Part shown: positions 1 through 64,000 of the stretch, in pieces | How the letters are laid out: each line of letters starts with the position of its first letter | Position numbering within the stretch: position 1 is the stretch's first letter | Assembly: GCA_943736015.1 (NCBI GenBank) | Contig: OX031071.1 | Span: 126,501-190,500, forward strand | Length of the DNA: 64,000 bases | Reading direction: 5' to 3' | Origin: Tridacna crocea | Lineage: Eukaryota > Mollusca > Bivalvia > Cardiida > Cardiidae | Notes under the pieces: model-generated | Database searches by the model: none | Seen by the model: the letters and a program-made list of their open reading frames with translations, nothing else | What the model was told of the DNA's origin: nothing | Program-made: the position numbers and the translations under genes

Positions 1-350
1 TTATTTAGCTGATCAGGCCTATATGAGTCGTACCAGGTAGCCTTATATTGAGTAAACGTGTATTTTAGTTTGAAATTCAAAGTAACGGTTGTCGAGTAGA
101 AAAGTAGTCCTGCTCTGTACCCGCTGAAGCATGTGAGAAAAGTAGTCGGAGGTTTTGGAAAAGAAAGTTGTGTTAGTACTGGTATAAGAAAGCCAGGAAA
201 CACATGCGCGTCACCGACCGCCATGATATTAGCTGTTACAATGGCGCTAAACCCCAATACAACTAACCAACCAGCTCTGTACCCACAATGCCCAAATTAG
301 CCTAGGTGTGTATTTATAGAATGCCATCTAGCGGAAGATAATGGTTAAAA
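1..350 (-). repeat. Dispersed repeat D, partial, with inner insertion
   Basis: Matches 62470-62640 (GTACCAGGTAGC...ATTGAGTAAAC, TTCAAAGTAACGGTTGTCG, ATAGAATGCCATCTAGCG). A block of about 150 bases (about 128-272) interrupts it between two CTCTGTACCC strings, which look like a target-site duplication. The inserted block matches the reverse of 24546-24645. Confidence 0.65.
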
Positions 351-724
351 AGTTAACAGAGAAACAAGCTGTTGATATTTCATATGTCCTTTAATTGCTA
401 AATAAAAATTAAAATTGGAAATTTCAAACCGATCAACAAAAAAAACCCTACATAATTACTTGTATTGTGTTTTCACAGCTCATTTCTGTTGGAGATTCTC
501 ACCACATGGGACACTGTAAATCGAAGATCAAACTGCACCTTCTCTGCAGCCTGATCTTAATTATTACTTCTCGACTAGTAATTTAAATTGCTTCGGTGAT
601 CGTGCATATTAGGCAAACGTTAAATACTTTATCCAAACGAAAAAGTAAAAATAAACTCGTCAGAACTCATAACAATTTGCCGACTGTAAAATGAATCTGG
701 CCCGAAATGTTCTTTTCATTTTTG
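351..724. other. Gene-free stretch
   Basis: A/T-rich single-copy-looking DNA; no coding or repeat structure seen. Confidence 0.6.
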
Positions 725-857
725 TTGACAAGGTAGAAAACATTGTGGGAAATGGAGAAAATGCTGGTTACCAGCATTTTCTCCTTTTCCCACAATGTTT
801 TCAAAAGGCTTCTTTCTCAGGCATGTTAAAATTCGGAATTGTGTGGTAAAGGGCTGA
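725..857 (-). mobile_element. Hairpin MITE, left-truncated
   Basis: Full hairpin core (740-800) and head end with GTGTGGTAAAGGG; the tail half is missing. Confidence 0.8.
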
Positions 858-1116
858 AAAATGCGAAGTACCTGAACTTTACCCAGCAATATTTCCGGAC
901 CACTGAACTGTGAAGTTAGAAAGACATAAAACATCTATACATGAAAAATCGTTTTCTTAAAGTTAAAAACAAATCCTTACATCATTAGAGAAAAAAAAAA
1001 CACTGCGACAACTTGAAAGTGTGTAAAACCGCTCAGCTGTGTAAATACATATAATTTATCAATATATATGGTGTAAGGAATAGAAAGACAAAAGGAAATT
1101 GTTCTCATTTAATATA

Positions 1117-1430
1117 GTAGACCCCTAATACTCTAGTGCTGCATTGCATAAAGTTTTCTTGATAGTTGATAAATACGGATTTATACAGGTATAATACTTT
1201 TGCACATTTTTAACCGACCAGAAGTTTCTTTATGCCTTATTTTGAAATTATCTGTAGATACTTTTGTTAGTTTCCAGAAAAAGGGGGTAATTACTATCTC
1301 TCTTTGTAATGAAAATAAGTGGTTTTAGATTTATAAATGATAATTCTAGAAACACTCTTTTTTAACCATAGCAAATTTTGTGGGATAATATTTTTGTGGA
1401 AATAGCTGTTTTCTCCTAGGGGTCTACTAC
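1117..1430. mobile_element. Possible small TIR element
   Basis: TAGTAGACCCCTA at 1117 and its reverse complement TAGGGGTCTACTA at 1418 bound about 315 A/T-rich bases. No second copy was found in the window. Confidence 0.4.
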
Positions 1431-1772
1431 GTTAAGAACAGAAACGATAGGACCGATTGGTTGGAAAGCTTAAAAAAAGAATAAATAAATGTAATTTCTA
1501 TCCGTATTAATCTGTGCAGTGTTGAAGGCACCAGGGACAACATTTGACATAAAGAAACAACAATGTTCATTGTTTCATAAAAGAAGGATAAAATGGGATT
1601 AAAAACTTACTGAAAACTGCCGGACTGAACGTGTAACCGTCTATCTTTAAAAGTAAAAAGGCTATTTTAGTACGCCTCATTATATCATCTTACACTGGGA
1701 CTGAAAAACAAGACATCGCTTTTGTATTTCCTCGGAAGAAATTCTGATGATTAATTATACAGAAAGTAAGTC
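1431..1772. other. Gene-free stretch
   Basis: A/T-rich, nothing recognised. Confidence 0.6.
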
Positions 1773-1861
1773 ATGAACTGTCTTATTATTCATTTACATG
1801 TATATACATCAACCATTTCGTTATCATGCCTTTTAAATTATAGTGCAGCTCTACCAATCTT

Positions 1862-1862
1862 C

Positions 1863-1903
<41 letters not shown>

Positions 1904-2054
1904 TTCTCTGTGTGTGTGTGTCTCTCTCTCTCTGTCTCTCTCACTGTCCCTCTGTCTCTGTCTGTCTCTTTCAGTCTCTCTGTCCTTCTCTGTCTCTCTC
2001 TCTCTGTCTTGTCACTGTCTCTCTGTCTCTGACTCTGTCTCTGTCTCTCTCTCC
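1862..2054. repeat. (TC)n microsatellite with TG/TCTG interruptions
   Basis: Nearly pure CT dinucleotides, then CTCTGT variants. Ser/Leu-rich and Arg/Glu-rich open frames here are artefacts. Confidence 0.95.
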
Positions 2055-2069
2055 CTTCTAGCAAATGCT

Positions 2070-2298
2070 TTAACTCATTACCAATCAACAAAATGTTTGG
2101 CTTGTCCAAATCAAAAGTATTTGCAGACGACAAAATGAAAGTGACTGAAAATTTGAAATTTGTTTTGTGAAGAGTAGAAAACATTGCGGGAAAAGGAGAA
2201 AATGATGGTTACCAGCATTTTCTCCTTTTCCCACAATGTTTTCAGAAGGTTTCTTTCTCAGGGTCGTCAAAAGTAGGGATTGAGTGGTAATGGGTTAA
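2070..2298 (-). mobile_element. Hairpin MITE, complete
   Basis: TTAACTCATTACCA to GGTAATGGGTTAA. It lies 70 bases before the candidate exon at 2369. Confidence 0.92.
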
Positions 2299-2368
2299 GC
2301 CCCATTTTCGAAGACTATAACTCAATCTCTAACTTAGATAAATTATGTCATAAAAACATCAATTCAAA

Positions 2369-2435
2369 ATGATCAAAAAGTATGCAACCATACTAATTAT
2401 GTCCGTTCTCTACCTCACCGCAGTGCAACGTCAAG
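2369..2435 (+). CDS. Candidate alternative first exon, signal anchor or signal peptide
   Basis: A 67-nt open segment starts with ATG and ends at a strong donor (CAAG|GTAAGTG). It encodes MIKKYATILIMSVLYLTAVQ plus RQ: two lysines followed by a hydrophobic run. It ends in phase 1, exactly the phase needed by 5969-6024, so it could replace the 5070 exon. It is also in frame with 5065-5169 used as an internal 35-codon cassette, which would give two hydrophobic segments in series. It could instead be the signal exon of another phase-1 gene, such as the one at 19983. No transcript support is available here. Confidence 0.45.
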
Positions 2436-5400
2436 GTAAGTGATTTAGTAAGTTATCTTTAGGTATTCGTGGGTATTATTATTACATGTATTATTAATTA
2501 TTATTATCATCATCATCATCATCACCATCATTGTTGTTATTATTATAATTATTTTCGTGATCGTCATCATCATTATCATCATCATCATCATCATCACCAT
2601 CATCATCATCATTATCATCAACATCATCGTCATCATCGTCATAATCATCGTCATCATCATCATCATTATTATTACCATCATCATCAGCAGCAGCAGCATC
2701 ATTATTATCATCATCATCATCGTCATCATCACCATCATCATCATCACCGTCATCATCATCATCATTATCATTATCATCATCAGCAGCAGCATCAGTATTA
2801 TCATCATCATCATCACCATCATCATCACTTTTATTATCATCAGCAGCAGCATCATTATTATCATCATCATCGTCATTATCATCATTATTATTATCATCAT
2901 CAGCAGCATCATCATTATTATCATCATCATCATCATCATCAATATCAAAATTCATGTCTTTCTTTTTTTTCTTTTTCTTTTATTTCGTTTTTTTTTTTTT
3001 TCTTTATCTTTATTTTTATTAATATATTTATTAGTATATCTATCTATACATACATGTATATATAGATATTATTATTATTGTCATTGCTCTTTTCATTATT
3101 AGTTAATTAACTTCCCATATGCATTTTTCATTTTTTCTTCACAGTTGTTGAATTTCCCTCTATGAAGCCTCCGACATTTTATACTTGGTTCTTTTTACAG
3201 TTCACAGGTTTTTATTGCACCTCGTACTGTTTAAAGTGACAGTTTTCATGACATTAAAATATACAGATCCTCTTACTCCGTGAAAAGGGGGCTAGATGCA
3301 TCTGCAAAAAGAATCGACCCAGGTCAGCAGTTCGCGCAGGCTGACCTGGGTCGATACTTTTTGCTATCGGTCAATTTTCTGCATGTCAAAGGATCGGTTT
3401 ACCCTAAGACTCATTTGATTGTTAGACAAAATCGATTATTAAATCGATCCATTGAATTACAGTACAGATGATTTTCTTTGTATAACGCCCGACAGAGATG
3501 TATTAACCCTTTACTCCATAGATACTCATTTCTACACATTGCTTGTAGGAGCCTAAAATTGGAAAACATTATGGCAAAAGGTGAAATTGCTCGTGACGAG
3601 CAATTTCACCTTTTGCCACAATGTTTTCTAGGCTATCAAAAGGTGTCATATACACATAAGATACAGCTTCATCTTTGCTATTATTTAGGGTCAATTAGAG
3701 ATACTATAGAAATGTCTTATGAGGTAAAGGGTTAAGCCCCCTTTTGTCCGGATGCGGTTCAAATGCATACGTTAAACATGTATATAGTCAAATACTCCTT
3801 AATTCTATCGATCCAGTTGAAGAAGACGTTAGAAAACATCGTTGGAAAAGGAGAAAATGATAAACCGAGCAGTGCGTTCAAGATAAACCCCATTAAAGAA
3901 AATGGAGACACTTTTCGTCGACAATTGTTTTTGGAGAAGGCTCCAATTTTATCACCTAATAAAGAGAAATCGGTATATATTGTCGAAATATGATCTTTTT
4001 TTTTTATTTCGAAATATCAGAATGCACCGGCTTTTAAACTACTTTTTTGGTACTGATACATAATGAATAGACGGTGATTTGTGATCGGTCAAAATTGTGC
4101 ATATGTTTATTTGGCGGGTCACTGCTGCCATATTTGCGCGAAAATTTGTGAAACCACTGTTAACAAACTTTGCTATCGCTAATCGTTACAACGTATCCTT
4201 GATTCATACTCTAGCAAACTGATTGTGGTAAAATGATTCTTTTCTTGTGCTCTTTGAAAATTCAATATTTTCATAAGCGTTTACCAACTGGCCAATACAT
4301 ACTTGTTTTCAACATAAAAAGAAAAAAACTATGACGAAAAGGCGGCAATTGCTCGTGAGTTTACTTTTCATCATTTCACTTCATACAAAACAACAAATAA
4401 ATATTCATCCCTTACGCCGTCTATCTTTCTTAACCCTTTACCAAACAATCCCTGGTTTTTACAACCCTGAGATAGAAGCATTTTGAAAACATTGTGGGAA
4501 AAGGAGAAAATGCTGGTAACCAGCATTTTCTCCTTTTCCCAAAATGTTTTCTACCCTGCCGGAAACAATTTTCAATTTTTGAGTTACGTTTATTTTGTTG
4601 TCTGCAAGTGCTTTCATTTTGGGCCTGTCTAAAACTTTGTTGTTTGGAAAAATAGCGTGGCACACGACGAATTGAGTGTGTTCCAAAAGGGATTTGTCAT
4701 TGAAAAAGTAGAAAATGTGGTTTTCTAAGGCTGTCCGGTTGTTGTTGTTGTTGTTCTTCTTCTTCTTCTTTTTCTTCTTCTTCTTCTTCTTCTTCTTCTT
4801 CTCCTCCTCCTTCTTCTTCTTCTTCCTCTTCTACTACTTCTTCTAGGTTTATTAAGGCTGTCTGGTTGTTGTTGTTGTGCTTCTTCTTCTTCTTCTTCAA
4901 CTTCTTCTTCTTCTTCAACTTCTTCTTCTTCTTCTTCCCCTTCTTCTTTTTCTTTTTTTTTCTTCTTCTTCTTCTTCTTCTTCTTCGTCTTCTTCTTCTT
5001 CCGTTACAACCGTTATGTTGTTCAGGGTACATACTATTTTATATGTTTTTTTTTTTTGAAACAGAAAAAATGTTCCGCAGAAGAAAAAAATGTACTGTGC
5101 TACTATTCATGTGTATCGTTACTATTGCTTGGGTCTCGCTGCGGTCGTTCGGCAACTTGAATCAACTGGGTAAATTAAATCTTTTTTGTTTCTTTGGTAT
5201 TTTCAACCAATTTCAACTTTACTCTAGTTATACGACAGTGTTCAGTCCACTTATTCACGCTATCCTTGACTTTTTCTCACCTGTACTAAGTAGAACATTT
5301 TCCTCGAGCTACTGGCTGCTTTCACGTATGATATGCAACACACGAAACGGGGCATTCTGACATTTGCGTAAAGTGTCGTCTCGGATCAGCCTGCGCAGAC

Positions 5401-8363
5401 TGCGCAAGCTGATCCGAGACGGTACTTTACGACCACATTAGACTTTGTGCATCAGTACACTTACACAAAACAGAAAATTGCAAGAAATCGGAAAGTGTCG
5501 AAAACCTCGTAACTACAGCTTGTTACAAGCTGTAGCTACAAGGTCTTAGAAGTAAACCGACGATATTTGATGTTACTCAACATATGAAATTTGTCGTTTA
5601 AATAGTAAAACAACATTGTGGGAAAAGAAGAAAATTGTGGTTAATAAATGAAAAAAGACAAGTTTAGTAAAAAAAAAATGGACACGTGTTTATCATAAGA
5701 GACCCTGTCTATTTGCCAGTGTAATGCAGAGAAACGATTCTCCTGTACAAAATGACCCATAGGTCATTTCTCTACGTAGAGGAATGACCAAGGTTTTTAT
5801 TCTACGTAGAGAAATAAACCCAGGGTCATTATTCTACTATGAGAAATGAATCCAGAGGGTTATTTCTCTACGTAGAATAACGACCGAGTCATTTTGTAGG
5901 GGAGGATCATTTGTTTGCATTACGCCGTATATATATTTCAAGATATTTCTTGTTTTGTCTTTCCCCAGCACCAGGAATTACCAATGTTTATTCTGCGGGT
6001 ACTCAGGTACAAATGGAAAGCAAAGTAAGTTCTAGATATCATCAATATCCTTGTGTTCTCTTTACCAAAAAACTAAATAATTTAGATTTGTCCATTTGCG
6101 GACAATTGATTTAACCCATTACCACACAATCCCTACTTTTGACGACCCGGAGAAAGAAGCGTTTGGAAAACATTGTGGGAAAAGGAGAAAATGCTGGTAA
6201 CCAGCATTTTCTCCTTTTCCCACAATGTTTTCTACCCTACACAAAACAAATTTCAATTTTCAGTCTCTTATTTCGTTATCTGCAAATGCTTTCGATTTGG
6301 ACGAACCTAAAATGTTGCCATTTGGTAATGAGTTAATGTTTGATTGTACGGTGTTTAACGCTGTTTTCAATATTATTTCATTATATCGCGGCGGCCAGTA
6401 CACCTACCCATGTTTTCCTGGAGTATCTTTTACCAGTACCCCACCCAATTTTCTCACCAAGTCACTGGCAGCATGCTCACATAACCATCTTCGAAACAAT
6501 GGCAGGCAGTAGGAGAGGAATTAATCCTGTCGAAACTGAATAATTTTGCGGACGACAGGTATTATATGGCTTACAGAAATGGCATCCTCGGATACCCCGG
6601 GGTCTCCCTATTTGCTACGCTACATCGACCCCTGGGACAAATGACTAATAAAACTTTGAATCAGCCGCCGAAAATCGATACGAAACGTCATAACGTACAG
6701 TCCACTCGCCCATCACAAAATGATGATGGAACCAATGAAAAGCCAGCATTCGGCCAGCGGTAAAGCGAGGGAAATTCAATTAATTGTCCCAGGGGTCGAT
6801 GTAGCGTAGCAAATAGGGAGACCCCGGGGTATCCGAGGATGCAGAAATGGCATTCGTCCTCGAGGGTTAATTTGAATGCATTGCTGAAATGGAAAAAAAG
6901 TTACCGGGAATTTCTACTTTTCTCGCAATGTTTTCTAATGCCACCCTCTGTTTTCTAATGAATACAGTTTTTAAGTTTTGATATATATATGTGACCCATA
7001 ACGCAAAAAGGTACTGTCTGGGAACCACGAAAAGTATCAACTCTGATCAGACTGTACGAATTGCGCAGGCTGACCAGGGTTGACACTTTTCACTTTTATG
7101 ACATTTTCTGAATGAAAAGTGGTCATTGTACCTTGTTATACAATCATTTTTTAATTCTCAACTTAAACTGACCTGCACTATCGTTGATCTGTTTTCATCT
7201 AATTGATGTTTTTACTTATTCAGTTAGTCAGAGAATTTCATGAGAGGAAAGAACACTTGAAGAAAAGATGCCAAACAATGAAGAAGACGAAGATGAATAA
7301 ACGGAAGCCGCACTATAAACTTCAACAAATTAATTATATAAAATCCAACAACATCACTTTTTGTCCCGTTGAGAAAGCTGCGTCCACATTTTGGCAGAGA
7401 GTTCTGTTTCTTGCGAGCGGCCATGACTCTACAAATAGATCTGATGTATTTTCGGTCTCACCTTGGGAAGCATATTCTAATAAACATATGAATAAATTTA
7501 CTAAAGATGACAACGTCATTGATATTGTAAACCATTCGAAGAGTTTTATGTTTGTCCGCGATCCTTTCACAAGGCTATTCTCTGGTTGGCTGGACAAGTT
7601 CTTTTCTCCGAATCCGTATTATTATAAAAATGTGGGTCGTAGAATTATACGCGAAGAAAGACCACAGGCTTCGGAGACAAGTTTACGTTGTGGACATGAC
7701 GTAACTTTTCAGGAATATGTCGCTTTCATTTCTAAAGCTATTTTGAATGGAGAGAGCGTAGATCGACATTTTTTACCGAGTTATTTTCACTGTGATGTTT
7801 GCAGCATGGATTTTCAGTATATTGGAAAATATGAAAACTTGGCGGAGGAATACAAGTTCATGTTAGGGCGACTTGGAATCAAGGACAGCGTCGCAGTACC
7901 GCCAAACTTCGCTGAAGAATCAGTTCTCGATATGATAAACGATGGTGTGGAATGGGTGTTTACTGTGAAACAACACCTGACTTTGTGCATGCAATTTCGG
8001 GTGGCACTATTTCGTGTGTGGAAGCGTTTAATAAGTAGAGGAGTTATAAGCAAACGAATGATGTATCCGTACACCAATCCTATTAAAGCTTACGGACTGA
8101 AAAAGGACGACTTTCGAAAAGTTCTTATCGATGCCCATAAAAAAAGTAGAACCGAGGAATTGTCTACAAACCGAGACGAAGTTCTCGCCGAGGCGTTTCA
8201 CTCTTTAAACGAAGAAACATTTAATAGAATGTTAGAAGCTTTTAGTGATGATTTTGACCTGTTCAATTACTCAAAATACCCGTCTTTTATGGCGCTGGAT
8301 CCGGCTGCTAATGACGAGAATAGATATTTACAGCCATATCCGCCGAGTGTTCCGAAACCCTGA
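2369..8363 (+). CDS. Carbohydrate sulfotransferase (CHST8-14-like), multi-exon gene
   Basis: Predicted type II Golgi enzyme that transfers sulfate from PAPS to a sugar, probably on a glycosaminoglycan or N-glycan. The model joins 5070-5169, 5969-6024 and 7224-8363 (431 residues); a second possible first exon is at 2369-2435. Seen: CPVEKAASTFWQ at about residues 99-110, in the place of the family 5'-phosphosulfate loop; VRDPFTRLFS at about 163-172, the 3'-phosphate loop; and YIGKYENL at about 251-258. The N-terminus is basic (FRRRKK) followed by a hydrophobic anchor. Introns have GT/AG ends with phases 1 and 0. The length fits the Sulfotransfer_2 family. The fold assignment is firm, but the exact sugar acceptor cannot be read from sequence. 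Introns hold a CTT microsatellite, a MULE-like element and several MITEs. Confidence 0.85.
2477..2945. repeat. (CAT)n/(ATT)n trinucleotide array
   Basis: About 470 bases of TCA/CAT/CAG triplets, with CAGCAG blocks recurring at about 2686, 2780, 2841 and 2900, so a higher-order unit is present. It is in the intron after 2435. Confidence 0.95.
3280..3440. mobile_element. Palindromic MITE, GACCCAGGTCAGC family
   Basis: Hairpin arms ATCGACCCAGGTCAGC / GCTGACCTGGGTCGAT at 3310-3355, flanked by GAAAAGGGGGCT and GGATCGGTTTACCC. Related pieces are at 16540 and 18400. Confidence 0.7.
3503..3735 (+). mobile_element. Hairpin MITE subfamily 2, complete
   Basis: TTAACCCTTTACTCCATAG start; core GAAATTGCTCGTGACGAGC; GGTAAAGGGTTAA end. 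Confidence 0.92.
3793..3860. repeat. Hairpin MITE fragment
   Basis: Only GAAAACATCGTTGGAAAAGG and near flanks remain; the rest of 3860-4430 shows nothing recognised. Confidence 0.55.
4430..4655 (+). mobile_element. Hairpin MITE, complete with decayed right end
   Basis: Left TTAACCCTTTACCAAACAAT intact; right end reads TTTGGAAAAATAG. Confidence 0.88.
4738..5002. repeat. (CTT)n/(TTG)n microsatellite
   Basis: Two CTT blocks, each introduced by GGCTGTC-GGTTGTTG, so the array contains a direct repeat of about 125 bases (4728 and 4855). It ends 60 bases before the signal-anchor exon. Confidence 0.93.
5070..5169 (+). CDS. Sulfotransferase first coding exon, type II signal anchor
   Basis: ATG at 5070 opens a basic cluster (MFRRRKKC) followed by a hydrophobic stretch of about 17 residues (TVLLFMCIVTIAWVSL), the classic N-terminus of a Golgi sulfotransferase. 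It ends in phase 1 at CTGG|GTAAAT. A T-rich tract plus ACAG directly upstream (5048-5064) also looks like an acceptor, so the exon may begin at 5065 in some transcripts. That pyrimidine tract may derive partly from the neighbouring CTT/T-rich repeat. Confidence 0.7.
5335..5500. mobile_element. GATCAGCCTGCGC palindromic MITE, right-truncated
   Basis: Starts GCAACACACGAAACGGGGCA; hairpin CTCGGATCAGCCTGCGCAG / GCGCAAGCTGATCCGAG at 5379-5425. The second half is cut at the next palindrome. Confidence 0.78.
5502..5567. repeat. Small palindrome, CTCGTAACTACAGCTTG family
   Basis: Arms meet at TTGTTACAAG; a sister copy is at 21936-22018, ending in the same AAACCGACG motif. Confidence 0.7.
5745..5903. 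repeat. TCTACGTAGA minisatellite
   Basis: Four degenerate units built on TTCTCTACGTAGAGAAATGACC in alternating orientation, bounded by GTACAAAATGACC and GTCATTTTGTAGG. Confidence 0.75.
5969..6024 (+). CDS. Sulfotransferase stem-region exon
   Basis: A 56-nt exon between TTTCCCCAG and GTAAGT. It reads (G)APGITNVYSAGTQVQMESK, a short polar linker typical of the stem between membrane anchor and catalytic domain. It takes phase 1 in and leaves in phase 0. Confidence 0.75.
6111..6336 (+). mobile_element. Hairpin MITE, complete
   Basis: TTAACCCATTACCACACAAT to TTTGGTAATGAGTTAA, near-perfect hairpin. Confidence 0.94.
6380..6530 (-). mobile_element. SINE S2, reverse, 5' truncated
   Basis: Reverse complement of the body at 44290-44430 (CATGTTTTCCTGGAGTATCT, CACTGGCAGCATGCTCACAT). 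Confidence 0.65.
6583..6841. mobile_element. Non-autonomous MULE-like element with 58-bp TIRs and 9-bp TSD
   Basis: CATCCTCGGATACCCCGGGG at 6583 is matched by its reverse complement ending at 6841; the two 58-base arms (6583-6640, 6784-6841) appear perfect. CAGAAATGG flanks both sides (6574-6582, 6842-6850). It lies in the second sulfotransferase intron. Confidence 0.88.
6990..7208. mobile_element. TGTGACCCATCACGC-family palindromic MITE, truncated
   Basis: Starts TGTGACCCATAACGCAAAAA and contains CTGATCAGACTG...GACCAGGGTTGACAC. It ends at ATCTAATTGATG, 15 bases before the splice acceptor of the catalytic exon. Confidence 0.75.
7224..8363 (+). CDS. Sulfotransferase catalytic exon (Sulfotransfer_2 domain)
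   Basis: A 379-codon terminal exon after the acceptor TTACTTATTCAG. It carries the whole catalytic domain: the PAPS loops named in the gene entry, a conserved HF-P...C..C segment (RHFLPSYFHCDVCSMDFQYI) and a C-terminal FSDDFDLFNYSKYPSF block resembling the end of chondroitin and dermatan sulfotransferases. An in-frame ATG at 7206 lies upstream of the acceptor and would lack an anchor, so it is not chosen as the start. The stop is TGA at 8361-8363. Confidence 0.88.
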   Translation, partial: LVREFHERKEHLKKRCQTMKKTKMNKRKPHYKLQQINYIKSNNITFCPVEKAASTFWQRVLFLASGHDSTNRSDVFSVSPWEAYSNKHMNKFTKDDNVIDIVNHSKSFMFVRDPFTRLFSGWLDKFFSPNPYYYKNVGRRIIREERPQASETSLRCGHDVTFQEYVAFISKAILNGESVDRHFLPSYFHCDVCSMDFQYIGKYENLAEEYKFMLGRLGIKDSVAVPPNFAEESVLDMINDGVEWVFTVKQHLTLCMQFRVALFRVWKRLISRGVISKRMMYPYTNPIKAYGLKKDDFRKVLIDAHKKSRTEELSTNRDEVLAEAFHSLNEETFNRMLEAFSDDFDLFNYSKYPSFMALDPAANDENRYLQPYPPSVPKP

Positions 8364-8394
8364 TATTATTGTACATGTACTTTATTTATTTGAG

Positions 8395-8530
8395 CCCCGC
8401 TGGTTAGGCCTAAAAAAAAAAAATGGTTTGTTTAGGGTAACGTCTCCAAAAATGTTAGGTAGGGTAGGGGCAAAATTTTTTTTTTTTATTATTATTTTTT
8501 TTTTACACCCCCCTCCCACCCCAAGCATTT
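8395..8530. repeat. TAGGCCTAAAAAAA...GGTAGGGTAGGGG repeat
   Basis: Reverse complement of 12815-12905, with T- and C-rich tail. Confidence 0.6.
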
Positions 8531-8569
8531 TGATAGCGCTTAAAATCTCAACTAAAATGAAAAAAATGT

Positions 8570-8765
8570 AGACTTGTCCAAACCTAAGCATTTGTAGAAA
8601 ACATATTTAATAAGGATCAAAAGGTGGTATTTGCTTTTGAAAATGGAAAAAAAATCTTAAGGAAAAAACAGAAAATGGTAGCTACCAGCTCCGAGTCCAT
8701 TTCTCATTATGTGTTCAAAAGACCTCAAGTCTGTCACTAATTTTCTTATTGTGTGTTAAATGCTC
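8570..8765 (-). repeat. Decayed hairpin MITE
   Basis: GACTTGTCC...GGTAGCTACCAGCTCC and GTGTGTTAAATG remain; many point changes. Confidence 0.5.
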
Positions 8766-8901
8766 AAATTCTATGTTCATTTACATATTAACTTATAATA
8801 CTTCTATATTTGCATCTTTCCCCCACTCCCCTACCCCCACCCCCTCCCCCATTAAGTGCTGTCAACTTTTGTTTAACTTTTTTCTTAATTGAAATTTTTA
8901 C

Positions 8902-9080
8902 AAGTATTTGCAGACGACAAAACAAATGTTACTCACAAACTGAAATTTGTTTTGGGAAGGGTAGAAAACATTATGGCAAACAAAGAGCATGATTTATAGC
9001 ATTTCCTCCTTTTCCCACAGTGTTTTCAAAAGTTTTTTTTTAAAGGTTGTTAAAAGTGTGGATTGTGTGGTAAAAAGCTA
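8902..9080 (-). mobile_element. Hairpin MITE, left-truncated and core-damaged
   Basis: GTATTTGCAGACGACAAAAC, left arm altered (ATTATGGCAAAC), right arm intact. Confidence 0.75.
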
Positions 9081-9540
9081 AAACACCTGAAAAAGTTAAA
9101 ATACATGTATTTATTTCCAAGTTTCTAAATAGACTGATGAATACTAGAATGATTCGTTTGATTTATGTTTAATACCCTCCCCCTCCAGAACACTTTAAAG
9201 TGACTATATAACTTACTGATTTAACTGTAGAAAAGTTAGGTTAACAAAGGATGTGCATATTTCTTTTTTTATCTAGAACACACATTCCTGACACAACTGT
9301 ACAATTACAAGTGTCCACTTTTGTTGTCTTTTAGAGTTAAAAAGTGAAACAAGAGTGCTGTCATCACAATATACGCCACCACAAGTTGCTATTTCAAGCA
9401 GCTAGCTTTAACAGACTAAAGTTTTGGAATTTCTAGCACCTGCCTGGGTAGCTCAATGGATACATTGAGCTACTTATAATCTAAAAGGTTTACGGATGGT
9501 CTGATGGGTGGAGAGACGCATGCACAACAGACTCAATGGT
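9081..9540. other. Gene-free stretch with a tRNA-like A-box
   Basis: GGGTAGCTCAATGG at 9450 may be a SINE head; otherwise nothing recognised. Confidence 0.4.
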
Positions 9541-9549
9541 CATTGGCTT

Positions 9550-10690
9550 TGATTAAGCAATAAAAACATGAAGTTTCATGAAATTTTGTCAAGTAGCTTG
9601 AGGTACAAAGATGAAAATTTACATTTGACATGAAGTCCCCTTTTTCAATGACACAGCAATAAATTCTAAAACTCTGACAATATGCACAAGGTCAAACAAT
9701 CTATGAGATATCACCTATATCTGTTGAGATACACCCAGTAATTAGAGAAATTGGTAAAAATTAAATATAAAATGAAGACCCCTTTATCCATGACACACAC
9801 ATCCTTGACAATCTGCGCTGGGTCACATGATGAGAAACATTCTGTAAAAATTTCATCCAAATCCGTCTAGAAATATGAGAGGAGTTGCGTTCACAAGAAG
9901 TGGACGTACGAAAGGATAGATGCAATTTAAATTTTACATGAAGCCCCCTTTTTCCATGACAGTGTTATAAATTAAAAAACCTTGACAGTATATGCTAGGT
10001 TACATGATCTGAGAATATTTCATCCAAATCCGTTCAAATATGTCCAATATTAATTAGAAATATATAGAGGATATTTGGTTTTTTCGGTGTAAGATCGAAA
10101 TTTATTTCATCGAGTGGACACCATCGGTAATATTTTCACGAGTGGCGCAGCCACGAGTGAAAATATTACCGATGGTGTTCACGAGATGAAATAAATTTCG
10201 ATCTTTCACCGAAAAAAACAAATTTTCTATTTATTTTATGCTTTTAATCCTTTCTGGTTGGAGCTTTATCAATATTCAGTACAGTTCTTTTCCCTTATTC
10301 CCCGTGGCGTACCCCTCCCGCATAGCAACGTTACGTCAAGCGCGAGAAATGTAAGGTATATGACGTCATATTTCCCATCTGGTTGTTAGGCACGCGCAAT
10401 TTACCTAGGCAACAAGAACGTGAAAATCGGTATTTTCACTGGTGGTACCAGTGTAAGATCGAAAAATATTTTCACTGCTATTTCTCGATATCGCACCGGA
10501 AAGCATGAAATAAAATTCAAGTATCAGTGAAAAATGAAATATAACATGAAGCCCCCTTTTCCATGATGCAGCTATGAATTGCAAACTTAAAAACCTTGAC
10601 AATATGTGCTGGATCACAAAGAAGAAGAGATGAGAAACATTGTGAAATTTTATCCAAATCCGTCAAGAAAATTGGGAGGAGTGCTGCTGC
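9550..10690. repeat. Dispersed repeat with 110-220 bp tandem-like units
   Basis: ATGAAGCCCCCTTTTTCCATGA followed by TATAAATT, CTTGACAATATGTGCTGGGTCACA and TTCATCCAAATCCGT recurs at about 9630, 9775, 9940 and 10550. Units 3 and 4 are separated by the palindrome at 10078. Confidence 0.7.
10078..10222. mobile_element. Long near-perfect palindrome (about 70-base arms)
   Basis: Arms read TTTTTTCGGTGTAAGATCG ... CGATCTTTCACCGAAAAAA, centred on GAGTGGCGCAGCCACGAGTG. A degraded relative follows at 10425-10515 and a fragment at 36735-36788. Confidence 0.85.
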
Positions 10691-10971
10691 CCCTCAATTT
10701 CATATAGATCAGACACATTTTTACATTAGATGTTCTACTTTATTCAATATCATTCATTTTGTTCCATATATTTTTATTTCCAATCAAGTTAGAAAGAAGC
10801 AGACATATTTCAAGCATTTGCAGACGACCCTTTCGCTCTTCCCTCACCCCCACCCCGTCTGCTATAGATCTATTATTTTCATTTCATAAAACATTTTTTT
10901 CCACTCACGAACAGAATTTTAGCTTCCACTTATTGTTTTAATCATAGATATGTGTAAATTCACTGTTTGAA

Positions 10972-12710
10972 TTAATTATTAAATATGAGAAGATGGTTTG
11001 AAGTCCATCTGATCGGACGATGCCACACTGATCACGGTAGTGTCATGGGTTTTCACGGTTTTTTGTCGATCTATTTTTTCGTGACAATCAATTTTTGGAG
11101 AAGTATTACTACATAATTTGACATCATTAAGTCAGTTTGAATATTAGGTAGCCTTAAAATCCGTCACTTTACACTAGATAAGAGGATTAACGCCTTTCTG
11201 ACTTTGTCATAAATGACTCGCCAGCTTCATTGTCGTCCGCGTGTCCTTCGCATTTTATACTAATCGCTTTTAAGCCCATATTATACCGGTGGCGTGCAAG
11301 CTAGGTTAAATGAAGCTCCAGACGATAATTTCAGGTGTCAGATTGACATTTAGGCAGATATTTTTCAGCGTCAAAGATCATTTCAAAATTCCAAATTTTA
11401 AAACCCGGGCACAGGGATCAAATGAGAAGCTTGCCGATTCGATAAGTTTTGTCAAGACATCCGTGGGCAAAAAATCATTTGTCTTTTTACCGGCCAATTT
11501 TCGTGTTATTTATCCACTATGTTGAATCCAAGAGTTTGATATTAGTAACAAAGCCAAGCGCAAAAAACCAGATTTCAAGTTTTGGGAGCGAGCGAGCTCC
11601 GGAAGCGACTACAGTCGATTCCAGAATTTCTCATTCGATTAAGAAAAGTGAAAATCAAAAATAAAAGAGCTGGGGCGATATCAGCGATGCATCAGAACAT
11701 CGTAATATTTTTGCTGGCGATAGTATATCGCGATTCTTACTCATCGTATCGATACTTGGCGATACATTTACGTCATGTGCAGAATGTGTGCAATCGCGTA
11801 TAAATGTAGGTTCACGTATGAAATAAGAAAATTTCACACAGTTTTTCATTGCCTCTGCTGTATACGTACATGAACGTAAAAAAAATAACAGCCCTAATAA
11901 CGATGACATTTATAAAACTTTGCAATTCGGGGAATGATTTGCAGCGAAATGTTGACAGTCACTCACTCTAGCTTCGGGTTTTCCCCGTTTTAAATATAGA
12001 GGCCAATTCGGAACATTCTAAGGTGATCATATGATTTTATTATGTTCGTACCCAAAAAGTTGAGACTGTGTTTTGATCGGTTTGCCGCCTGTAACATATT
12101 TGTCACTAGGATTGTAAAATAAAATAAAGCATTAACAAGGTCGTTTGGTTCAGCGGACGAATTCTGGCTGCAATTTGAATATTTGCTAGCGAAAGATGGC
12201 TCAGTTTAAAGTGTCTTTGTGCTTTACAAATCGGTAATCGCAGATCGGCAACGGTCTTCCGAAGTTGACAATTGTGCGGGCTTTGGCGCTGGAAAATTGA
12301 AATGACATGTCTTTGACGCTGCAAAGTATCTGACGCAGGAATTTATGATCTAGAACTTCATATAACCTAGCTTTCGTGCATCCAGTAGAAATATGGGCTA
12401 AACACGTAAACACATCAGTATAAAATGCGAACGACACGCGCATGATCATGAAGCTGGAGAGTCATTTATGACAGGGTAATAACGGTGTTAATCCTCTTAT
12501 CTAGTGTAAAGTGACATATTTTTAAGTTACCTGCAATTCAAAATGACAAACTGATGTCAAATCATGTAGTAATACTTCTAAAAAACTTAATTGTCACGAA
12601 AAAATAGATCGCCGAAAAAACGTGAAAACCCATGACACTACCATGATCAGCGTGGCATCGTCCGAACAGAGGGACTTCAAACTATCTTCTCATCTTTAAT
12701 AATTAATTAA
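10972..12710. mobile_element. 1.7-kb non-autonomous element with about 260-base TIRs
   Basis: Left arm (10972-11240: TTAATTATTAAATATGAGAA, GACGATGCCACACTGATCAC) and right arm (12440-12710) are inverted copies with some mismatches. The interior (11241-12439) has no open frame longer than about 85 codons and no transposase signature. A third partial copy of the terminus (AGCATCTTCTCATCTTCAAT) sits just outside at 12711. Confidence 0.82.
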
Positions 12711-12814
12711 AGCATCTTCTCATCTTCAATAATGAATTTTAACGCTGTATGTATGTAGTAGTACATGACAGATGTGTTCTGTGACACAGTAAGATAAAAG
12801 GCCGATATTTTCTT

Positions 12815-12905
12815 ATCGGAAGAAAAAAAAAATAGGGTCGGGGCAAAATCTCTAGGTAGGGTCGGGTGACCCGAAACAAACTCTTTTTTTTTTTTAGGCC
12901 TTAGG
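12815..12905. repeat. GGTAGGGTCGGGTGACCCGA...TAGGCC repeat
   Basis: Inverted relative of 8395-8490. Confidence 0.6.
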
Positions 12906-12924
12906 GTAAAGCAGAGGGGAACCT

Positions 12925-13030
12925 TTAAAGTGCTAAGCGGGACTCTCTGACCTTTTGCGGACAGTGTAGATCAAGATTAGAATGCACAGAACGTGCAGTG
13001 TGACCCTGGACCAACTCTGTCTAAGTAGAT
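12925..13030. repeat. Palindromic repeat, AGATCAAGATCAGACTGCAC family
   Basis: GTGCTAAGCGGGACTCTCTG then the hairpin around ACAGAACGTGCAGT. Other copies: 25178, 43379, 53970. Confidence 0.72.
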
Positions 13031-13139
13031 ATTCACCCCCCCCCCAAAAAAAAATAAAAAAAAGCGTTTAAAATGGCAAAATTTGGTTTAATACTATTGG
13101 CTGGAAAGTGTCATTGCATTTATTAAACAGGATATGGGC

Positions 13140-13369
13140 TTAACTCTTTACCAGACGACAAAATTTTAGTCTTGTCCAAATTGAAAGCATTTGCAGACGA
13201 CAATTTCAATGTGGCTCAAATGGTCTAATTTTTCCTTGATAGGGTAAAAAACATTTTGTGAAAAGGAGAAATTGCTGCTTACCAGCATTTTCTCTTTTTC
13301 ACACAATGATTTCAAAAGGCTCTTTTTCGAAAAGTTGTTAAAAGTCGGGATTTTGTGGTAAAGGGTTAA
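13140..13369 (-). mobile_element. Hairpin MITE, complete
   Basis: TTAACTCTTTACCAGACGAC to GGTAAAGGGTTAA; core reads GCTGCTTACCAGC, so the arms are mismatched at the tip. Confidence 0.88.
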
Positions 13370-14310
13370 CTAGACAACAACATTCCAGATGGGTTCGTAT
13401 TCACCAATCATTCTCGATAAATGTCTTTTTCTAATTTGCAAAAAAAAAAAGAATTTAAAAGTGACGAAATTTCCGTTTGGCTAATTATCTGGTTCCACAA
13501 ATGAATTATAATACGTTATTGTTTAAATTTGAAATAAAGACCAGGGATGCAAATTTGAGTGACCAGTGAAAACACACCCTGACCTGTCCATATTTAAAGT
13601 GTTTGTTGAAAATAAATAAATGTTCTTATATGATTGTATTTTTCTTGAAATTTAAAAAAAAAAAAAGTGTGGAAAAAATATTTTCAGAGCTTTTCTTCTT
13701 CATGGAGACCTTAATCTTGACCTTTTTTAAGATCGTTTATACACGAGACTGTGTGGAGAAAGGGGGCCTATAATATCTAGTGCATATTGGACAGACCAGA
13801 GACATCATTTGTGAAAGTTGAACAAAACCAAGCTTGGTCTATATTAGACCAACAATAGGAAACAGAAAAAGTGTCCTTTTACGGAGGTGGTCTTCTGATA
13901 TAGGTCAAATTGATATAAAGATATGTCCAGATATCGGTCAGTGGTCTTTTAAGGCAGGCACTTGTTTGGTGCTGCTGGTCTGTTAAGATCGATTCAGCTG
14001 CCATCTGTAAATGTATAGAAACAGCATAGGAAAAGGAGCAAATTACTTGTAACAAGCAAATACTTCATTTCCTGCAATTGTTTCAAAAGCTGTCAGTTTA
14101 ACACGGCCAAAACGGTACTCCTTTACCACAAAGGATTGATTGAGCATTATAAGCTTCCCTCAATGTTTTCTGTATGTAAAAGGACAATTTTAACGGAAGA
14201 GCAGCCATCCTACTGTTTATTGCACTTATGTTCATCTCCGAACATCCAGAACACATAACACATAAAGCTAAATTATTGACCCAGTTCCGAAACCTCTATT
14301 GGTTATTTAT
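13370..14310. other. Gene-free stretch
   Basis: No gene seen. An old hairpin-MITE remnant (CATAGGAAAAGGAGC...CATTTCCTGCAATTG) is at about 14022-14090, and GTTCGTATTCACCAATCATT at 13392 is a fragment of the 49125 palindrome. Confidence 0.55.
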
Positions 14311-14337
14311 CATTATTTTACCTGAAAGACCCCTGGG

Positions 14338-14440
14338 TTAAGGGAGAGATAGAGAGAGGCAGAGAGAGAGACAGAGATTGAGAGAGAGAGACAGACAGAC
14401 AGACAGAGACAGAGACAGAGATTGAGAGAGATAGATAGAT

Positions 14441-14485
<45 letters not shown>

Positions 14486-14512
14486 AAGGAAGAGAGAGAG
14501 AGAGAGAGAGAG
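14338..14512. repeat. (AG)n microsatellite
   Basis: AGAG/ACAG runs; the Ser/Leu-rich minus-strand frame is an artefact. Confidence 0.95.
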
Positions 14513-14595
14513 TACACATAAAGCTAATTTATAGACTCAGTTCCGAAACCTGCCATTGGTTAATTATCATTTTATCTAAGTACTATTTTACCTGG

Positions 14596-14813
14596 TTAAC
14601 TCTTTACCAAACAACAAAGTTTTAGGCTGGTCCAAATTGAAAGCTCTTACAGACAACAAAATAAAAATTGAAATTTGTTTCGAGCAGGGTAGAAAACATT
14701 GTGAGAAAAGAAGAAAATGCTGGTTACCAGCATCTTCTTCTTTTCCCACAATGTTTTCCAAAGGCTTCTTTCTCAGGGTCGTAAAAAGTAGGGATTGTTT
14801 GGTAAAGGTTTTA
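14596..14813 (-). mobile_element. Hairpin MITE, right end merged into AG array
   Basis: Starts TTAACTCTTTACCAAACAAC. The hairpin has GAAGAAAATGC opposite GCATCTTCTTC. The right TTAA is replaced by TTTTAGAGAG, so the AG array may have grown from its edge. Confidence 0.88.
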
Positions 14814-15068
14814 GAGAGAGAGAGAATAAGGAGAGATAAGGAGCGAGAGATAGGAGAGAGAGAGGGAGAGAGATAGGAGAGAGAGAGAGAGAGATAGGGG
14901 AGAGAGGGAAAGGGGATAGGAGAGATATATGGGAGAGAGAGATAGGGGAGGGAGAGACAGAAAGAGTAGACACACACACAGACAGAGAGAAAGAGAGAGG
15001 GGTGGCAGACACATAGACACCCAGACAGACACACCCACACAGACACACAGACAGATTCACAGACACAC
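14813..15068. repeat. (AG)n/(AC)n compound microsatellite
   Basis: GAGA then ACACAGACAG runs. Confidence 0.95.
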
Positions 15069-15282
15069 ACACTGACAGATTGACAGACACAGAAAAAAAA
15101 AACATGTATATAAATGTTTCTCACAATAAACATCAATACACAAGTTTCAATACCTAATATTTTTCAATCAAGTCTTGTAATTTTTCAGGGCTGTTTCACA
15201 AAGAGTTTTTACAACGTAAAGTATCATTTTACCAATATTCGATAAGGTCCGTATTATAAGTAGCCGATTTCGATCCTTTATC

Positions 15283-15430
15283 CCAGAATCACAGTAACTT
15301 GACGATTTTCGGCAAGGACCTTTTTGAAAACATGATGAGAAAAGGAGAAAATGCTGGCTACCAGCATTTTCTCCTTTTCCCACAATGTTTTATACTTTAT
15401 CTTTTACAACCCACATCATTTTAGCAGTAA
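15283..15430. mobile_element. Hairpin MITE, ends decayed
   Basis: Strong core GCTGGCTACCAGC with long arms; outer ends not clear. Confidence 0.75.
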
Positions 15431-15469
15431 AAGGTTTGTCGTGTTCGAATACTTTCAATAAAGGCTGAT

Positions 15470-15690
15470 CCCAGTTTGCTCAATTGATAACGTACAGGAA
15501 TCCAGAAGGGGGGGGGGGGGAGTCGCTGGTTCAATCCCCGGCTTGGCCAATGTCTTTCCAAGGATTGATGATAGTCATTGCTACAGGATTCATTCCTCTC
15601 TCACCGCTGACTATTGTTTCGATGATGGTCTTGTGGGAAAGCAGCCTGAGTACTGGACAGATGCTCTGAAAAGTATATGAAAAGATCAGT
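15470..15690 (+). mobile_element. SINE S2 (tRNA-derived)
   Basis: B-box-like GGTTCAATCCCCGGC, then GGCCAATGTCTTTCCAAGGA and GGGAAAGCAGCC. A G13 run has grown between the boxes. Confidence 0.7.
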
Positions 15691-15861
15691 CTATATGCTG
15701 TAGTCTATTCTATTCTTTTGCTACAATCATGCATCTTAATACAATGAAATAAAAAGTCACTTTACTTACAGTGAAAATTGAGCTTAAAGGAATCGAAAAA
15801 AAAAATGTGAACCAAGCTCTGGTAAAAGGGGGCTTAATGCATCTCAGTGACATTATCTCCT

Positions 15862-16200
15862 GCTAGATGGCTTTCTACAAATACACATCTATCTAATTTG
15901 GGCATTCTGGGTCCAAAGCCGGACTACTTCTCTACGCGACAACCGTTACTTTGAATTAAATGCTACCTCGTGCAATTTACTCAGCTATGATCACCAGTTT
16001 AGAGAAATCCGTTGCTAAAGCATGCAGGTCTCATTTCTCCTCAAACGTATTGATACGTAAAAGCTATTTTCAAAATTGCTACTTTATAGAGCGTAATATT
16101 ACGGTCAGTCCGCTTTCGGGGCTAGTAGTGATGCGTCATATAAGACAGTCGAATCTTCGAAGAATATGACATGCGCAGACAACGCCGTTACTTTGAACTT
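15862..16200 (+). repeat. Dispersed repeat D, copy 1 of a tandem pair
   Basis: ATCTAATTTGGGCATTCTGG ... GTCGAATCTTCGAAGAATAT, ATGACATGCGCAGAC. Confidence 0.72.
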
Positions 16201-16480
16201 CAAACTAAATAAACGTTTAATCAATAACACGCTACCTGGTGCGATTCATTCAGCTATGATCAGCAGTTTAGAGACATTTGGAGCATAAACAGGCCTGATT
16301 TCTCCTCAAACTTATTGATAAAAGCCATTTTCTCCATCGCTACTTTATAGTGCCTATTACTACAATTTCCCCAATATTGGGGAGAGTGATGAGCCATAGC
16401 AGACAGGTCGAATCTTCGAAACCTTATATGACATGCGCAGATAATGTCTTCGTGATTCATGGCACCGAGTAAATCATCAC
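16185..16480 (+). repeat. Dispersed repeat D, copy 2 of a tandem pair
   Basis: Restarts at CCGTTACTTTGAACTTCAAA and ends again at ATGACATGCGCAGATAATG. Confidence 0.72.
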
Positions 16481-16539
16481 ATAATCGTTGTTCCATAATA
16501 AGCCACTTCTTTTAACAACCGATTTAATTATGAAGTAGA

Positions 16540-16675
16540 CTGGTCCTTATACATACAGAAAATTGACCAATAGCGAAAAATATCGACCAAGATCAGCCTG
16601 CGCAGTCCGCACAGGCTGGTCTTTGTCGATATTTTTCGCAGATCTGCATTAAGCTTCCGTTTAACAGAGCATGGT
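16540..16675. mobile_element. Palindromic MITE, ATATCGACC...GATCAGCC type
   Basis: Hairpin AAAAATATCGACCAAGATCA / CTTTGTCGATATTTTTCG. Confidence 0.7.
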
Positions 16676-16679
16676 TTGT

Positions 16680-17090
16680 ATATATAATTATTATATTGAT
16701 TTTGTGCCCAAAGAATACAACAGCCATTATCTTGATTTTAAATCATCCAATTATGTCTGACGTACTAAAAATAAAATAACACAAAGATCGTTTGACACCC
16801 CTTTTCCGTATTTTCGTAATCAAGGTTTTTTTCTATATAAAGCATTACAAATAGTCACGGCGACCGAAAACATTGCGGCTAGGAGAGAAATCACTCAAAA
16901 GAAGCACTTTACTCAAATTTCCACGTTTTTTACGTTCTTTTTCTCCTTGCAAAAATCTCCATACTCGTCTCGGATCTCTTGCTTAAGTTGCTATTTGAAA
17001 TTGACGTTTTCCACTGAAAGCGATGTTTAACTGTTAATTCCGACTTGTGTTGGTCCAAGATACGACGTATGAAAACATTGTGTTACAAGG
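16680..17090. other. Gene-free stretch
   Basis: Only a hairpin-MITE scrap (GAAAACATTGCGGCTAGGAG, 16866) seen. Confidence 0.5.
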
Positions 17091-17094
17091 AGAA

Positions 17095-17345
17095 TCCATA
17101 TACCGGGAGTCGCTGGTTCATTCCCTGGCTCGGCCAATTTCTTTCCAAGGATTGATGATAGTCATTGCGACAGGATTCATTCCTCTCTCAACGCTGATCG
17201 TTGTTTCGACGATGGTTAAAAATGATAGTAAGGAACCGGTGGCTTGAAAAGATTGTTGTGCGGAGTAATTGTGAAGGAAATTCCAGGAAAGCATGGATAT
17301 CTGCACTGGTCGCCGAAATATGATTGAAGTGATATAGAAGAAGGC
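17095..17345 (+). mobile_element. SINE S2
   Basis: GAGTCGCTGGTTCATTCCC, CTCGGCCAATTTCTTTCCA, GACAGGATTCATTCCTCTCT; tail ATGATTGAAGTGATATAGAA. Confidence 0.68.
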
Positions 17346-17905
17346 GTTAAACACAATCATACGATCTCTTAATAACAGGTAAAATTAACGAACCAAATAC
17401 AAGTCACACACATCTTGTGTATTCAATGAGCAATAGAAACGTCTTTTTTGTGTGGGGGAGGGAGAGGTTGGGGCTGGGGCAGAGGGGAATCGGGGAAGAT
17501 TGAGTGAAAAGGAGCTATTCTTTTCTATAAGCAGTTCCTCCATTTCCCGCAATGTGTGTATTTTTGTTTATTTGTTTGTTTGATTGAGATTTTCTTAAGC
17601 TGACCTCTCCAAGCGCGTAAAGAGTTATATTTGTAAGGTAATAGGCTAATTATTCAAACTACCTGTAGTTATCGGAATTTAGAAAAGCGTACTAAATTTA
17701 AGATAATCACCTTCAAGGTTCATTTTTTTAGAAATGTTTTCTTTTAATTTCTTGTTTGCGGGTAGTTCCTTTATAACTGTTCATCGATACAAGGTAAGTT
17801 TTGTTGGTTTTTTTTTTTATCAGTTTTGGTTTACCAAACTATAAGACTTTTAAGACTTTTGACCAAAATTCAAGGCATTTGCCATTTGTCCAAGTTCGAA
17901 ACATT

Positions 17906-18157
17906 TGTGACCCATCACGCAAAAAGGGAACAATTCTGTACATCAATTTGATGAAAACAGATCAGCGATAGTGCAGGTCAGTTTAAGTTGATAATTCAAA
18001 AATGATTGTATAACAAGGTAGAATACCATTTTTCATACAGAAAATGTCATTAAAACGAAAAGTGTCAACCCTGGTCAGCCTGCGCAATTCGCGCAGTCTG
18101 ATCAGGGTTGACACTTTTCGCAGATTCCAGAAGGTCCCTTTTGGCGTGATGGGTCAC
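17906..18157. mobile_element. TGTGACCCATCACGC palindromic MITE, complete
   Basis: TIRs TGTGACCCATCACGCAAAA / GGCGTGATGGGTCACA; inner hairpin AAGTGTCAACCCTGGTCAGC ... GATCAGGGTTGACACTT. Confidence 0.88.
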
Positions 18158-18169
18158 ATTTGTATTCGA

Positions 18170-18295
18170 CAAATTAAATGTCTTGAATTTGGAGAATCGT
18201 GATCATGTAGTAGAAAACATTGTGGGATACTGAGAAAACGCTGGTTATTTCCACGTTGTCCTTTTTTCACAGCGTTTTCAAGAGGTTTCTGTTAT
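18170..18295. repeat. Decayed hairpin MITE fragment
   Basis: GTAGAAAACATTGTGGGATA...CCTTTTTTCACAGCGTTTTC. Confidence 0.5.
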
Positions 18296-18399
18296 AGATG
18301 TGTTTATTCGTATTCCATTCTCGGCTATTTGCCTACATGAACGATAAAGAATTTAAATTTGAATTCTCGACTTCGGCGAAAGAAATTAGGTATGAGCCG

Positions 18400-18545
18400 T
18401 ACTCTGTGATAAGGGGGCTTAATGCTTTTGGATTTTCCTTTTCGTGCAGTCAGTGCAGGCTGACCTGGGCCAAAACCTATTTGCTCTCAGTAATTTTTAT
18501 GCATGTCTAATGACATTCTACTCCAGGATTCACTTATTTGTTAGA
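18400..18545. repeat. GGGGGCTTAATGC repeat, relative of 3280
   Basis: GCAGGCTGACCTGGGCC and AGTAATTTTTATGCATGTCT match 3280-3440; the left arm is lost. Confidence 0.55.
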
Positions 18546-18595
18546 CAAAATGGGTTTTACGGATAAATGAATAAGTGATGTCTCGCTTAGATTAA

Positions 18596-18827
18596 TTAAC
18601 TCTTTACCACAAAATCCAAACTTTTCACGACCCTGAGAAAGAAAGCCTTTGAAAACATTGTGGGAAAAGGAGAAAATGCTGGTAACCAGCAGCATTTTCT
18701 CCTTTTTCCACAATGTTTTCTGATCTTTCCAAATCAAATTTCAAGTTTTGATTCACGTTTATTTTGTCGTCAGCAAATGCTTTCAATTTGGACTAGTCCA
18801 AAATTGTGTCGTTAGGTATAGAGTTAA
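18596..18827 (+). mobile_element. Hairpin MITE, complete
   Basis: Core tip is GTAACCAGCAGCATTTT: an extra AGC on one arm. Confidence 0.92.
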
Positions 18828-18884
18828 TACATCATGGATATGCATTAAGCGCCAGATTGCCAGAGCATGGTTCAAAGTTTTCTT

Positions 18885-19722
18885 TGATGGATGGATGTGT
18901 CGGTGGGTGGATGGATGGATGGATGGATGGATGGGTGGGTGGATAGGTGGATGGATGGATGTGTGGGTGGATGGATGGATGGCTGGGTGGATAGGTGGAT
19001 GTGTGGATCGGTCGATGGATGGATGGATGGGTGGGTGGGTCAGGGTTAAGTGGATGGATGGATGGATGGATGGGTGGGTGGATGGGCGGATGGGCGAATG
19101 GGTGGATGTGTGGATGGATGGATGGATGGATGGATGGACGGATAGATGGATGGATGGATGGTCGGGTGGATGCATGGATGGATGGGTGGATGGATTGATA
19201 TGTGGATGGATGGGTGCATGGTTGAGTTAGGGTTAGGTGGATGGGTTAGGGTTAGGGATGGATGGATTGATCGGTGGATGGATGGGTGGATGTGTGGATG
19301 GATGGATGGGTGATTTGGTGGATGGGTGGGTAAGGGTTAGGGTTAGGTGGATAGGTGGATGAGTGGATGGGTGGATGGGTAGATGGATGAATGGGTGGAT
19401 GTGTGGATGGAAGGATGGATGGATGGATGGATGGTTGGGTTAGAGTTAGGTGGATGGTTGGATGGATGGATGGGTAGATGGATGGATGGATGGATTGATG
19501 GGTGGATGGGTGGATGAATGGATGGGTGGATGTGTGTTTGGATGGATAGATGGATGGGTGGATGGATGGGTGAATGGATGGATGGATGGGTGGATGGGTG
19601 GTTGGGTGGATGATGGGTGGATGATGGATGGATGGGTGGATGGGTGGATGATGGATGGATGGGTAGATGATGGATGGATGGATGGATGGGTGGATGATAG
19701 ATGGATGGATGGATGGATGGAT
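18885..19722. repeat. (GGAT)n array with TTAGGG blocks
   Basis: About 0.84 kb of TGGATGGA/TGGG variants. GTTAGGGTTAGG-type strings interrupt it near 19227-19257, 19331-19347 and 19438-19450. Open frames on both strands (MDGW.., HPSI..) reflect the 4-base period, not genes. Confidence 0.95.
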
Positions 19723-19982
19723 TTTTTTTGTTTGGTTGCATTATTGGTCAGTCAGTCGGTCGGTGGGTCGGTTGTTTATTTGATGGTTCACTGCTTTCAA
19801 CATTACAGTTATTTGGTTCCCCTAGCACCAGACAGGAGCTCTGAAGTGTTTTTCCGAAAGACACTCCCCCCCCCCCAAAAAAAAAAAAAACCCACACACA
19901 CACAGAGGAAAATTCTAAAATACTATAAAATAATTGCTTTATAAAGACTTTATTTTCTATCCTAACTTCTCTCGATTCTCAG

Positions 19983-20152
19983 ATCTAGGACCAATGGCGT
20001 TTTCAAACCCGGGAATTGACCCCAAAAACGGGCTCTACAAGGTCAAACTTTATAACCCCAAAACTGACTACAAGGAGTTTAAACCCAAGTTATACGAGCC
20101 GCCCCCTTACAAGGACCCACTGCGAGAACCTGTAAGGGAGTATAAAGGAAAG
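19983..20152 (+). CDS. Pro/Tyr-rich protein, first detected exon
   Basis: The acceptor is CTCGATTCTCAG; the donor is AAAG|GTGAGG in phase 0. In-frame ATG at 19994 (MAFSNPGIDPKNGLYKVKLY). TATAAA-like strings at 19924 and 19940 would also allow transcription to start here, making ATG 19994 the true start. Confidence 0.6.
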
Positions 20153-21220
20153 GTGAGGAAGGGTTTGTTTTGTATAATTGGCTCGCAACACATAAAAAGG
20201 GGTATTAGGACATTTGCGTAAAGTGTCGTCCTGGATCAGCCTGCGCAGTCCGCGCAGGCTAATCCGAGACGGCACTTTACGACTAAATTAGGTTTTGTGC
20301 TTCAGTAGACTTGCCAAAAACAGAAAATTACATAGGAACGTAAAGTGTCCTTTCGGATTAGCCTGCGCAAACTGCGTAGCCAGATCCGAGACGACACTTT
20401 ACGCAAATGTCCGAATGACCCTTTTCGTGTGTTGCAGGCCATATAATGTACTGGGAAATGAGCAAATTTAAACATTGTCGGTAAAAGAGAAAACACTTGT
20501 CAGCAGTTCATTTCCAAAGACAAGATTCATCGCACACGCTGTTGGAGTCACATTCAATAAATAGTCTAAAATACTTTAACCTTTTACCAAACAATCCCTG
20601 TTTTTACGACCTTGAAATAGAAACCTTCTAAACATTGTGGAAAAAGAGAAAATGCTGATAACCAGCATTTTCTCCTTGTCCCACTATGTTTTCTACCCTG
20701 CTGGAAACAAATTTTAACTGTTGAATTACTTTCATTTTGTCGTCTGCAAGTGCTTTGAATTTGGACCGGTCTAAAATTTTCTCGTTTGGTAAAGAGTTAA
20801 GTATGGACGAATTTAAAGTTTGTACATTTATTAACAAGAAAATATAGATGTGCGAAACTTTTATTTGATTATGTCTGCGATGGACCATTGTAGAATTATC
20901 TCCCTTGAAGTTTAATGTCTGTGCTGAAGCGTTGTAGAATTATCTACCTTGAACTAAGACATTTTTGTTTATCTGTATAATTATGACGATAGATTTCAGA
21001 ATATTTCTTGTATATTTAAAGCACTTGACGTGATTATTTACTGATAGTTCGACATTTTCTTCCTGTTCAGCGTGTAATTGCTTACTTCGAAATTCCAAAA
21101 ATAAATTGTAAATCCTGAGAATGTGAGAATTCAGTAATTAATTTGCTAGGGGAAAAATGTGAATGATTTTGATCCAGTTCGTTGAAACGGAAAACACAAT
21201 TATAATTATATGTTCATTTT

Positions 21221-21275
<55 letters not shown>

Positions 21276-22339
21276 CATTATTTATGTATTATTTTATCTT
21301 ATAAGTTCGAAGTCCCCAAATACAAACCCTATGAGCCCACGCCGATATATCACGAGTATAAAGAATATAAAGGACCTTACATTGACCCACTGACAGGAAA
21401 ACAGTATAAAAAGGATAAACAGAAGAAAATAGTTGAGGAAAAAGAACCAGAACCTGAGGTAATGTGAAACAGCACGCAAAACGCGCGCGCAAGATAAATG
21501 ATGATGGTGATGATGATGATGGTGGTGGTGGTGGTGGTGATGATGATGATGATGATGATGATTGGATAAATTTAAGCCTCCAGTTTAAAGAGTTATCACT
21601 GAAATAACCTTGCAAGATTGTTTTAGTCGAGATTTGAACTTGCTAATCCTTGACTGCAAGGCCGGTTGGTGCTTTATCACTGACATAGAGAGAAACAATT
21701 TGATCTGATGCTACTTTCTCCTCTCCCTATGAAAATTCATAACTCTTAACAAAACGGAAAAAAAAAAATAGTCTTGATCAGAATGACATCATTTTGTAGA
21801 CAACGTTGAAATCAATGTTCCAGGAATGACGATAACTGTCTATAAGGACAGAAAACATTGTTGGCAAAGGGGAAAAAAACGCTGGTTACCAGAGTGTTTT
21901 CAAAGACTTTTTATATTTAGGATCACAGCAAAACATCGTCGGTTTACTTCAAAAACTTCGTAACTACAGCTTGAAACAAGCTGTAGTTACGAGGTTTTTA
22001 AGGTAAATCGACGACAGGATGGTTTGATCCAATCCCGACTTTGAACGACGCTAAGAATGGTGCCTTTTGAAAACACATTTCTACCCTTTCTAAACCAAAT
22101 TTCGTATTTCGGTCATATTTATCTTGTTCTTTGCAAATGCTTTCAATTTGGACATGTGTAAAATTTTGTTTTTGCAAAGACTAAATTATAACAACGCATT
22201 ATTGCATTTTCTTTTTTCCCTTCAGATACCGGCAGAACCAGACAAACCCACTCCTAAAGTTTTCATACCGTATACCTTCGGAAACACGACCGGAAGTACG
22301 AAACGATCCATTCGGATTATGAATAATCTTGACTTTTAA
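19983..22339 (+). CDS. Pro/Tyr/Lys-rich small protein, unrecognised, at least three exons
   Basis: Three exons join in frame: 19983-20152, 21306-21458 and 22226-22339 (TAA stop). From ATG 19994 this gives 141 residues. The protein is unusually rich in Pro, Tyr, Lys and Glu, with related blocks such as KPKLYEPPPYKDPLREP and PKYKPYEPTPIYHEYKEY, then a charged KKDKQKK...EKEPEPE stretch. The first exon accepts phase 1, so an upstream coding exon, perhaps a signal peptide, may exist; none was found with confidence. The composition recalls secreted adhesive or matrix proteins of molluscs, but no family was recognised. Introns carry MITEs and a TTTC microsatellite. A poly(A) signal lies at 22810-22815. 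Confidence 0.6.
20188..20437. mobile_element. GATCAGCCTGCGC palindromic MITE, complete
   Basis: GCAACACATAAAAAGGGGTA at left, CCCTTTTCGTGTGTTGC at right; two internal hairpins. It starts 36 bases after the donor of the exon ending at 20152. Confidence 0.85.
20576..20800 (+). mobile_element. Hairpin MITE, complete
   Basis: Core GCTGATAACCAGC; left arm GTGGAAAAAGAG. Confidence 0.9.
20801..21210. other. Intron DNA without recognised repeat
   Basis: GTAGAATTATCTCCCTTGAA and GTAGAATTATCTACCTTGAA (20890, 20934) form a short direct repeat. Confidence 0.4.
21215..21275. repeat. (TTTC)n microsatellite
   Basis: About 15 perfect TTTC units. Confidence 0.95.
21306..21458 (+). CDS. Pro/Tyr-rich protein, middle exon
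   Basis: 51 codons between CTTATAAG and GAG|GTAATG. It encodes the second Tyr/Pro block and the Lys/Glu-rich tail. The acceptor follows a TTTC microsatellite by about 30 bases, which may supply the pyrimidine tract. Confidence 0.6.
21498..21562. repeat. (GAT)n/(GGT)n microsatellite
   Basis: GATGATG and GGTGGTG triplets 40 bases after the exon ending 21458. Confidence 0.93.
21840..22185 (+). mobile_element. Broken hairpin MITE with inner palindrome
   Basis: Left scrap at 21855-21905, palindrome of the CTCGTAACTACAGCTTG family at 21936-22018, then a MITE lacking its core (CTTTGAACGACGCTAAGAAT to CAAATGCTTTCAATTTGG). Confidence 0.6.
22226..22339 (+). CDS. Pro/Tyr-rich protein, last exon
   Basis: 37 codons and TAA after the strong acceptor CTTTTTTCCCTTCAG. 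It begins IPAEPDKPTPKVFIPYTFGN and ends in NNLDF. Confidence 0.6.
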   Translation: MPAEPDKPTPKVFIPYTFGNTTGSTKRSIRIMNNLDF

Positions 22340-22398
22340 GTAAAACTAGACAGATAGATAGACTGCTTGGTGAACTGGTCTTGATTTGATGCTGGCAT

Positions 22399-22399
<1 letters not shown>

Positions 22400-22434
<35 letters not shown>
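22400..22434. repeat. (AG)n microsatellite
   Basis: About 17 AG units in the presumed 3' UTR of the Pro/Tyr-rich gene. Confidence 0.93.
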
Positions 22435-22438
<4 letters not shown>

Positions 22439-22809
22439 TAGTCAAATTTTACTCTTACCCAACCATAAAACGCGCCCCGTGCTTGTATGGCTTGTATGGC
22501 ACTTTTAGAACTTTCTATCCTTTCGAAGACCTCATTGAATCTGTCGTCTGCATATGATTTCAGAACTGAAGGTGTAAACTTTTGTTATCTGGTTAGGAAC
22601 GAGAATCTTTTCAGAAAACTAATATGTATTTGTTTCCACATTAGATCTATATATAGCCTACATGTTAACTAATGTCAGTGTTCAACCGGAAGTGGATTCC
22701 ACAAATCCGTTTCAAACAACATTCTTCGGCGAGGGAAAGTAAAGTGTCAACGTCATTTATAGTTTTTGTTCCATATCTATTTTCTATTCTAAATATTGTT
22801 CTATTCATG

Positions 22810-22815
22810 AATAAA
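22810..22815 (+). terminator. Candidate poly(A) signal, Pro/Tyr-rich gene
   Basis: AATAAA about 470 bases after the stop at 22339, in A/T-rich DNA. It is the first canonical hexamer noticed downstream. Confidence 0.35.
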
Positions 22816-23084
22816 AAAAATCTCATTCGCTAAAACAGTTTTTCGTAGTCAATCAGATTGCCAGTTGTGGAATAAGATAAAGGGGCACTCGTCAAGACTT
22901 GGTCGATCACTACCTACATCTATCCATTTTCAAATATTGGCAGTCATATGATCTTACACACGGTGGCGCCCTCTAAATCCATCAGTAATGGCGATATTAG
23001 ACACGGTGATTAGCAGCCTATCGCTGAAAAACGCAAACGTGATCGATAGATTGGTGTAGAAAACAAATACAGTTCATTTGATCA

Positions 23085-23225
23085 GCAAGTAGTTAATATG
23101 GGCAAATACTTGCCGAAAACGGGAAAAGTATGCGAAAATAATGAGTGCCGTAAGGCAAGAGTTATTTTCGCGGACCTTTGAATCCTTTTTCGGCAAATAT
23201 TTCCCCCTAATAACCACAAGCTGAT
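23085..23225. repeat. Imperfect palindrome GGCAAATACTTGCCG
   Basis: GGCAAATACTTGCCGAAAA at 23101 faces TTTTTCGGCAAATATTT at 23190, centred on GAGTGCCGTAAGGC. Confidence 0.6.
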
Positions 23226-23529
23226 GAAATGAATTATATATTTCCTCTGATTATTTTGTAAACGAAGCCACTTTTAAAACTAGTGATCTCAAGTCAATTT
23301 ACCAGATTTTTCGGCAGGAGGAAAATATTCCCTGTGACGGGGAGATAATTCCCCCAAGCTTAAATCACGCCATTTCTTTACCTATAACATTGCTAAAAAT
23401 AGACACATGAAATATAATATATGTACATAATGCGTGTCAAGGGGAATGTTGTTAGATTCTTGCAGAAAATTGTGACCAGCGTTTGTTCCTACGAGAAGTG
23501 TTACGATTTTAAGAACAGCAAACCGGTAT

Positions 23530-23745
23530 ACTTCCGGTATACTACAAATACACATCTAATTTGGGCATCCTGGGTACAGAACCGGACTACTTTTCTAAGC
23601 GACAACCGTTACTTTCAGTTTTAAACTTAAATAAACGTTTATTCAATAAAACCTACCTGGTGCGATTCGTTATGCTATGATCGGTAGATAAGATAAATCT
23701 GGAGCTAAAACAGGCCTGATTTTTTAAAGAAATTTAGAGCGAAAA
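23530..23745 (+). repeat. Dispersed repeat D, partial
   Basis: ATCTAATTTGGGCATCCTGG and GCGACAACCGTTACTTTC match 15900-15960. Confidence 0.7.
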
Positions 23746-23749
23746 ACAG

Positions 23750-24310
23750 GCTATGAACTTTAGAAGACGATGATAATCTTACTTGAGCTAAGAAGATGAA
23801 CTGGCCACCGTTGTATACCGTGTATTACCTATACAGCAGTAGTATCAGGGGCGGTAACCAGTCTACTAAGAAGATTGAGGACAGACGAAGATGAAGATGA
23901 AGAAGAAGATGATGATGATGATGATAATGATGATGCTTGGGAAAGAAGGAGAAGCACTTCATACTTATACTCGAAAAATCTCTTAGTATACTAAGATACA
24001 AGAAAGAAAAAAAAGTATTTATGAACGTATAATAATTATTAGTACCTCATCAACTATCGAAGGGAAGTAACTCAGAAACCAATAAAATAAAAATTGAGTT
24101 ATCTCCCATTAATTGCATTTTAACATGTTTGTATGACCAGTTTTGAAAAGACGAGGTGTCTTCAAAATCGATTTTTGTTTCGGAGGTCAGTCTGCCTATC
24201 TATCTGTTTCTAAAGTCTATCTAATACTTTAAGTCTCAAGTACATTTTTTTTCTCCTGATCATTGACTTCTTTCCCTATTTATTTAAATGAGCAATGCTC
24301 TATAAAAGAG
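23750..24310. other. Gene-free stretch
   Basis: A short GAT/GAA triplet run (23880-23935); otherwise nothing. Confidence 0.5.
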
Positions 24311-24314
24311 GGGC

Positions 24315-24542
24315 TTGACACTTTACCAAACGACAAAATTTTAGACTTGTCTAAATTGAAAGCATTTGCAGACGACAAATAAAAGTGTCTGAAAATTTGA
24401 ATTTTGTATTGTGAAGGGTAGAAAACATTATGGGAAAAGGAGAAAATGCTGGTTACCAGCATTTTCTCCTTTTCCCACAATGTTTTCTACAGGCTTCTTT
24501 CTCAGGGGCGTCAAAAGTAGGGATTGTTTGGTAATGGGTTAA
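24315..24542 (-). mobile_element. Hairpin MITE, complete
   Basis: Left TTGACACTTTACCAAACGAC; right GGTAATGGGTTAA. Confidence 0.92.
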
Positions 24543-24545
24543 CAG

Positions 24546-24650
24546 CTAAGGTCATGTCATGGTGGTCGGTGACGCACATGTGTTTCCTGGCTTTCTCACA
24601 CCGATACTTGCACAATTTTCTTTCGAAAGCCACCGACTACTTGGGTAATA
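24546..24650. repeat. GGTCGGTGACGCACATGTGT repeat
   Basis: Reverse complement of the block inserted at 128-272. Confidence 0.6.
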
Positions 24651-24724
24651 AAGAAAATACTTGTAACTAGCATTTTCTCAGCTTCCCACAATGTTTTCAA
24701 AAGCCTTCTCCCACTACGTCTAAG

Positions 24725-24915
24725 TTAACCCTTTACCATATGACCACATTTTAGACCTGTCCGAATTGAAAGCATTCGCTGATGACAGGGAAGAAAACAT
24801 GTGGGAAAAGGAAAAAAATGTTGGTAACCAGCATTTTCCCCTTTGCCTACAATTTTTTTCAGAAGCCTTCTCTTTCTGGGGTGTCAAAAGTCGTCATTGT
24901 GTGGTAAATGGTTAA
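24725..24915 (-). mobile_element. Hairpin MITE, shortened
   Basis: TTAACCCTTTACCATATGAC to GGTAAATGGTTAA, with about 35 bases missing on the tail side. A scrap precedes it at 24640-24724. Confidence 0.82.
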
Positions 24916-25177
24916 AACTTCAGACTGTAAGGCTAAGGGTTAATCGTACCGAGGAAGAAAACAGGGACGATATATTAATCAAGATCAGCCTGCACGATCT
25001 GACCTTGGATCAACAACACCCGTCACTATTGAGTGATGCATGAATTCAAGATAATTTTGGAGATTTTCCGATTTTTATTGGACGGAATTTTCAAAAAAAT
25101 TCGAATAAAGGTAGATCTAGAGTTTTGTTGAAAAGAGTGGAAAAAGTTAGATCTATCTAGAGCAGGGATCTTATAGC

Positions 25178-25292
25178 CCTGCTGCTAAGCGCGACTCGCT
25201 GACCTTTTTGCGGACAATGTAGATCAAGATCAGACTGCACAGAACGTGCAGTCTGACCGTTGATCTACACTGTCCGATAAGGAGTTAGGCCT
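25178..25292. mobile_element. AGATCAAGATCAGACTGCAC palindromic repeat
   Basis: Near-perfect arms around ACAGAACGTGCAGT; ends CTGCTAAGCGCGACT / CCGATAAGGAGTTAGG. Confidence 0.78.
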
Positions 25293-25735
25293 ATCTTTCT
25301 CCAAAACATAACTTTGAAACAGCAATATTTGGGTTATTAGAATTAATTGAAAATTTAGTTTTATTTTTTTAGCAGGTTAACTATTTCTCCTGGAGAGGAG
25401 TTTTTGTGAAAAAGAAACTGACACGCCTATAGGCAGTCGAGATAGATGTTACCTCATTCTCGAACGTGTTTTGTGGCTTTTTGAAGGTGCCAATACTGCT
25501 TTAAAAACAGAACTAGATCTAGCGCAGAAACTTCGGACAAGTAACCGGAGAAACTTCAAACTAGATCTAGGCAAGATCTTAAATCTACTCTACATGTTTC
25601 TGGATCTTGATCTTTTCATTAGTTGTATAAAACTGAAATTTAATCCTGTATTCATGAGGAACTGTACATAGCACATAGATCTAATCTAGTTGAGACAGTA
25701 TGAAATTGATGGCGGGGGGGGGGGGGGGGTTAAAA
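25293..25735. other. Gene-free stretch
   Basis: Recurring TAGATCTA/AGATCTAG strings; a G18 run at 25712. No gene seen. Confidence 0.5.
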
Positions 25736-25741
25736 ATATTG

Positions 25742-26040
25742 TTAACCCATTATCACACAATCCCTACTTTTGACGACCCTGAGAAAGAAGTCTTTAGAAA
25801 ACAGTAAGGGAAAAGGAGAAAACGCTGGTAAACAGCATTGTCTCCTTTTCCCTCAATGTTTTCTACTCTTCACAAAACAAATTTCAAAATTCAAGTCACT
25901 ATTAATTTGTCGTCTGCAAATTCTTTCGATTTGGACAAGCCTGAAATATTGTCGATTGGTAATGAGTTAAACTTCTTTGTCGTCTGCAAATGCTTTCGAT
26001 TTGGACAAGCCTGAAATGTTGTCGATTGGTAATGAGTTAA
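25742..26040 (+). mobile_element. Hairpin MITE with duplicated tail
   Basis: Complete copy to TTAA 25967-25970. The last about 62 bases (GTCGTCTGCAAATGCTTTCG to GAGTTAAACTTCTT) are then repeated to 26040. Core tip reads GCTGGTAAACAGC. Confidence 0.88.
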
Positions 26041-26167
26041 ACTTCTTGATCTATTTGTGTCATGAATAGATCTTCAAAAGTACTCGAAAATCACTATCGG
26101 AGACATACTCGGTATTTTGCGCGGGAAGTGTTGCCTCGTTTTGATTTCAGAAAAACCACAAGGTGAA

Positions 26168-26179
26168 TGACGTCATTGG
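26168..26179 (+). promoter_or_regulatory. CRE-like TGACGTCA plus ATTGG upstream of the Schnurri gene
   Basis: A perfect CRE palindrome (TGACGTCA, 26168-26175) overlaps an inverted CCAAT box (ATTGG), about 220 bases before the start codon at 26396. The 26041-26395 stretch is free of hairpin MITEs and has more CpG than its surroundings, as expected of a promoter or 5' UTR. A second TGACGTCA lies in intron 1 at 27255. No TATA box was seen. Confidence 0.35.
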
Positions 26180-26395
26180 CCTACATTCTGAAGCCGATCG
26201 AATTTCCCAGGGAGTTTCACAACAATTTAGCTGCAAGAGAAACGTGATTCAAGGAAACTATGGTGGTAAATGATGCTCACGGATATTTGGAAGGCAGTCG
26301 TTGTAGATGAAAGCCAAGGTTTTGTCGAACTCGAAAGTAATTAGAGGGAACCCACATTTCTACATGTTTTTGTTTTGATCGGTCGCCATTGGGGA

Positions 26396-26435
26396 ATGCC
26401 ACGTCGAAGATCGTTCGTTTCATCACCATTTAAAA
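26396..26435 (+). CDS. HIVEP/shn: Schnurri exon 1, start codon
   Basis: ATG then PRRRSFVSSPFK, ending in phase 1 at AAAA|GTAAGT. Joined to exon 2 it makes an R-QFSVDED sequence. The start was chosen because the phase and the basic MPRRR beginning fit; HIVEP proteins also begin MPR. The upstream transcription start is unknown. Confidence 0.75.
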
Positions 26436-29400
26436 GTAAGTCATTTTAAAATTTGCATAATTTATTAGTTTTTGAATTTTTACAAACATGAGCCTACTAG
26501 AATGCTTTGGTATTTTCTGCAGTTGATACGTGCTGTCGAGACGAGTTTTCGATTTAATCTTGTTGAACGGTACCTCGAATCCGGGAAACACCCTTGTCCT
26601 TGAGCAAATTATCGGGGTTACCCGCGTTCACTTTCAGCACTTGCAGTAACTACGGACTTGTTTTATTGTCTAAACATTGACTGTTTGTTGAAATACTCAA
26701 TGTATGTTAGTATGTAGGTTTAGTTTAAGCTCTGAGAAGCTCACAGGATGAAAGCGGGAAGTTCGGGGATTTCCAGAGCAAATACCGACATGGTGATTTC
26801 CTCCGCGCGTTCGATTTTCCTTTGAGATGAGTTTATTTCGGAAATGGACTTACTGGTCGTTTTTGCAGTCATTTGGACAACATTAAATGCATCAAAAAGG
26901 TAAAAATACTAAGAGAATGTATAACATGACATGTTCATGGCTAAAAATGAGAATTAGTACCTAGTGAAATTGATAAAAAAGTAAGATTTGCATTTTGTTC
27001 GATGTTGTCTACCACGAATTTAAAAATAGAATAGCCCCATTCTCGACCAATCAGCGAGCTCGAGGTTCCGAAAGCTGTAAAAAGATGACTAATGCTATGA
27101 AAACTGCGCATGATGAAAAAAGTCATCATTAAGATTTAAAGTAACTGGAATACATGATTTTAAGTTAGGAAACATGATTTGATTTTATTAATTTTGTTGT
27201 TTATCAGATAAAATAACGGAAACCCCATTCCTTATCAGGACAGACATCAGCTTGTGACGTCAATGCCCATAAAGGGGGGTCATGAAGGAAATTCCTGTAA
27301 AATGAAGTCTCAAGTGGGGTTCATTCTAATTTAAATAATGAGAAATCCCTAGACTGAAAGCCAAGCAAAAAAAAAAGAGGACGTTTTCTATGAGATTTGA
27401 CAAGCAGGATCAAATATGGCAAAATATATTGTACATACTGAATTTTAAGGGTTTTTTTTTTACATACAATATGTGCAATTTACTGCCGTAACCTTGCTTT
27501 TGTGTTGAAATATTGTTCAAGGTCTTTTTTCCATGTCAGAAATTGGCCATTACATTTTTTTTTGGTCTCCCTTAACTCTTTATCAAACGACAAATGTTTG
27601 GACTGGACCAAATTCAAAGCATCTGCAGACAACTAAATTAAATGTTTTTAATATGATGGTTCCTGACTTTGATTGGGTGGAAAATATTGTGAGAAAGGAA
27701 AAAAAATGCTGGTAACCAGCATATACTTCTTCTCCTACAATATTTTCTATCCTTCCCAAAACAAGTTTTAATTTTTTAGTCATGTTTTTTTGTGTCGTCT
27801 GCAGATGCTTTCAATTTGTACAAGTCTAAAACTTTGTTTAGTCTCTTTATCTTAACTCTTTATCACACAATCACGACTTTTGACACCCCCTGGGAAAGAA
27901 GCCTTTTAAAAACATTGTGGGAAAAGGAGAAAATGCTGGTAACCAGCATTTTCTCCTTTTCCCACAATGTTTTCTCACCTGTCTAAGAAAATTGAACCAT
28001 TTGAGCCAAACTGAAATTGTCGTCTGCAGATGCTTTCAAATGGACAAGTATAAAATTTTGTCGTTTGGTATAGAATACACAGATACAAGGTTGACAACCT
28101 ACGTCATAGCAGAGGTGTCGGAATAGCAGCCATTTCGTGCGCAAAGTGCAAATTAATCACTATAAAAAGATAATATGTATCTAAAATTTTCTTAGAATAC
28201 CTACTTCATCTGGTGATGGTAAATATATTTGTCCTATTCGTGAAATAAAATATACAACAATGTTGTAGCTCAAAACACTTGAATACAATTATTGTTAACG
28301 GCATTGTATACGACATCTATTGTTAAATCGCACATGTGTCACCCGCTTCGAAAATTGTGCGGAGATAATTGCAAAATCGACGAAACTGATGAACAAACTA
28401 TTAATGTATACTAACGAAGAAAGTTGTCAGTGCACTGCGTTGTTTGGACAGATCTTCAACAAAGAAAGTTGTCAGGTATCATATGCACTGCGTTGTTTGG
28501 ACAAATCTTCAACGAAGAAAGTTGTCAGGTACCATATGCACTGTATGGTTTGGACAGATCTTCAATAACAATAATGTACAAACTGAAAAACTTACTTTTA
28601 AAACGAAAATGGCGGATTTAGAATATCTCCGATGATGTATGCTATGACATAGGTTGTTACCCCCGAGATATAACTGTATGGTACGTCTACTTTCAGGGCA
28701 GTTCTCAGTTGATGAAGACGTAGACCCAAGTCTAGAGACAAATCCACCTGTTTGTAAAAAAGGCAAGACTGGTAAGTGTAACATAAAAGCTAAAAGCCAC
28801 AAATTCTCACGGTCAGGCCATAAATACTTACATTGTAAATTCCACAGTAAATTCCGCTGTGTGCGGTCCAGTTTATCTGAGAATGAATACAGGTCAGATA
28901 AATCATACGATACGAGGTCAAGAAGAACCGGAATCGTTTTTACTTATTTGGGCTGACGGGACGACGTATCCAATGAATCCATGATTGCATAAAACGGGCG
29001 CCCAAACTGCTAGAGGTGGGACATCAGGCTTAGATTTGAATCAGAGAATTGTTTTGGAAGATGATCATGACTTAGTTTGATATTGGTTTTGCTAATAGAT
29101 TTAAAGGTGGGTATTTAGAATTTTTACATCTCACCAAATTGAAAAATATATATATCACTGAAATTCATATGAAGAAATAATACAAATCATCAATAATTAA
29201 GGTTCATAAAATTACAAAAAAAAATTTTTTTGATGGTATTCCCTTAAAAGGCTACGTAGCCTCTTAAGCTATTTTTAGATTTCGCGCCAAAAATCAATAA
29301 AGCATTGTGGGAATGTCAAGTGACTGGCACGTGACTCATAACGCTTAAATTCCCTATCATAACAATCAAATAATAATTATTTTCCATAATGTCTTCTTCG

Positions 29401-32400
29401 GACGCTACGTTTGAAGCTTCTTCTGTGTATTCCTGTAAGTAAATGAGCGAATTGATCATCTAAAAATAGAATGTGTCTCCCGTTGGTGTCAACCTGGGCC
29501 GTAGTAAATCTCTAATTTCTCATGTTGTCGGACGGATTTCGACTACTGGGTTTTTATGAATGAAAATTAAAAGGCTTTGTGAGTATAAGGATGATTTTTT
29601 TGCACTTTTGTAAAATTTTTGTCCCAAAATCTGAAGGGCCACCTTTAAATGAACCATACAAGATTTTATTAAACTGTTGTAACGTGCAACAACCTGGTCA
29701 CCCATCCAGACATTAAGCTAATGCACGTTGCTTAACTATCACAGAGAGAAATACACCAAACCGCATAGCTGTAAAAGCTAGTTCAACAGCAAGGCAGGTT
29801 TTAAGTGCTTATATATCTAACCCCTCTCCGTGACATTACTCCCCCCTTTGAGAAGTCTCGACTTCGAGGCCTATATACACGCATGTATATACAGAAACAC
29901 CTGGGGAATATACATGGGTAAGGCAACTCCAGTCTGGCAGTTGTCATTATCCCATCGCTGCCACCACCTTAGTGTCTGGATGGGTGACCAGGTCGTTGCA
30001 CGTTACACTGTAATAAGTAGAACACAATGCAACTTACTTTACTTTACCAGCCGATATAGCTCAATAGGTAGAGCGTAGGACTTGTGAACACAATGTCCTA
30101 CAGGTTGTGGGTTCGAATCCCCGGCTGGCCAACTAAAAATTACTAATAGTCTTTCGGATGAGACGTTAAACTGAGGTCCCGTGTGACGGTACTACACACC
30201 GAGCACGTTAAAGAACCAGGCGGAATTCTCATTAGTTTCGTCCTGTATCCTTGCACTATCCCCCGTAACAACTAACCGTCTTCTGGGGGCATCGCTCAGA
30301 TGGACAACCGGTAGCGATGATAAATAAACGAAAATAATCAATCAATTACTTTATTTTGGCACTTCAGCACTGAGCATGAAGTGTCACATATTTTTTTTTA
30401 CAATATGACATCCTCTGCTGTTGGCACTTTTCTTAAAAAAAAGAATTACAGGAATAGATTAACTCTTTACCAAACTACAAATTTTTGTACTGGACCAAAC
30501 AGAAAGCATTTGCAGACGACAAGGTAAACGTGACTCAAAGATTGAAACTTTACTTTAGAAGAGTAGAAAACATAGTGGAAAAAGGAGAAAATTTTCTCCT
30601 TTTCCCGCAATATTTTCTAAAGCTTTCTCTTTTAGGGTCTTTAAAAGTTGGGATAGTGTGGTAAAGGGTGAAGAAGTAAGTGCTTGACAAAAGCAATTGT
30701 TCCCTACATTGAAACATCCAAGACTTATAGAACTTTATGTTGAGCCCCTTTACAAATGTAACCTTGAAGTTTCTTTTATGAGGCTCTTGAGAAAATTATC
30801 AGAAAAGAAGGTAATGCTGGTTACCAGTAATATATTCTTCTTTTCCAACATTTTTGTCCGTTCATTTTGGAAGCATACGTTTCAAATTTTGATATCCTAT
30901 AAAGATTTAACTCTTTTCCACACAACAAAATTTCAGATTTGCCTAACATGAAAGCATCTGCAGACAACGAATTCAGCATTACTCAGTGATGGAAATTGGC
31001 TTTAAAAAAAACTTTAATTATGGTTAAAGGAGAAAATGCTGATTATCAGTATTTTCTCCTGCCCCACATTATTTTCTAAAGCTTTCTTTCCTAGGGTTGT
31101 TAGAAGTCGACATTGTGTAACAAAGGCTTGGAATTGCTATCGGAACAAGTTTCTTCAGAAATCCTCGTAAAGTTTGATACCAATGAAAGAAGATGTCATC
31201 AACAATATCTTTCTTTTTGTCTCTTTAAATAGAAAGTTTTACACCGACTAACTCAGAGGAAGAAACTTTGTCAGAACCTGTCAAGCCTCTTTCTGATGTA
31301 GAACAAGATATTATAGCTGAGGAGACCAACCACAGCAATAGCACACTCTCTGCAGGTAAGTTTACCTGTCATGTTTCTGGTTGCTTGTATTCACTTCTCG
31401 CTCTGTAAGAAAATTCTACATTTCTAAGCTCAACCTTCGATGTCACGCGATATCCAGTTTTCTCACCCTGCTTGAATCAAATACAAGTTAGAGGAAAATT
31501 ACGACAAGATAATATTTGTTTACCTTTCTAGAAGAGCTTGTAACAGACAAAGAAGGTGGGGAGGATGTGAACGATGACGAATTGAATGAAACAAATTCAT
31601 CGAGTTCTCTAGGTCAGAGGAATCTATCGCTAGAAGCTTTATTCCAGGTATGACTTTAAGCCTTTACCACATGACAAGATTGATTGAATTTGCGTTTATT
31701 TATTGTTGCTACCGGTTGCCCATCTGAGCGACGCCCCCAGAAGACGGTTAGTTGTTACGGGGGATAGTGCAAGGATACAGGTCAAAACTACTGAGAGCTT
31801 CGCCTGGTTCTTTAACGTGCTCGGCGTACAGCACCATCACACGAGACCTCAGTTTAATGTCTCATCCGAAAGACTTAGTAATTTTAGTTGGCCAGCGCGG
31901 ATTCGAACCCACAACCTGTAGTGATCCGAAACATCGTGCTCTCAAGTCCTACGCTCTACCTACTGAGCTATATTGGCTGGTTATCATGACAAGATTTTAG
32001 ACTTGTCCAAATTAAAAGCATTTGCTGATGACAGTTTCAATGTAGCTCATATGAAATTGTCTTTTTTTTTTAACCAGCATTATTTCTTTTCCAACAATGT
32101 CTTCAAAAGTCTTCTTCTCTTTCAGGGGTGTAAAAAGTCGTCATGTGTGGTATAGAGTTACGCTTTACGTAAAATTTTATGAGAACATTGTGGGGACTTT
32201 TGAAAACATTGTGGAAAAAGAAGAAAATGTTGATTTCCAGCATCTCCTTTTCCTGCAATGTTTTCCATCCAATCAAAATCTAATCTTGCCATATGAATAA
32301 TCCTCAATTTGTCGTCTGCAAGGAGTTTTAATTTAACTCATTACCAAACAACAATATTTTTGGCATGTCCAAATTGAAAGCATTTGCAGATGACAAAATA

Positions 32401-35400
32401 AAAGTGAAAGAAAATTTGAAATTTGTTTTGTAAAGAGTAGAAAACATTGTGGGAAAAGGAGAAAATGGTGGTAACCACCATTTTCTCTTTATCCCACAAT
32501 GTTTTCTAAAGGTTTCTTTTGCAGGGTCGTCAAAAGTAGGGATTGTGTGGTAATGGGTTAAAAGACTTAACTCTTTACCAAAGGACAAAAAATGTAGATT
32601 TGTCCAAATTGAAAGCCCTTACAGACAACAAAATAAATGTGGCTACAAAATTGAAATTTGTTTTAGGAAGGGTAGAAAACATTGTGTGAAAAGGAGAAAT
32701 GCTGGGATTGTGAGTTAAAGAGTTAAATGAAAGCACTGTGGCAAAAGAGGTCATTACTGCTAACTGGTGTTTTCTCCTTTGACCAAAGATCATGAACTTT
32801 GTGGTGCTTATTAACCCTTTACCAAACAAGCCCTGGTTTTTACGTGTCTGCAGTACAAGTTCTTTGAAAACACTGTGGGAAAAGGAGAAATTGCTCGTAA
32901 CGAGCAATTTCTCCTTTTCCAACAGTGTTTTCTACCCATCTGGAGAACTTCCTGTCATTTTTATCAAATTTGAAAATGTCGTCTGCAAACTCTTTGAGTT
33001 TGGAAGAGTCTAAAATTTGTCATTTGTGATGCGTATTAAGATTTCAGAGCAGATGGAAGCATTCAGTTACCTAGATATATGCCCTGGCTCATAAATGCTT
33101 GCATGTGCATTGAAATGTAATAAAAATTTTACAAAAAATGCGACACTCCACCAAAAGTACTGGTAAACATAGGGGGTGTAAAGATATATGTGACCTGTCA
33201 CATGAATAGGGACCATCTGGGAATTCTGTACATCAAGTAGATGTAAACAGATCAACGACAGTGCAGGTCAGTTTAAGTTGATAATTCAAAAATGGTTTTA
33301 CAGTAAGATGGATTTACACTTTTTATTCTGAATATTCTAACATGACACACGAATTCGGCTCTATAAACACAGTGCAAGGAAGGCGTGGTAAAATCTGCGA
33401 CAATCCATGTAGAGTGATGTCATTCTGTATTGAGTGACGTCATTCAATGACGGAGTTATTCAGTGAAACATAATTTTCAATCCTCGTTTTTACTCTAGGT
33501 TTGAGCTTGTTTTCCTTTCATTAAGAATTTTCCATGTTAGAATCTAAATAATAATTATCTTTCTATCGTGGTTTATCGTTCAATAAACCACGTTGTGAGT
33601 TATGAGGTGCAATGAATGAACCACTCGGGCTATCGCCCTCGTGGATTATTTATTGCGCTTCATAACTCACAACTGTGGTTTATGGAACGATATACCACGA
33701 TAGAAAGAAGATTATTTCTTAAATATATCATAATAGGGAAAAGTGTCCTGCCTGATGCGTGCAGTCTGACCAGGGTCGACACTTTCCGCAGTTCCCAGAA
33801 GGTCCTTTTTTTGCATGACGGGTCACATAATTATTATAGTGAAGATGACAATCTGTTATTTTACAGTTGGTCGCTGTGTTAGCTGCTGGCAAAGAAATTA
33901 ATTTAAAACTAGGTTAACCCTTTACTCCATTGATACCCATTTTGACATATCAACAACAGACAGCTTTTGAAAACATTGTGGGAAAAGGAGAAATTTGCTC
34001 GTAACGAGGAATTTCTCCTTTTCCCACAATGTTTTTCACTCAATCAGATATTTGTATCCTCATTTTTTCATATTTTTGACATCATATCTTTATTTACTGC
34101 TGAAATGGAAGAGCCTCAAATTGGCATATCAGGTTAAAACCTGCCAGGTCACTCTATTTTTTCTGTAATTTTTTCGTGATTTTAAAATTTGATTATCTGC
34201 CTTTTAAAATTTCATTGTCTCTAAAAGAAAGAAAAGAAAACACTGTGGGCAAAGAAGAAAATGCTGGTTACCAGCATTTTCTTCTTTTCCCACATTGTTT
34301 TCAAAAGCTTTCTCTCTCTGGGTCGTTAAAACTCTGGATTATGTGGTAAAATGTTAAAGAAATGGTTGTTTTACAGGTAACAGATACCGAGCTACAGGCT
34401 ATATCTAAACAAGGTCCGGGGAAAACCGATAATGTGATTGAGATCGAGAATGATGGAGGCACTGCCACTGTTTTTGTAGTAGACTCTTCCTCTGTTGATG
34501 AGAGGGAGGAACTCATTTATGAACAGGAGGTAGGAGGGTTTTACTCTTTACCAAACGACAGAATTTTAAATTGGTCCAAATTGAAAGCATTTGCAGACAA
34601 CAAACTAAATAATTTTTCGTAAATGCTGGTAACCAGCATTTTCTCCTTTTCCCACAAAGTTTTCTACCCTATCAAAGCAAAATTGCTCGATTTGAGCCAC
34701 TTTGTTTCTGCAAATGCTTTCAATTTGGATAGGTCTAAAATTTTGCTTTGTGGTGATGGGTTTAGCTTATTTTTAACATTTTTGAACTTGTTGTCTCAAG
34801 ATGTTTAGAATTCTGAAGAGTTTGAATTTTGTTGTTTGCAATAGGGATATAGAGATTTAGGCATATAGTGATATAGCGATATAGAGGTATAGAGATATTG
34901 CGATATAGAGATATTAGGAAAAATATTTTTTTTTTTTGTCTAGGATGACCCAGATGAAGTTCCGCTCCTTTCAACACACTCCGGACAAATCAAACATACA
35001 GAGAATGTTCCTACTGAGTATCACACTTTAGAGGTTTGTAGTTTACATTTTTAGCTCGGCTGCTTTTTAACTCTTTATCACACAATCCCAACTTTTAACG
35101 ACCATGAGAAGTAAAGCTTCAGAAAACATGGCGGGAAAAGGAGAAAATGCTGGTAACCAGCATTTTCTCCTTTTCCCACGATGTTTTCTACCCTTCACAA
35201 AACAAATTTCAAATTTTAAGTCACTTTCTTTTTGTTGTCTTCAAGTGCTACCAATTTGGACCAGTCTAAAATTTTGCTGTTTGGTAAAGAGTTAACTCTT
35301 TCCCAAACAACAGTATTTTAGACTGGTTCCATTGGAAAGCACTTGCAGATGACAAGTTATTTGTATGGCACATTAACCCGTTACCACATGAGAAAATTTA

Positions 35401-38400
35401 AGACTAGTCCAAATTTAGAGCATTTGCAGACGACATGACAAATGTGACTGAAAAATTGAAATTTGGTTTGGAAAGGCCAGAAAACATTGTGGGACATGGA
35501 GAAAATTCAAGTTACCAGCATTTTCTCCTTTTCCTGCAATGTTTTTAAAAGGCTTCTTTCTCAGGGTGGTTAAAAGTCGGGAGTGTGTGGAAAAGAGTTA
35601 AAGAGACTTGGATCAGATAGTCTAGAAAACTTTGAGGGAAAAGAAGAAAATGTTTACCAGTATTTATCTTATTTTCCAGTGTTTTCAAAAGGCTTACTTC
35701 TCAGGGTTTTTAACTCTTTTCCATACAACAAAAGTATGGAATGGTCCAAATTGAAAGTATTTGCAGATAACAAATTCAGTTTGACTGAAAAGTTGAAATT
35801 TGGTTTGGGAAGGGTAGAAAATATTGTAAGAAAAGGAGAAAATGCTGGTTACCAGCATTTTCTCCTTTTCTCACAATCTTTTCAAAGGGCCTCTTTCTCA
35901 GGGTGGCTAAAAGCCGGGATTGTGTGGTAAAGAGTTAAAGAACACATCAAGGGATTGTCATGGCAATGGTGTCATCATCTGCTTTGTGAAAAAACTTTGG
36001 TATTTTATTATATCTCTGTAATTACTTCGGAAAGTTACTTAACCCATTACCTCAAAATTCCGTGTTTTAACGACCCAGTAGGTGAAGGCTTTTGAAAACA
36101 ATGTGCAAAAAGGAGAAAATGCTGGTTACCATCCACAACTAAAATCATTTCAGTTACATTTAATTTGTCATCTGCAAATCTTTTCAAAATGGACCAGTCT
36201 AAATTTTTTGTTGTTTGGTAAAAAGTTGAGCAAGTTGCTATTGTGTATTTCATTTAAATTGACACAAGTCAACATCATTCACATCATTTATGCGCTTTTT
36301 ACCTAATATTTCTCAGATTTTACATAATATTGCAACACGTTGCTATGTGGAGACGATTTGCCACAGGGAATTATAAAAAAAAAAAAAAGTTTTGCTAGAT
36401 TTTGATGAAAATCCCTTCGAAAAGGGGCTAGAAACATGAAATAAATAGATTCTTTTTTTCCAATTTAACCCATTACCACATAATTCCTACTTTTGACAGC
36501 CCTGAGACAGAAGCCTTTAGAAAGCATTGTGGGAAAAGGAGGAAATACTGGTAACCATTATTTTTTCCTTTTCCAACAATGTTTTGTACCCTTGACAAAA
36601 CAAATTTCAAATTTTTATTCACTTTTATTTTGTCGTCTGCAAATGCTTTCAATTTGGACCAGTAAAAAATGTTGTCGTGTGGTAACGAGTTAAAGATCAA
36701 TATTTATTTAATCTCATTAACATTACCAGTTATAATTCCACTCATGGCTGTGCCAACTGTGAAAATATTACCGAAGATGTTCACTTGATTAACCCTTTAC
36801 CACACAATGACGACTTTTGTCGATGCTGAGGTAGAAGCCTTTTGAAAACATTGTGGGAAAAGGAGAAAATGCTGGTTACCAGCATTTTCTTCTTTTCCCA
36901 CAATTTTTCTCCCCTTCCCATATCAAATATCGATTTCTTCAGTCACATTTATTTTGTCATTTGCAAATGCTTTCAATTTGGATCAGTCTATAAATTTTTC
37001 GTTTGGTAAAGAGTTAAAGTAATTTATTGTTTTTTATTATTGATATTTAAGCCGGCCAGAATTGTTCAGTCTAACGATGGAGAGGCTGAAAGTGAAGACC
37101 TCACTAATCAACCTTCCACCTCCTCTGAACAGCCAGAGGAAAATTCCCAAGCGCATAAAAGATTTTTACAAATCGAGAAAATTCTCAGAAAAGCTGGTAT
37201 TGATACATCTGGGAAAACGTGGAAGAACCTGACCCGACCAGGTCGTCATATTTGTCCGTACTGTTTAAAAGGCTGTGCTAAGCCCAGTGTCTTGGAGAAA
37301 CATATTCGGGCACACACAGGAGAGCGTCCCTACCCTTGTATTGTATGTAAAATATCCTTCAAAACTAAAAGTAACCTCTATAAACATTGTAAGTCCCACA
37401 CACATAAACAGAAAGTAAAAGCCAGTGCTAACAGTGGTAGCACCGATAATGAAAGTGACGGTTCCAAGGAAGTTGTAGAGAACGAGAGCACTGAGACGGA
37501 GGACGATCTCAAGAAACAAAACAGCGATCATGCCCCGAAACATGTGATACAGGAAGTCCTTAAATATTTGGGGAAAGATAAGGGGCAGAGACCCAGTGAG
37601 GTACAAACAGAGCGGCAGAGAGCTAAACTTGAGAGACTGAAGTCTGTACAGGATAGGAAACTTGGACCGGAGGTAAGGAAAAGACAAGAGAACAAAGCTC
37701 TTCATCGACAGATGAGTCTCCCGGTGATGTCAACAAAGTCCTCGCAACTTCCAAAATTAGCGCCAAAAACTATCGAAGTGTTAGATGAAGTGCCAGATTC
37801 TAAACATTTTAGACAAAAGATTTTGAAAAATAAATTAAATATTGGGAGAGACAGTGTCCTACAAGGAGCAGTTAGTGTGCAAAGTTCTGAAGAAGCGATA
37901 ATGGAGGTCGTTAACCCAGCAGATGACATCAATAGTTCAGATAACCAACCACTGCCAAACCAGATACAAATATGGACCTTGCCAGACCCGGACACCGATC
38001 ATGAAACGGCCACAAGAGCCTTGAGAGAATTAGAAGAACTGAGTGAGGAATTTTCCAAGGCTCATAAAGATGGGGTGAAGTCATCCATGAAAGTTCATCG
38101 TTTGAAAGACAAAAGGGTCCAGGTAGTTCTACAAATGCAGGAGTTACTTCTAAACAAGGGTAAAGAGAGGCAAAAAGATTCGTCCAATGAAATATCAGCA
38201 CCAGACACACCCACCACACCAAAAAGTATTTCTACAGCAGCTTTAAAGGAAAGAATACAACAGTTGATCTCGGCCAACGAAGCCATCATGGACACACCGA
38301 GAGTTGAACCACCTCGAGCTAAAGCAGTACGACGTCACTTTTCCCGCCAAGAAGAAGTCAGTGCATCCATCTCGGAAACAGACACAGCAGCTTCAAACAT

Positions 38401-41400
38401 TGGACATACAAAATTGAATGCAGTCTCTGTTCCATCACACACTCAAACGAAAGGCAGTGCTGGCTTCGGTAATTTTAATTTGAATCAGAATAATTTAGAT
38501 AGAAGGAGTATGATTGTGGAAAAGTTTGAGCAAGGTGGAGACCTTATTATTATAACACGTAATGAGGAGGATGAAGGAAATGTTACTGATAAAACAGGAG
38601 TGTTGCCAGTGCAGCCGTTGGATAGAGAATCAAATCCTGACATTTTAAGGCATATGGCAAGCCAAACTGAACCAGAAATAAAGCTAAAACCTTCCAACTT
38701 TTCCTCCTTTGAGAAAAAAACTGTTCAGTCCCAAAATAATCTTACATTTTCTCGTCCAGTTTATATTCAAAACAGACAAAGTAAGGCTACAACTCCTGTA
38801 CTAGTCCCTTTGGCATCATCCAAGTCGTCAACTGTTAGCCTTGGCTCTCCTGTTTTCATTGCCCCAAAATCTGGTGGAGTTGTTGATGGTAACCAGCCAT
38901 CAGCATTTCCTTTTTCATCAGTGCCATCAAATGTGATGACTTTTGTGCCATCAACTGTTGATTCAAAGTCACACCATTCTCAAGGCAATCCTCCTGCCAG
39001 AGTCGTGAGTTTTGCACAAAATGCGACAGCCACCACTCAGCCATTGGCAAATGTTCGCTCAAAAAGTTTACCCAGTGTTTCATATGTCCCAGTTATCCAG
39101 AGACCATCAACCCAGTCTGCTGTACCAACCACAGCCATGAGTGTGATGCTGCAGGGACATGAAGGCCAACAAGTGCAGTATATCTTGAAGAGTCCTGCCA
39201 AGGAACAGCCTGTAGAAACACAGCCTACTGCGGAGAAAACATCTCCCATGTTTGTAAGAGCCGGGTCATTGCCTGTACTAATGATAGACCATCCTGTATC
39301 TTCACCTTTGGCGAAAACACCACAAGAATCACCCGCTGTGTTTGTTCAACCGATGCAGTTGATACAAACCATCAATACGCAGCCGAACATCATTGCGCCC
39401 GGCAGCACCCAAGCATCCTTTGTAAGAGTAGTATCGCCCCCATCTGTCAGGATTCCACAACTACAGCAGATCTCTGCATCTGCCAACAAACCATCCACTC
39501 AGCTTGTTGGCTCTCCCATGGTGGTTGGAGTGAATTCCCCTTTCATACAGCCTCAGGCCTTGCCGATTGTCAGTCCTGCAAATAATACTTCAGCTGATCC
39601 AATGAAAATCTTGTCATCCATTGTCTCGAACACCGTAACACAGCAACTTTCTGGCTCATCAAATCGAGAAGCGAAGCAGATCAAAATTGAAATTAAAATC
39701 CCACCTTCAATGCACCAGTCAAACCATCCTGCTCAGACCACACCTAAAACTTTGGGCGCAGCACCCCCAGTCACTGCTCCACACAGGTCAAAACCAGTGT
39801 TACAGAGACAGAACTCTGTACAAGCATCAAGCCCATCAAGTAGAGCTACACCGACATCTTTATTGACTAAACCAGTGTTTAAATTTCAGAACATATCGCC
39901 CCAAGTAACAGCAGTACCTACACCCCAGATTCCAAGTGGGCCTGTCTTCCGTTTCCAGACAGCACGTACAAAAAGTGTTGGAGACCAGGTGATCACGCAG
40001 ACAGCTCCCCTCACAGATCCAAATATGATTAAAGAACTTTTGAAAAAAGGAAAAATATATGCAAGGTCGGGTTCAACAGCACAAAATGTCATTGATCCCT
40101 CTGATAAGGAGAGTGAGGGTCAAGGTCACAGGAAACTGAACAGAAGCACCAGTGAGCAATGTGAATATGGAGCGTTTGCTTGTGATAAGTGTGGAACATC
40201 ATTTAAGAAACAAGACACATTAGCCTTGCATAGAATTTATTATTGTTTGTTTAGGGAAAAAGACCAATTGCCAGAAAATTTGTCACTGCAAAGTTCAGAA
40301 TTTAGAGACAGACAAAAGAGTTACGAAAACAGTCCTGGGTTTGTTTCTAAAAAAGTTTCCATGCTAAATACACTTGTTGCACAGACACCTGATAAAGTAG
40401 AGAGGGGAATTAACTCTAACAAGGTAGTTATGCCTATGTGTTCCAGTAATCAATCATTTTACGTTGTTGACACGGCGACTGGGAGGAAATTCCCTGTTGT
40501 TGGTGATGTATCTCAGATCTCTAAACCTACACAGGAAATAAACAACGTCAAGCAACTAACGGTCAGTGAGGATATAAAAACGGAGCAGGATAAAAAAGCA
40601 GACGAGGCCAAGGAAACATGCTTAGCCAAACTTAAAGGTCAAATTTTGAAAAGGAAACTTAAAGGCAAACTGTTAATGAGGTCACTTAGTGTTGATGCTG
40701 TGGATTCAGGGTCAAAGAAGGCTGATGTACCTGCTAAACTTAATGCTAACAATGAAGATGAAACAATTGGTCAAACACCACCCAAAAAACTTAAGTTTAA
40801 GCAAATGTCTGAGAACTTGGACAACAAGCCTTGTATTGATGAAGGATCGAGAAAGAGCAATTTAAGAAGGTCTGATTCTGTCCAAGCATTCCCTAACAGA
40901 AGAATTCGTATCGCAGAAACGAAAGATAATGTAGGTAAAGGAACTGTTACAGAAAATAAACTAGAAGAAATAACAGAAGACAAAGGAGAAAATAGCTCTT
41001 TCAAAATTAGTACAGATGCACCTAAATTACCAGTGTTTAAGATACCTGTTGTCATGGCAATGCCAGTACCAGGCCATGGATCACAGGGTCAGCCTATATA
41101 TCAACACAATTATAGAATGAAACATTTCAGTGGAATGGGCACACCTCCACAGATGTTACCCTCCGCCATTTTAACACCATACCCAGACCTGATGGAACCA
41201 GGTAAAGCTAAAAGTAAATTTAGTTTTGAGCTTTTAGTTCCATCAAGCAATGGGAATGCTTCTCAAGATAAAAGTGCAGATTTATCAGATAAAAACCGGG
41301 AAAATTCAGATAAAAGTGAAGTTAATTCAAACAAAAAAAATGAAACAGCATATCCTGTACAGTCTAAGATGGCTGTTACTTTAAAAAGTTCTGAAGGCAC

Positions 41401-44400
41401 GGAGACCAATTCTACTGAATCTTCTGGCAAAGAAAACTGCGGAGGAACAGATTTATCTCCGACAAAATCAACTACATTTACAACATCTTGTCTGTCCGTC
41501 ATATCTCCGGGGACACCATTGAAAAGTCCATTGATGAAACAGTATTCAATCGCTGGTCACTCGTACCCAACATTACGAAGTCTGACACATATGACATTTT
41601 GTTGTATCGACAAACCCCAGCCAATGTATGTTCGCAGTGGAAGAACAAAAAAGGTTTCCATGTATTCAAACTGGTGTATCGCACAAAACAACTCCAATCT
41701 GTTTGGTCTGAGCACAAAGAAGTTACTGTCCCTGTATAGTTCACGATATACAACCAACCCAGTTTGGGCTGTAAACAGCGGATCTAATTCATACAAAGGT
41801 GGAATAGTTACTCACAGTTCTTATTGGAAGTACAAGCAACAAAAACAAGGAAAGGTGTTCAATGAGCACAGAGAGAAGATAAGGATGAAAACACAAATAC
41901 CAAATAAGTCTAAAATTGGCTTCTCTAAGGGGGGATCATCTGTACAAGGAGGTTACAAAAGTTACGCTAGTTACACTTATATAAGAGGTAGGGGTAGAGG
42001 GCGCTACGTCTGTGTCACCTGTGGTATTCGATGCAAGAAACCAAGTATGCTTAAAAAACATATCCGAACACATACAGACCTACGACCATATGAATGCAAA
42101 TATTGTAAATTCCCGTTTAAGACAAAAGGAAATTTAACGAAACACATGAAATCAAAATCTCATCTTCGAAAGTGTGTCGAGCTTGGAATCTTCCCTGTAC
42201 CAACTACCGTGGATGACACGCAGATAGACAATGCAGTGTTGAAGGCCCAGTATTTGGTATCAAAGAAGGCCACCATTCATTCTGAAAACAAAGATAACTT
42301 GCTGATAGAGACCTCAAATGAAAATGATGAGGATGATGATGATGTTGTTATCCAAGAGGAAGGTGAGGAAGATGACATGGAGGAAGATCTAAGTGAAGAT
42401 CCCAATGAAGGTCATCTTGAAGATCATGTAACGGAAGAAATGAACTCAAGGGATGATACAGTATCCAATGAAGTTGATGCAAGAGAGGTAGAGCTAGTCG
42501 GGAATGATTTGAAGAAAGAACAAGATGCTGATGGGTGAGTGAACTTTGTACTAAACTGTCGGGTGTTTAACCCATTATCACTCAATCCCTACTTTTGACG
42601 CCCCAGAGAAAGAAGCCTTTTGAAAACGCTGTGGGAAAAGGAGAAAATGCTGGTAACCAGCATTTTCTCCTTTTCCCACAGTGTTTTCTACCCTACCCAG
42701 AACAAATTTCAATTTTTCAGTCACCTTTCATTTGTCGTCTGCAAAATGCTTTCAATTTGGACCAGTCTAAAATTTTCTCGTGTGGTAAAGAGTTAACCCC
42801 CGTCCTGCAACATAAACAAAAATGAAATGTTCAATTCAATATCAACCCTTTCCCAAACGACAAATTTTAGACTCTTCCATACTGAAAGAGTTTGCAGACA
42901 ACAATTTTAAATTTGATGGAAATGGTAGAAAGTTCTCCTAAAGGGTAGAAAACACTGTGGGAAAAGGAGAAATTGCTTTAACCCTTTCCCAAACGACAAA
43001 TTTTGGACTCTTCCAAATCAAAAGAGTTTGCAGACGACAATTTTAGATTTGAAAAAATGCCGGAAAGTTTTCAAAAAGGGTAGAAAACACTGTGGGAAAA
43101 GGAGAAATTGCTCGTTACGAGCAATTTCTCCTTTTCCCACAGTGTTTTCAAAAGACTTTTACTGCAGACACATAAAAACCAGGGCTTGTTTGGGAAAGAG
43201 TTAACGAGCAATTTCTCCTTTTCCCACAGTGTTTTCAAAAGACTTGTACTGCAGACACATATAAACCCGGGCTTGTTTGGGAAAGAGTTCACGAGCAATT
43301 TCTCCTTTTCCCACAGTGTTTTCAAAAGACTTGTACTGCAGACACGTATAAACCCGGGCTTGTTTGGGAAAGGGTTAACCCTTTGGCTGCTAAGCGTGAC
43401 TCCCTGACTTTTGGCGGACAGCAAAGATCAAGATCAGACAGCAGTGAACGTGCAGTCTGATCTTGGATCTTCACTGTCTGACTAGGAGATATAATTCCTC
43501 AAAATGTACCTTTAACCCCTAACCCCATAAGGCATTTCTATGGTATCTCTAATTGACCCTTAATCATAGCAAGGATGAAGCCGTTTCTTAAGTGTATATG
43601 ACATCTTTTGATAGCATAGAAAACATTGTGACAAAAGGTGAAATTGCTCGTCACGAGCAGTTTCATCTTTTGTCACAATGTTTTCCAAAGGCTCCTACTA
43701 GCATTGCGTCGAAATGAGTATCTATGGAGTAAAGAGTTAAAATAGTAATATTTTGGGGTTTTGTTATCAAATTGAAAATTTCATTTTAGTTCTTTAGCAG
43801 GATTAAGGGTAAACTCATTACTAAACGACAAAAATTTGGGCTTGTCCAAATCGAAAGTATTTGCTGAATAGATAAAAGTGATTGAAATTTTGAAATTTGT
43901 TTTGTAAAGTGTAGAAAACATTTTGGGAAAAGGAGAAAATGCTGGTTACCAGCTTTTTCTCCTATTCCCAGTGTTTTCTAAAGGCTGCTTTCTCAGGGTT
44001 GTCAAAAATAGGGATTGTGTGGTAATGGGTTAATATTTACCAAATTTTTTTGTGTTGAACATAAATATGCAGTCTGATTTTGGACCTATACTTTCAGTTA
44101 TTTTCTTGCATATTTTGGCCAAAAAGACCCTGAAAAAACTTTTACGTGTATTTTTTTTTCTCGAGTGAAAAGATCCATTTCACCAGTTCATCTCTGTGCA
44201 GCTCCGGTAGCTCAGTTGATAGCAGAATTTGAAAACAGCAGGTTGATCGTTCAGTTTCCTGCTTGGCCAAACTCCTTAGGATTGATGATAGCCCTTGGTA
44301 CAGAGTGCATTACTCTCTCACCACTAATGGTTGTTTTGATGATAGTTATGTGGGAAAGCAGCCAGTGGCTTTGAAAGAATATTTTGTGGAGGGCTGGTAA

Positions 44401-47400
44401 AAGAAACACCAGGAAAGCATGGGCAGGAGCACTGTCTGCTGCAATATTGAAATAATGTTGAAAACTTATTAACTATTAACCCTTTACTCCATAGATACTC
44501 ATTTTTATGCATTGCTTGTAGGAGCATTTGGAAAACATTGTGGCAAAAGGCGAAATTGCTCGTGACGAGCAATTTCACCTTTTGCCACAATGTTTTCTAA
44601 GCTATCAAAAGGTGTCATATACACGTAAGAAACAGCTTCATCCTTGCTGTTATTTAGGGTCAATTAGAGATACCATAGAGACACCTTATGGGGTAAAGAG
44701 TTAAACACCATACAGTCAATCAATTTAGTTTTGTAAGCTTTAAAACTCACTGGCTTAACTCTTTACCTCACAATCCCGACTTTTAATGACCCTGACAAAA
44801 AAGCCTTTTGAAAACATTGCAGGAAAAGGAGTAAATGCTGGTAACCAGCATTTTCTCCTTTTCCTGCAATATTTTCTACCCTTTTAATGACAAATGCCAT
44901 TATTTGAACCAGATTTTATTTGTTGTCTGCAACTGCATTCAGTTTGGCCAAGTCCAAACATTTGTCGTTTGGTACAGGATTAAATGCCATACAATTAGCT
45001 TATCAATTTACCACTGTGTTAAAAACTTAAAAACTGTAATTTTTAGTCGAGTAGAAGAATCTACGCCATCTAGTCAGAGTTCTTCACAGACGGAACGGAA
45101 CTTGTTTCTCCAAACCTTGGGCATCATTGCGAAACAGGCAGCGGGCGAGAAGCCAATGGTGTCAGGTTCAAGTCTGAGTAATGTGGTGGGTGCATATGAA
45201 ATAGCTAATGTTTCATCCAACGTGGAACAGACCAGCAGGAAATCTGTATCCAAGGTGACAACAACCTCTGTGAAGGTTTTGGCCTCCAGGTACAGTATAT
45301 AGAGCCTTTAACATGTGAAAAGGGAGCATTCAGACATTTGTCTATAGTTTTGTTTTGGATCAGCCTGCACAGTTGGTACAGACAGATCTAAGTATTCTAT
45401 GACTAAATCAGATTTTGTGCTACAGTTGACTTGCATAATACAGAAAATTACATAAAACGGAAAGTGTTGTTTCACATTATCCTGCATGAACTGCACAGGT
45501 GATCTGCGAGGACACTTTATGCAAATGTTTGGATGCCCCTTTTCGCACGCTGTAGACCATATAAAGATTTTCTCAACTATTTACTGAAAAGGGGTTTGCA
45601 TGGCTCATTTGTAAATTGAGACTCATGACCTGGAGGACCTAGGCTGAAGCCCACTGGATATAGTGGGTTTTTCATGGGAATGTCCTTGGGCAAGACAATT
45701 CAGAACCCTAGCCTAGTAGTGGTGGAACCCAGAAAATACATGAATATGCAAACTGAAATAATGTTAAAAGAGGCATAAAACACCATTAGATTAATCAAGC
45801 TTGATGAAAATTTCTTTTGTTTCGCAACCCATCAAATGAAGACATTTTCGAAACATTCCTGGAATAGGAGTAATTGCTGGTTAGCAGCATGTTTTCCTTT
45901 TCCTTTTCCTGTGATATTTTCTACTTTTTTAGAACGGATCCACTCATCATTATTGCTTGTTAATTGTCCATACAAATGCTAAATGCGAACATTGAAACTT
46001 TGGTTCTATTACATAACTTCTTTTGTTTTCAGTGTAATATTATATATATACCCATTGCTATTTTTCTTTCTCATACGTGTTTGACACCACAATTGCGTGA
46101 CATCATATTTTGATGTCATTTTAACCCATTACCACACAATCCCTACTTTTGATGCCCCTGTTAACCCTTTCCCAAACAACAAATTTTGGACTCTTCCAAA
46201 CCCAAAGAGTTTGCAGGCGACAATTTTAGATTTGGAGAAAGTGGCACAAATTCTTAAAAAAAAGGTAGAAAACACTGTGGAAAAAGGAGAAATTGCTCGT
46301 TACGAGCAATTTCTCCTTTTCCCACATTGTTTACTAAAGACTTGTACTGAAGACACGTAAAAACCAGGTCTTGTTTGGGAAAGAGTTAAAGAAGCCTTTT
46401 GAAAACATTGTGGGAAAAGGAGACAATGCTGGTAACCAGCATTTTCTCCTTTTTCCACAATGTTTTCAACTCTTCACAACACAAAATTTTAAATTTTCAG
46501 ACACTTTTATTTTGTTGTCTACAAATGCTTTTGATTTGGACAAGCATAAAATATTGTCGTTTGGTAATGAGTTAAATGTATTTCATAAAAGTGAACAGGC
46601 TTTATAAACAGTACCATGGTTGGGTACAAATCCAAAGCATTTGCAGACAACATTTTAAACTGGGCTCAAATAATCGACCTAATCTTTGATAGAGTAGAAA
46701 GACATTGTGGAAAAAGGAGAAAATGCTCTTTACCAGCATTTTCTCTTTTTCCAACAATGTTTTCAAAAGACTTCTTACTCAGGATTGTGGAAAGTAGGGA
46801 TTGTTTTGTAAAGACTTAACCCATTACCACACAATCCCAATCTTTTGATGCCCCTGAGAAAGAAGTCTTTAGAAAACGTTGTAGGAAAAGGAGAAAATGC
46901 TGGTTACCAGCATTTTCTCCTTTTCCTACAATGTTTTCTACCCTTCACAAAACAAATTTCAAATTTTCAGTCACTTTTAATTTGTCGTCTGCAATTGCTT
47001 TCAATTTGGACCAGTCTAAAATATTGTCGTTTGGTAATGGGTTAAGCTTGCCAAAGACCTACTTGATAACAGTTTTTGTAGACAGGTTTGATAAAATATT
47101 ATCTCCAAGACCCAACTCATGTCTGATCCTATAATGATTATATAATTATTATTCTAACATGACACGCGACTTTGGCTCTATAAACACAGTGCAAGGAAAA
47201 CGTGGTAAAATCTGCGACAATCCATGTAGAGTGACGTCATTCAATGAGTGAGTTATTCAATGGAACATTATCTTCATCCGCGTTTTTACTCTAAATTTGA
47301 ACTTGTTTTCATTTCACTAAGAATTGGCAATGTTAGAATCGAAATAATCTTCTTTCTATCGCGGTATATCGTTCAATAAACCACGTTGTGAGTTATGTGG

Positions 47401-50400
47401 CGCAATGAATAACCCACTCAGGCTATCGCCCTCGTGGATTATTTATTGTGCCCCATAACTCACAACTGTGGTTTATTGAACGATATACCAAGATAGAAAG
47501 AAGATTATTTCCTAATTCAATACATGCTTCTCATGTAATTTATCATTTTTATTTACCAGCCTCAGTACAGTGTATGGCAACTTGACAACAAGCCATGAAG
47601 GTATGTGGCCTTCTTTTGTATTATCATACCCCCCTCCCCCCCCCCCCCCACCTACAAAATAGAGGGGGGGGAGGGGGGGGGGTTTATTGGTTTCGCCATG
47701 TCTGTTTTTCTGTTCGGCAGTCCAACCGTGTTTTCATTTCTGTGCTTTAACTCCTTTAACTCAAAAGCCAATTGACCTAGGACCTTCAAACTTTGTACAA
47801 GTTTTGCCCATGGCCCAAGGTGTTGCCCAATTGTCTTTGGGTTATATGGGTCAAAGGTCAAGGTCACAGGTGAACTATGTTTGAAAATGGTTTTCATGTT
47901 CTAACTCAAAGCTGTTTTACTTGCATTTGACTTTGTCTTTTCATGAAAGTTGCAAAGATTCTTTATATCATTTGATAGCTTGAAGGTTATTGATTTTGAA
48001 AAAAAAAATCTGACCATTAGGAAGGGAAAAGTAGCCAGTTATAGTTGAAAATTTTAACTGCCTAATTTTTTTAGATTTTCATATCCTATTGATTTTGAAA
48101 AAAATCTGACTATTAGTAAGGGAAAAGTAGCCAGTTAAAGTAAAAAATTTTCACTCCTGCCTAATTTTTTTTCAAATTTTCATATCCTATTGATTTTGAA
48201 CAAAATCTGACAACTAGAAAGGGAAATGTAGCTGTTTAAAGTTTCAACAATCACATTTCTTGTAAATGCAATTAAGTCTGCATTTCTGGTCTGATTTTTG
48301 TGAAACTTGCACAGTGTCTTTATATAATCAATAGCTTAAACTCTATCGATTATGAAAAACATCCAACTGTTGATGCAGGAAAAGTAGCCAGTTTTTGCAA
48401 AATCAATGCAGGGAGAGCAACTTAGGCCCTCAAAGGCCTCTAGTTTAACTCTTTACCACACAATCCCAACTCTTAACGACCCTGAGAAAGAAAACCTATG
48501 AAAACATAGTGGGAAAAAGAGAAAATGTTGGTAACCAGCATTTTCTCCATTTCCCACAATGCTTTCTACCCTTTCCAATTCAAAATTGAATTTTTGGTTT
48601 ACATTTATTTTGTCATCTGCAAATGTTTTCAATTTGGACTAGTCCAAAATTTTGTCATTTGGTAAAGAGTTAAATTAATTATGGAATTTTTTTTTTAACA
48701 TTTCAGATGAGATCTCAATGCACAAAGATAATGAAATTATCTGGGGACTGTTGAACCTTTCTGATCAGAGGCTAAAACCAGAAGGTATTTCACTTATAGT
48801 TGACCCATTCTCTATGAAAAGGGGGGTTAACCCTTTACAACCTGGCACAATTTTAGACCTATCCAAATTAAAAGCATTTGCAGACAACAATTTTATAGTG
48901 CCTCAAATGGCACAAATTTTCTTTTATAGGGTAGAAAACTTTATGGGAAAAGGTGAAAATACCATTTTCTTTCCTAGGATTGATGATAGTCATTGCAACA
49001 GGATTCATTCTTCTCTTTCTACTGACCATTGTCTTGACGATGGTTATGTGAGAAAGCAGCCAGTGGCTTGGAAAGAATATTGTGCAGAGCACTGGTGAAA
49101 GAAACTGAAGGAATGGTATCCTGGGCCCGTATTCACCAACCATCCTTAAGAACGTTCTTGGTCTTATTCTTCAAGATTTCCTGAATGTGAAAGTAACAGA
49201 ACTTCTGATTGGCTAAACCATTTGGTTTAGCCAATCAGAAGTTCTGTTACTTTCAAAATGACAAAATTTTGAAGAATGAGACTAAGAATGGTCTTGAGAA
49301 TGGTTGGTGAATACCGACCTCTTGTTTTTTTTGGGGTATTTTTTCTTTATTACCAATACTTGTGGTTTTCTACATCTTACAAAATGTCAGATTTAACTCT
49401 ACTAAATGAGGTAATTTTGGTCTGCTGAAATGGAAATAAATTGCATTTGACTAATATAGAGTGGTTAAAAAGGTAGTATTTTTTATCTGTTAAGGAAGAA
49501 AACTGTGGAAAATGCAGAAAATACTCTTTATGAGCATTTTCTCCTTTTTCCACAGTGTTTTTAATGCCTTCAACCTCGGAGCCATAAAAACTAGAAAGGG
49601 TTAAAGAATGAAAGCATTAATTGCTGACAACAGAATCTGTAGATATCAGAAGAGGTATTAAAACACATTGTGGGAAAGGGAGAAAATGCTGACAACCAGC
49701 ATTTTCTCCTTTTCCTACAATGTATTATCTGAAACAATGTCTCAGGGGGTTTTATACACAGGGCATTGTTTGGTGAAGGGTTGTGTTATTTTTTGTACAG
49801 ATGCTAAAAGACCAGATACAGCTGAAGGTCACATGAAGGTCACAGATCAAAGTTCAGTTACAGCCACATCTGTAAGTATTAACTCTTTACCGAACAATGA
49901 AATTTTAGACCAGTCCAAATTGAAAGCACTTGCAGATGACAAAATGAACGCAACTCAAAAATTTGAATTGTTTCCAACAGGGTAGAGAACATTGTTGGAA
50001 AAAGAGGAAATGCTGATTACCAGCATTTTCTCCTTTTCCCACAATGTTTTCAAAACGGACCAGGGATTGTTTGGGAAAGAGGTAAACCAAATTCCAATTG
50101 TGAAAAAGGTGTGGGAAAAGGAGAGAAAATGATAGCAACCGTCATTCTCTCCTTTTCCTACATCTTCTTTACTATCAAGCAAAAATTCCATCATTTAGGG
50201 GACCATAAGTCTGTCGTCTGCAGATTCTTTTCAATTTTGACTTGTTAAAAATTCTGTTATTTGGAACAGAGATAGTGAAGAATAATAGAGATACTCCCTT
50301 CAATGACGGCCATTTTTCAGTTATTTCCCATAACCCCTCTCCAGTACTATATTGGTCTTGATAAGGAGATTACTTGGTTTTTATCCTTGATTTTTATGCA

Positions 50401-53400
50401 CTACACAGCTTACTTTTTGAGAGAATATTTCAAATTTTCAAAATGTTTTCTTAATCTTGTAAGTTTGTGTCACAAATCGATATATACATACGTAGTTCCT
50501 GATGATTGAGAACAGAAGTTGATCTGAAGAACATGGATACATTAAATATACATCAAAAGTCCTTTTCTATTCATTGCAACATCTCTAATGGAATCAAGGA
50601 TAAAAACAAAGGAATAAAAGTAAAAGGACCAATTATTTGTTTGGTACCATTATATTTTATCTGACAAGGGAGATAATTTGACTTACAGGAGTAACCCCCA
50701 TTCCATTCACTTCTCGCCCATTATACAAAAAGTACGAAATTAAAACCCCTATGGAGTGTTGCCATATCTTCAATTTAACTAATTACCAAACAACAATATT
50801 TAAGGCTTGTCCAAATCGAAAGCATTTGCAGACAACAAAATAAAAGTGATTAAAATTTGAAATTTGTTTTGTGAAGGCTAGAAAACATTGTAGGAAAAGG
50901 AGAAAATGCTGGTAACCAGCATTTTCTCCTCTTCCCACAATATTTTCTAAAGGCTTCTTTTCCAGGGTCGTCAAAAGTAGGGATTATGCGGTAATGGATA
51001 TATTTAACCCTTTCCCAAACAATCCCTGGTTTTTAGGGTCTGGAATAGTACCCTTTTGAAAATGTAGGAAAAGGAGAAAATGCTGGTAACCAGCATTTTC
51101 TCCTTTTTCCACAATATTTTCTACCCGATTAGAAATCATCTTTTCAGCAAGAGTTGAATTGTCATCTGCAAATGCTTTCAATTTGGTCTAGTCCAAAAGT
51201 TTGTCATTTGGGAAAGGGTTAAACCAAAAACTTGAGGAACCTTTTGCACATGAGCCTAAGCATTACAAATATTAACATGCCCATCTATATTGTATATTGT
51301 AAGTACTTATTAGAATTTTCTAAGTGAGAGTATTGTAATAACTACTCACAATCAGAGCTCCAGATAAATGAAGTGATTTTGATTTTAAAGTTAAAAAAAT
51401 AGAGGATAATCAACTGGTTGTTTTTGATATGAAAAATATCTCACGAGGATGCGTTGTTAGGCGTTGAAAAAACGAGTGCGCAGCATGAGTTTTTTTAATG
51501 CCTTACGACGCGTCCGAGTGAGATATTTTTCATATCAAAAATAACCAGTTGATTATTCTATTTATTATATACCTTATTAACATCATTATTTGTAATTTTG
51601 CGTTGAAAAGTCGATAAAAATGTAGTCGAAAATAAATGTAGTTCCCAAATTACGGCAGGAAGTGAAAGTTGATAACGTCACTAGTGATGATATCAAAATT
51701 TATTACATTGGGAAATTCCAGGATTTCACTGCTAGGTATATAATAATATTAATTATTGATTCTCAACCAAACCGTTTGTTATGGGTACTCATTAGAACCT
51801 TTTCAAGGAGACGATTCTAATGAGTACCCACAGCATAAGGTTTAAAAGAGAAATAATTGATTTAGAAAATTATTACTCCCTCTCATCTGGAGCTCCGCCC
51901 ACAATACAGGTTTTATTGAAGAACTGATTATACACTTTCAATGATAGACTTTCTGTCTTGACCATTTACCTATTTTATTTTCCTATTTATTTCTTCAGGA
52001 AAAAGACTCAACATTTAATCCTTCAACCCCATCAGTTACTACAACAGAAAAACAGCCGGCTATCTCCTTGGCAGGTTTCCTACCTCCTTTTGTCAGCACT
52101 GATATTGCTGGGAACCAGAATATGAAAGAAGTTCAAGCAAAAAGTGGACCCATTGTTGGACAACTAATACGCACCTCAGAGATATCTGAAAAGAGTGAAA
52201 AGAATAGAGAAAAATCTGGAACTATGTTTGTACCTTTTCAGTTCCATCATCCATTCACAAGTTCAGATTCAGTACAGGAAGTGGTTACAGCTGACTGTGT
52301 CTCTACATCAAGCCCTGTCCAGTCAAGCACAGTCACTTATGTCAGTGCAGATGTAAACCAGTCCAGAAACAATGATGATACAGCAAAAACATTGGCAGGT
52401 GATAATTTAGCAAAGGCAAGTCAGCCAGTCTATATTGATATTGGTTCCCTGAAGGCCATACAAGCCCAGATTGTTAAAGTGGACCCAGAAATATTCTCAT
52501 CAAATACTCCAAACACATCTGATAGGGTTCCAACCACAGTTTCCATGACAACATCAAGAAATCAGAATGTTGAGCCTCATTCTGAAACTCATTGTCAAAC
52601 TGTACATTTACAAAAGATTGCGGAGGACATGTTTGTGGTTAGTAACAACAATGACAGTGCAACAAGTAATGACGTTAGTACATCTGTTTCCATAGAAACA
52701 AGTAGCGTTACTCAGCAACCAAGTGCCATGACCTTGACATCACCAAGGTCAAATATAGCAAACAAAAATAGCGAGAGTGTCCCAAGAAATGACACAAGAG
52801 ACAAACCTTTTATGTGTAGTGCGTGTCAGGCGGCATTTCCCGAACATCACCAGCTTATATTGCACAGTAATATACATCTAATAGCAAAAGGTCGCATCAA
52901 GTGTGACAAGTGTAATTTGAAATTCCGATCTCATGCTACATACGAAAAACATTTACTCTCTGACCTACACCTTGGTGAATATCAGTTAGAGACAGTTGTG
53001 CCTACGATGGAAAATCCGCGACCTTTCAAATGTGAATTATGTGACATTGCTTTCAGGGTCAGAGGTCATCTGACAAAACATTTCAGGTCAAGGTCACATT
53101 TCATCCATTTAGAGGACATTGGAAAGTTACCAGTAGGAACATGGGCCAAATTAGAACATAAAGTTATGGACCTGGAAGCTTCAAATTTGGAAGGTTTTCT
53201 TAAAAAAGTGCAAATTCTTTTGAATGCAAATGAAAAAAGAACAGACCTTGCTAGCCTTGAAAAAGTAGCCAGCTCGGAAAGGCTTGCACAGCAAGTAAAT
53301 GAAGCAGCTGGTTACATATATACAGAAAGACAAAATATCATGGATAATGAAGACCTGACTGGGTGTGATACACAGTACTCGGAAAATTTCGAGAATGTTA

Positions 53401-56400
53401 AAGTAGAACTAAATCAAGAAATTGTGGAAATTGGTTCAATTAATCATGACGAAGACGAGACACTCTCCGCTGATTTAAGTGACGAGATTCAGTCAGAAAA
53501 ATTGTTTGAGATAGAGCTTGAAGACCATACAATTCATGAAGGGTCTACTATTTCAAGTGTACAATATACAGAAAACCAGGCAATTAACAGATGCATTGAG
53601 AACCAGTCCATTTCAACTGAAACACATGTATGGAACGATAAGGAAATAGAAACATTTACAGACACTGGTGTTTCCATGGATACTTCAACAGAAAACTTTC
53701 AAAAAGATGTGGAAATTACTGAACAAAATCAGGAAATTTTGTTGGAACAGAATCCTGCAAAACATATAGAAGAGACCAATGTGGAGGCAGAAAGGGTTGA
53801 TAAGTTACCTACAGATGTTGACATAGATATGAACAAAACCAAAGATATCAAATGCGGACTGTGTAGTCAAGATTTTTCAACTGTGGAATTGCTAAAGGTA
53901 TAGAATTTTGACGTTTCTTTTTGGAAATGCTTACTAAGCAATTCATAGTTGTTACAATTGTATGCAAGAAGACCTTTTAAGTGTAGCTTGACTCACTAGC
54001 CTTGTACAGTGTAGATCAAGATCAGGCTGCATAGAACATGCAGTCTAACATTGGGACTACACTTTCTGATATGGGGATAGTTTTTTAAGAAACAAGTTTT
54101 AAATAATATTCTGTGGAGTTTTACTTTCAGCAGCTGGAAAATTTTACATAGCTTACTGTATTTCTTCTACCAAGAGCACTCCCCCCCATAGAGGCTTCCC
54201 CTCCCCCAATAGAAAACCCTTAACCCTTTACTCCACAGATACTCATTTCTACGCATTGCTTGTAGGAGCCTTTGGAAAACATTGTGACAAAAGGTGAAAT
54301 TGCTCGTCACGAGCAATTTCACCTTTTGTCACAATGTTTTCTATGCTACCAAAAGGTTTCATATACACGTAATAAACAGCTTCATCCTTGCTGTTATTTA
54401 GAGTCAATTAGAGATACCTTGGAAATGCCTTATGGGGTAAAGGGTTAACCCTTTACCACAGACCACAGAATGACGACTTTTGACAACCCTGAGGAAGAAG
54501 CCTTTTGAAAAAATTGAGGGAAAATGAGAAAATGCTGGTAACCAGCTTTTTCTTCTGTTCCCACAATGTTTTCAAAAGGCTTCTATCTCAGGGTCGTCAA
54601 ACCAGTGATTGTTTGGTAAAGGGTTAAAAGGGCTGGTACATGTTAGTGTTAAGCCCTATTTGAATTTTTTTTTTTTTTTCAGACCCATTTGATGAAGAAA
54701 GCGGAACTGCGACCATACGTCTGCGAATACTGTGATGCTGGGTTTACAAATGCACAGTCCCTAAAAATCCATCTGAACACTCACGCCCAGGTATCTTTTT
54801 GTTTGTTTGCCTGGAAATTTACCCAACTCCCACTGGAGGTTTAGTACAGCTCAGTGGTTTTGTGTAAGCCTTATAACCTAGAGGCCCCGGGTTTGAGCTG
54901 CAGTAGACATGCTGTTTTTTTTTTTTTTCGTGAGAGTGTCTTTCAAAAAATCTGGTTGCCATGGCAACAAAACTGAAAAATATTGAATATCTTTGAAAAT
55001 CTTCTTGTCTGAAACCATAAGACCTGAAAATCTTCTTGTCTGAAACCATAAGACCCAGGGCTTCCAAATTTGGGATGTAGCTTTATCTGATCGACTTCGA
55101 AATCTCCCTGTTCCCAGCCATATGGATTAGGGCTACCTAATTTTTCATGTGGCTTTATCTAGTGTGCCCCTACCAAGAGTGCCCAAATTATAGCCTTGGG
55201 GTCAAAGTTGGCTACACCTAGGGGTCACAAGTTTTATATGGACTTATATAGTGAAATATTTAGAAATCTTCTTGCTATTAACCATAAGAACTTGGGCTAC
55301 CAATGTTAGTGCTGTCTCAGTGGTCTTATGTTCAAAACCAAGCGGCCAAGTATTGTAATGTTTGGCATGTAGGGATTTTAGCTCACCTGATTTTTAGCTC
55401 ACAAAGTGCTCATAGTGAGCTTTTGTGATTGCCCAATGTCCATTGTCCGTCGACCACGATTCTCCTCCTAAGCCACTGGGCCAATCTTGATGAAACTTAG
55501 CAGGGATGTTCCTTGGGTGAAGCTCTTCTAAAGTTGTTCAAGAGATTGAATTCCACCCATAATTCTGGTTGCCATGGCAACCAGAAGGAAAAAAAATAGC
55601 AAAACCTTTGAAAGTCTTCTTCTCTGAAACTAGAAGGCGTAGAGCTTTGATATTTGGTATGTAGCATCTCCTAGTGGACCTCTATTTAGATTGTCCATAT
55701 GATGCCCTTGGGGTCAAACCTGGCCCGCCCCAGGGGTGACAAGCTTGAAACACACATGTAGGAACAAAGAAGGAAAAATTTAAAATTCTTCTTCTCTGAA
55801 ACTGGAAAGCTTAGAGCTTTGATATTTTGTATGAAGCATCTTCTAGTAAACCTCTTCCAAGTTTGTTCATATGATGCCGCTGGGGTCCAAACTGGTCCTT
55901 CCCCGAGGGTCACAATTATGAACATGGGAAAAAAAGGAAAACTTTAAAATTCTTCTTCTTTGAAACCAGAAAGTGTTTATCTTTGATATTTGATATAAAG
56001 CATCTCCTAGTGGACCTTTGCTAAGTTTATTCATATGATGCCCCTGGGGTCATAATTGGCCCAGCCCTGGGGGTCACAAGGTTAAACATGAGAACTATAA
56101 AGGAAAAAAAAATAAAATTCTTCTTCTTTGAAACTAGGAGGGTAGAGCTTTGATATTTGGTATGAAGCATCTACTAGTGGACCTCTCCCAAGTTTGTTCA
56201 TAAGATGCCCCAGGGGTCAAAACTGGCGACCAGGGGTTCACAAGTTCTAAACATAGGAAGAAAAAAGGAAAACTTTAAAATTTTTCGGAGAGCTTTGATA
56301 TTTGGTTTGTCAAATTGACTTGAGACTTGGTGAACATGTTTGTTGTATTGCCTGCCCTTTGCAACTATTATACCTCCTCGACAACTGCCGATGGGATTGG

Positions 56401-57468
56401 CATATGTTGCAATAATTTGCCACTCTTGTTTCATTATCATTTGGCCTTGAACCTCAATATCTGGTATTTATCTTCATTGTAGACCTTTACTGCTTAGTAC
56501 TCAGGTGAGCGATATAGGACCATCATGGTCCTCTTGCATGTATTAGCCAGTGGAGCAATACAGGGCCATTATCGCTCTCTTATTTTTAATTTTATCTTCA
56601 GATAAAATATATGAAGAAATGAAATTCTGCTTTACAGGAAACGCCATATGTATGTGGAATGTGTGGAATGAAGTTTGCTAGTTCAGAAAAGCTGTGGAAC
56701 CATTCAAAAGAATTACATTCTCAAGATCAGTGTTGTGACCTTCATTTAAAACCACATGACACAGACTGTGCTTCAGAATTACACTCAGACATACAGTTTA
56801 CTACAAGTTCAAACTCGGTTGATGTTACACAGTCTATCATTCAATGTGATTCAAAATTACCAACAGATAGTGAGTGTAGAGGAAATAATTCCGGTGAAAT
56901 GGATGTGAATAAATCTGTATCAGATTTAGAGTTAGGCATGCATTCTACATTAAATAGATCTCTGAATGAAAGCTTAAAGTTCAAGACAAATAGTATAAAT
57001 GAGTTTGACTATCACAATAACAGTACAACAGTTCTTAAAAATTGCAAAGAGCAGAACCAGTCTGAATTTGAAAGACTGGTTGCACAGTCGGCTTGTAGTG
57101 AAATTCCAGTTTCAGAACCAGTCAACAATGTTGTTGAAATAAGCACAAGCAATGATTTCGAAGCAGAAAATGAGAACCTGACTTATATCAACACAGTTGT
57201 CATTGAAACAGGTGAACAATATACATGTAATACTGTTGAAGACACATTTTATGACAGTACAAATATTCCTAAAGATTGCAGCAAAGAAAATGAGGAGAAC
57301 CAGTCTGAATTTGAGAGACTGGTTACACAGACAGTTTATAATGAAATTCCAGTCTCAGAACCAGTCAACAATATGGTGGAAATAGATGCCAGCAATGATC
57401 TCAAAGAGGAAAACGAGAGTATTAATACAGTCACTGTTCAAACAGAAGAACTACAGAGTACTTTTTGA
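26396..57468 (+). CDS. HIVEP/shn: Schnurri/HIVEP (ZAS-family) zinc-finger transcription factor, 14 exons
   Basis: A nuclear DNA-binding regulator. In flies, Schnurri works with Mad/Medea in Dpp/BMP signalling; vertebrate HIVEP1-3 bind kappaB-like sites. The 14 exons total 9,351 nt in one frame (3,116 residues; vertebrate members are about 2,400-2,700). Seen: ZAS-N pair at 267-315 (CPYC...HIRAHTGERPYPC...SFKTKSNLYKH); central CCHC finger at 1243-1264; IRGRGRGRY then ZAS-C pair at 1853-1903 ([20 protein letters not shown]); an acidic tract; three C2H2 fingers at 2444-2538; three more units at 2790-2867, the first lacking its fourth ligand. The protein has repeated RxxS[LV] sites and an 81-residue C-terminal duplication. 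The RGRGRG plus ZAS-C match makes the family certain. Intron phases are all compatible. The stop lies in a MITE edge. Confidence 0.95.
27572..27855. mobile_element. Hairpin MITE, tail-tail form
   Basis: Both flanks are tail type (CAAACGACAAATGTTTGGAC left, GTCGTCTGCAGATGCTTTC right). Right TTAA 27852 is shared with the next copy. Intron 1. Confidence 0.82.
27852..28077 (+). mobile_element. Hairpin MITE, complete with decayed right end
   Basis: TTAACTCTTTATCACACAAT to CGTTTGGTATAGAATA; adjoins the tail-tail copy. Confidence 0.88.
28413..28566. repeat. 53-bp minisatellite, three units
   Basis: GAAGAAAGTTGTCAGGTA...TTTGGACAGATCTTCAA repeats three times; the first unit lacks 8 bases. It lies 130 bases before Schnurri exon 2. 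Confidence 0.85.
28697..28771 (+). CDS. HIVEP/shn: Schnurri exon 2
   Basis: Encodes residues 15-38 (QFSVDEDVDPSLETNPPVCK...) between TACTTTCAG and ACTG|GTAAGT, phase 1 on both sides. Confidence 0.8.
29683..30010. repeat. Inverted pair of 5S-like GGATGGGTGACC segments
   Basis: GTCTGGATGGGTGACCAGGT then GTTGCACGTTAC occurs on + at 29974-30007 and on - at 29682-29716. GGATGGGTGACC is the conserved 3' motif of 5S rRNA genes, suggesting 5S-derived SINE heads. Confidence 0.5.
30048..30345 (+). mobile_element. SINE S1 (tRNA-derived), complete
   Basis: tRNA-like head with A-box TATAGCTCAATAGG and B-box GGTTCGAATCC. The anticodon loop carries extra bases, so it is not a working tRNA. Body: CTTTCGGATGAGACGTTAAA, GCACGTTAAAGAACC; tail AATAAACGAAAATAATC. 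Confidence 0.85.
30459..30670 (-). mobile_element. Hairpin MITE, core tip deleted
   Basis: Reads GGAGAAAATTTTCTCC: the GCTGG..CCAGC tip is gone, so the hairpin has no loop. Confidence 0.85.
30765..30890. repeat. Decayed hairpin MITE
   Basis: AATGCTGGTTACCAGTAATA with altered arms. Confidence 0.5.
30907..31128 (-). mobile_element. Hairpin MITE, degraded left arm
   Basis: TTAACTCTTTTCCACACAAC; tip GCTGATTATCAGT. Confidence 0.78.
31233..31355 (+). CDS. HIVEP/shn: Schnurri exon 3
   Basis: Residues 40-79, acidic and Ser/Thr-rich (SFTPTNSEEETLSEPVKPL...). The acceptor is TCTTTAAATAG, the donor GCAG|GTAAGT, with phase 1 on both sides. Confidence 0.82.
31532..31647 (+). CDS. HIVEP/shn: Schnurri exon 4
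   Basis: Residues 81-118, acidic and ending in RNLSLEALFQ. Phase 1 in, phase 0 out at CCAG|GTATGA. A hairpin MITE starts 8 bases past the donor. Confidence 0.82.
31656..32161 (-). mobile_element. Hairpin MITE split by SINE S1
   Basis: Pieces 31656-31681 and 31986-32161 make one copy; the intervening 31682-31985 is a SINE. Intron 4. Confidence 0.88.
31682..31985 (-). mobile_element. SINE S1, reverse, with 11-bp TSD
   Basis: ATGACAAGATT at 31671-31681 and 31986-31996 flanks it. The tRNA-like head is at the right (TACTGAGCTATATTGGC in reverse) and the tail at the left. Confidence 0.9.
32190..32330. repeat. Hairpin MITE fragment
   Basis: ACATTGTGGAAAAAGAAGAA to GTCGTCTGCAAGGAG; ends lost. Confidence 0.6.
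32333..32561 (-). mobile_element. Hairpin MITE, complete, with paired tip change
   Basis: Tip is GGTGGTAACCACC instead of GCTGGTAACCAGC: both arms changed together. Confidence 0.92.
32567..32726 (-). mobile_element. Hairpin MITE, internally deleted
   Basis: 160 bases, TTAA to TTAA; right arm lost (GAGAAATGCTGGGATTGTGA). Confidence 0.8.
32811..33039 (+). mobile_element. Hairpin MITE subfamily 3, complete
   Basis: TTAACCCTTTACCAAACAAG; arms ACACTGTGGG / (C)AACAGTGT; tip GCTCGTAACGAGC. Confidence 0.88.
33189..33827. mobile_element. TGTGACCC MITE interrupted by another element
   Basis: Left part to about 33333 and right part from about 33737 together match 17906-18157. Confidence 0.78.
33334..33735. 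mobile_element. CTAACATGACAC element, about 400 bases, nested
   Basis: Matches 47152-47515 along its length. Its right half is a palindrome: CGTTCAATAAACCACGTTGT ... GTGGTTTATGGAACGATATA. Confidence 0.82.
33914..34137 (+). mobile_element. Hairpin MITE subfamily 2, complete
   Basis: TTAACCCTTTACTCCATTGA; tip GCTCGTAACGAGG. Confidence 0.85.
34225..34357 (-). mobile_element. Hairpin MITE, left-truncated
   Basis: Arms carry GAAGAAAATGC / GCATTTTCTTC; ends ATGTTAAAG 20 bases before exon 5. Confidence 0.82.
34377..34529 (+). CDS. HIVEP/shn: Schnurri exon 5
   Basis: 51 codons (residues 119-169; VTDTELQAISKQGPG...ELIYEQE), phase 0 on both sides. It lies between two hairpin MITEs, one ending 20 bases before the acceptor and one starting 10 bases after the donor. 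Confidence 0.82.
34539..34765. mobile_element. Hairpin MITE, tail-tail form, one arm deleted
   Basis: Tail sequence on both sides; only the tip and right arm remain. Confidence 0.78.
34944..35033 (+). CDS. HIVEP/shn: Schnurri exon 6
   Basis: 30 codons (residues 170-199; DDPDEVPLLSTHSGQIKH...). The acceptor TTTTTTTTTGTCTAG is strong; the donor is GAG|GTTTGT. Confidence 0.8.
35067..35295 (+). mobile_element. Hairpin MITE, complete
   Basis: First of the intron-6 cluster; its right TTAA is shared with a tail fragment (35292-35374). Confidence 0.92.
35373..35601 (-). mobile_element. Hairpin MITE, complete
   Basis: TTAACCCGTTACCACATGAG; tip AAGTTACCAGC. A fragment follows at 35624-35709. Confidence 0.88.
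35710..35938 (-). mobile_element. Hairpin MITE, complete
   Basis: TTAACTCTTTTCCATACAAC to GGTAAAGAGTTAA. Confidence 0.9.
36039..36229 (+). mobile_element. Hairpin MITE, right arm deleted
   Basis: Left arm ends GCTGGTTACCATCC and runs straight into tail sequence. Confidence 0.82.
36465..36693 (+). mobile_element. Hairpin MITE, complete
   Basis: Tip ACTGGTAACCATT; arms partly mismatched. Confidence 0.9.
36735..36788. repeat. Fragment of the 10078 palindrome family
   Basis: GAAAATATTACCGAAGATGT and CTCATGGCTGTGCC match its centre. Confidence 0.55.
36789..37017 (+). mobile_element. Hairpin MITE, complete
   Basis: Ends 34 bases before the giant exon 7. Confidence 0.92.
37052..42534 (+). CDS. 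HIVEP/shn: Schnurri exon 7, giant exon with ZAS-N, CCHC and ZAS-C fingers
   Basis: 5,483-nt exon for residues 200-2026. It holds both ZAS finger pairs and the central CCHC finger. Between the pairs lies a long Ser/Thr/Pro/Gln-rich, low-complexity region (about 450-1150) typical of an activation or recruitment domain. A region at about 1710-1780 (SYPTLRSLTHMTFCCIDKPQ, SNWCIAQNNSNLFGLSTKK) resembles the conserved block before ZAS-C in vertebrate HIVEPs. Acidic run DEDDDD...EEGEEDDMEEDLSED follows ZAS-C. Giant central exons are also found in vertebrate HIVEP genes. It leaves in phase 2 at GATGG|GTGAGT. Confidence 0.96.
42567..42796 (+). mobile_element. Hairpin MITE, complete
   Basis: Starts 32 bases after exon 7; arms AACGCTGTGGG / CCCACAGTGTT. 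Confidence 0.93.
42842..43378 (-). mobile_element. Hairpin MITE subfamily 3 cluster with tandem half-units
   Basis: A left half (42842-42977), a full copy (42978-43204), then two extra right halves (43205-43290, 43291-43378). Each half begins CGAGCAATTTCTCC and ends TTTGGGAAAG.GTTAA/CA. Confidence 0.9.
43379..43490. mobile_element. AGATCAAGATCAGAC palindromic repeat
   Basis: Adjoins the half-unit array; GGCTGCTAAGCGTGACTC start. Confidence 0.72.
43512..43740 (-). mobile_element. Hairpin MITE subfamily 2, complete
   Basis: Arms have GTGACAAAAGGTG / CATCTTTTGTCAC, a further paired change from GTGGC. Confidence 0.9.
43809..44033 (-). mobile_element. Hairpin MITE, complete
   Basis: Left end GTAAACTCATTACTAAACGA; right GGTAATGGGTTAA. 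Confidence 0.88.
44200..44460 (+). mobile_element. SINE S2, longest copy
   Basis: Head GCTCCGGTAGCTCAGTTGAT with A-box; body to GGGCAGGAGCACTGTCTGCT. Confidence 0.75.
44475..44704 (+). mobile_element. Hairpin MITE subfamily 2, complete
   Basis: Near-perfect arms TTGTGGCAAAAGGCG / CACCTTTTGCCACAA. Confidence 0.93.
44755..44983 (+). mobile_element. Hairpin MITE, complete
   Basis: Arms TTGCAGGAAAAGGAG / CTCCTTTTCCTGCAA: another paired change. Confidence 0.92.
45047..45289 (+). CDS. HIVEP/shn: Schnurri exon 8
   Basis: Residues 2028-2107 (RVEESTPSSQSSSQTERNLF...KVLAS), phase 2 on both sides, between AATTTTTAG and CCAG|GTACAG. It is Ser/Thr-rich with no recognised domain. Confidence 0.82.
45308..45555. 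mobile_element. GATCAGCCTGC palindromic MITE, diverged
   Basis: GAAAAGGGAGCATTCAGACA ... CCCCTTTTCGCACGCTGT; starts 18 bases after exon 8. Confidence 0.72.
45590..45780. repeat. SINE-like unit
   Basis: TTGGGCAAGACAATTCAGAA and GACCTGGAGGACCTAGGCTG suggest a tRNA-derived SINE; only one copy here. Confidence 0.4.
46121..46575 (+). mobile_element. Hairpin MITE carrying a nested hairpin MITE
   Basis: Outer copy is split after GATGCCCCTG (46160) and resumes at AGAAGCCTTTTGAAAACATT (46390). Confidence 0.92.
46161..46389 (-). mobile_element. Nested hairpin MITE subfamily 3 with TTAA duplication
   Basis: TTAACCCTTTCCCAAACAAC to TTTGGGAAAGAGTTAA, complete. Confidence 0.92.
46607..46819 (-). mobile_element. 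Hairpin MITE, left end decayed
   Basis: Tip GCTCTTTACCAGC; shares its right TTAA with the next copy. Confidence 0.82.
46816..47045 (+). mobile_element. Hairpin MITE, complete
   Basis: Arms TTGTAGGAAAAGG / CCTTTTCCTACAA, paired change. Confidence 0.92.
47152..47515. mobile_element. CTAACATGACAC element, second copy
   Basis: Same order as 33334-33735, about 40 bases shorter in its left half. Confidence 0.82.
47560..47600 (+). CDS. HIVEP/shn: Schnurri exon 9 (micro-exon)
   Basis: 41 nt (residues 2108-2121; SLSTVYGNLTTSHE), phase 2 in and phase 1 out. The strong acceptor TATTTACCAG, donor GAAG|GTATGT and frame fit on both sides support it. Confidence 0.75.
47628..48440 (+). mobile_element. Dispersed bivalve-type repeat with tandem core
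   Basis: Starts in C-run/G-run DNA (GGTTTATTGGTTTCGCCATG) and ends CAAAGGCCTCTAGTTT. TCATATCCTATTGATTTTGA ... GGGAAAAGTAGCCAGTTA recurs every 90-120 bases at about 47960, 48075 and 48175, with a diverged unit at 48340. Confidence 0.72.
48445..48673 (+). mobile_element. Hairpin MITE, complete
   Basis: Abuts the previous repeat; ends 33 bases before exon 10. Confidence 0.92.
48707..48784 (+). CDS. HIVEP/shn: Schnurri exon 10
   Basis: Residues 2122-2147 (DEISMHKDNEIIWGLLNLSD...), phase 1 on both sides, between AACATTTCAG and GAAG|GTATTT. Confidence 0.8.
48827..48973 (-). mobile_element. Hairpin MITE, cut by SINE S2
   Basis: Tail half and left arm only; breaks at ATACCATTTTCTTTCC. Confidence 0.75.
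48974..49110 (+). mobile_element. SINE S2, 5' truncated
   Basis: CCTAGGATTGATGATAGTCA to GGTGAAAGAAACTGAAGG. Confidence 0.7.
49125..49322. mobile_element. Long palindromic MITE, GGCCCGTATTCACCAACC
   Basis: About 95-base arms meeting at CTAAACCATTTGGTTTAG; ends CGTATTCACCAACCAT / ATGGTTGGTGAATACCG. Confidence 0.85.
49490..49604. repeat. Diverged hairpin MITE
   Basis: Arms AACTGTGGAAAATG / CTTTTTCCACAGTG; ends GAAAGGGTTAA. Confidence 0.6.
49650..49785 (-). mobile_element. Hairpin MITE, left-truncated
   Basis: Tip GCTGACAACCAGC. Confidence 0.72.
49801..49871 (+). CDS. HIVEP/shn: Schnurri exon 11
   Basis: Residues 2148-2171 (DAKRPDTAEGHMKVTDQSSV...). Phase 1 in, phase 0 out. The donor TCT|GTAAGTA runs straight into the TTAA of a hairpin MITE at 49879. 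Confidence 0.8.
49879..50085 (-). mobile_element. Hairpin MITE, right end shortened
   Basis: Left TTAA is 8 bases inside intron 11. Confidence 0.85.
50085..50275 (+). mobile_element. Hairpin MITE, variant arms
   Basis: Arms GGAGAGAAAATGA / TCATTCTCTCC share an extra GA on both sides. Confidence 0.72.
50280..50770. other. Intron DNA without recognised repeat
   Basis: Nothing coding; ACAAGGGAGATAATTTGAC at 50664 is a short string shared with other gene-free parts. Confidence 0.45.
50775..51000 (-). mobile_element. Hairpin MITE, complete
   Basis: TTAACTAATTACCAAACAAC; right end GGTAATGGATATA. Confidence 0.9.
51004..51222 (+). mobile_element. Hairpin MITE, complete
   Basis: Subfamily 3-like ends (CCCTTTCCCAAAC) with a subfamily 1 core: a chimera. 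Confidence 0.9.
51405..51560. mobile_element. Palindrome, AATCAACTGGTT arms
   Basis: GATAATCAACTGGTTGTTTT...ATATCTCACGAGGATGCG faces CGCGTCCGAGTGAGATAT...ATAACCAGTTGATTATT. Confidence 0.82.
51765..51848. repeat. Palindrome, GGGTACTCATTAGAA
   Basis: AACCGTTTGTTATGGGTACTC / GAGTACCCACAGCATAAGGTT, about 35-base arms. Confidence 0.78.
51999..53897 (+). CDS. HIVEP/shn: Schnurri exon 12, three C2H2 fingers plus half a fourth
   Basis: 633 codons (residues 2172-2804). A Ser/Thr-rich first half is followed by three fingers at 2444-2464, 2473-2495 and 2516-2538, the last reading CELCDIAFRVRGHLTKHFRS with an LEDIGKLPVGTW extension. This cluster corresponds in position to the C-terminal finger triplet of fly Schnurri. 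An acidic region follows, and the exon ends in the middle of another finger (CGLCSQDFSTVELLK). Confidence 0.92.
53970..54083. repeat. AGATCAAGATCAGGC palindromic repeat
   Basis: Fourth copy of the 25178 family, diverged. Confidence 0.65.
54220..54448 (+). mobile_element. Hairpin MITE subfamily 2, complete
   Basis: Arms GTGACAAAAGGTG / CACCTTTTGTCAC; right TTAA shared. Confidence 0.92.
54445..54627. mobile_element. Hairpin MITE, head-head form
   Basis: Head sequence at both ends (AATGACGACTTTTGACAACC and AGGGTCGTCAAACC). Confidence 0.85.
54683..54790 (+). CDS. HIVEP/shn: Schnurri exon 13, finger exon
   Basis: 36 codons completing the finger begun in exon 12 (THLMKKAEL; the expected second His is Lys) and encoding a full C2H2 finger at 2818-2838 (CEYCDAGFTNAQSLKIHLNT, then H). 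Phase 0 on both sides. Confidence 0.9.
55377..56545. mobile_element. AGCTCACCTG-bounded element with tandem units
   Basis: TAGCTCACCTGATTTTTAGC at left and ACTCAGGTGAGCGATATAGG at right. Inside, GAAACTAGAAGG.. then AGAGCTTTGATATTTGGTAT and GATGCCCCTGGGGTCA repeats about five times, 130-170 bases apart. Confidence 0.75.
56638..57468 (+). CDS. HIVEP/shn: Schnurri exon 14, last finger and C-terminus
   Basis: 276 codons and TGA. It opens with a C2H2 finger (CGMCGMKFASSEKLWNH...H, 2846-2867), then a Ser/Asn/Glu-rich tail containing two copies of an 81-residue unit with NQSEFERLV at residues 2980 and 3061. The stop TGA at 57466-57468 lies in the TTGA where the MITE target TTAA should be, so this 3' end may not be ancestral; see the pseudogene-like segment at 57657. 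Confidence 0.88.
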   Translation, partial: ETPYVCGMCGMKFASSEKLWNHSKELHSQDQCCDLHLKPHDTDCASELHSDIQFTTSSNSVDVTQSIIQCDSKLPTDSECRGNNSGEMDVNKSVSDLELGMHSTLNRSLNESLKFKTNSINEFDYHNNSTTVLKNCKEQNQSEFERLVAQSACSEIPVSEPVNNVVEISTSNDFEAENENLTYINTVVIETGEQYTCNTVEDTFYDSTNIPKDCSKENEENQSEFERLVTQTVYNEIPVSEPVNNMVEIDASNDLKEENESINTVTVQTEELQSTF

Positions 57469-57655
57469 CCATATACCACACAATCTCAAGAGTTAACACC
57501 CTGAGAAATAAGCCTTTTGAAAACATTGTTGTAAAAGGAGAAAATGTTGGTAACCAGCATTTTCTCCTTTTCCCGCAATGTTTTCTAACCTCAGATCTGC
57601 ACATGCTTTCAAAATTTGGTATAACCTAAAAATTTGTCATTAGGTAAAGAGTTTT
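57465..57655 (+). mobile_element. Hairpin MITE in the last Schnurri exon
   Basis: TTGACCATATACCACACAAT left, TTAGGTAAAGAGTTTT right; core arms well matched. About 35 bases missing in the tail half. Confidence 0.88.
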
Positions 57656-57656
57656 A

Positions 57657-57758
57657 GATGGTGCAAAAGGCAGTTCTGGATGTGAAAACGACAACGAAAG
57701 TGCATATAACCCTATGTTTACACCATGTCCCTGGCAGCCACAGAAGCCCTCTTTCTGA
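57657..57758 (+). other. Open 33-codon segment, probable former or alternative Schnurri C-terminus
   Basis: Directly beyond the hairpin MITE, a frame opens as DGAKGSSGCENDNESAYNPM and ends QPQKPSF with TGA at 57756-57758. TTTTAG at 57652-57657 can serve as an acceptor (phase 1). Phase-1 donors exist at 57212 (ACAG|GTGAAC) and, weakly, at 57458. Either this is sequence cut off by the MITE insertion, or it is spliced on with the MITE as intron. Coding status is inferred from composition only. Confidence 0.5.
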
Positions 57759-57879
57759 CAACAGTGGACAAAATGGGATCGATTTAATACAACACAGAGG
57801 TATGTTATAAGTAAAGCGGATCGCATCAGAACTTACTTGCATGTAACTAACGGTAACAAGACTCAGAGATGTTCCATGT

Positions 57880-58102
57880 TTGGATAAGGAAGCCCTTTTT
57901 CTTTTTCTCTGATAGAAAAGGTTTTAAAAAAAAAATTGTGGGAAAAGGGGAAAATACCGGTAACCAGCATTTTTCTCCTATACCAGCAATGTTTTCCAAG
58001 CCTCTCATATAAAACTTTATTTTTGACTCATGATGATTTTGTGATTTGCAAATGCTTTGAATTTGAGCAAGTCTACGTTTTTGTTGTGTGGTAAGGAGTT
58101 AA
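57880..58102 (+). mobile_element. Hairpin MITE, head decayed
   Basis: Tip ACCGGTAACCAGC; tail end GTGTGGTAAGGAGTTAA. Confidence 0.75.
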
Positions 58103-58181
58103 ACTAGAAACTTTTGATCAGCAAGATTTATTTTTCAGATAATTTAAAGTAACAACTGGATTTGACATCATGTATACTATC

Positions 58182-58358
58182 TCAACCTTTTACCAAACAA
58201 TCCTTGGTCTTTATGGCCCTAAAAATGAAGCCTTTAGAAAACATTGTGGGAAAAGAAGAAAATGCTGGTTACCAGCATTTCCTCCTTTTCCCACAATGTT
58301 TTCAAAAGGCTACTATTCCAGACCCGTAAAAACCAGTGATTATTTGGTAAAGGGTTAA
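58182..58358. mobile_element. Hairpin MITE, head-head form
   Basis: ACCAAACAATCCTTGGTC and AACCAGTGATTATTTGGT mirror each other. Confidence 0.82.
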
Positions 58359-58689
58359 AGGATATTTACAGATGAAATGGAATTAGGATAAGCTGTACTA
58401 CCGACACCACATCATAAAACAACGTTTACCTGTAGAAAATCGTTCATGTGTGATAAATTTCTGTCGATTATCGGAAGAAATAATCGCAGAGGTGTTACTG
58501 CATTGATACTGGGTCAGTAGGTACTCGTATGTGCTAGAAATCACGTTTTGAACCATTTTATTCAAAATGATCACAATTTTACCACTATAACAAGAATTTT
58601 TGTTAATGTTACGTTTGTTTTGTTGGAGTCCTGTTACAAATCTATCATGAAGTATGTGCTGTTAGTTACGTTTTGTTTGTTATAATGTA

Positions 58690-58715
58690 AATAAAAGTGA
58701 TAATATGAAAATAAA
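58690..58715 (+). terminator. Candidate poly(A) signals of the Schnurri gene
   Basis: AATAAA occurs at 58690 and again at 58710 in A/T-rich DNA, about 1.2 kb past the stop, suggesting a MITE-containing 3' UTR. Confidence 0.4.
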
Positions 58716-58735
58716 CATCTGTTATGTTATTATGG

Positions 58736-58890
58736 AAAAACCCATTACCACACAATCTTGTGTTTTAATAACATTTAACATTGTTGAAGGAGGAGAAAAT
58801 GCTGGGAATCAGCACTTTCTCCCAGTATTTTTATTTTGTTGGATGCAAACATTTTCAATTTGGTTTAGTCTAAAATTTTGTTGTGGACCA
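58736..58890 (+). mobile_element. Hairpin MITE, shortened arms
   Basis: AACCCATTACCACACAATCT; tip GCTGGGAATCAGC. Confidence 0.7.
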
Positions 58891-59032
58891 TTTAAGTGGC
58901 TAGAGATTTTTGTATGCAACAGTGCCACAGAACTTCCAAAGAACCCTAGTCTAGGCTAGAGCTCATGTCCATTTATGATTTGGTATCAAATATACTAGTA
59001 TTGTTTGATCAATAAATGAATAAATTGTGAAT

Positions 59033-59262
59033 CCTTTATCACATTCTTACAAGTTGATATGATCCTGCAAAAGAGGGATTTTGAAAACATTGTGGGAAAA
59101 GTAGAAAATGCTGATAACCAGCATTTTCTCCTTTTCCCACAATTTTTTCTACCTTTCCAAAAATGACTCGCATTTTTTTTTTTTCATGTGTATATTTTGT
59201 TGTCTATAAATGCTTTCAATTTTAGACCAGTTTAGAATCTAGTCATGAGGTAATGGGTAAAA
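59033..59262 (+). mobile_element. Hairpin MITE, both ends decayed
   Basis: Core clear; right end GAGGTAATGGGTAAAA. Confidence 0.8.
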
Positions 59263-59385
59263 TTATCCCTAGCCTTTATTTTACGAATAACTCTTTATCT
59301 TCCTGCAAACAGAGGCTTTTGAAAACAATCACGGAAGTAGAGAATTATCTTGCGTCAAGAAGTTGATCTATTTCTGTGAATGCTT

Positions 59386-59614
59386 TTAGCCCTTTACCAC
59401 ACAATTCCGACTTTTAACAACTCTGTGAAAGGAGCCTTTTGAAAACATTGTGGGAAAAGGAGAAAATGCTGATAACCAGCATTTTCTCCTTTTCCCACAC
59501 TGTTTTCTACCCTTCCTAACACAAATTTCAATTTTCTAGTCACATTTACTCTGTCATCTGCAAATGCTCTCAATTTAGGTCAGTCTAAAATTTTGTGGTT
59601 TGGTAAAGAGTTAA
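59386..59614 (+). mobile_element. Hairpin MITE, complete
   Basis: Left TTAG in place of TTAA; right TTAA. Confidence 0.9.
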
Positions 59615-59689
59615 CTCTGTACCAAGCCAAGCCCTGATAGTGCACTGCACAACCTGAAAAGAAAGTGGGGGGAGGGGGGGGAAGGAGGG

Positions 59690-59875
59690 GTGGTACTAGC
59701 TCAACACCCCTCACAGCTGGGCCAATTTCTTTTCAAGGGCAGATGAAAGTTAATGAGGCAGGATTCATTTCTTTCTACCCAAAAATCACTACTTTAGTGA
59801 TGGTTATGTAGGAAAGTGACATTGGTGAAAAAAACAGTATTGTACAAAGACTGGTAAAAGACACATCCTGAGAGC
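59690..59875 (+). repeat. SINE S2, diverged
   Basis: GCTGGGCCAATTTCTTTTCA and GGCAGGATTCATTTCTTTCT. Confidence 0.6.
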
Positions 59876-59908
59876 TTGTTAGCTCCATAAAAAACAAAAA
59901 ACAGGAGC

Positions 59909-60115
59909 TTAACTCACTACCAAACGACAAAATGTTAGGTTTGTCCAAATCGAAAGCATTTGCAGACGACAAAATAAAAGTGACTGAAAATTTGAAATTT
60001 GTTTTGTGAAGGCTAGAAAACATTGTGGGAAAAGGAGAAAATGCTGGTTACCAATGTTTTCTAAAGGCTTCTTTCTCATGGGCATCAAAAGTAGGGATTG
60101 TGTGGTAATGGGTTA
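59909..60115 (-). mobile_element. Hairpin MITE, right arm deleted
   Basis: GCTGGTTACCAATGTTTTCT skips the arm. Confidence 0.85.
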
Positions 60116-60124
60116 TCCAAGAAA

Positions 60125-61210
60125 GAGTAAATTATATGCACGCCGTAGGCGAGAGTGAGGGGAGAACACAAGCGGGGGTCTCCCCCTTGCTTTGGGGGTT
60201 CTCCCCAAGAAAATTTCGACATTCAAGATGGGTGTAGAACAATTTTGAGCCTCTTCTGAGATAGAAATTTGGTTTTCACAGATAGGTTTAATTGGGCCTC
60301 AGCCTGTTCCTGGATATGGCTGAAAAATATGCGAAAAGAGGCTATGACCTATTCTCCATTTTTTTTTCTTACATCACATATGTATGTGGTGTGCATGATA
60401 GAAGTTAGGCCTATAACAAAATGAAAATTTAAGACTGGTCCTTACTGAAAGCATTCGCAGGTGACAAAATAAAAGTGACAGAAAATTATAAAATTGTTTT
60501 GGAAAGGGAATAAAACATTGTGGGGATAGGAGAAAATGCTGGAAGTTTTCAACATCAAATGGTTACTTTTCCCACAATGATAGTCAGATTTTTTTCTGAA
60601 AATCAAAGTTTAAGCAGTTGAAAAGACAAACTAACTGTATTAGTTTCATGAAAATCCGACCCCAAATGCTGATTTCATCAGATAAAATGAAGAATGAAAA
60701 TTTTAATCAGCCAAAGGCTACTTTTCCCATACTGTTTGTTTGATTTTTTCTTCCAAATTCAATACCGTTCAAACTATTTATGAAATTAACAAACTGCGCA
60801 AGTTTTACAAAAACCTGTTAACAAATGGAAATCAACTTTTTTGTATTAACAAGAAATGGAAATTTTTGACTTGAAATAGCTCCTTTGCCCATATTGTTGT
60901 TTGGGTTTTTATTTTTTAAGCTATTGATAAGATAAAGAAACTGCGTATGTTTCACTGAAATCTGAACACAAATGTAAGCTTTATGGCATAAACAAGTGGA
61001 AATTTCAAACTTGAAATGGCTACTTGTCCCGTACTATCTGTTGAAATTTTGTCAAAAACAATAGGTTTAAAGCTATTGATGAGATAAACATACTGTATAA
61101 GTTTCATCTGATCTGATGAGAAATTCAGACTTCATGGCATAAACAAGAACAAGATTAACAGATGGACAGACGGAAACCCTGACAAGACACAGACAGTGGA
61201 GTTAGAAACG
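60125..61210. repeat. Dispersed repeat with ~150-bp tandem units
   Basis: Begins CACGCCGTAGGCGAGAGTGA. GTTTCATGAAAATCCGA-type blocks with GGCTACTTTTCCC recur near 60550, 60710, 60870 and 61015, ending at ACAGATGGACAGACGGAAAC. A hairpin-MITE tail scrap is at 60410-60545. Confidence 0.6.
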
Positions 61211-62135
61211 GGAGAAAGCTCCTAAATATTGCTGTGGATTGGTCTTGGGTCTGTCCCAGGTACGTTCATCGTCGGATATCCATTGTGATTTTATGGTCGA
61301 AGGGAGAAAACTCGAAAAATCTGGTATCATTGGTTATGAAGAGTACTCTCCCTTATTCTCACCCCCCCTTCCCGGCATAGTCTTTTTTTCATCCATTACA
61401 AACTGTCTCACCGAAACTTTAAGGACCGGTGCAGGGTTCATTTATACTCATACTGTCTGTTGAAAAACCGGGACCCTCTGTTGACACTTATTTTGCTAAA
61501 TAAGTAAAATGAGACTTTCAAGCCGATTTTGAAACCCAATCTTTCCTATTTCAAAGGAGTTTTCTGTTGAAAAATGTTCTGAATGGACCATGCAGATTCA
61601 AAATCAGCCTGCACGTGTACTTTTATAAGTACACCTGATTTAAGTCTGTGCTGATGATTTCCCCGCTGGTATTTTTCATTCAAAGGTAGGATGCTGAACA
61701 TTGTGTTATTTTAATTAGACCACTTTATTGTCTCTGGGATTATGTGTTCAAATTAATAGAAAGTGACCTCCCCTCTTACAACCCCCATTCCACTAAAAAC
61801 AAGGGGGGGGGGGCGGGGGGGGCTAAACTGGGATCAACATTAGTAAAATCGGAAAAACGCACAGCTTTCATATCCATTTATTAGGTTGGAAGATTCAGAC
61901 CTCTATGCTTTCACTATCTGTCCCCGGTTCCTTACGGACAATGATCGAAGAAATGATTGGAATTTGACAATTCAACCCATGTTAACGATATTTATTTTTA
62001 ACCTCGAAAACCTAATTGAACGAAAACATGTCGTTGGTTCATAAGTTTAAATATTGTAATATACTACAGCTTAGTTATCGTATACATTCATCAACTGATA
62101 AATTTAATTGTAAAAATTACATTTAGATTCTGCGT
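61211..62135. other. Gene-free stretch
   Basis: No coding signal; C-run and G-run block near 61365 and 61803-61822. Confidence 0.5.
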
Positions 62136-62249
62136 GAGCTCTTACTTTGATATCCGATTTGTTACTTCCAAGTCAAATTTCGGCGGTCGCCTTGTTGACA
62201 TGTGACCAAACACAAGGGAGACTACCAACTGTTTACAAAATAGAAACGA

Positions 62250-62640
62250 CGTCTGCAATTTTTTTTCCTTTCTTTTGTCTTCTGCGTTGTCTGCGCATGT
62301 CATATTCTTCGAAGATTCGACTGTCTTATATGAAACATCACTACTAGCCCCGAAAGCGGGCTGACTGTACGCTCTATAAAGTAGCAATGTTGAAAATAGC
62401 TTTTATCAATACGTTTGAGGAGAAATGAGACCTGCTTTAGCTCCAGATTTCTCTGAACTGCTGATCATAGCTGAGTGAATTGCACGAGGTAGCGTTTTAT
62501 TGAGTAAACCTTTATTTTGATTTTAAATTCAAAGTAACGGTTGTCGCGTAGGAAAGTGATTCGGTTCTGTACCCAGGATGCCCATATCAGATAGATGAGT
62601 ATTTATAGAATGCCATCTAGCGGGAGATAATGTTGTCTTC
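62250..62640 (-). repeat. Dispersed repeat D, longest reverse copy
   Basis: CTGCGCATGTCATATTCTTC to CATCTAGCGGGAGATAATG, reverse of 15862-16170. Confidence 0.75.
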
Positions 62641-63205
62641 TGTCATGATATTTTAAGAAGTAGCGGCATCTGCAAGCTGTTTTAAACTTTACCAGATATA
62701 ATGACAGCTCTATGAACATTTTTTTTTATTTTCAAAACAGACCGTCTTCACAATCTGCAATGATATTTATTCGTCTTCGGTTTTATGCCGTCTACAAATG
62801 TAAGGGAAGTAACTCTGCAATAAAGTGATGTCAGTAAATACGAGTTCTCCCTTTGACAATAAATTACCCCTAATTTGAGCTGGTTTTGGTTCGTGCCACA
62901 CACAACTTCCCTTTGGCGTAAATCAGTGTAAACAGAGCGGAGAGAAAGTAAAAGTGTTCATGAATAACAGGAACTTCTAAAAGTCGCACAAATTATAATT
63001 CTAATATGAAAATAGATTAAGCCTCGATTTTTTTTTCTCAGACATGTATATAAATATATAAAACCCGATCCCTAATCAATCTCCGAGCAGAGTTGTCGTT
63101 CGTTACTATGGTCCGGAGTGCAAGAGTGGATCCCTGACACAACCATAATTTGACACTGCTAAGCATATTCTTGATGGCAGTAGATACATGTATACTGCTT
63201 TCTCT
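62641..63205. other. Gene-free stretch
   Basis: ATATAAAACCC at 63056 followed 60 bases later by a 10-codon frame; no convincing gene. Confidence 0.4.
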
Positions 63206-63207
63206 AC

Positions 63208-63443
63208 TAAACTACAAATTCTAACTTCTTCTAAATTGAAAACCTCTTCACAAAACATTCGAAAGAGAGAAAAATGAAACGGTAGCCCTCAGCAGGGTCG
63301 AAAACATTGTGGAAAATGAAAAAAACAAAAACAAAACAAAAAAAAAACACTGGTTACCAGAATTTTCTCCTTTCTCTGCAAGGTCATCAGAATCTGTTTC
63401 CTTTAGCTTCGTTTAGACTCGGGATTGTGTTGTGGAGAGTTAA
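63208..63443 (-). mobile_element. Hairpin MITE, old, A-rich insertion in left arm
   Basis: GTGGAAAATG then AAAAACAAAAC repeats, then CACTGGTTACCAG; right end GGAGAGTTAA. Confidence 0.65.
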
Positions 63444-63614
63444 CCTGTGAAGAAATTTAACCCCAGATCACCAAACACAAAATATAAACACTGCATGAGA
63501 GAACAAACAAGTTTCTTTACTTTTATAACAAAAAAACAACAACAACATTTCATGTAATCTACATCAAAATAACGGCATAATAGTAAAACTTGACAACATG
63601 CTGGTAAACTATCA

Positions 63615-63720
63615 TTATATGAAGTAGTGGAGGTATGAGTTCTCTGGAGAACTCGTACCTTTGAATTGGGTAACAATTCATCCAGGATACGAGTTCTCCA
63701 GGGTACGAGTTCTCCTAATA
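63615..63720. repeat. ACGAGTTCTCC short repeat
   Basis: GAGTTCTCTGGAGAACTCGTA and two GTACGAGTTCTCC-type copies; 63720-64000 shows nothing further. Confidence 0.6.
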
Positions 63721-64000
63721 CCGTTCTTATGACAAGCCATTTCTCACGCACTCACATTTTGTCACTGCGCATGCCCTACCGGAAATCGAAGAATTCTTGC
63801 GAATATATGAAGATGACTAACAAAATATTTATCCTAAACAGTGACAACTGTATTTGGAACTAGAATCCAATTTACGAGACTGATAAGCGGTATTCTCTCT
63901 CACAATCAAAATGAAATAAACTGAACAAGTCGGGTTGCAATGTCGAACAACTTAGCAGTAACGCACCAAATACCGTTCGCATAAATTTTCTGAGACTGCA

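Follow-up and report, generated by a model that had tools for sequence, protein, structure and literature searches.

In all probability, an old MITE insertion split the tail-coding frame of a Schnurri/HIVEP-like gene in the window (the whole stretch of DNA analysed, 64 kb), leaving a protein that ends at a TGA in the left edge of the element, with the element itself and a remnant of the former frame in the 3′ UTR. The features concerned, in window coordinates, are:

56638–57468, plus strand: last coding exon of the gene in its present reading, including the TGA at 57466–57468; most of it can be aligned with the relative P0121 (197 columns, 62% identity)
57046–57418, plus strand: 81-codon unit present twice in tandem within the last exon (matched parts 57046–57175 and 57289–57418; 82% DNA identity)
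57465–57656, plus strand: MITE copy, bounded by TTGACC on the left and GAGTTTTAG on the right; it splits the ancestral frame
57657–57707, plus strand: C-terminus remnant, 17 codons homologous to the directly following residues of P0121 (score 48, 9 of 17 identical)
57708–57758, plus strand: last 16 codons of the stranded frame with its TGA, without a counterpart in P0121 and not coding-like
57469–58715, plus strand: probable 3′ UTR, holding the MITE and two further members of its family before an AATAAA; its extent is inferred
57891–58100, plus strand: MITE family member in the probable 3′ UTR
58184–58354, minus strand: MITE family member in the probable 3′ UTR

The gene gives zf-C2H2 matches and has the paired C2H2 fingers and overall architecture of its orthologs. 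Among its named relatives, the best matches carry the annotation zinc finger protein 40 or HIVEP, or else belong to mollusc proteins listed as uncharacterized, and its exons align with mollusc proteins in the same order. As the initial annotation had stated, the coding frame reaches TTT and then TGA; the open frame 56623–57468 ends in this way. That the TGA lies within TTGACC at the left edge of an element was likewise borne out.

With the last exon as query, P0121 was the only protein found at E≤10 (1 of 723 candidates, and 1 of 2,444 in a second search). Its orthology rests on a contig equal in length to that of P0001, which is 76% identical to the main exon of the gene, on the 62% identity and on position. 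It has one copy of the 81-codon unit, compared with two in the last exon here. P0121 crosses the insertion site uninterrupted, without the element, and the 17 residues that follow there align gaplessly with stranded codons 1–17 (DGAKGSSGCENDNESAY / DGEKHSYGTDNNNESVF). The window contains 53,638 stretches of 17 codons free of stops; after this match, with its score of 48, the best of them reaches 24, and none of 20,000 shuffles attained 48 anywhere in P0121. When the two flanks are set end to end, they align with P0121 without a gap over 30 residues (score 54), while 12 other offsets score 0 or less. The site is also the top match in the window when the tail of P0121 alone serves as query (E = 0.031, the next ones 3.6); with the whole protein as query, two chance-like matches elsewhere rank slightly above it (26.9 and 24.6 versus 23.5 bits). 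Since P0121 lacks the element and continues without a gap into the stranded codons, the proposal that an ancestral frame was interrupted is strongly supported. The initial annotation had named as proof a CPWQPQKPSF-like end joined in a relative directly after the second 81-residue unit; P0121 does join directly past the site, but through the residues given above rather than through such an end.

The stranded frame was confirmed as 33 sense codons at 57657–57755 followed by its own TGA, and its two halves differ in character. Set against 6,715 overlapping non-coding runs of equal length that lack stops, the first 17 codons fall in the top 0.6% by coding score, whereas 34% of 7,107 comparable runs score as high as or higher than the last 16, which include CPWQPQKPSF; all 33 together rank in the top 2.1%. 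The impression that this frame looks coding thus holds for its first part only. Both homology to P0121 and coding character cease at about 57707, and nothing in P0121 corresponds to the CPWQPQKPSF part. The last 47 residues of P0121 find no match in the 64-kb window. The C-terminus behind the element had been described as intact; with these 47 residues absent from the window and the last 16 codons neither matched nor coding-like, that description does not hold.

Chance often produces 33 codons in a row without a stop, and a longer overlapping frame at 57658–57807 is open as well (50 codons from an ATG, 49 of which score in the top 4.1%), so the openness of the stranded frame alone proves little. 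That this frame is a chance one unrelated to the gene is nevertheless scarcely credible, given a 17-residue match scoring 48 against 24 among all the stretches compared, with place, order and register all fitting. For codons 1–17, the match to P0121 refutes a chance origin; codons 18–33 may be a chance open frame.

The tails are poorly conserved among molluscs. The tail of P0121 gave no alignment above shuffles with the tails of ten other animals, and there is consequently no outgroup to tell which state is older. This agrees with a reading in which no meaningful truncation took place, the longer tail of P0121 being derived and the match a short ancestral stretch that lay close to the C-terminus even then; the end of homology in the window after 17 codons points the same way. 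However, even so, translation would once have continued from the exon into the 17 homologous codons, which it no longer reaches, and the last 47 residues of P0121 are, by our reading, acidic and rich in serine and threonine like the preceding exon. We regard this reading as quite unlikely.

The initial annotation had also suggested that the element may act as a new intron, with an acceptor ending at 57657 and a donor at 57212 or 57458, the protein then ending in the stranded frame. Intron use would explain why the remnant is still open and in register over its 17 homologous codons. With the sequence CAG|GTGAAC, the donor at 57212 ranks in the top 0.9% of the 3,467 GT sites of the window, but 45% of GT sites match or exceed that at 57458, and 60% of 3,867 AG sites equal or surpass the acceptor at 57657, on a scale that uses a general splice consensus and rates the assumed native acceptor at 45046 as average. 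Moreover, use of the donor at 57212 would delete the second repeat unit, P0121 has at that codon an aspartate, which cannot hold that GT, and the last 16 stranded codons are not coding-like. With an acceptor no better than an average AG, the suggestion is weak and we consider it unlikely. A facultative intron, in which most transcripts end at the TGA and a minority splice from 57212 to 57657 to give a MITE-made alternative tail, has only a slim chance of being correct; if true, the second 81-residue unit would be swapped for the remnant in an alternative C-terminus. Introns derived from nonautonomous DNA transposons, termed introners, exist in other eukaryotes (PMC9860276). The present case resembles them in having a short nonautonomous DNA element within a coding exon whose frame is open on either side, and differs in that the candidate acceptor at the end of the MITE is no better than average by the consensus scoring used.

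The element belongs to a short, multi-copy family with terminal inverted repeats; nhmmer, after merging, counts 81 copies across the 64-kb window, of which 48 come close to full length. The family consensus spans 239 bases including flanks and has the ends TTAACCCTTTACC / GGTAAAGAGTTAA. TTAA occurs at 32 of 40 left and 36 of 42 right ends; 27 copies extend to both ends of the model, and 21 of these have it on both sides, as in a target duplication. The copy at 57465–57656 has TTGA and TTTT at its edges, each departing from TTAA. As had been proposed, TTGA could plausibly derive from TTAA by a single A-to-G substitution, but this is uncertain: TTGA may be host sequence, since the first repeat unit of the gene reads GTTGAAGAC at the corresponding position, where P0121 encodes V-E-D. 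It was correctly observed that, for the usual TTAA edges, a clean excision keeps the flanks in register only when a single base of the T-run is left out of the count; this counts against the insertion reading. The copy is old, given its 18% divergence from the family consensus; as RNA, it folds into a hairpin of −53.8 kcal/mol (z = −6.1).

The family may be of the piggyBac or Kolobok type. It shares with such TTAA-targeting MITEs the TTAA at both edges, terminal inverted repeats of the CCC/GGG type, small size, lack of coding capacity and high copy number, and differs by its long internal palindrome.

The most likely outcome is a protein that terminates at the TGA, with the element and the remnant in a long 3′ UTR. 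Long ago, a TTAA-targeting MITE would have entered the tail-coding part of the last exon and broken a frame that, judging by homology, formerly continued as in P0121. Translation today probably ends at the TGA of the left edge; this stop falls within the last exon, and the splice sites that were proposed look poor. The loss would amount to at least 17 still recognisable residues, or about 64 if P0121 shows the ancestral end; P0121 is the one close relative found and is known as a protein, its end being that of an open frame rather than of a transcript. The abrupt break in similarity at about 57707 suggests that the rest of the C-terminus was removed by a later deletion or other rearrangement. 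The element and the remnant would now belong to a 3′ UTR roughly 1.2 kb long; the only AATAAA/ATTAAA signals within 57469–59000 are at 58690 and 58710.

Interruption of coding exons by DNA transposon or MITE insertions is a known kind of event, and the MITE-split tail is a clear example of this kind of mutation, with an exonic element, a new stop at its edge and a remnant of the old frame behind it. It documents the shortening by a MITE of a large conserved regulator, with the uninterrupted frame visible in a relative, and a shortening tolerated long enough for the element to reach 18% from its consensus. This supports the view that the tail past the last zinc finger in the Schnurri/HIVEP family is dispensable or fast-evolving. 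The stranded frame, half real remnant and half not, implies that open frames behind repeats need homology testing. What sets it apart from other exons cut in this way is the age of the insertion, its apparent tolerance in a large regulator, and a remnant that can be recognised over no more than 17 codons.

The right half of the window contains the exons of a single gene, listed here by position; some of their 5' ends are approximate only.

37,0xx-42,53x: exon
near 45,2xx: exon
48,707-48,784: exon
ending at 53,897: exon
54,683-54,790: exon
56,638-57,468: last exon

By protein alignment, these exons are collinear with proteins from molluscs whose annotation reads zinc finger protein 40 or uncharacterized. 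Three exon frames were scanned with Pfam, and two of them gave C2H2 zinc fingers. The gene is a member of the Schnurri/HIVEP family. The last intron holds a tandem repeat of ~165 bases in four copies (55594–56260), and a MITE copy within 48449–48706 stops ~35 bases upstream of the acceptor of exon 48707–48784. Elsewhere in the window, a 386-codon open frame (7203–8363) presumably resembles a carbohydrate sulfotransferase.

The last exon ends with the codons TTT TGA, the stop lying at 57466–57468 and overlapping the first bases of a repeat at 57465–57656. This repeat belongs to a MITE family represented in the window by 81 merged copies, 48 of them near full length, with summed lengths of 14,352 bases (22% of the window; nhmmer). 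The family consensus starts with TTAACCCTTTACC and ends with GGTAAAGAGTTAA. TTAA is found at the left edge in 32 of 40 copies, at the right edge in 36 of 42, and at both ends in 21 of 27 complete copies, which identifies a TTAA-targeting MITE, one that may be piggyBac- or Kolobok-like. The copy in the last exon is old: its divergence from the consensus is 18.1% (K2P 0.207), with five gap openings, which places it 23rd among the 48. The age calls for some caution, as part of this divergence lies between subfamilies. The closest family member in the window differs from the copy by 20.6%. As RNA, the copy folds to −53.8 kcal/mol (z −6.1). Rfam matches across 57400–58750 all fall under the gathering scores and reflect hairpins.

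Two related proteins served for comparison. The search with the main exon found P0001 (76% identical); in the search with the last exon, P0121 alone of 723 candidates reached E≤10. They are encoded on contigs of equal length (4,480,712 bases) and are taken as parts of one orthologous gene. P0121 aligns with the last exon at 62% identity over 197 columns and then continues uninterrupted past a single 81-residue unit. The corresponding 81-codon unit is doubled in the window, in frame and in tandem (57046–57418). Tandem Repeats Finder reports no array in 56500–58800. For the pair of units, dN/dS differs with the method: NG86 gives 0.22/0.69 and YN00 gives 0.31/0.29. The multiple alignment was made with one unit left out, because the duplicated unit displaces the tail. 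The comparison is with one relative, as protein, with no outgroup tail alignable: when the P0121 tail was set against those of ten other animals, 103 to 496 of 500 shuffles were equally good, and a profile search with P0121 and the joined window tail gave no additional relative.

The initial annotation proposed that the MITE interrupts the coding frame, and the comparison bears this out, as P0121 reads across the insertion site. Immediately after the element, 17 codons match the next residues of P0121 with a score of 48. Both strands of the window together hold 53,638 stretches of 17 codons free of stops, and the runner-up among these scores 24; when the segment was shuffled 20,000 times, no shuffle reached 48 anywhere in P0121. 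Joined end to end, the flanks give a gapless match of 30 residues (score 54), while the other 12 offsets tested score ≤0. In tblastn with the P0121 tail alone, the insertion site ranks first (E 0.031; next matches, E 3.6); with the whole of P0121 it obtains 23.5 bits, below two diffuse matches elsewhere (26.9 and 24.6 bits). We consider it demonstrated that the element interrupted an ancestral coding frame.

With the usual TTAA edges, the flanks join in frame only after one of the five Ts before the TGA is dropped, as the initial annotation had stated. Read with one T fewer, the last exon continues for ten codons beyond TTT, inside the element, before reaching a stop. The insertion would therefore end the frame in any case, and for the stop to be a TGA at the very edge of the element, the longer T-run is also required. 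At this edge, TTGA may be TTAA with one base changed, the A-to-G reading offered earlier, or it may be host sequence: the matching position has GTTGAAGAC in the first repeat unit of the gene, and P0121 encodes V-E-D there.

The 33-codon frame behind the element, from 57657, had been regarded as an intact C-terminus, but its homology is confined to the first 17 codons. P0121 extends 47 residues beyond these, and tblastn did not find those residues in the window. In a frameshift-aware comparison with 57708–57967 they scored no higher than shuffled sequence, which did as well in 12 of 60 cases and in 31 of 60. Using codon statistics trained on the exons versus introns of the host gene, the first 17 codons reach the top 0.6% when set against 6,715 non-coding runs, the last 16 no better than the top 34% when set against 7,107. 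Because the runs overlap one another, the percentages give rank order and should not be read as probabilities. The recognisable remnant is therefore 17 codons only. The CPWQPQKPSF stretch, previously thought to look coding, lies in the weakly ranking part and is unlikely to be old coding sequence, or at any rate P0121 does not share it; CPWQ or PWQPQ occurs in none of the 120 proteins listed of the 243 matched in the main-exon search. The break near 57707 may reflect a deletion or an insertion, or else a change on the side of P0121. BLAST found no second copy of 57657–57897 in the window. An ATG-initiated 50-codon frame (57658–57807) overlaps the stranded frame and is followed by GAG|GTATGT at 57800, which is strongly donor-like (top 0.5% of GT sites); this frame may be fortuitous or belong to an exon missed so far.

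The element might alternatively be spliced out as part of a new intron with its acceptor at 57657. Scored on a generic consensus, the donor at 57212 is strong (equalled by 0.9% of GT sites), but the donor at 57458 is equalled by 45% and the acceptor by 60% of AG sites. On the same scale, five native donors fall in the top 0.4–10.1% and four native acceptors within 7.4%; one further, assumed acceptor (45046) lies at 53%.

Being in the last exon, the stop codon would not be expected to set off nonsense-mediated decay. AATAAA/ATTAAA signals in 57469–59000 occur only at 58690 and 58710, so the 3' UTR is inferred to be ~1.2 kb. It would contain the copy at 57465–57656 and two further MITE copies; the three span 57465–58354, one inverted relative to the others, and their transcripts might base-pair to form long double-stranded RNA.

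We read this locus as a gene truncated by an old MITE, with a short remnant surviving behind the element; it is a well-supported example of an already known kind of event.
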